Of a DNA stretch of 23,016 nucleotides, positions 1 to 23,016 are shown piece after piece (positions within the stretch are counted from its first letter, which is position 1; every line of letters starts with the position of its first letter). This DNA is from a virus, in IMG/VR virus record IMGVR_UViG_3300034166_000236, positions 1 through 23,016 of that record; one strand, written 5' to 3'. Under the pieces are notes generated by a model that did not search any database, was not told the origin of the DNA, and saw only the letters and a program-made list of their open reading frames with translations. A program made the position numbers and the translations under genes.

Positions 1-121
1 TATCGCAAGACATAGGACTGCTGATATCTGGAAACAAAAAAGAAGTAAAAAACGTGATACTTATGGCATGATTTATCGTGCAATTATTGAACCAATTTGC
101 TACGTAGTAGGAAAGGTATAA
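1..121 (+). CDS. 3' end of a phage late gene (partial, unidentified)
   Basis: An open frame enters from the left edge and gives 39 codons before TAA at 119-121, with no internal stop. The visible tail is basic (KQKRSKKR) and ends in a more hydrophobic stretch. The next gene starts one base after the stop, so this is almost certainly the last part of an upstream gene in the same late operon. Nothing in the tail identifies a family; its position suggests a virion protein. Confidence 0.6.
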   Translation, partial: IARHRTADIWKQKRSKKRDTYGMIYRAIIEPICYVVGKV

Positions 122-122
122 C

Positions 123-1064
123 ATGGGACAACTATTAGTTCCTGCAATGATAGGTGCAGGTGTAGGTGCTGCAGGCGGTATTGCTACAGGAAAAAACCCA
201 TTTAAAGCAGCTTTATTAGGTGGTGCTTTAGGTGCAGGTGGTGCAGGTTTAATGGGTGCTGGTGGTGCAGGTGCTGCTGCTGGAACTGCTGGTACTGGAG
301 CTGGCTCAGGTCTTATTGGCGGTGCAAATCTTTCTACTGCTGGTGGTCTTGGTATAGGTAGTGGTGCTACAGGTGGCTTAGGCGGATTAGGTAACTTTCT
401 TTCTAGCATAAGAGGCATAGAAACAACTCCTGTAAGCATGGGAACAGGTGGATATGCTTCAGGCATAGGTGGTCAAGCTATAGGTGGTATGGGTACATTA
501 CCAGGGCAATCACTTGACGAAATATTAAATCTTAATATCCCTAAACAAAATCTTGCAGATATAACTAGCCCAGAAGCTATTGCAAATAATGCTTTTTCTA
601 ATTCTAAATTTCAATCATCTGGTTTATTTGAACCATCTAGCTTTCGTAATTTAGATACTGGAACAAGTGTTGGCGCACCATTTTCTACTGAAGCGTTTAC
701 TAACAATCCATTAATGGCACAACAAATAATAAACAATGCTGGACAAACAGCTTCTACATCATTTTTAGATAACCTTGGATTTGGTAATTTATCAACTATG
801 GATAAAATTGGTTTAGGAAAAATGGGACTAGATGTAGGTCTTCCAAATCAAGCACAACAAATGATACAACCAGAAACAAGACCTGTTATAAGAGGTAATC
901 CAGAAATGGTATCATCTCCATTATTTAATGTAGGACCTAATGTAGGTATGCAAAAAGGTAATGAAATAGGTTTGCCAAACTTAATGACACGTATGCCTTT
1001 AACAGAAGAAGAGCTTTTAAGATTACAACAACAATTGCAAACAACAGGATATAGAGGAAGATAA
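123..1064 (+). CDS. Gly/Ala-rich putative virion protein
   Basis: A 313-residue protein. About the first 125 residues are very rich in Gly and Ala (GAGGAG, GGLGGLGN types of run) with no hydrophobic helix longer than the Gly-rich segments; the rest is polar and rich in Asn, Gln and Thr. Start ATG follows AGGAAAGG with good spacing. It lies among late genes just before the lysis block, where podoviruses keep tail and internal virion proteins, so a structural or ejected protein is inferred. I do not recognise a named family. Confidence 0.65.
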   Translation: MGQLLVPAMIGAGVGAAGGIATGKNPFKAALLGGALGAGGAGLMGAGGAGAAAGTAGTGAGSGLIGGANLSTAGGLGIGSGATGGLGGLGNFLSSIRGIETTPVSMGTGGYASGIGGQAIGGMGTLPGQSLDEILNLNIPKQNLADITSPEAIANNAFSNSKFQSSGLFEPSSFRNLDTGTSVGAPFSTEAFTNNPLMAQQIINNAGQTASTSFLDNLGFGNLSTMDKIGLGKMGLDVGLPNQAQQMIQPETRPVIRGNPEMVSSPLFNVGPNVGMQKGNEIGLPNLMTRMPLTEEELLRLQQQLQTTGYRGR

Positions 1065-1065
1065 C

Positions 1066-1809
1066 ATGGCATTTTTTGACAATTTTACTAATCCTTTAGA
1101 AGGATATAATATTTGGGGAACAAGATTACCTGATTATTTAACTGGAACTCCTGCATCAGGTGATACTCCTGCGGTTAAAGGAATACTTACTCCAGAACAA
1201 GCAACAAAACTTAAAAATCAATCATTATTTCAAGGTGGTTTGGGAGCTATTGCTACCTATTTATCTCAGCCTAAAAATCAAGGATATGGTTCAGCATTGC
1301 CTTATTTAGGCAAAGCATTTTTAGGTGGTATGAGTGCATCTGAAGGAGCAGCAGAAAAGGCTATATCTAATTTAAAGACACAAAGAGAACTTCAACAATT
1401 TGCTTTAAAACAACAAGCCATGAATAGAATTATTGAAGACCCTAGAGTTAAAAATGACCCTGTATTGCGTGGTTTAGCTGAAGCTGGTGAATACGATAAA
1501 ATTTCATCTATGTTGTCACCAACTACTGATATGAAAAATTATGAAGAAGCTAAAAAAGGTGGATTTAAAGGAAGTTTCTTACAGTATCAACAAACAGTTG
1601 ACCCATTTAAAGCAGCTATGTACGAATGGACAACCGGTCAATCATTACCTGGTCTTGGTGGTGGTAAAAATATGACAGGCACTCCAATTAGAGGTCAAGG
1701 TGGCATGAATCAATTAATAACAGTTACTGACCCAAATGGAGTTGCTCATCAATTTCCAAATCAAGCTGCTGCAGATGCTTTTAAACGCAGAGCTGGAATT
1801 ACTAATTAA
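1066..1809 (+). CDS. Hypothetical virion-associated protein
   Basis: A 247-residue protein starting one base after the previous stop, with AGGAAG upstream. The middle (about residues 80-140) is helical and rich in Ala, Gln and Lys; there is a Gly-rich linker near 195-215. The last 35 residues (ITVTDPNGVAHQFPNQAAAD and following) resemble short C-terminal segments I know from several phage virion proteins. Context indicates an internal or tail-tube-associated protein. The function is unknown. Confidence 0.6.
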   Translation: MAFFDNFTNPLEGYNIWGTRLPDYLTGTPASGDTPAVKGILTPEQATKLKNQSLFQGGLGAIATYLSQPKNQGYGSALPYLGKAFLGGMSASEGAAEKAISNLKTQRELQQFALKQQAMNRIIEDPRVKNDPVLRGLAEAGEYDKISSMLSPTTDMKNYEEAKKGGFKGSFLQYQQTVDPFKAAMYEWTTGQSLPGLGGGKNMTGTPIRGQGGMNQLITVTDPNGVAHQFPNQAAADAFKRRAGITN

Positions 1810-1818
1810 GGATAAATT

Positions 1819-2502
1819 ATGGCAGATATAGACTATAGTGCATTAGCACGTGAAACAGGAGCTATTGATAGCGTAAATACTCTTGTACAACCACCAAAAG
1901 GTATTACAGCTCCATGGGCAAACTTGTCACCTAAAAACCAAGAGACTTTCCAAATCAGAGAACTTGACGCTGGAAGAAAAAGAATTGACTCAATTAATGA
2001 AGTATTAACAAAAGGTCAAGATGTTTTAGAACAATTAAAGCGTTTTGGTGAAATTAATAGAAGAGAAACTACAGGAGGTTTAGTTGAACAATTTACTCCA
2101 GAATGGTCTATTCTTCATGGTTCTGATATTGATGAAATGAGGAAAATTCAACAATATCTTGGTCCTAAACAAAAAATAGAAGGTGCTGGTTCAACATCAG
2201 ATAAAGATATTGCTCTTTATTTAAATGCTTTACCTTCTCCTGATAGTAAAGGAAGTACAAATAAAAATATTCGTGCAGCCTATCAAAAACAATATGACTA
2301 TTCTTTAGCTAAAAAATCATTTTTAGAAGAATATTTAAGTGCAAATGGTCATTTAAGAGGTGCTGACTCTGCATGGGATAAAAATAATAAATCATATATG
2401 AAACAAATGTTTGGTCCTAAAGGCAGTAGAGCTGAATATTCAAGAGAAACAGAAGGACAACCAGCTCCTGCAGCAGCTAAATTTTTAGGTTGGGAACAAT
2501 AA
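1819..2502 (+). CDS. Hypothetical phage late protein
   Basis: A 227-residue soluble protein, helical and charged, with no TM segment or signal peptide. The SD AAGGAT lies about 5 bases before the ATG. Residues about 50-75 look like a coiled coil (RIDSINEVLTKGQDVLEQLK). It is packed between two other late genes with gaps of 9 bases and 1 base. It resembles the poorly annotated proteins next to ejection proteins in podoviruses, but I cannot assign a family. Confidence 0.6.
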   Translation: MADIDYSALARETGAIDSVNTLVQPPKGITAPWANLSPKNQETFQIRELDAGRKRIDSINEVLTKGQDVLEQLKRFGEINRRETTGGLVEQFTPEWSILHGSDIDEMRKIQQYLGPKQKIEGAGSTSDKDIALYLNALPSPDSKGSTNKNIRAAYQKQYDYSLAKKSFLEEYLSANGHLRGADSAWDKNNKSYMKQMFGPKGSRAEYSRETEGQPAPAAAKFLGWEQ

Positions 2503-2503
2503 T

Positions 2504-3922
2504 ATGCCTATAGCAAAAGTTCAAATGCCAGATGGAAGAATTGGTAGGTTTGAAGTTCCTGAAGGAACATCTCCAGAAGACGCAATAAAACTTATCAATG
2601 CTGCTACACCAACAAGTTATACATGGGGTGAAGTACCTGCTGCTGCATTAAAAAATGTTCCTAAAGACATTGTTCCTGCATTAAAAGGCGTTGTTCAACC
2701 ATTTTTACAACCTGTTGATACAATGGAAAGTCTTATTAAAGCAGGCTCTGCAGGCTTAACAAATATTCTTCCTCAATCAGTATTACAATATGCTAACCCT
2801 GAAAAACTTAAAGAAGCACAAACTACTTCACAAGCAATTGGTGGTCAGTTTACTGAAGAAAACTTAAAGCGTATGCTTGCTGAACAGCCTGTAAGTTCTG
2901 CAATGCTTGGCTCTAGTTTATTAAGTGGTGGAGGTTCTGCATTACAAAAAATTGGTCAATTAGGCAAGACTGAAAACATAATTGGTAGAACAGGTGAAAT
3001 ATTAAGCACTACAGGTAAATATACCAACCCATTAACTCCAGTAGTTAAAGGTGCTGAATATGTTGCTCCTAAAATTATTAAAGGTGCAGAAAGTTCAGCT
3101 AAATGGTTAATGCAAAGCGCACTTAAACCAACTCCAACACAATTAAAATCAGGTCAAGCTCAAACTGCTATTGATACATTATTAGAATATAATATTAGTC
3201 CAACCAAAAAAGGTGTTAGGCTGCTTGAAAATAAACTTGATGACCTTAATGCTCAAATTAGTGAAAAAATTGCTAATTCAACAGCAACTCTTAGTAGAGA
3301 TGATGTAATATCTTCATTGCAAAGAGTTAAACAACGCTTTGGTGAACAAGCAGACCCTGTATCAGACTTAGCAGCAATTGAAAAAACAGGTGAAAATTTT
3401 GCAGCAAGTCATCCTAAACAATTGTCAGTTCAATTAGCTCAAAAACTTAAAACTGGAACTTATAGAGCATTAAAAGGCAAATATGGCGAAGAAGGTGCTG
3501 CATCTGTTGAGGCACAAAAAGCACTTGCTAATGGGTTAAAAACTGGTATTGCTCAAAAAGTTGAAGATATAGCAGCTCTTAATGCCGAAGAGTCTAAAAT
3601 ATTTGATACATTAGCTGTTACTGAAAGACGAGCTTTAATGGAAATGAATAAAAACCCAGCAGGTCTTGCTTTATTAACTCAAAGTCCTGAGCAATTTGCT
3701 TTATTTATGGCTGATAAAAGTGCTGCATTTAAAGGTTTATTAGCTCGTGTATTATATAAAGGTAGTAAAGTTCTTGGCTCTGGAGAAATTAAAGTTCCTA
3801 AATTTATGAGTTCAACAGGAACTGCTCAAATTCCATATCAAGGTATTTTATCAGCAACACAAAGTCCAATTACAGCAGGTGTAGGTGCAGTTATGCCTGG
3901 TCTGTTACAAAGCACACAATAA
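2504..3922 (+). CDS. Putative internal virion / DNA ejection protein
   Basis: A 472-residue protein. It opens with a short compact motif, KVQMPDGRIGRFEVPEGTSP, seen at the N-terminus of many phage tail-internal and ejection proteins. It continues with low-complexity Gly/Ser/Ala segments (about 130-145) and a long helical region (about 230-400) with predicted coiled-coil character. It is the last large gene before lysis. An internal virion protein released with the DNA is the most likely role; this rests on the N-terminal motif and position, not on a defined domain. Confidence 0.6.
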   Translation: MPIAKVQMPDGRIGRFEVPEGTSPEDAIKLINAATPTSYTWGEVPAAALKNVPKDIVPALKGVVQPFLQPVDTMESLIKAGSAGLTNILPQSVLQYANPEKLKEAQTTSQAIGGQFTEENLKRMLAEQPVSSAMLGSSLLSGGGSALQKIGQLGKTENIIGRTGEILSTTGKYTNPLTPVVKGAEYVAPKIIKGAESSAKWLMQSALKPTPTQLKSGQAQTAIDTLLEYNISPTKKGVRLLENKLDDLNAQISEKIANSTATLSRDDVISSLQRVKQRFGEQADPVSDLAAIEKTGENFAASHPKQLSVQLAQKLKTGTYRALKGKYGEEGAASVEAQKALANGLKTGIAQKVEDIAALNAEESKIFDTLAVTERRALMEMNKNPAGLALLTQSPEQFALFMADKSAAFKGLLARVLYKGSKVLGSGEIKVPKFMSSTGTAQIPYQGILSATQSPITAGVGAVMPGLLQSTQ

Positions 3923-3932
3923 AGGAACAGTA

Positions 3933-4091
3933 ATGGTCAAGACAGACGTAGAAGCACGTTTAAGTACGCATGAAGAAGTATGTGCGTTACGTTATGAGCA
4001 AATAAACGCAAGACTCAAACGCCTAGAACAAATACTTTTAGGCACAGCAGGTTTCGTTATTGTATTTTTGTTGACACAATTCACAAAATGA
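3933..4091 (+). CDS. Small membrane protein, XhlA-like (lysis block)
   Basis: A 52-residue protein. The open frame extends upstream, but the ATG at 3933 has AAGGAA just before it and lies after the previous stop, so it is the likely start. Residues 1-30 are polar and helical (EARLSTHEEVCALRYEQINA); residues about 34-49 form one TM helix (LLGTAGFVIVFLLTQF). This layout, coiled coil then C-terminal TM, resembles XhlA/hemolysin-type lysis accessory proteins. It overlaps the next gene by 4 bases (ATGA). Confidence 0.6.
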   Translation: MVKTDVEARLSTHEEVCALRYEQINARLKRLEQILLGTAGFVIVFLLTQFTK

Positions 4092-4447
4092 CATTTATTA
4101 CAGAGAACAATATAGCAAACCTATATTCAGCTCTGATAGAAATGCCCATATTTGACGAGTATAAACTACCACCTGCATCTAAAGTAGACTTCGTAGTATT
4201 GCATGACAATACTATATGCGGACAATATGAGCCACCAGAACAAGGTGAGCCTCATGTTATTACTATATCTACTGCACGCCATTCTCATCTATATCCTGTC
4301 TTAATGACTCTATGCCATGAACTTATTCACATGTGCGTATATATAGACTCACCCAAAACCGAGCAGTATGCTAGTCATAAAGGTTTATTTTTAAAACTAC
4401 AAAAACGTGTAGCCAAGATGTATGGCTTTGACCCAAAGGAGTTGTAA
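4088..4447 (+). CDS. SprT-like zinc metallopeptidase
   Basis: A 119-residue protein. The zinc-binding and catalytic motif HELIH (H77-E78-L79-I80-H81) is intact, and H97 in SHKGLFLKL is in place for the third ligand, as in SprT/WLM-type minimal metallopeptidases (H-E-x-x-H followed by a GH/SH...F motif). Related small phage SprT-like proteins are known, but their targets are not. Its position between two membrane-protein genes of the lysis block suggests processing of an envelope or virion protein. It overlaps the neighbours by 4 bases (ATGA) and 1 base (TAATG). Confidence 0.75.
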   Translation: MTFITENNIANLYSALIEMPIFDEYKLPPASKVDFVVLHDNTICGQYEPPEQGEPHVITISTARHSHLYPVLMTLCHELIHMCVYIDSPKTEQYASHKGLFLKLQKRVAKMYGFDPKEL

Positions 4448-4719
4448 TGAATATGGAAAAAATAACAAATATGCTTTTCCCTGTAATAGTATCTGCTATT
4501 GCTTGGTTACTTACATCTATGTCATCTATTCAAGCTGACCTTATTAATATAAAATCTAAAATGCCTATTCTTATTACAGAACAAGGTGTACCAACTGACA
4601 GTCCAATATCAGCAGAACAAAGAGCTAGACTTAAAGAAGAACTTAAATTGCAAATTGCTGAAATAAATATTCGTGTAAGACTTTTAGAAGAGCATGAAAA
4701 AACTAAAGGATATAAATAA
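4447..4719 (+). CDS. Single-TM coiled-coil protein, possible i-spanin-like
   Basis: A 90-residue protein with an N-terminal TM helix (about residues 8-25, LFPVIVSAIAWLLTSM) and a C-terminal helical, charged region (about 55-88) likely to be a coiled coil. This is the shape of an inner-membrane spanin subunit, and it lies in the lysis block; however, no lipoprotein partner with a lipobox is visible, so i-spanin is only a suggestion. It is joined to both neighbours by TAATG stop/start overlaps. Confidence 0.55.
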   Translation: MNMEKITNMLFPVIVSAIAWLLTSMSSIQADLINIKSKMPILITEQGVPTDSPISAEQRARLKEELKLQIAEINIRVRLLEEHEKTKGYK

Positions 4720-5216
4720 TGTTATCTATATTATCTGGAATACTAGGTTTTGCTACAAGCGGACTTCCTAGTTTACTATCATTCTTTCAACAAAAAGGTG
4801 ACCAAAAACATGAACGAGAAATGGCTAAACTTCAAACAGAACGTGAACTTGAACTTGCAAAAGCTGGTTTCGTATCTCAAGAAAAAATTGAAGCAATTAA
4901 ACTTGACCAAATAGAAACACAAACATACGCAGAAGAACGTGTAGCATTGTATGACCATGACAAAAAACTTGTAGATGGTGCAAGCAAAACAGTTAAGAAC
5001 TGGAACGCTATGGTAAGACCTGTAGTAGCTTTTATCTTTGTAGGTGAGTTAGTTCTTATTAACCTTATCTCATTAGCTTGGGCTATGTGGTCAGGTGTAG
5101 ACTTTGTTGTAGCATCTCAAGAAGTATTTGGTTCTGAAGAAATGGCTATTACTGCGTCTATTATTGGCTTTTACTTTGGTTCTCGCACATGGGAAAAGAA
5201 ACGTGAAAGCATCTAA
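4719..5216 (+). CDS. Holin of the GTA 3-TM type
   Basis: A 165-residue protein. It has a hydrophobic N-terminal segment (about 3-22), a charged coiled-coil middle (about 25-95), a long TM segment (about 98-125, RPVVAFIFVGELVLINLISL) and a last TM segment ending in GFYFGSRTW. The FYFGSR ending and overall order match the holin family with three TMs first described from gene transfer agents. It would form the inner-membrane lesion that releases the lysozyme encoded immediately downstream. AAAGGA precedes the ATG. Confidence 0.75.
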   Translation: MLSILSGILGFATSGLPSLLSFFQQKGDQKHEREMAKLQTERELELAKAGFVSQEKIEAIKLDQIETQTYAEERVALYDHDKKLVDGASKTVKNWNAMVRPVVAFIFVGELVLINLISLAWAMWSGVDFVVASQEVFGSEEMAITASIIGFYFGSRTWEKKRESI

Positions 5217-5652
5217 TGTTTGCATACAACTTCTTAAACATCATGAGGGTGTTAGGTACAAGCCTTATACTTGCCCTGCTGGTCTGTGGACTGTGGGTGT
5301 TGGTCATCTTATCGGTGATGGTAAGTCTTTGCCTAGAGAGTGGAACAAAACTTTTACACAGGCTGAAGTAGATGGAATTCTTAAACGAGACCTCAATCGC
5401 TTCGAGCTGGGAATATCTAAGATGTTACCTAACACGCCTCTTAGACAACACGAGTTTGACGCTATCTTATCTTTCTGCTTTAATCTTGGTCTTGGTTGCT
5501 TTCAACGAAGCACCATCCGTCAAGCGTTGTTACGTGGCGATAAAGAAGCGGCTATGGAGTCGTTAGTCAAATATTGCAGAGCTGGTGGCAAGATATTAAA
5601 AGGTTTACAAAACAGAAGATTAGATGAACGCAAATTGTTTTTAGGTATATAA
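5203..5652 (+). CDS. Endolysin, GH24 (T4/P21-type) lysozyme
   Basis: A 149-residue muramidase that cleaves the MurNAc-GlcNAc bond of peptidoglycan. The catalytic triad has the E-x8-C-x5-T form: E15, C24, T30 (HEGVRYKPYTCPAGLWT), the Cys variant known in lambdoid lysozymes. I chose the GTG at 5203: it puts the conserved opening (MKASN.. I..L.K..EG) at the N-terminus as in soluble members, and GGGAAAAGAA lies upstream. The frame stays open to a TTG at 5128, which would add a Leu-rich, possibly SAR-like segment read out of frame from the holin gene. It overlaps the holin by 14 bases. Confidence 0.9.
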   Translation: MKASNVCIQLLKHHEGVRYKPYTCPAGLWTVGVGHLIGDGKSLPREWNKTFTQAEVDGILKRDLNRFELGISKMLPNTPLRQHEFDAILSFCFNLGLGCFQRSTIRQALLRGDKEAAMESLVKYCRAGGKILKGLQNRRLDERKLFLGI

Positions 5653-5673
5653 TAGATTATCTCATTAATGAGA
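5648..5673 (+). promoter_or_regulatory. Possible -10 box with a 14-bp palindrome at the start site
   Basis: TATAAT (5648-5653) overlaps the lysozyme stop. Seven bases further on is a perfect 14-bp palindrome, TCTCATTAATGAGA (5660-5673), where transcription would begin. The -35 region is poor. It may be a weak promoter with an operator for the exonuclease gene at 5679. Confidence 0.3.
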
Positions 5674-5678
5674 ATTCT

Positions 5679-6416
5679 ATGAAAATACTTTTATTAGATA
5701 TTGAATGCGCTCCAAATCTTGCAACAGTTTGGGGAATATGGCAGCAAAATATTGCGCTTAACCAGTTATTAGAATCATCTTATACTTTATGCTATGCTGC
5801 TAAATGGTATGGTGAATCAAAAATTATGTTCGATTCAGTATATAAAAGTAATCGTAAACATATGCTTAATAGTATTCATAAATTAATGGATGAAGCAGAT
5901 GCAATAGTTCATTACAATGGACTACAGTTTGATATTAAAATGTTAAATGGTGAGTTTTTACAAGCTGGCATGCCACCACCAAGTCCAGCAAAGCATATAG
6001 ATTTACTTAGGGTTGCTAGAAGTCAGTTTAGGTTTGTATCAAATAAACTTGACTATGTATCTCAAAAATTAGGTTTAGGTAAAAAAACAGACCATGAGGG
6101 TCATGAATTATGGCTAAAGGTTATGAATAATGACCGCCAAGCATGGAAACGTATGGAAGCATATAATAAAAATGATGTTATATTATTAGAAAAATTATAT
6201 GATAAATTTAAAGGATGGATAAGTAATCATCCAAATCATAATTCATTTTCTGATGGTACTGTTTGCCCAAATTGTAACTCTGCAAGATTAACTAAACAAG
6301 GTAGTTTTATTACTAGCTCTAGAAAATATCAACGTTATCAATGTAAGGATTGCGGAAAATGGAGCAAGTCAGTGAAATCAGAGAAATTAAACCACGACTT
6401 AGTTACCAGCATATAA
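5679..6416 (+). CDS. DnaQ/RNase H-fold 3'-5' exonuclease with C-terminal zinc ribbon
   Basis: A 245-residue protein. Residues 1-180 form a DEDDy-type exonuclease: Exo I D7-I-E9, Exo II with N80 and D85 (HYNGLQFD), Exo III Y162-x3-D166. Residues 196-225 form a zinc ribbon with C196-x2-C199 and C222-x2-C225. The exonuclease would digest or proofread single-stranded 3' ends; the zinc ribbon may bind nucleic acid. Phages without their own DNA polymerase gene nearby often carry such stand-alone enzymes. The SD is weak (GAGAA). It starts a three-gene plus-strand group after lysis. Confidence 0.8.
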   Translation: MKILLLDIECAPNLATVWGIWQQNIALNQLLESSYTLCYAAKWYGESKIMFDSVYKSNRKHMLNSIHKLMDEADAIVHYNGLQFDIKMLNGEFLQAGMPPPSPAKHIDLLRVARSQFRFVSNKLDYVSQKLGLGKKTDHEGHELWLKVMNNDRQAWKRMEAYNKNDVILLEKLYDKFKGWISNHPNHNSFSDGTVCPNCNSARLTKQGSFITSSRKYQRYQCKDCGKWSKSVKSEKLNHDLVTSI

Positions 6417-6424
6417 GGAAAATT

Positions 6425-6586
6425 ATGGACATCTCAGCATTATGTGAGCATATCATAGGCAAAGAAATTGTAGAGGCCGAAGCATATACTGACCCGTCTG
6501 TTTTAATTATTACTTTATCTGATGACACATATATAGAAATTACAGTTGATGCTATTTACTCAGAGGTGCCAGCATTAGATGACTGA
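6425..6586 (+). CDS. Small hypothetical protein
   Basis: A 53-residue acidic protein. The ATG at 6425 is preferred to upstream starts in the same frame because AAGGAA lies 5 bases before it and it avoids overlap with the exonuclease gene. It has alternating hydrophobic and polar strands (SVLIITLSDDTYIEITVDAI), suggesting a small beta fold. Its 3' end overlaps the next gene by 8 bases. Function unknown. Confidence 0.55.
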   Translation: MDISALCEHIIGKEIVEAEAYTDPSVLIITLSDDTYIEITVDAIYSEVPALDD

Positions 6587-6776
6587 CATTATTTTACCTA
6601 ACGGTGAAGTAGTAGATAACTATAGTAGTAACTACAGGTTGTATTGTGAAGCAAAATGGTTATTAACTAAAGATATTAATTTTAGACGTGAATGGTTATG
6701 TAAAATAGCTGAAAAACGTAAAAATGAATTAGAACCACTAAAAACCTATTTAAAAATGTTATTTGACTTAAAATAA
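6579..6776 (+). CDS. Small hypothetical protein
   Basis: A 65-residue basic, helical protein. It begins with a short hairpin-like opening (DIILPNGEVVDNYSS) followed by helices rich in Lys and aromatic residues. It overlaps the previous gene by 8 bases and is the last plus-strand gene before the convergent leftward block. Family unknown. Confidence 0.55.
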   Translation: MTDIILPNGEVVDNYSSNYRLYCEAKWLLTKDINFRREWLCKIAEKRKNELEPLKTYLKMLFDLK

Positions 6777-6783
6777 GTGGCCT

Positions 6784-6844
6784 TAGAGACATTATTTTAA
6801 TATGCCCTATATATACATATCAATTTATAATAAAAGTGTCTCTA
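6784..6844. repeat. 8-bp inverted repeat between convergent operons
   Basis: TAGAGACA (6784-6791) and TGTCTCTA (6837-6844) are perfect reverse complements around 45 bases of almost pure A/T, with further partial pairing inside. It sits in the 86-bp gap where plus-strand and minus-strand operons meet, so it may help stop transcription in both directions. It lacks a T-tract directly after either arm, so it is not a classical intrinsic terminator. Confidence 0.4.
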
Positions 6845-6862
6845 TGGATGACTGCGTGCGTT

Positions 6863-7222
6863 TTAAATACGTTTTGCTAGTTTATACCAAGTTTTAATGT
6901 AATCTTTAAGACTATCTATTGAATTTCCAAGATAAATAAGTGATGTTTGTGATATTTGATAATATTTTGAAATATGAATACCTGTATTATCTGAATATCC
7001 ATTAATAAGTATTACAGTAAAATTAGGTTTCTTTGATAAGGCTTTAAGAAGTATTTTTTGACCTTCTGAAATTTCTTCATTATCACGTTTCCATTCTGCC
7101 AATAAAAACTTATCATTAATGCCGTATACCATATCTAAGTTAGATGGCATAATTTTAGGACTATCTTCAAATAATCCTTTTAAAAAACCAAAGTCAGTAT
7201 GACTTGCCATTTGATTTCTCAT
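6863..7222 (-). CDS. PD-(D/E)XK nuclease-like protein (VRR-NUC type)
   Basis: A 119-residue protein from the ATG at 7222; GTG at 7234 and ATG at 7210 are alternatives. The core reads N-L-D30-M-V-Y-G, then L-A-E43-W-K45, then a helix with Q55 (ISEGQKILLKAL). This is the D...E-x-K...Q pattern of small restriction-endonuclease-fold nucleases such as VRR-NUC. It would cut branched or damaged DNA; that is inferred from the motif only. It is the last gene of the leftward operon, 4 bases after the gene upstream of it. Confidence 0.6.
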   Translation of the reverse strand: MRNQMASHTDFGFLKGLFEDSPKIMPSNLDMVYGINDKFLLAEWKRDNEEISEGQKILLKALSKKPNFTVILINGYSDNTGIHISKYYQISQTSLIYLGNSIDSLKDYIKTWYKLAKRI

Positions 7223-7226
7223 TCCA

Positions 7227-7382
7227 TTAGACACAAATAATTATTCCATTTGAACCAACTTGACAAACTGTTACAGAACCATCAGGTGCTAATATAGTAG
7301 TAGTTTGACTAAATACTTCTTCAGTCCAAAAAATAGCTAATCCGGCCATGATTACAATAAATATCCAATATATTTTAGTCAT
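7227..7382 (-). CDS. Small exported or membrane peptide
   Basis: A 51-codon frame. It has an N-terminal hydrophobic helix (about residues 4-19, IYWIFIVIMAGLAIFW) followed by a polar beta-like tail (SQTTTILAPDGSVTVCQV) with two Cys (C40, C50). It resembles a signal anchor or signal peptide plus a short disulfide-capable periplasmic tail. Its ATG overlaps the end of the upstream gene by 8 bases, which supports coupled translation. No known family. Confidence 0.5.
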   Translation of the reverse strand: MTKIYWIFIVIMAGLAIFWTEEVFSQTTTILAPDGSVTVCQVGSNGIIICV

Positions 7383-7761
7383 CTAAATCCTCAAGTCTTT
7401 CTAAAAACGCAGTAGTTTGCATATCATTATTATCTTCATCAGTATTACTAAATATAATATCATCTTCAAAAGTATTAACTAACTCTTGAATTTCATTTTT
7501 ATCACGTTGTAATTTATCAATTACTAATTGTGCATAACCTACAATATCAACCCATGAATCCATATAATTTGCATCGCCATTTACAATACGGCTTATTTTA
7601 TGAGCAATCATTTCTAATGACTCTCGCTGATAAAATGCTAACTTATTAGCAGTGTCACCAAGATTAATTGCTTGTTTTATTAATTGTGTTGTTGTTGCAT
7701 TTGATGAAAAATCACCATAACGATTGCCACGTTCATCTAAAATATTATTAATATCTGTCAT
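7375..7761 (-). CDS. Conserved phage protein, DUF6378-like
   Basis: A 128-residue protein. It begins with the pattern ILDERGNRYGDFSSNA, continues with FYQRESLEMIAHKISRIVNG and DSWVDIVGYAQL, as in the phage family I know as DUF6378 (small proteins often near nucleotide or recombination genes). The last 40 residues are acidic. The SD AAGGAC precedes the ATG. The function of the family is not established; helical D/E-rich motifs recall MazG-like folds, but that is only a resemblance. Confidence 0.7.
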   Translation of the reverse strand: MTDINNILDERGNRYGDFSSNATTTQLIKQAINLGDTANKLAFYQRESLEMIAHKISRIVNGDANYMDSWVDIVGYAQLVIDKLQRDKNEIQELVNTFEDDIIFSNTDEDNNDMQTTAFLERLEDLDD

Positions 7762-7821
7762 AAAATAAGTCCTTGTTAAATATAGTATTATTATAATAAC
7801 ATATAAATGATAAAAAGTGTA

Positions 7822-8028
7822 TTATAATCTTACTGTTTTTGGTTTATTTCTTTGGTTAAAAGGTGTTGGATTAGGCAACATAATAACACCTTCGGTATGT
7901 AATTTTATTAATCTTCTATAGTTTAATCTCAATGCGACACTCAAATCTTTACGTGTTGCTTCTGGGGTTTTTTCTAAATATTCTTTAATTAAATTAGCAT
8001 GCTTTAAATCATCAAGTTGTGTATACAT
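7822..8028 (-). CDS. Small HTH-like protein
   Basis: A 68-residue basic protein. Residues 24-50 (ATRKDLSVALRLNYRRLIKL) look like a helix-turn-helix in a winged-helix setting, followed by a short basic tail. A strong SD (AGGAG) precedes the ATG. It may bind DNA as a small regulator of the leftward operon. The 60 bases downstream (7762-7821) are non-coding and A/T-rich, with no clear terminator. Confidence 0.5.
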   Translation of the reverse strand: MYTQLDDLKHANLIKEYLEKTPEATRKDLSVALRLNYRRLIKLHTEGVIMLPNPTPFNQRNKPKTVRL

Positions 8029-8036
8029 ATTTTCTC

Positions 8037-8243
8037 CTATAGTCTAGTTTGCTCGAAACATTCTAGATGACTTTTAGCAAAGATATTAGGTTTAATTTCT
8101 TCGTATAATTCACCTTGAATACATTTTAAATTCATACTGTATTGTTTAACAGTACATTTATATTCCATAATTCCCCATGTAATTGCTGACCCAATAATAA
8201 TACCAACAATTAGTTCAGCAGTACCTTTCCATTTATAATCCAT
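8037..8243 (-). CDS. Small single-TM protein
   Basis: A 68-residue protein with one TM helix at about residues 9-25 (AELIVGIIIGSAITWGIM) and a polar tail with three Cys. It overlaps the upstream gene by 11 bases and is followed 8 bases later by the HTH-like gene. No family recognised; it could be an inner-membrane early protein. Confidence 0.5.
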   Translation of the reverse strand: MDYKWKGTAELIVGIIIGSAITWGIMEYKCTVKQYSMNLKCIQGELYEEIKPNIFAKSHLECFEQTRL

Positions 8244-8472
8244 TGTTAGCCTCTACAAGACGTTTACTATCATATTTAGATAATACTTTATATTCCTCTA
8301 TGGGTTCACCAGGAACTAATGGTGTTATCTTAATATGATGCGTTGTATTTTTTAGGTCGTTTAAATATGAAAGCTGATTAGGATGAAATGACCATAAATA
8401 AGACTTCTTTAAATCACCAGACCTAACATCAAACTCCTCATAAAGCCATGCTACAGGTTCTTTTTTAGCCAT
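8233..8472 (-). CDS. Conserved small phage protein
   Basis: A 79-residue protein starting MAKKEPVAWLYEEFD. The 'EPVAWLYE' opening recurs in many small phage proteins of unknown role. It has no TM helix. Its ATG shares a base with the stop of the SleB-like gene (TAATG), and its end overlaps the TM-protein gene by 11 bases, so translation is probably coupled. Confidence 0.55.
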   Translation of the reverse strand: MAKKEPVAWLYEEFDVRSGDLKKSYLWSFHPNQLSYLNDLKNTTHHIKITPLVPGEPIEEYKVLSKYDSKRLVEANNGL

Positions 8473-8855
8473 TAGTAAAACACCATCCTTCCTATGTGCG
8501 TTTTTTTGCGTTTACCAAACCATTCTTTTTTTTGCGGTATTGAGTCATCATGGAAATATAAAGCATTTGCAACTGGGTTAGCATGTTTATTATGGACAAT
8601 CGTATCAATAACCAAAAGTTTAGTTTCCAAATACGCCCTTTCATTAATGGGTAAATGACGTTCATCCGTAACCCCAATAAACTGACCATTAGCATAAACA
8701 ACAGAACATACATCACGACCCCAATAACCAGTATGTAACCTATTACGTATAACATTTATAACACCTACCTTTTCTTCTAGTGTTCTATTATTAACTTCAT
8801 GGTACACCGCTGTCGCATAACATGAAACGTCTAATTCTAAGTTATGTATATCCAT
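8472..8855 (-). CDS. SleB-like cell wall hydrolase
   Basis: A 127-residue protein of the Hydrolase_2 (SleB) type. It has AVYHE with the probable catalytic Glu (E20), the helix EEKVGVINVIRNRL, CSVVYANGQF, and a C-terminal ALYFHDD ... GRMVFY segment, all in the order known for this family of lytic transglycosylase-like enzymes. It covers the catalytic domain only and has no signal peptide. It lies in the early-type leftward operon, not with the lysis genes, so a role other than final lysis is possible. It overlaps both neighbours. Confidence 0.75.
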   Translation of the reverse strand: MDIHNLELDVSCYATAVYHEVNNRTLEEKVGVINVIRNRLHTGYWGRDVCSVVYANGQFIGVTDERHLPINERAYLETKLLVIDTIVHNKHANPVANALYFHDDSIPQKKEWFGKRKKTHIGRMVFY

Positions 8856-9033
8856 TAGATTTATTTTGAATTAAATTTTTATTCATTAATGCAACTTGTT
8901 GAATTTCAAATTTATTTTTATTATTTATTAAATTTAATTTTGACTCAGCTTTTGCTTTATGAATATATAAACATTCATCTAATGGTGATTTGTCATGTTT
9001 AAATACAATTGCCCATCTTGTAAAAATTGTCAT
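8842..9033 (-). CDS. Small hypothetical protein
   Basis: A 63-residue basic protein (Lys/Asn-rich C-terminal half). Residues 1-30 form a compact strand-helix unit (FTRWAIVFKHDKSPLDECLY). AAAAGG precedes the ATG with good spacing, and the gene overlaps the SleB-like gene by 14 bases. Function unknown. Confidence 0.5.
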   Translation of the reverse strand: MTIFTRWAIVFKHDKSPLDECLYIHKAKAESKLNLINNKNKFEIQQVALMNKNLIQNKSNGYT

Positions 9034-9106
9034 TATATTTGCCTTTTAAATAATTTACTAGTATAAACTTAATGTATTTACAGTATATTTTAAGTCTTAA
9101 ATTTTA

Positions 9107-9112
9107 TATAAT
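9107..9112 (+). promoter_or_regulatory. -10 box of the pqqA promoter
   Basis: A consensus TATAAT lies 48 bases upstream of the pqqA start in a 126-bp non-coding gap (9034-9159). No good -35 is seen at 16-18 bases; the region upstream is nearly pure A/T and could act as an UP element. A start near 9119 would give a leader of about 41 bases. Confidence 0.5.
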
Positions 9113-9159
9113 CTTATTGTATTGTGCAATTATGCATATACATTTTAAGGAGAAATATT

Positions 9160-9231
9160 ATGTGGACAACTCCAGCAGCTACAGAAATGCGTTTTGGCTT
9201 TGAAGTCACAATGTATGTAATGAATAAGTAA
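9160..9231 (+). CDS. pqqA: PqqA, PQQ precursor peptide
   Basis: A 23-residue peptide beginning MWTTPAATEMRFGF and containing E15-V-T-M-Y19, then ending Asn-Lys. PqqA peptides of this type (23 residues, Trp at 2, Pro at 5, R11, G13) provide the Glu15 and Tyr19 that PqqE, with PqqD, joins by a C-C bond to make PQQ. Both key residues and their spacing are intact here. AAGGAG (9147-9152) lies 7 bases before the ATG, an ideal site. The gene is on the opposite strand to all genes from 6863 to 13610 and has its own -10 box, as a moron would. No pqqB-E is present, so host enzymes would be needed. Confidence 0.9.
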   Translation: MWTTPAATEMRFGFEVTMYVMNK

Positions 9232-9240
9232 TTGCATTAT

Positions 9241-9268
9241 GAGGACATGTCTAAAAAGGCATGTCTTC
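9241..9268. other. Hairpin just after pqqA
   Basis: GAGGACATG (9241-9249) pairs with CATGTCTTC (9260-9268), 9 bp with one G-U, around a 10-base loop. It begins 9 bases after the pqqA stop. Its right arm is also the coding end of the minus-strand SSB-like gene, whose stop is in the loop. There is no T-tract on either side, so it may protect the 3' end or slow transcription rather than terminate it. Confidence 0.4.
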
Positions 9269-9487
9269 ACCTTCTGCCGCAGGTTTACTATATTCCGTGT
9301 TTTTGTTTTCTTTTAATTGTACAGTGCCTGAAACAAACTTACCTTTTGCGCTTTCGCGTATCCAACCTGATAGTCTAAATTCAATACCATCAACATTCAT
9401 ATTCCCAGTCCAATCTGGTCGTTTTGGGTTTTCACCCTTGTCATTAACAAATAATGTAAATGTGTTTGTGTTATCATACTGTGCCAT
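9251..9487 (-). CDS. SSB-like ssDNA-binding protein with acidic C-tip
   Basis: A 78-residue protein; the ATG at 9487 has AAGGAG upstream and is preferred to longer starts. The body is beta-rich (TFTLFVNDKGENPKRPDWTG ... GIEFRLSGWIRES), of the size of a minimal OB-like fold. The last seven residues, EGEDMPF, closely copy the acidic Pro-Phe tip of bacterial SSB that recruits repair and replication proteins. It sits directly downstream of an exonuclease and an annealing protein. SSB-like function is inferred from the tip and the context; I do not recognise a canonical SSB domain. Confidence 0.6.
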   Translation of the reverse strand: MAQYDNTNTFTLFVNDKGENPKRPDWTGNMNVDGIEFRLSGWIRESAKGKFVSGTVQLKENKNTEYSKPAAEGEDMPF

Positions 9488-9488
9488 G

Positions 9489-10040
9489 CTAGTTCTCCTT
9501 AGTGTAAATAGGTTTTTTCTTCCATCGTGTTGGTTCTGTGTCAGACTCAACAAATTGCATAAATTCTAATAATAATGGTTTGTACCACTCTAACCATTTA
9601 TCATCTTTCTTAACTAACTCTACAGTTATACCACTTGGGGTCCAAACACTAAACCATCCTTGTTCACGATCGCAGCAATGTATTTGCATTTGAACTTGCC
9701 AATAATATCTATCTGGTATTCCATCATAAAATTCTTGTGTAAATGGACATTTAAACTCTACTGGGTCACCATTGTAAAATGCATCAGGACTAGCACCTAT
9801 AGGTAAACTATTATGCACTATAAGTTTATTACCTGATTCGCATATATCACTCATACTTTTTTCAAACTCAGACAAAGCATCTTTCTCATGTAAATTACCC
9901 CATTCAGTCATTTCATTGCCTTCAAATGGAGCTTCTCTTAAAGTCATTTGACGCCAAAGTTTTTGTCTTTCGTTTACAGAAGCCCAAGCATTAGATGCTG
10001 TTACAATATTATGCCTACGTTTATCTAGCAAATGACTCAT
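9489..10040 (-). CDS. YqaJ-type recombination exonuclease
   Basis: A 183-residue nuclease of the lambda-exonuclease/YqaJ class. Motifs: TEWGNLHEKDAL with E52, GASPDAFY with D86, and VEFKCP with E95-x-K97, followed by Q115/Q117 in YYWQVQMQIH. It would degrade one strand of dsDNA 5' to 3' and hand the ssDNA to the annealing protein encoded just upstream (ATGA overlap of 4 bases). Together they form a Red-type recombination pair. Confidence 0.88.
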   Translation of the reverse strand: MSHLLDKRRHNIVTASNAWASVNERQKLWRQMTLREAPFEGNEMTEWGNLHEKDALSEFEKSMSDICESGNKLIVHNSLPIGASPDAFYNGDPVEFKCPFTQEFYDGIPDRYYWQVQMQIHCCDREQGWFSVWTPSGITVELVKKDDKWLEWYKPLLLEFMQFVESDTEPTRWKKKPIYTKEN

Positions 10041-10558
10041 GCTGCTTTCTTAAGTTCATTGGCATAGTCACGTAATTTATCTTGCATTTGAGGTGTAAGT
10101 TTAAAAAATGCTTCTTTTAATTTACCATCATTGTTTGCTGTATATAAACCAACTTTAGCTAATTCAATATCTTTTTCTGTAATAACTTCTTCAACTTTTT
10201 CAGACTCTGGGATATCTTCACCGCTGTATATATATAACCCAATGCCATGTAATGCAATAGCTTTAGCTAAACAACGCTGCATAGCAGTATTAACTGCCAT
10301 AGCATCAGGGTTAATAATTGCTTTATTGCGATAATCTAACACAGGTAGTTGCGCTGTCATTATTTTACCAAACGCAGTAACAGAACAAAATACCATTAAA
10401 GTATCACCAAACTGTTTAGGTTCTTTATAGTCCCATGTAGCAGATGGATCTTGCTGCAGTAATGTATCTACTGCCCATGCCCATGATAAATATGATAGAC
10501 CGTTTTTCTTTTCAATATGTTCATTAACATTAATCTTGCGTAGTTCTGTGTATTTCAT
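10037..10558 (-). CDS. Sak3-type single-strand annealing protein (DUF1071)
   Basis: A 173-residue protein. The N-terminal signature INVNEHIEKKNGLSYLSWAW and the later VNTAMQRCLAKAIALHGIGL match the DUF1071/Sak3 family of phage recombinases, which anneal complementary ssDNA. Residues 115-173 form a helical tail. Its partner exonuclease follows with a 4-base overlap and an SSB-like gene follows that, a standard recombination order. Confidence 0.8.
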   Translation of the reverse strand: MKYTELRKINVNEHIEKKNGLSYLSWAWAVDTLLQQDPSATWDYKEPKQFGDTLMVFCSVTAFGKIMTAQLPVLDYRNKAIINPDAMAVNTAMQRCLAKAIALHGIGLYIYSGEDIPESEKVEEVITEKDIELAKVGLYTANNDGKLKEAFFKLTPQMQDKLRDYANELKKAA

Positions 10559-10682
10559 TTACATTCTCCGATTGTCTTAAGTTTTGTATCGCTCTTTGTT
10601 GTCTTTCAAACCTGTCATTATCATCTTTTAATTCTTGAGTAGCTAGTTGAATTTGCATAATAATTGCGTCTAAATCATCCAT
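10530..10682 (-). CDS. Small coiled-coil protein
   Basis: A 50-codon frame with GGAG 8 bases before the ATG. The product is charged and helical (QLATQELKDDNDRFERQQRA), probably a coiled coil. It overlaps the upstream gene by 13 bases and the annealing-protein gene by 29 bases in another frame. The overlaps and SD support it, but the product is short and has no known family. Confidence 0.45.
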   Translation of the reverse strand: MDDLDAIIMQIQLATQELKDDNDRFERQQRAIQNLRQSENVNEIHRTTQD

Positions 10683-10876
10683 TCTAATACTCCATAAAAT
10701 AATATTACAATTAAAAATAATAACACACCTTGTTTAAAATCACGTTGCTTTTCTAATTCACTTTTTATGGGTTTATATTCAACACCATATCTTTCACGGT
10801 ATGTTCTAGGAGTTTTAAAGTGCCATTGGTTATACCATGTATAATGTTTATCTTTATTCCAACCCCAATTATCCAT
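10670..10876 (-). CDS. Small tail-anchored membrane protein
   Basis: A 68-residue protein from the ATG at 10876 (another ATG is at 10879 in the same frame). The N-terminal part is rich in Trp, Tyr, Asn and Lys (NWGWNKDKHYTWYNQW); residues about 51-66 form a C-terminal TM helix (VLLFLIVILFYGVLEW). The start overlaps the end of the upstream 36-codon gene by 8 bases. Function unknown. Confidence 0.5.
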   Translation of the reverse strand: MDNWGWNKDKHYTWYNQWHFKTPRTYRERYGVEYKPIKSELEKQRDFKQGVLLFLIVILFYGVLEWMI

Positions 10877-10979
10877 CATGTTTCTCTTGTTGTTCAAGTT
10901 GATGCTGCTCTTCTAATTCTTTTTGACGCCAAAATTCTTGTTGGTCTAAATATTCATCATAATCTAACCATCGTTCCAT
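10869..10979 (-). CDS. 36-residue Gln/Glu-rich peptide
   Basis: Preceded by GGGGGA at good spacing, and its ATG shares a base with the stop of the upstream peptide gene (TAATG). The product is very rich in Gln and Glu after residue 12 (DQQEFWRQKELEEQHQ) and would be a short helix. The linked starts and stops on both sides make it a probable real gene. Confidence 0.45.
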   Translation of the reverse strand: MERWLDYDEYLDQQEFWRQKELEEQHQLEQQEKHDG

Positions 10980-11074
10980 TATATAAGTCCCCCAACTTTA
11001 CCCATCATATATATACAAAAAGCTACATAAAGCCAAAAAGCAATCGCACTTAATATCATTGTTCGTAATTTCAT
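10979..11074 (-). CDS. 31-residue membrane peptide
   Basis: The first frame after the internal leftward promoter at 11105-11133, with GGGGA 6 bases before the ATG. The peptide is almost entirely one TM helix (MILSALAFW-like, residues 6-24) with a basic N-terminus and a Gly-rich end. Small hydrophobic peptides early in phage operons are common, but their roles are rarely known. Confidence 0.45.
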   Translation of the reverse strand: MKLRTMILSAIAFWLYVAFCIYMMGKVGGLI

Positions 11075-11104
11075 ATAATCCCCATATTTAATTAACGTAA
11101 AGAT

Positions 11105-11133
11105 ATTCTACACTTGTTATTTTGAAATGTACA
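11105..11133 (-). promoter_or_regulatory. Internal leftward promoter
   Basis: On the minus strand TGTACA (11128-11133) stands 17 bases before TAGAAT (11105-11110). It lies in the 82-bp gap between the dCMP deaminase gene and the 31-residue peptide gene. The -35 is part of a 23-bp element also found at the leftward promoter near 13.67 kb. Confidence 0.5.
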
Positions 11134-11146
11134 CACTTTTTTTCAA
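11124..11146. repeat. 23-bp promoter-linked element, copy 1
   Basis: Identical to 13665-13687 at 21 of 23 positions; the shared core on the plus strand is ACACTTTTTTTCAA. Read leftward it gives an A-tract followed by GTGT and a -35 box. Confidence 0.6.
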
Positions 11147-11156
11147 TATTTGTAAG

Positions 11157-11603
11157 TTATTGATTTTTAACAACTTTTATTGTATCCCATATTCTACCTC
11201 CTTGTTCCCATAGGCGTTGACTTACTTCAGAATGAGGATAAGGTTCTGCCATAACAAGTCTTTTACATCCTGTGTTAAGTAATACTTTAATACAATGCAC
11301 ACAAGGTGCTGTAGTGCAATATGCTGTATATATTTCTTTTACATCTTTACAATTAATAACAGCATTCATTTCGGCATGAATAGATTCACATTTATCAAGA
11401 CCTTGACCTGATTCATAATAAGCGCCTTCACATGGAATATCTATACAATGATCAAAACCAGATGGCACGCCGTTATAACCTGTAGCAAGTACTTGATTTT
11501 CTTTTGACACAAGAATACAACCAACTTTACGGCGTATACATGTACCTCTTGATGCTGCAAGTTTTGCCATAGTTATAAAATATTTGTCTATACTAGGTCT
11601 CAT
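11157..11603 (-). CDS. Deoxycytidylate (dCMP) deaminase
   Basis: A 148-residue zinc enzyme converting dCMP to dUMP. H76-A-E78 (zinc ligand and proton shuttle) and P100-C101-V-H-C104 (zinc ligands) are intact, and the phage/dCMP-type insert with extra His/Cys (FDHCIDIPCEGAYY) is present. I took the ATG at 11603, which matches the family's usual N-terminus (RPSIDKYFITMAKLAASRGT) and overlaps the upstream gene by 11 bases. It would feed dUMP to the thymidylate-synthase-like protein or remove dCMP. Confidence 0.9.
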   Translation of the reverse strand: MRPSIDKYFITMAKLAASRGTCIRRKVGCILVSKENQVLATGYNGVPSGFDHCIDIPCEGAYYESGQGLDKCESIHAEMNAVINCKDVKEIYTAYCTTAPCVHCIKVLLNTGCKRLVMAEPYPHSEVSQRLWEQGGRIWDTIKVVKNQ

Positions 11604-12360
11604 TATGCAACCATTTAATAAATTCACCGCCATGCGATGGATATAAACCATTTAATAATTGCTGCGCATCAGATAAATCAATCTTTGGTCTTTTTATTTC
11701 ATAAAATGTATCTTTATGTAATATTGTATCTAACATATTAAAATGCCGTTCATATACATGAAATGATTCTACAAAATGATGATATCGACCTTGCGGTATA
11801 TTAAGTGCGACAGCCACAATTTCCCAACATAAATTAAAAAATGGTAAGTCATTACCTAAACCATAAATAGCATCTTGACTACGCATGTGTACAGTCATAT
11901 TTAAAACACCATCTCTAATTCTAAAACCTAAAGTGGATGTACAAGGTACATCATTATTATCAGAAAACAAATGTTGATGAGAATTAAATATAGATACCAA
12001 TGCGCGGCGTGAGTCTTTATCTCTTGTTAATTCATTAACTACAAAACCAAGACCAGCTTTAGTAAATAAATAGTAACCATAATTACTATGCAATTTTCCA
12101 TTAGTTACACATTTTTTCCATATTGCAGCTTCATTACAAATACTCAAGTCTTCTAAACTACCTTTAAAATACCATTGAATTTCTTTTTTAATATAATTTA
12201 TATTTAACTTACGTGATTCAAAATTAATAAATTTATGATATGGTAAAAAATCTATATGATAATTTTCTAGTTCTTTTGTTAACATTCCACGTGGTGAGCG
12301 TTCTTTACCTCTTACATGTAAATCTCTGTAAATTTTTGTATACAATAGTTTTTCATTCAT
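11593..12360 (-). CDS. Thymidylate synthase / pyrimidine hydroxymethylase-family protein
   Basis: A 255-residue protein of the ThyA superfamily. The catalytic Cys is C140 (DVPCTSTLGFRI), the phosphate-binding R160-S-Q-D163 follows, and H201-V-Y-E-R-H is the nucleotide-binding end motif. The usual Asn after GLPF that reads the uracil ring in ThyA aligns with D171 (YGLGNDLPFF); Asp at that site is the known switch in T4 dCMP hydroxymethylase. The His after the catalytic Cys is also replaced by Thr. Substrate could therefore be dCMP rather than dUMP. Similar proteins are often simply called thymidylate synthase in phages. Confidence 0.8.
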   Translation of the reverse strand: MNEKLLYTKIYRDLHVRGKERSPRGMLTKELENYHIDFLPYHKFINFESRKLNINYIKKEIQWYFKGSLEDLSICNEAAIWKKCVTNGKLHSNYGYYLFTKAGLGFVVNELTRDKDSRRALVSIFNSHQHLFSDNNDVPCTSTLGFRIRDGVLNMTVHMRSQDAIYGLGNDLPFFNLCWEIVAVALNIPQGRYHHFVESFHVYERHFNMLDTILHKDTFYEIKRPKIDLSDAQQLLNGLYPSHGGEFIKWLHNET

Positions 12361-12371
12361 AGTAGATTCCG

Positions 12372-12758
12372 TTATACACTTTCAATAATACGTTTTAAGT
12401 CAGGACCTACCCAACCTTGTGGTTTAACAACATCTAATGAATTTTTACGCTTTGACTGTGATGCATCAGATGCTCTTACTTTATCCATATTTGAACGTTG
12501 TACTTCATCCCATAGTTGCTGCCAAGGTAAACCCATCATATATGCAGTTCCCATTGCAACATAAACAATATCAACCAATGCATCTGCCATACCTACTACA
12601 TCATCCAAATTTGCACTTAAAATAAATTCATTTAACTCTTCTTCCAAAAAATGTGCGCGATATGCCTGAGTAGATTTATCTAATGCTATAGGTTTACCTT
12701 CATATTTCAAACCAAATTTGTTATGAAATTCAACTACATCTTGATAATTTGTCTTCAT
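12372..12758 (-). CDS. MazG-like nucleotide pyrophosphohydrolase
   Basis: A 128-residue all-alpha NTP pyrophosphatase. Metal ligands are in place: E40-x3-E44 in LEEELNEF and D59-x3-D63 in ADALVDIVYVAMG, followed by EVQRSNMDKV, typical of phage MazG/PRA-PH-like proteins. Such enzymes cleave (d)NTPs to monophosphates, which would supply substrates for the dCMP deaminase and thymidylate-synthase-like protein encoded next. AAAAGGA precedes the ATG. Confidence 0.8.
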   Translation of the reverse strand: MKTNYQDVVEFHNKFGLKYEGKPIALDKSTQAYRAHFLEEELNEFILSANLDDVVGMADALVDIVYVAMGTAYMMGLPWQQLWDEVQRSNMDKVRASDASQSKRKNSLDVVKPQGWVGPDLKRIIESV

Positions 12759-12767
12759 ATAATCCTT

Positions 12768-13610
12768 TTAAATTAATAATTCTTGCCATTTGCTACTACT
12801 GCCCCATGGTCCTTCCACATCTTTTAAACTTGGAAATAATCTTGGGTTTCTTTCTGGATTAAACTTTAATTCCCAAATACAATTTCTTGATAAATGTGGA
12901 AATAATGGTGCAAAAATTGTTGCTAAATAATTAGAGTCATAATATGTTTTAAATTTATCAAATATTTGTTTTAAATCTTCAGTTAAATAATCTTTATAAT
13001 CTTTAATTGATGCAAATGTACCCCAATGACCAACAATTTCCCAACCTGTATCTTCTAATGCTGCTCCAAATGCATTATATGTCATTTCATTAACATGGTT
13101 TGCTGCAGCACCAACTTTACTGTCATAACATGGAGTAGATAAAAAAACTGTTCCTCCTTGTTCTATTAACTTAGAAAAGTTTAACATCATTCTTCTGCAA
13201 TGCTCAGGTTCTATATGTTCTAAAACTTCAAAACAAACTATAACGTTTGGTTGGTAATTTAATTTATCTACAGTTAACAAAGCGGCATCTGTTTCAGATA
13301 ATAGTTGATGAGGTTTCCATGTTGACGTAGCAAAATGTTGAGGCATTTCTATTTTAGAAACATCAGCTGCAGCATAAAACAATGGAGCAAGTCTTGAAGA
13401 ATGTAATAATTTTGCTAATGGCATTTCTTTACCGCATCCTATATCAAGTATTTTAGCTGTTTTATATCTACCATTTGCAGATATCCATTTTACTACATGA
13501 GTCCATCTTAAGCAATGAGCAATGTAATCTCTATGTAAAAACCCTCTCGTTTCAGCCTGATCTATACTTAAAAATGTTTTATCTATTGCTTTTCCAAATT
13601 CATTTGCCAT
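12768..13610 (-). CDS. Class I SAM-dependent methyltransferase
   Basis: A 280-residue protein starting at the ATG at 13610, which has GGAGATAAGA before it. Motif I is ILDIGCG (residues 54-60) and motif IV-like VIVCFEVLEHI (123-133) is of the UbiG/Methyltransf_11 type. There is no DPPY/NPPY motif, so a standard DNA amino-methyltransferase is unlikely. The C-terminal third (about 200-280) is not recognised. It is the first gene of the leftward operon, directly after the leftward promoter. Its target (small molecule, protein or base) is unknown. Confidence 0.75.
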   Translation of the reverse strand: MANEFGKAIDKTFLSIDQAETRGFLHRDYIAHCLRWTHVVKWISANGRYKTAKILDIGCGKEMPLAKLLHSSRLAPLFYAAADVSKIEMPQHFATSTWKPHQLLSETDAALLTVDKLNYQPNVIVCFEVLEHIEPEHCRRMMLNFSKLIEQGGTVFLSTPCYDSKVGAAANHVNEMTYNAFGAALEDTGWEIVGHWGTFASIKDYKDYLTEDLKQIFDKFKTYYDSNYLATIFAPLFPHLSRNCIWELKFNPERNPRLFPSLKDVEGPWGSSSKWQELLI

Positions 13611-13644
13611 TCTTATCTCCAATGTTGATATAAATTACAATATA

Positions 13645-13674
13645 ATCATATATTATAACTATAGGAAAAGTAAA
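13645..13674 (-). promoter_or_regulatory. Main leftward early promoter
   Basis: Minus strand: TTTACT (13669-13674), 18-base spacer, TATGAT (13645-13650). It lies 35 bases before the methyltransferase start and would drive the whole leftward block. The -35 is within the 23-bp element shared with 11124-11146. Confidence 0.55.
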
Positions 13675-13687
13675 CACTTTTTTTCAA
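13665..13687. repeat. 23-bp promoter-linked element, copy 2
   Basis: Matches 11124-11146 at 21 of 23 positions. Here it lies between the leftward -10 and the rightward -10 boxes, so it could influence both promoters. Confidence 0.6.
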
Positions 13688-13696
13688 ATTGTGTGA

Positions 13697-13702
13697 TATA
13701 AT
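13697..13702 (+). promoter_or_regulatory. -10 box of the rightward early promoter
   Basis: TATAAT 32 bases before the first rightward gene, within TCAAATTGTG..ATATAAT. The same arrangement of TCAAA, TTGT and ATATAAT recurs at the late promoter (17164-17182). The -35 is weak (ACACTT at 17 bases), so an activator is possible. Confidence 0.5.
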
Positions 13703-13733
13703 ATTTTTTATCAATTTTTTAAGGAGAAATGAT

Positions 13734-13895
13734 ATGCCAAGAGGCGGCAAAAGAAAAGGTGCAGGTAGACCTAAAAATACAATTGAAACTATTGGAGTTA
13801 AATACACACTGCCAATAGAATATAAAGATATTATTAAATCATTAGGGGGTTCTAAATGGATTATTAATCAGGTAAAGTTATATTTACACTTGTAG
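13734..13895 (+). CDS. Small DNA-binding protein (AT-hook-like N-terminus, RHH-like)
   Basis: A 53-residue protein; ATG at 13734 with AAGGAG upstream. The N-terminus MPRGGKRKGAGRPKN is a basic GRP motif like an AT hook. The rest (VKYTLPIEYKDIIKSLGG and a following helix) has the strand-helix-helix pattern of ribbon-helix-helix regulators. As first gene after the divergent promoters it is well placed to be a Cro-like regulator. Binding to its own promoter region is inferred. Confidence 0.6.
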   Translation: MPRGGKRKGAGRPKNTIETIGVKYTLPIEYKDIIKSLGGSKWIINQVKLYLHL

Positions 13896-13910
13896 TATTC
13901 TGGAGATTAT

Positions 13911-14201
13911 ATGAAAAAAATAAGAAATTGGAATAAATTTCAACACTTTAAAAATAAAAGTTCAATGATTTGGTTTAAGGTTTATGGTCGAGATATTTTA
14001 AACGATCCTGACTGGCATGATCTTACATACGAACAAAAATCAATACTTTTTGAGCTGTGGTGTTTAGCTTCTGAAAAAAATGGTATTTTACCAGATGAAC
14101 GTAAAATAGCATTTAGGTTGCATACAACAAAAGAATTTATAATCAATAAGTTAAAAGAGTTAGACAATTGGTTTGAGCAAGATGATATAATTGATATATA
14201 A
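13911..14201 (+). CDS. Replication initiator / replisome-organizer-like N-domain
   Basis: A 96-residue protein. The pattern IWFKVYGRDILNDPDWHDLT, LFELWCLASEKNGILPDE and a following helix pair is the winged-helix N-terminal domain found in phage replication initiators and DnaT/replisome-organizer-like proteins. The usual C-terminal half is absent: the frame ends inside an A/T repeat tract (14185-14215). It may be a complete short form that binds the origin. TGGAG precedes the ATG. Confidence 0.6.
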   Translation: MKKIRNWNKFQHFKNKSSMIWFKVYGRDILNDPDWHDLTYEQKSILFELWCLASEKNGILPDERKIAFRLHTTKEFIINKLKELDNWFEQDDIIDI

Positions 14202-14280
14202 TTGATATATAATTGCTATATACAAAGTGTGTGCTATATAAGATAATATAATAATATAATATAAAAAATAATATAAAAGG
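14185..14280. other. Candidate replication origin: three 11-bp-spaced repeats and A/T tract
   Basis: ATATAATTG occurs three times in direct order at 14185-14193, 14196-14204 and 14207-14215, spaced exactly 11 bp apart, about one helical turn. It is followed by some 65 bases of almost pure A/T up to the SD of the primase-like gene. The repeats overlap the end of the initiator-like gene, a common place for phage origins. No function is proven. Confidence 0.45.
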
Positions 14281-14287
14281 AGATTAT

Positions 14288-14701
14288 ATGGAGATAAATG
14301 AAATACTTTCCAAGTTTCAAAAGGTATATAAATCAGGCAATGATCAATGGCAATGTCTTTGCCCAGTTCATGAAGATAAATCACCTAGTGTTGGTATTAA
14401 ACTTGTTAACGATGGAAGAATATTAATACATTGTTTTTCTGGATGTAACACAAATGATATTTTAGATGCTGTTGGTTTAACTTTTGATAATTTATTTCCC
14501 AATAGACTTGAAGATCATATGAAACCAGTTAAAAGGGCATTTAATCCTTACGTTGTTTTATCATCTTTATCTAATGAAATTTTATTATGTACATTAGCAG
14601 CATTAGAATTATCTAAAGGAAAAACTTTAATAGAACAAGATAAAGAACGATTAATATTAGCATACCAACGAATTAAGGATGCTTATATATTATGTCATTA
14701 G
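14288..14701 (+). CDS. Primase-type CHC2 zinc-finger protein
   Basis: A 137-residue protein. Residues 20-60 form the DNA-primase zinc-binding domain: C25-P-V-H28, the KSPSVGI strand, and H48-C49-F-S-G-C53. No TOPRIM or other catalytic primase domain follows; the rest is helical. The zinc domain recognises the priming site, so this protein may guide the host primase or work with the helicase encoded next (10-base overlap). AAAAGGAG precedes the ATG. Confidence 0.8.
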   Translation: MEINEILSKFQKVYKSGNDQWQCLCPVHEDKSPSVGIKLVNDGRILIHCFSGCNTNDILDAVGLTFDNLFPNRLEDHMKPVKRAFNPYVVLSSLSNEILLCTLAALELSKGKTLIEQDKERLILAYQRIKDAYILCH

Positions 14702-15606
14702 AAGACACATTAAATAAATTAGTTATAAATGAAGATCAAATTAAAAATTATTTTTTTAGAAGGGAATCAGATGAATATCTTAAAATTAAAAGTCCTAGTA
14801 CTTATTTGGAACATACAATACGTTACTTTAATGGTGAGATACAAAGCGGTGCGATTTTACCGTTTAGTAAAACGCATGACCTTTGGCGTTTACGTTTAGG
14901 CGAATTTACAATTTGGTCCGGTTATTCAGGGCATGGCAAAAGTATGTTATTAAATTATATTATTTTACACTTGTTAAAAAATTATAAATGTTTAGTAGCT
15001 AGTTTTGAAATGACACCAAAAGCAACATTAGCAAGATTTATACGTCAATCATTAGGTAGTGATATGCCGACAGATAGTTATATTGAAGAGTTTTTAAATA
15101 AAGCAGATAATAAACTTTGGATATATGATCAATTAGGTTCTACCAATGCCAATAAAGTATTATCAGTTATTTATTATGGCGCGGAGCAATTAGGTATACA
15201 GCATTTTGTAGTAGACAGTTTAATGAAGTGCTCTATTAATGAAGATGATTATAATGGTCAAAAGAAATTTTGCGATCAATTAGCTATTGCAGCAAGAGAC
15301 CTTAATATACATATTCATCTTGTAGCACATAGTAGAAAAACAATGGACGAGTTTAATCAAGCACCTTCTAAATTTGACGTGATGGGTAGTAGTAACATAA
15401 CTAACCTTGCTGATAATGTATGTAGTGTTTTCAGAAATAAAAAGAAAGAGGAAGATATTGCATTTAATAATTTATCTGAAGATCAAATTAAAATTACACC
15501 AGACGCATATATGAATTTAACAAAACAAAGGCATTTTGAATGGGAAGGTAAAATTCCACTATGGTTTGAACCAAAGTCTTTACGTTATAAGGATACACCA
15601 ATATGA
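14692..15606 (+). CDS. DnaB-type replicative helicase
   Basis: A 304-residue RecA-fold ATPase. Walker A GYSGHGKS (residues 77-84), catalytic Glu in SFEM (E106), Walker B HFVVDS (171-176) and a later HLVAHSRK segment follow the order of DnaB/gp4 helicases. The N-terminal 60 residues are too short for a DnaB N-domain. It would unwind the phage DNA as a hexamer. It overlaps the primase zinc-finger gene, with which it would form a split gp4-like unit. Confidence 0.85.
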   Translation: MSLEDTLNKLVINEDQIKNYFFRRESDEYLKIKSPSTYLEHTIRYFNGEIQSGAILPFSKTHDLWRLRLGEFTIWSGYSGHGKSMLLNYIILHLLKNYKCLVASFEMTPKATLARFIRQSLGSDMPTDSYIEEFLNKADNKLWIYDQLGSTNANKVLSVIYYGAEQLGIQHFVVDSLMKCSINEDDYNGQKKFCDQLAIAARDLNIHIHLVAHSRKTMDEFNQAPSKFDVMGSSNITNLADNVCSVFRNKKKEEDIAFNNLSEDQIKITPDAYMNLTKQRHFEWEGKIPLWFEPKSLRYKDTPI

Positions 15607-15779
15607 ATTTTGAAGAAACTGAATGGTATAAACAATTTGGTCCATGTGAATATAAAATTACATTAAATAATGGTCAAGTACTTAAAAGTGATAAATGGAG
15701 AGATTATGATAAAGTGGAATTTAACAAAACTGAATTTACCAATTTTAATAGACAAATTAAGAACGCTAGACTTAAGTAA
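15603..15779 (+). CDS. Small hypothetical protein after helicase
   Basis: A 58-codon frame whose ATG overlaps the helicase stop (ATGA), the usual sign of coupled translation. The product is polar, with Trp, Tyr and Lys (EETEWYKQFGPCEYKITL). Its last 74 bases overlap the NinB-like gene in another frame. It is supported by position and the ATGA junction only. Confidence 0.5.
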   Translation: MNFEETEWYKQFGPCEYKITLNNGQVLKSDKWRDYDKVEFNKTEFTNFNRQIKNARLK

Positions 15780-16077
15780 AAATTGGAGAGTTAATATTAG
15801 TGAGCATAAATATATTAGATCAATATCACAAAATGACCGTTATTGGTTAATGTTAAAAGAATTGGGGTCTTATTTGGGTTATACCGATATTGAACTTCAT
15901 GATTTATTAAAATACAAGTTTTTAGCAGAGCAAAAAGAAATTGCTGGTCAACCAGTTATAGTAATTAAATCTACAAGTTCATTAAACACTGAAGAGTTTT
16001 CAGAGTATAATAGAAATGTAGAACGTTTTGCACATGAATACGGGTTTAAATTTAATAATGATATACCGCAATACTAA
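15706..16077 (+). CDS. NinB-like recombination protein
   Basis: A 123-residue protein from ATG 15706, which has GGAGAG upstream; the frame is open further up. The pattern W-R-V-x-I-x-E-x-K-x-x-R-S-x-x-Q-N (residues 26-42), then SYLGYTDIELHDLLKYKFL and STSSLNTEEFSEY, matches NinB/Orf-type proteins of lambdoid phages, which bind ssDNA and replace host RecFOR. Position in a nin-like region between helicase and Q supports this. Confidence 0.75.
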   Translation: MIKWNLTKLNLPILIDKLRTLDLSKNWRVNISEHKYIRSISQNDRYWLMLKELGSYLGYTDIELHDLLKYKFLAEQKEIAGQPVIVIKSTSSLNTEEFSEYNRNVERFAHEYGFKFNNDIPQY

Positions 16078-16339
16078 ACTAATTAAACTTGTAAGGGATA
16101 TACCATGTCAACATTGTGGTATACAATCAGAAACTATATGCGCCGCTCATCGTAATGAGGGCAAAGGCATGGGTATTAAAGTTTCAGATGCTTTAATTGC
16201 GGCATTATGTTTTGAATGCCATTATAAATTAGATATGGGTAAAGATTTAAACAAAGAAGAAAAACGAGATATGTGGAACAGAGCTTATATAGGTACAATG
16301 CAATATCTTTGGGAACATGAAATGATAGGAATATTATAA
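16058..16339 (+). CDS. YbcO-like (DUF1364) HNH nuclease
   Basis: A 93-residue protein if it starts at ATG 16058 (an ATG at 16034 is also possible). It has C-Q-H-C, then ETICAAHRNEGKGMGIKVSD, and LCFECHYKLDMG, the Cys pair, His and CxxCH order of DUF1364 proteins such as YbcO, small zinc HNH-type endonucleases of the nin region. It overlaps the NinB-like gene by 20 bases and shares TAATG with the next gene. Confidence 0.7.
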   Translation: MIYRNTKLIKLVRDIPCQHCGIQSETICAAHRNEGKGMGIKVSDALIAALCFECHYKLDMGKDLNKEEKRDMWNRAYIGTMQYLWEHEMIGIL

Positions 16340-16509
16340 TGGGAAAAGGCAGCGCACCAAGACCGTTTTCAGATAGACCTAAGTTTGAAGATAATTGGGA
16401 TAAAATATTTAATAAGAAAAAGAAAGGTGATGATACATCACCGCATTTGATTGAGTATGAACTTAATAAATCTACAGGTGAATTAGAAAAGATAGACAAT
16501 GGCAACTAG
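16339..16509 (+). CDS. Small conserved phage protein
   Basis: A 56-residue basic protein starting MGKGSAPRPFSDRPKFEDNW, an opening I know from small proteins of many podoviruses and cyanophages. The rest is Lys-rich (NKKKKGDD) with a short acidic end. It starts on the stop of the YbcO-like gene and overlaps the next gene by 11 bases. Role unknown. Confidence 0.65.
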   Translation: MGKGSAPRPFSDRPKFEDNWDKIFNKKKKGDDTSPHLIEYELNKSTGELEKIDNGN

Positions 16510-16819
16510 TCCAACTCAGTTAACTTTAAAAAAATTACAAAAAGAAAATTATCCACTATCTCAAGTAGTAGAAAAATGGAACAGTTGGGGAAGAGTTAGA
16601 GTAGATTTATTTGGTATTATTGACATATTAGCAATATCAGAAACAGGAGAAACAGTTGGTATTCAAACCACAACACTTACTAATGTTGGCGCTAGACTAA
16701 AGAAAATAACTAATAGTGATTCTATAAAACATTTAAGAGATGCTGAATGGCGTATCATTATACATGGTTGGTATAAAAAAAATAACAGATGGCATGTCAA
16801 AGAAGTTGATGTTTCATAA
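16499..16819 (+). CDS. Endonuclease-fold phage protein
   Basis: A 106-residue protein. R33-V-D36-L-F-G-I-I-D42-I-L-A-I is followed by V-G-I-Q56-T-T and a helix with R66-x-x-K, the pattern of a PD-(D/E)XK-fold family seen in phages. The position normally holding the catalytic Glu/Asp is Gln (QTT instead of ExK), so activity is uncertain. It lies directly before the Q-like gene and shares TAATG with it. Confidence 0.55.
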   Translation: MATSPTQLTLKKLQKENYPLSQVVEKWNSWGRVRVDLFGIIDILAISETGETVGIQTTTLTNVGARLKKITNSDSIKHLRDAEWRIIIHGWYKKNNRWHVKEVDVS

Positions 16820-17148
16820 TGTTAGATACAAATAGGTTATTAGAGATTTTAGATGGTTGGGCACAATGGATGAAAAAGCCTACACATAGATTAGGTTTTC
16901 CTTCTAGGTCATTAGTAATGAGTTCTGGAGGTGCTTCTACTGAAGATTCGTTTAATGAATTAATATTAACTCAAGACCAAGATAATATTAGAATTATAGA
17001 TACATTAATTCATAATCTACCACCTGAACAGCAAGACGCTTTGTATCACAAGTATTTAAGTTCTAAAAAACCATTTGCATATGAATATAAATTAGAACTT
17101 GCAATTGACAATTTATTAACTATAGCATCTCGCAAAATAAACGCATAA
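16819..17148 (+). CDS. Late antitermination protein Q-like
   Basis: A 109-residue protein. W14-x2-W17 near the N-terminus, GFPSRSL, then an Asp-rich start to a helical half (DQDNIRIIDTLIHNLPPEQQ, DALYHKYL) follow the plan of the Phage_antitermQ family (Q of 933W/82 type). Strong support comes from position: it is the last early gene and is followed within 10 bases by a promoter and then an intrinsic terminator before the late genes. It would let host RNA polymerase read through that terminator. Sequence similarity alone is moderate. Confidence 0.65.
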   Translation: MLDTNRLLEILDGWAQWMKKPTHRLGFPSRSLVMSSGGASTEDSFNELILTQDQDNIRIIDTLIHNLPPEQQDALYHKYLSSKKPFAYEYKLELAIDNLLTIASRKINA

Positions 17149-17153
17149 AATAG

Positions 17154-17182
17154 TTTACTTTTAATCAAAATTGTAATATAAT
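17154..17182 (+). promoter_or_regulatory. Late promoter, PR'-like
   Basis: TTTACT (17154-17159), exactly 17 bases, then TATAAT (17177-17182). It begins 6 bases after the Q-like stop. Transcription should start near 17189. A second TATAAT at 17217-17222 in the early transcribed region could cause a sigma-dependent pause of the kind used for Q loading. Confidence 0.7.
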
Positions 17183-17188
17183 CCTAGG

Positions 17189-17255
17189 TTGATGGCCGAA
17201 TAGTCTCCATCGTTTATATAATCTCCCATTATCCCACTTCGGTGGGATTTTTTTT
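17189..17255 (+). ncRNA. Short leader RNA between late promoter and terminator
   Basis: From the expected start near 17189 to the terminator is about 65 bases with no gene. Besides the terminator hairpin it can form GATGG (17191-17195)/CCATC with an 11-base loop. It resembles the short constitutive transcript made from lambda PR' when Q is absent. The 5' end is predicted, not observed. Confidence 0.5.
17231..17255 (+). terminator. Intrinsic terminator, tR'-like
   Basis: ATCCCAC, loop TTCG, GTGGGAT: a perfect 7-bp stem (17231-17237 with 17242-17248) closed by a UUCG tetraloop and followed by a run of eight T (17248-17255). It is the strongest terminator in the window and stands between the late promoter and all late genes. 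Confidence 0.9.
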
Positions 17256-17258
17256 ATC

Positions 17259-17426
17259 ATGAATATTAATGTGTGTGAGCAGTGCGGTGATGTCTTTGAC
17301 TCAACCGGTTATCTTGTTTGCCCTGATTGTCAATTTGAACATATGTTTATAAGGATACCAAATGAAAAAACCAACAACAAAAAAAGGCAAGATGGCGAAA
17401 GTGGGCAAAGTGATGAAGGAATTTAA
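17259..17426 (+). CDS. Small zinc-ribbon peptide
   Basis: A 55-codon frame starting 4 bases after the terminator T-tract. C6-x2-C9 and C21-x2-C24 (CEQCGDVFDSTGYLVCPDC) form a compact zinc ribbon. The last 20 residues are polar and are read out of frame with the next gene, which it overlaps by 65 bases. There is no clear SD other than GGGA within the terminator stem. The four spaced Cys make it likely real. Confidence 0.5.
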   Translation: MNINVCEQCGDVFDSTGYLVCPDCQFEHMFIRIPNEKTNNKKRQDGESGQSDEGI

Positions 17427-17535
17427 AACAGGCTCATTACATTCAGGTAAAGGTGGTAAAGTAGTTAAGTCTCCTAAACAAGCTATTGCTATTGCTTTAT
17501 CAGAAGCTGGCATGGCTAAAAAGAAAGGTAAATAA
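17362..17535 (+). CDS. DUF6496-like small basic protein
   Basis: A 57-residue Lys-rich protein. KVMKEFKTGSLHSGKGGK and the following SPKQAIAIALSEAGM are the signature of the DUF6496 family found in phages and bacteria, of unknown function. AAGGAT lies upstream of the ATG. It is the first of several Lys-rich microproteins in a row. Confidence 0.75.
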   Translation: MKKPTTKKGKMAKVGKVMKEFKTGSLHSGKGGKVVKSPKQAIAIALSEAGMAKKKGK

Positions 17536-17537
17536 TT

Positions 17538-17669
17538 ATGCCAATGGTCGGAATGAAAAAATTCTCTTATGATGCTAAGGGAAAAAAAGAAGCTAAATCA
17601 TACGCAAAAAAAACAGGCAAAGCTATGACAGCTAAACCTATGAAAAAGGCAGCAAAACGTGGCAAGTAA
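17538..17669 (+). CDS. Small Lys-rich protein
   Basis: A 43-residue protein starting MPMVGMKKFSYDAKGKKEAK, an opening shared by small phage proteins. It is very basic, with a KKAAKRGK end. It overlaps the next gene by 11 bases. It could bind DNA or be carried in the capsid; no direct evidence for either. Confidence 0.6.
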   Translation: MPMVGMKKFSYDAKGKKEAKSYAKKTGKAMTAKPMKKAAKRGK

Positions 17670-17808
17670 ACCAGGTTTATGGGCTAATATCCATGCTAAA
17701 CGTAAACGTATTGCCGCAGGCAGTGGAGAAAAAATGCGTAAGGTTGGTTCTAAAGGCGCACCAACTGCAATGGCTTTAAAACAGTCAGCAACTAAGAAAA
17801 AGAAATGA
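17659..17808 (+). CDS. Small basic phage protein (GTG start)
   Basis: A 49-residue protein from GTG 17659. ASKPGLWANIHAKRKRIAAG and the following SGEKMRKVGSKGAPT are strongly conserved wording in a widespread phage family of unknown role. The ATGA overlap with the next gene and 11-base overlap with the previous one show a tight operon. No ATG option gives the conserved start. Confidence 0.7.
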   Translation: MASKPGLWANIHAKRKRIAAGSGEKMRKVGSKGAPTAMALKQSATKKKK

Positions 17809-18056
17809 TTAAAAAAGGTAAAGAAACGTTCTCAGGTTATAACAAACCTAAGAGAACACCTAGTCATCCTACTAAATCACATGCAGTATTGGCTAAAGAT
17901 GGTGACCAAGAAAAACTTATACGCTTTGGTCAAAAAGGTGTAAGTGGTGACAAAACAAATACAGATAGAGCAAAGTCATTTAAAGCAAGACACGCTAAAA
18001 ACATTGCAAAAGGTAAAATGAGTGCAGCTTACTGGGCCAACAAGGTTAAATGGTGA
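17805..18056 (+). CDS. Conserved small basic phage protein
   Basis: An 83-residue protein. ETFSGYNKPKRTPSHPTKSH near the N-terminus, LIRFGQKGVSG in the middle and the end KMSAAYWANKVKW are features of a recognised small phage family found next to the terminase and microprotein genes. Function unknown; the basic, compact build suggests a nucleic-acid or capsid role. Confidence 0.7.
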   Translation: MIKKGKETFSGYNKPKRTPSHPTKSHAVLAKDGDQEKLIRFGQKGVSGDKTNTDRAKSFKARHAKNIAKGKMSAAYWANKVKW

Positions 18057-18060
18057 TATA

Positions 18061-18114
18061 ATGAAGAAATATGGAAAAGGTAAAGATAGTAAAGGCAAAG
18101 GTAAGAAACGCTAA
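18061..18114 (+). CDS. 17-residue Lys/Gly peptide (doubtful)
   Basis: ATG at 18061 gives KKYGKGKDSKGKGKKR, nine of 17 residues basic. GGTGA lies upstream. It continues the series of basic microproteins, but it is very short and shares its DNA with the 37-residue frame at 18071. It may not be translated. Confidence 0.3.
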   Translation: MKKYGKGKDSKGKGKKR

Positions 18115-18184
18115 ATGGCTTTATATAGCTTTAGCAGTAATAGCTAATATCACTCTTATTATAAATGCAATACATCACTGGTAA
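18071..18184 (+). CDS. 37-residue tail-anchored membrane peptide
   Basis: The frame runs MEKVKIVKAKVRNAKWLYIA and then a hydrophobic helix (residues about 16-34) with a His-His-Trp end. Basic N-terminus plus C-terminal TM suggests an inner-membrane peptide. Its stop shares a base with the glycosyltransferase start (TAATG). It is read in a different frame from the 17-residue peptide over the first 44 bases. Confidence 0.45.
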   Translation: MEKVKIVKAKVRNAKWLYIALAVIANITLIINAIHHW

Positions 18185-18891
18185 TGGTAAAATTAGATAT
18201 ATATGTAGGGTATGATGGCAAGGTAGAACCAATTGCTTATCATAATTTCTGTCAATCAGTCATTGAAAAATCTTCTATACCGGTAAGTTTTACACCATTA
18301 GCATTAAACACTTTAAAAGATTACAAAGAAACACATACAGACGGTAGTAACGCATTTATCTATTCACGCTTTCTAGTGCCATATCTAAATAACTTTAAAG
18401 GTATCGCGCTTTTTGTTGATGGCGATATGATATGCCGTACAGACATAGCAGAGATACTAGCTAACTTTGATAATGACGAAGCAGTAAAAGTTGTTAAGCA
18501 CAGTTATAAAACAAAGCATCCTGTTAAGTACTTAGGTGCAAAAAACGAAGATTACGAAAAGAAAAATTGGAGTTCAGTTATTTTATGGAACTGCTCACAT
18601 TGGTTAAACCGTCAGTTAACACCTAAGTTTATTCAAGAGCAAACAGGTAAATACTTACATAGGTTTCAATGGCTCAAGTATCCTGAAGAACAAGTAGGTA
18701 AACTAGACGAAACATGGAATTGGCTAGAAACAGAATACGAATATAACCCAGACGCTAAACTAATACATCATACTTTGGGTACGCCGTGCTTTAAAGATTA
18801 TCAGTCTACAGATTATGCCCAAGAATGGTGGGAAACATATCAACGCATGATATATCCACTTAAAGGTAACAATAAAGAGTCAGAACTATAA
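18184..18891 (+). CDS. Glycosyltransferase, GT-A fold (GT8-like)
   Basis: A 235-residue protein. It opens LDIYVGYDGKVEPIAYHNFC, has the donor-binding F-V-D79-G-D81-M motif for metal and nucleotide sugar, and LIHHTLGTPCF near the C-terminus, as in GT8/lipopolysaccharide-transferase-like enzymes. It may modify a virion protein, phage DNA or the host surface; the acceptor cannot be told. There is no TM or signal peptide. It lies unusually between microproteins and the terminase. Confidence 0.75.
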   Translation: MVKLDIYVGYDGKVEPIAYHNFCQSVIEKSSIPVSFTPLALNTLKDYKETHTDGSNAFIYSRFLVPYLNNFKGIALFVDGDMICRTDIAEILANFDNDEAVKVVKHSYKTKHPVKYLGAKNEDYEKKNWSSVILWNCSHWLNRQLTPKFIQEQTGKYLHRFQWLKYPEEQVGKLDETWNWLETEYEYNPDAKLIHHTLGTPCFKDYQSTDYAQEWWETYQRMIYPLKGNNKESEL

Positions 18892-18926
18892 CAGAGGGCA
18901 ACCAACCTATAAGGAGTTGCATAACA

Positions 18927-19241
18927 ATGGATAATAATGAAGATAAAGAGTCTAAAGTAGGAGCCCCAGTCGGTAATACAAATTCTAATAAAAACAACAG
19001 GATATGGGCAAATACAATTAGGAAATTAGCGGTCCAAGAAGACTATAAACGTATACATGCTATTGCAGAGAAGTTATACGAGAAGGCCATAGAAGGCGAC
19101 CTAGGTGCTATTAAAGAAGTAGGTGACAGATTAGATGGTAAAGCAGTGGCAACACAAGAATTAACAGGTGCAGATGGTAAAGACTTACCTTCTGGGATAG
19201 GAATTGTCTTTGTCAAGCCAGACGACAGCCAAGTTTCCTGA
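18927..19241 (+). CDS. Putative terminase small subunit
   Basis: A 104-residue protein with AAGGAG 9 bases before the ATG. KVGAPVGNTNSNKNNRIWAN followed by two helices (AIAEKLYEKAIEGDLGAIKE, VGDRLDGKA) is the usual form of the small protein placed just before PBSX-type large terminases, where it would recognise phage DNA for packaging. Its 3' end overlaps the large subunit gene by 32 bases. Confidence 0.7.
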   Translation: MDNNEDKESKVGAPVGNTNSNKNNRIWANTIRKLAVQEDYKRIHAIAEKLYEKAIEGDLGAIKEVGDRLDGKAVATQELTGADGKDLPSGIGIVFVKPDDSQVS

Positions 19242-20466
19242 TAAACTAGATTTCTTATTTCAGCCACATAGATATAAAGTGGCTTATGGCGGTAGAGGAA
19301 GTGGTAAGTCATGGTCTATGGCTAGAGCATTGCTTATAAAAGCAGCTAGTGAGCCAACACGTGTTTTATGTGCTAGAGAGATACAACGCAGTATCAAGCA
19401 ATCAGTTCATACTTTGCTCAATGACCAGATACAAGCATTAGGTCTAGGGCCTTTCTATGAAGTATTGGAAACAGAGATTAGAGGTCTTAACGGCAGTACG
19501 TTCAGTTTTACTGGTCTTGCTACAAATACTGTTGAGTCTATAAAGTCGTTTGAAGGCTGTGACATTGTATGGGTAGAAGAGGCTCAGACCGTTAGTAAAA
19601 AATCATGGGATATACTTATTCCTACGATACGTAAACCTAATTCAGAAATTTGGGTGTCATTTAACCCAAATATAGATACAGACGACACATATAAAAGATT
19701 TGTGGTAGAAACACCTGACAATGCTAAGGTAGTTAAGGTGAATTACACAGACAATCCTTGGTTCCCAGAGGTCTTGGAAATTGAGAGGCAACATAGCTTA
19801 AAGACTAACCCTGACTATGCAAACATCTGGGAAGGTGATTGTAAGGCTGCTGTAGATGGTGCTATATACTCTAACGAGATACGTGAAGCACAAGAAGGTA
19901 ACCGTATAACAACTGTACCTTATGACCCTATGCTAAAGGTTCATGTAGTGTTTGACTTAGGGTTTAACGACTCTATGGCTATCATATTATGTCAACGTGG
20001 TGTATCTGATATACGCATTATTAAATACATAGAAGATAATCATAGGACATTAGACAGTTTCTCATCTGAGATAAGGTCACTAAACTATAATTGGGGTACA
20101 ATGTTCTTACCGCATGATGGTAAGTCTAGAGATTATAAGTCAGGATTATCAGCAGAAGACATTATGAGGAAACAAGGCTGGACTGTTCGCATAGTGCCAG
20201 TATCAAGTATAGAGTCAGGTATTAAGATAGCTAGAATGCACTTTCATAAATGCTATTTTGATAAGTCAGCACAAAGACTATTAGAATGTTTAAAGAATTA
20301 TAAGAGGTCAATTAACTCATCCACTAATGAACCAGGCGCACCTTTACATGATGAATACAGTCATGGTGCAGATGCCTTTAGATACATGGCTACTTCAGTA
20401 GAACAAATGAAGAATGAGTCATGGGGTGGTGAGAAGATAACATATAACAACCGAAGTATTGTATAG
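19210..20466 (+). CDS. terL: Terminase large subunit (PBSX/Terminase_3 type)
   Basis: A 418-residue DNA packaging motor. ATPase: Walker A YGGRGSGKS (residues 26-34), Walker B IVWVEEA. Nuclease: VVFDLGFNDS, LPHDG and HDEYSHGADAFRYM with the conserved Asp/His residues. It starts with TTG: AGGA (19199-19202) stands 7 bases before the TTG at 19210, a better fit than the TTG at 19204; no ATG exists before the Walker A. It overlaps the small subunit gene by 32 bases. Confidence 0.92.
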   Translation: MSSQTTAKFPDKLDFLFQPHRYKVAYGGRGSGKSWSMARALLIKAASEPTRVLCAREIQRSIKQSVHTLLNDQIQALGLGPFYEVLETEIRGLNGSTFSFTGLATNTVESIKSFEGCDIVWVEEAQTVSKKSWDILIPTIRKPNSEIWVSFNPNIDTDDTYKRFVVETPDNAKVVKVNYTDNPWFPEVLEIERQHSLKTNPDYANIWEGDCKAAVDGAIYSNEIREAQEGNRITTVPYDPMLKVHVVFDLGFNDSMAIILCQRGVSDIRIIKYIEDNHRTLDSFSSEIRSLNYNWGTMFLPHDGKSRDYKSGLSAEDIMRKQGWTVRIVPVSSIESGIKIARMHFHKCYFDKSAQRLLECLKNYKRSINSSTNEPGAPLHDEYSHGADAFRYMATSVEQMKNESWGGEKITYNNRSIV

Positions 20467-20476
20467 GAATTTACTA

Positions 20477-22480
20477 ATGAACTTAGAAGACATGGAAATA
20501 ATTGCACAGATAGAGGCGCAAGAAAATATAGCCTATGGTGTAAATGATAGTGCATTGTCTAACGATAGAGCAGAAGCGATTGACTACTACCTAGGACAAC
20601 CATTCGGTAACGAAGAAGAAGGTCGTTCACAAGTTGTATCGTATGACGTTCAAGATACTATTGAGTCAGCTCTCCCTCAGCTTTTAAAAGTCTTTGTAGC
20701 CGGTGATAAGGTTGTTCAGTTTGACCCTAAAGGTCCTGAAGACCAAGAAGCAGCAGAACAAGAAACAGATTATATTAACCATGTAGTGATGGAGCAAAAC
20801 GAAGGCTTCAAGATATTCTACGTATGGTTTAAAGACGCACTACTCTCTAAGAACGGTTATGTAAAAGTATATGCCGAAGAAGAAGAGGAAGAAGAAGAAT
20901 ACGAATACAAGGGGTTGACAGACGCCCAACTTCAAATGTTGGCTTCAGATGAGAATACAGAAGTATTAGAGCATACTGGTTACCCTGACCCAAGTGTCAA
21001 CATGGATGTTGTCTATCAACAAGCAGCTATGAATGGTGTTGACCCAGCTACAGTTATGCAACCTATGTTACATGACGTTAAGCTCAAGGTTACAGAAAAA
21101 GAAACAGAGATTCATATTGAGAACGTAGCTCCAGAAAACATGATGATTTCTGTAGAAGTTAATGGTCCTAACCTACAAGATGCTAAGTTTGTTCAACACA
21201 GAGAAGTTATGCAGTTAGCTGACATTGCTGAAACGTTTGACAAGCCATTAGAATACATCAAGTCTATTATGTCAGACCTACGAGACACTTTTGAAGAGGA
21301 GTCTAATGCTCGTGATATTTATGATGAAGAATATGATAGAGCTATTGAGTCACAAGAAGCACTCGTTAAAGACACATACATTAAGTTAGATGGTGAAAGA
21401 TATAGAGTAGTCGTATTAGGTAACACAGTTCTTTATAAAGAGAAATGTGAGTATGTACCTTTCGCATGTATCACACCTATGATAATGCCACATAGACATA
21501 TTGGTCGTTCTTATGCTGACTTGACTATGGACATCCAGTTAATTAAGTCTACCCTTATTCGTGGTCAGTTAGATAATATGTATCTAGCTAACAATGGTCG
21601 TTATGCAATATCTGACAGAGTAAACCTAGACGATATGCTAACGTCAAGACCAGGTGGTATTGTTCGTGTAGATGGTGACCCAGGTACAGGTATTATGCCT
21701 TTATCACATCCACCATTACCAGCATCATCATTCGGTATGGTTGAATACATGGACTCTATGAAAGAGAAGAGAACAGGTATCACAGCTTACAATCAAGGCT
21801 TAGACTCTAATAGTCTTAACAAGACAGCTACCGGTGTAGCACAGATAATGAATGCGTCTCAACAACGTATTGAGTTAGTAGCACGTACATTCGCAGAGAC
21901 AGGTGTTAAAGAGCTATTTAAACTTGTGCATTACTTGGTAAGAACAACACTTACTAAACCAGACATTATTCGTTTACGTAACAAATGGGTAGAAGTAGAC
22001 CCTAGAGAATGGAAAGCTCGTAAAGACTTATCTATCTCTGTAGGCTTAGGTGCTGGTAATAAAGACCAACAGTTAGTTCACTTAACATCTATCTTACAAA
22101 TGCAAAAAGAAGCTATTGCTGTTGGCTTAACTAACCCTGAAAAGATATACAACGCATTAGCTAAACTTACACAGAATGCAGGCTTTAAGAACCCTGAAGA
22201 GTTCTGGGTTAATCCAGCTAATACACCTGAACAAGAAGGTCAACAAGACAAGCCTTCTGAAGCAGAGATTATGATTCAAGGTCAATTACAGATTGAACAA
22301 CAAAAAGCTCAAGCTCAACTACAACAAGAGCAAGTACGTTCACAGAATGATGTTATAATTGAACGTGAGAAGATAGCAGCACAAGCTGAGTTAGAAAGAT
22401 TCAAGGCTCAACTTAAAGCAGAAACAGATTTAGCTATCGCACAAATCAAAGCACAATCAGGGATGATATATGGCGGATAA
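20477..22480 (+). CDS. Portal protein (P22-like)
   Basis: A 667-residue protein from the ATG at 20477, which has AGGA 8 bases upstream. The N-terminal DRAEAIDYYLGQPFGNEEEG and VSYDVQDTIESALPQLLKVF segments are the signature of podovirus portals. A run of eight Glu lies at about 134-141. The C-terminal 80 residues are Gln/Ala/Lys-rich coiled coil, like the barrel helix of P22 portal. Twelve copies would form the DNA entry ring and hold the terminase. Confidence 0.9.
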   Translation: MNLEDMEIIAQIEAQENIAYGVNDSALSNDRAEAIDYYLGQPFGNEEEGRSQVVSYDVQDTIESALPQLLKVFVAGDKVVQFDPKGPEDQEAAEQETDYINHVVMEQNEGFKIFYVWFKDALLSKNGYVKVYAEEEEEEEEYEYKGLTDAQLQMLASDENTEVLEHTGYPDPSVNMDVVYQQAAMNGVDPATVMQPMLHDVKLKVTEKETEIHIENVAPENMMISVEVNGPNLQDAKFVQHREVMQLADIAETFDKPLEYIKSIMSDLRDTFEEESNARDIYDEEYDRAIESQEALVKDTYIKLDGERYRVVVLGNTVLYKEKCEYVPFACITPMIMPHRHIGRSYADLTMDIQLIKSTLIRGQLDNMYLANNGRYAISDRVNLDDMLTSRPGGIVRVDGDPGTGIMPLSHPPLPASSFGMVEYMDSMKEKRTGITAYNQGLDSNSLNKTATGVAQIMNASQQRIELVARTFAETGVKELFKLVHYLVRTTLTKPDIIRLRNKWVEVDPREWKARKDLSISVGLGAGNKDQQLVHLTSILQMQKEAIAVGLTNPEKIYNALAKLTQNAGFKNPEEFWVNPANTPEQEGQQDKPSEAEIMIQGQLQIEQQKAQAQLQQEQVRSQNDVIIEREKIAAQAELERFKAQLKAETDLAIAQIKAQSGMIYGG

Positions 22481-22742
22481 GTCACTAGAAGAAGTTAAAC
22501 GTGGTGAACAAGCAACACAGATACTAGATAACCCTCTATACAAAGAAGCTATGGATAAGGTTCGTGAAAGTCTTATTGCTAGTATGGCTAACAGTCCACT
22601 AGGTGATGAGAAGACACATAACAAATTAGTTATTGCACTACAACTATTAAACCAAATAAACAAGCAACTTACTGACGTGATGCACACAGGTAAGTTAGCA
22701 GCTATTCAAACGGATAAGCCAAGATTTAAAGTATTTGGTTAG
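22470..22742 (+). CDS. Hypothetical protein downstream of portal
   Basis: A 90-residue helical protein overlapping the portal gene by 11 bases. ADKSLEEVKRGEQATQILDN and the following YKEAMDKVRESL region recur in small proteins located between portal and scaffold in related phages; their role is not known, though an assembly factor is plausible. Confidence 0.65.
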   Translation: MADKSLEEVKRGEQATQILDNPLYKEAMDKVRESLIASMANSPLGDEKTHNKLVIALQLLNQINKQLTDVMHTGKLAAIQTDKPRFKVFG

Positions 22743-22780
22743 TTTCATTCAGAAGTAGTTTTCCAGTATTTTGAATGAAA
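22743..22780 (+). repeat. Inverted repeat after the portal operon
   Basis: TTTCATTCA (22743-22751) and TGAATGAAA (22772-22780) form a perfect 9-bp stem with a 20-base loop. Together with the terminator at 22826 and a smaller TTTTG/CAAAA hairpin between them, the 132-base gap to the next gene is highly structured and holds no gene. Confidence 0.5.
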
Positions 22781-22825
22781 ACCGTTTTGACAGGCAAAAG
22801 AATTTAGGTAAGGACAAGCCTACTT

Positions 22826-22847
22826 AAGACTCTTAGGAGTCTTTTTT
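22826..22847 (+). terminator. Intrinsic terminator before the scaffold gene
   Basis: AAGACTC, loop TTAG, GAGTCTT: a 7-bp stem followed by six T (22842-22847). It separates the packaging genes from the scaffold/capsid genes. No clear promoter is seen between it and the next gene; a TTGACA at 22787-22792 has no matching -10. Confidence 0.8.
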
Positions 22848-22874
22848 ATTGTCTAATTTCAAGGAAATAAAACT

Positions 22875-23016
22875 ATGAGTGACCAAGTCGCAGAACAGTC
22901 ACCACAAAGCCGATTAGAGGCTATGCTAGGTGATAGTATTGAATCAGATGTAATTACACCTGAAGTTCAAGAAGAAGAGAAAGAACAACCACCACTAGAA
23001 GCTGAGGCTGAAGCTA
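22875..23016 (+). CDS. Putative scaffold / head assembly protein (5' part)
   Basis: AAGGAA at 22861-22866 precedes the ATG; the frame is open to the right edge. The 47 residues seen are very acidic and Gln/Glu/Pro-rich (EVQEEEKEQPPLEAEAEA), typical of podovirus scaffold N-termini. Its place after the portal gene also fits scaffold, with major capsid expected next, outside the window. Confidence 0.6.
   Translation, partial: MSDQVAEQSPQSRLEAMLGDSIESDVITPEVQEEEKEQPPLEAEAEA

Follow-up and report, generated by a model that had tools for sequence, protein, structure and literature searches.

A stand-alone gene for the PQQ precursor peptide PqqA in a predicted methylophage fragment and in unlike phages of methylotrophs, with a probable role as an auxiliary metabolic gene

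Introduction

PQQ is the cofactor of the methanol dehydrogenases MxaF and XoxF. Its precursor PqqA is a ribosomally made substrate of PqqD and PqqE, and the Glu-x3-Tyr pair of this peptide becomes PQQ. A notable flux of carbon passes through methanol oxidation in OM43 and its pelagic relatives among the Methylophilaceae, and coastal water abounds in phages of these bacteria.

Phage pqqA is already known as a kind of gene from one clear report, in which the Lake Baikal viral population VP_266 (2020) was found to encode PqqA together with methanol dehydrogenase and the genes were read as raising methanol oxidation (PMC7678222). The same paper states that phage P19250A has none of these genes (PMC7678222). 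Viral pqqA also appears among the phosphorus-cycling genes listed in a 2026 study (PMC13188868), and phage pqqA is unmentioned in the open papers on the methylophages Venkman, MEP301, MEP401/402 and Melnitz.

Here we analysed a linear IMG/VR virus record of 23,016 bases, referred to as the window, for which a reading made from the sequence alone had proposed a phage-encoded PqqA of 23 codons. Like VP_266, the window has a phage PqqA in a predicted methylophage.

Results

A full-length PqqA is encoded in a tailed-phage fragment

The window encodes a terminase, a portal protein, a helicase, a single-stranded DNA-binding protein (SSB), a RecE-like exonuclease and a Sak-like ssDNA-annealing protein, and the contig is a fragment of a tailed phage. 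The sequence-only reading was right to call it a phage, since the terminase, portal, helicase and ssDNA-annealing genes all lie in a virus record. The gene and its immediate surroundings are as follows.

9160-9231, plus strand: pqqA, 23 codons, product MWTTPAATEMRFGFEVTMYVMNK, assigned by TIGR02107 and PF08042, host/phage identity and pN/pS
9147-9152, plus strand: Shine-Dalgarno motif AAGGAG, 7 bases 5' of the pqqA ATG, from the sequence
9251-9484, minus strand: ssb, single-stranded DNA-binding protein (phrog_18154, E=7e-15), convergent with pqqA; context, outside the function of pqqA

The ORF starts with the ATG at 9160 and closes with a TAA stop ending at 9231, and both its 23 codons and the 7-base spacing of AAGGAG agree with the earlier description. 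It stands on the opposite strand to its surroundings, as had also been noted, with 8842-9033, 9251-9553 and the genes beyond them all on the minus strand. The residues that had suggested PqqA (W2, P5, R11, G13, E15 and Y19) are all present. Searched against the curated models, MWTTPAATEMRFGFEVTMYVMNK exceeded the cut-offs of TIGR02107 (38.8 bits, E=5.6e-10, cut-off 20, profile positions 1-21 of 21) and PF08042 (40.3 bits, E=3e-10, cut-off 21.1, profile positions 1-19 of 19) and is a full-length PqqA by both. A degenerate pattern covering most of the peptide matched once in the window and in none of 100 shuffles. This test, together with strong purifying selection in relatives (see below), places the ORF far above chance expectation.

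Elsewhere in the window, a nucleotide-metabolism block at 11157-12758 on the minus strand encodes dCMP deaminase, thymidylate synthase-like and MazG-like (PRA-PH) proteins. Two genes for lysis-type enzymes lie apart from each other, at 5128-5652 (plus strand) and 8472-8855 (minus strand); their products are an endolysin and a cell wall hydrolase (PF07486).

The peptide equals host PqqA and carriers appear to rely on host enzymes

When the peptide was compared with host genomes, exactly the same peptide was found in Methylotenera and other Methylophilaceae-type genomes. Many viral PqqA peptides, among them that of the window, match host PqqA exactly, and the window gene and the nearest host-type pqqA copy agree at 66 of 69 bases. 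The model scores and the host-identical peptide support the identification as PqqA. A methylotroph host, as first proposed, is likewise supported by the identical peptide and by the matched phages with a recorded host, all of which infect Methylophilales bacteria. Some pqqA copies in Methylophilaceae-type genomes (L172, L182 and others) stand in tandem, and these genomes have a single PqqE. All 11 host-type genomes examined carry 2-5 copies of pqqA, even at 1.2 Mb, and PqqE was found once over cut-off in ten of them and as a partial match in the eleventh. Several pqqA genes with a single pqqE would be expected for a consumed, dosage-limiting substrate.

Which part of the pathway the phages carry was judged from searches of carrier contigs for PqqE and methanol dehydrogenase. 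PqqE over cut-off was present in none of the 50 carriers, so the rest of the PQQ pathway would presumably come from the host, and a PQQ-dependent methanol dehydrogenase was present in one, the 72-kb contig L051. Carrier phages thus appear to supply only the consumed peptide and to rely on host enzymes. In L051 (IMGVR_UViG_3300025120_009955) the PQQ-dependent alcohol/methanol dehydrogenase, over cut-off, spans 34049-35731 and pqqA lies at about 41.9 kb.

We consider it probable that genuine phage pqqA is an auxiliary metabolic gene that supplies consumed substrate to host PqqD/PqqE. It occurs in real phage genomes (the window and complete genomes of cultured phages), it has a host homologue and it is under selection in phages. 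From the sequence data we infer that the gene is expressed, that the host's PqqD/PqqE process its product, that PQQ increases and that the phage benefits, as follows. During infection the phage would produce PqqA from a compact unit that stands alone and has a ribosome-binding site of its own as well as a probable 3' hairpin. Host PqqD would bind the peptide, host PqqE would join Glu15 to Tyr19 and the remaining host enzymes would complete PQQ; recognition by PqqD and cross-linking by PqqE are likely because the phage peptide is identical to host PqqA. Since PqqA is consumed stoichiometrically, one per PQQ, extra peptide would keep or raise PQQ. The activity of PQQ-dependent methanol dehydrogenase would follow, and would feed energy and carbon to phage production as host transcription falls. 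The presence of the gene does not by itself mean that PqqA limits PQQ during infection, and the benefit may be small if PQQ already bound in methanol dehydrogenase outlasts a short infection.

The same sequence facts, including phages that carry only the consumed part, would be expected if the phage copy just replaced the host pqqA expression that is lost on shutdown of host DNA or transcription, leaving PQQ without a net increase. We regard this as unlikely in its strict form; it amounts to a milder version of the supply reading that we favour, and sequence cannot separate the two.

Viral pqqA is conserved and under strong purifying selection

To survey viral copies, IMG/VR was scanned with degenerate DNA patterns. 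The GFEVTMY pattern matched at least 120 contigs, and all matches listed were PqqA. This pattern fixes Glu15 and Tyr19 and is unable to test their conservation; a second scan of IMG/VR used the N-terminal half only and left both residues free. In the second scan Glu15, Tyr19 and the stop position were kept in 120 of the 120 loci listed. Over the unconstrained codons 14-23 of 108 distinct genes, we counted 284 synonymous against 36 non-synonymous departures from the consensus; of the single changes possible there, 14 are synonymous and 76 non-synonymous, which gives a pN/pS of 0.073; the sequences within each scan are related and these counts are not independent events. Most of the non-synonymous change falls on residue 21. 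An SD-like motif precedes pqqA in all 173 distinct viral loci. The conservation of the Glu/Tyr pair and the stop, the low pN/pS and the SD motif in every distinct locus together indicate that viral pqqA is a translated gene under selection.

These data also bear on whether the phage peptide could act as a decoy that occupies host PqqD/PqqE, lowers PQQ and turns the cell away from methanol oxidation. An excess of any PqqA would presumably occupy PqqD and PqqE, but the reacting residues of a decoy should be lost or changed, or the peptide should diverge, whereas both residues are kept throughout the 120 listed loci and many viral peptides, the window's among them, equal the host's. Such a decoy is therefore disfavoured and seems improbable to us, and the sequence evidence favours a supply of substrate that boosts PQQ.

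The gene was then followed in relatives of the window phage. Among contigs with a similar terminase, pqqA is present in 15 of 36 that are at least 9 kb long, 13 of 15 that are at least 18 kb and 6 of 6 that are at least 35 kb. The absences are mostly in fragments, and pqqA is thus near-core in this phage group. In many relatives its site is convergent to ssb and near the exonuclease and annealing genes, and SSB is on the opposite strand to pqqA in 31 of 31 loci in which it lies at most 400 bases away. A lack of conservation of the ORF and its Glu/Tyr pair in relatives had been named beforehand, as a computable outcome, as speaking against the proposal; both features proved to be conserved, in relatives as well as in unrelated phages. 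A scan for the alphaproteobacterial type of PqqA (GMEVT[ST]YE) returned just two viral contigs (L429 and L430), and viral pqqA is therefore concentrated in the beta/gamma-proteobacterial type. A divergent PqqA of the IRLGFEVTMYF type occurs in viral contigs L012, L021, L026, L032 and L036, which may originate from phages of other PQQ-making bacteria.

Cultured methylophages encode PqqA that their annotations miss

In a tblastn search of 50,697 named phage records, the window peptide matched 12 records. Nine of these are phages of Methylophilales/Methylophilaceae, with identities to the window PqqA of 100% (P19250A), 91% (MEP301 and Venkman), 83% (MEP401 and MEP402) and 73% (four Melnitz records). 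The uncultured podovirus ctXG6705 also matches, at 96%. The remaining two are filed as Acinetobacter phage and were dropped, the one examined being bacterial in type and carrying a complete pqq cluster. This record, CAKLQF020000010.1 (L009), named Acinetobacter phage MD-2021a, holds a bacterial pqqABCDE cluster and polyphosphate kinase and looks like host chromosome. Named phage records with a related terminase number 1,786 and come mostly from other hosts, whereas the matches to PqqA in the same collection were confined to methylophages, the one uncultured podovirus and the two records of bacterial type. The methylophages with pqqA are unlike one another, comprising Zobellviridae (MEP401/402), Kyanoviridae (Melnitz), P19250A, Venkman and MEP301.

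The PqqA of P19250A, identical to that of the window, contradicts the statement that this phage has none of these genes (PMC7678222). Annotation of pqqA is absent from every phage record examined, and two records instead carry an ORF called antisense over it, Melnitz (L007, 3961-4056) and ctXG6705 (L003, 2067-2195). These two calls are spurious and hide a real pqqA, in line with the earlier remark that the gene is too short for normal gene callers. An alignment of 95 bases raised the possibility that P19250A and the window had recently exchanged a complete pqqA cassette, but this was rejected, the ungapped upstream identity being only 9 of 25; the coding sequence is therefore the only part clearly common to the two.

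It could be argued that the phages acquired pqqA from a host by accident and carry it passively, or that bacterial DNA was miscalled as virus. The 66 of 69 bases shared with a host-type copy mean that exchange with hosts may be fairly recent, and some short IMG/VR contigs could be bacterial. However, the complete genomes of cultured phages already contradict this reading, and the conserved site beside ssb and recombination genes, the near-core status in long relatives and the strong purifying selection also count against it, so we give it very little credence.

Flanking signals suggest a small stand-alone unit

Two further elements were found on either side of the gene.

9106-9111 (approximate to a few bases), plus strand: possible -10 element TATAAT, in the sequence atatAATc upstream of pqqA
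9241-9268, plus strand: stem-loop of 12 pairs in the window, directly 3' of pqqA and overlapping the end of the convergent ssb

An exact TATAAT lies upstream in 64 of 168 viral loci as compared with 14% in shuffles, which were mononucleotide shuffles only. A sigma-70 scan chose no site at the -10 candidate of the window and found nothing above expectation. A promoter of its own is thus a plausible but weak candidate for pqqA.

The hairpin between pqqA and ssb is conserved in 15 relatives, in which both partners have changed in 4 of 11 pairs, and one of its arms overlaps the end of ssb and is hence also under coding constraint. In some relatives (L342 and L106) a terminator hairpin of typical form with a T-run occupies the same site. 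Sequence 3' of pqqA folds with a mean of -10.6 kcal/mol, against -4.9 kcal/mol in shuffles. The element is probably a transcription end or an mRNA-stabilising hairpin. Its overlap with the end of ssb might suggest that an RNA (a small RNA or an antisense to ssb) is what is conserved, rather than the peptide, but this is hardly credible given that changes within the gene are overwhelmingly synonymous, that other phages have the peptide without an ssb neighbour and that the peptide matches an enzyme substrate.

Discussion

Within the literature searched, what appears to be new is a stand-alone, near-core and usually unannotated pqqA across unlike methylophages. We lean towards a broader view in which nearly all phages of pelagic methylotrophs have pqqA as a host-specific core gene, acquired by unrelated families and hidden by its size, that would raise a host cofactor through a ribosomally made, consumed precursor and no enzymes. 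Since the gene is also present in the cultured phages of these hosts that could be checked, supplying the host's cofactor pathway seems to be an ordinary feature of methylotroph infection. The occurrence of this overlooked gene in cultured methylophages suggests that the supply of PQQ is important to infection, and is a reminder that peptide-sized genes escape surveys of auxiliary metabolic genes. The gene could also serve as a sequence marker for phages of Methylophilaceae hosts. Phage-host pairs in culture (Venkman/H5P1, MEP401/FZCC0133 and P19250A/IMCC19250) make the proposed role testable.

The window gene can be set against three known systems. Host pqqA of Methylophilaceae (Methylotenera, Methylophilus and the OM43 clade) encodes the same 23-residue peptide and is nearly the same at the DNA level in its nearest copy, whereas the phage copy is surrounded by genes for DNA replication and recombination, has a ribosome-binding site and a 3' hairpin of its own, and comes without a pqqE over cut-off in the 50 carriers. 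The cultured methylophages P19250A, Venkman, MEP301, MEP401/402 and Melnitz, like the window, encode PqqA, at 73-100% identity. VP_266 is T4-like and has a methanol dehydrogenase, whereas the present carriers are mostly smaller phages with pqqA alone; L051 resembles VP_266 in having a PQQ-dependent dehydrogenase and pqqA on one viral contig.
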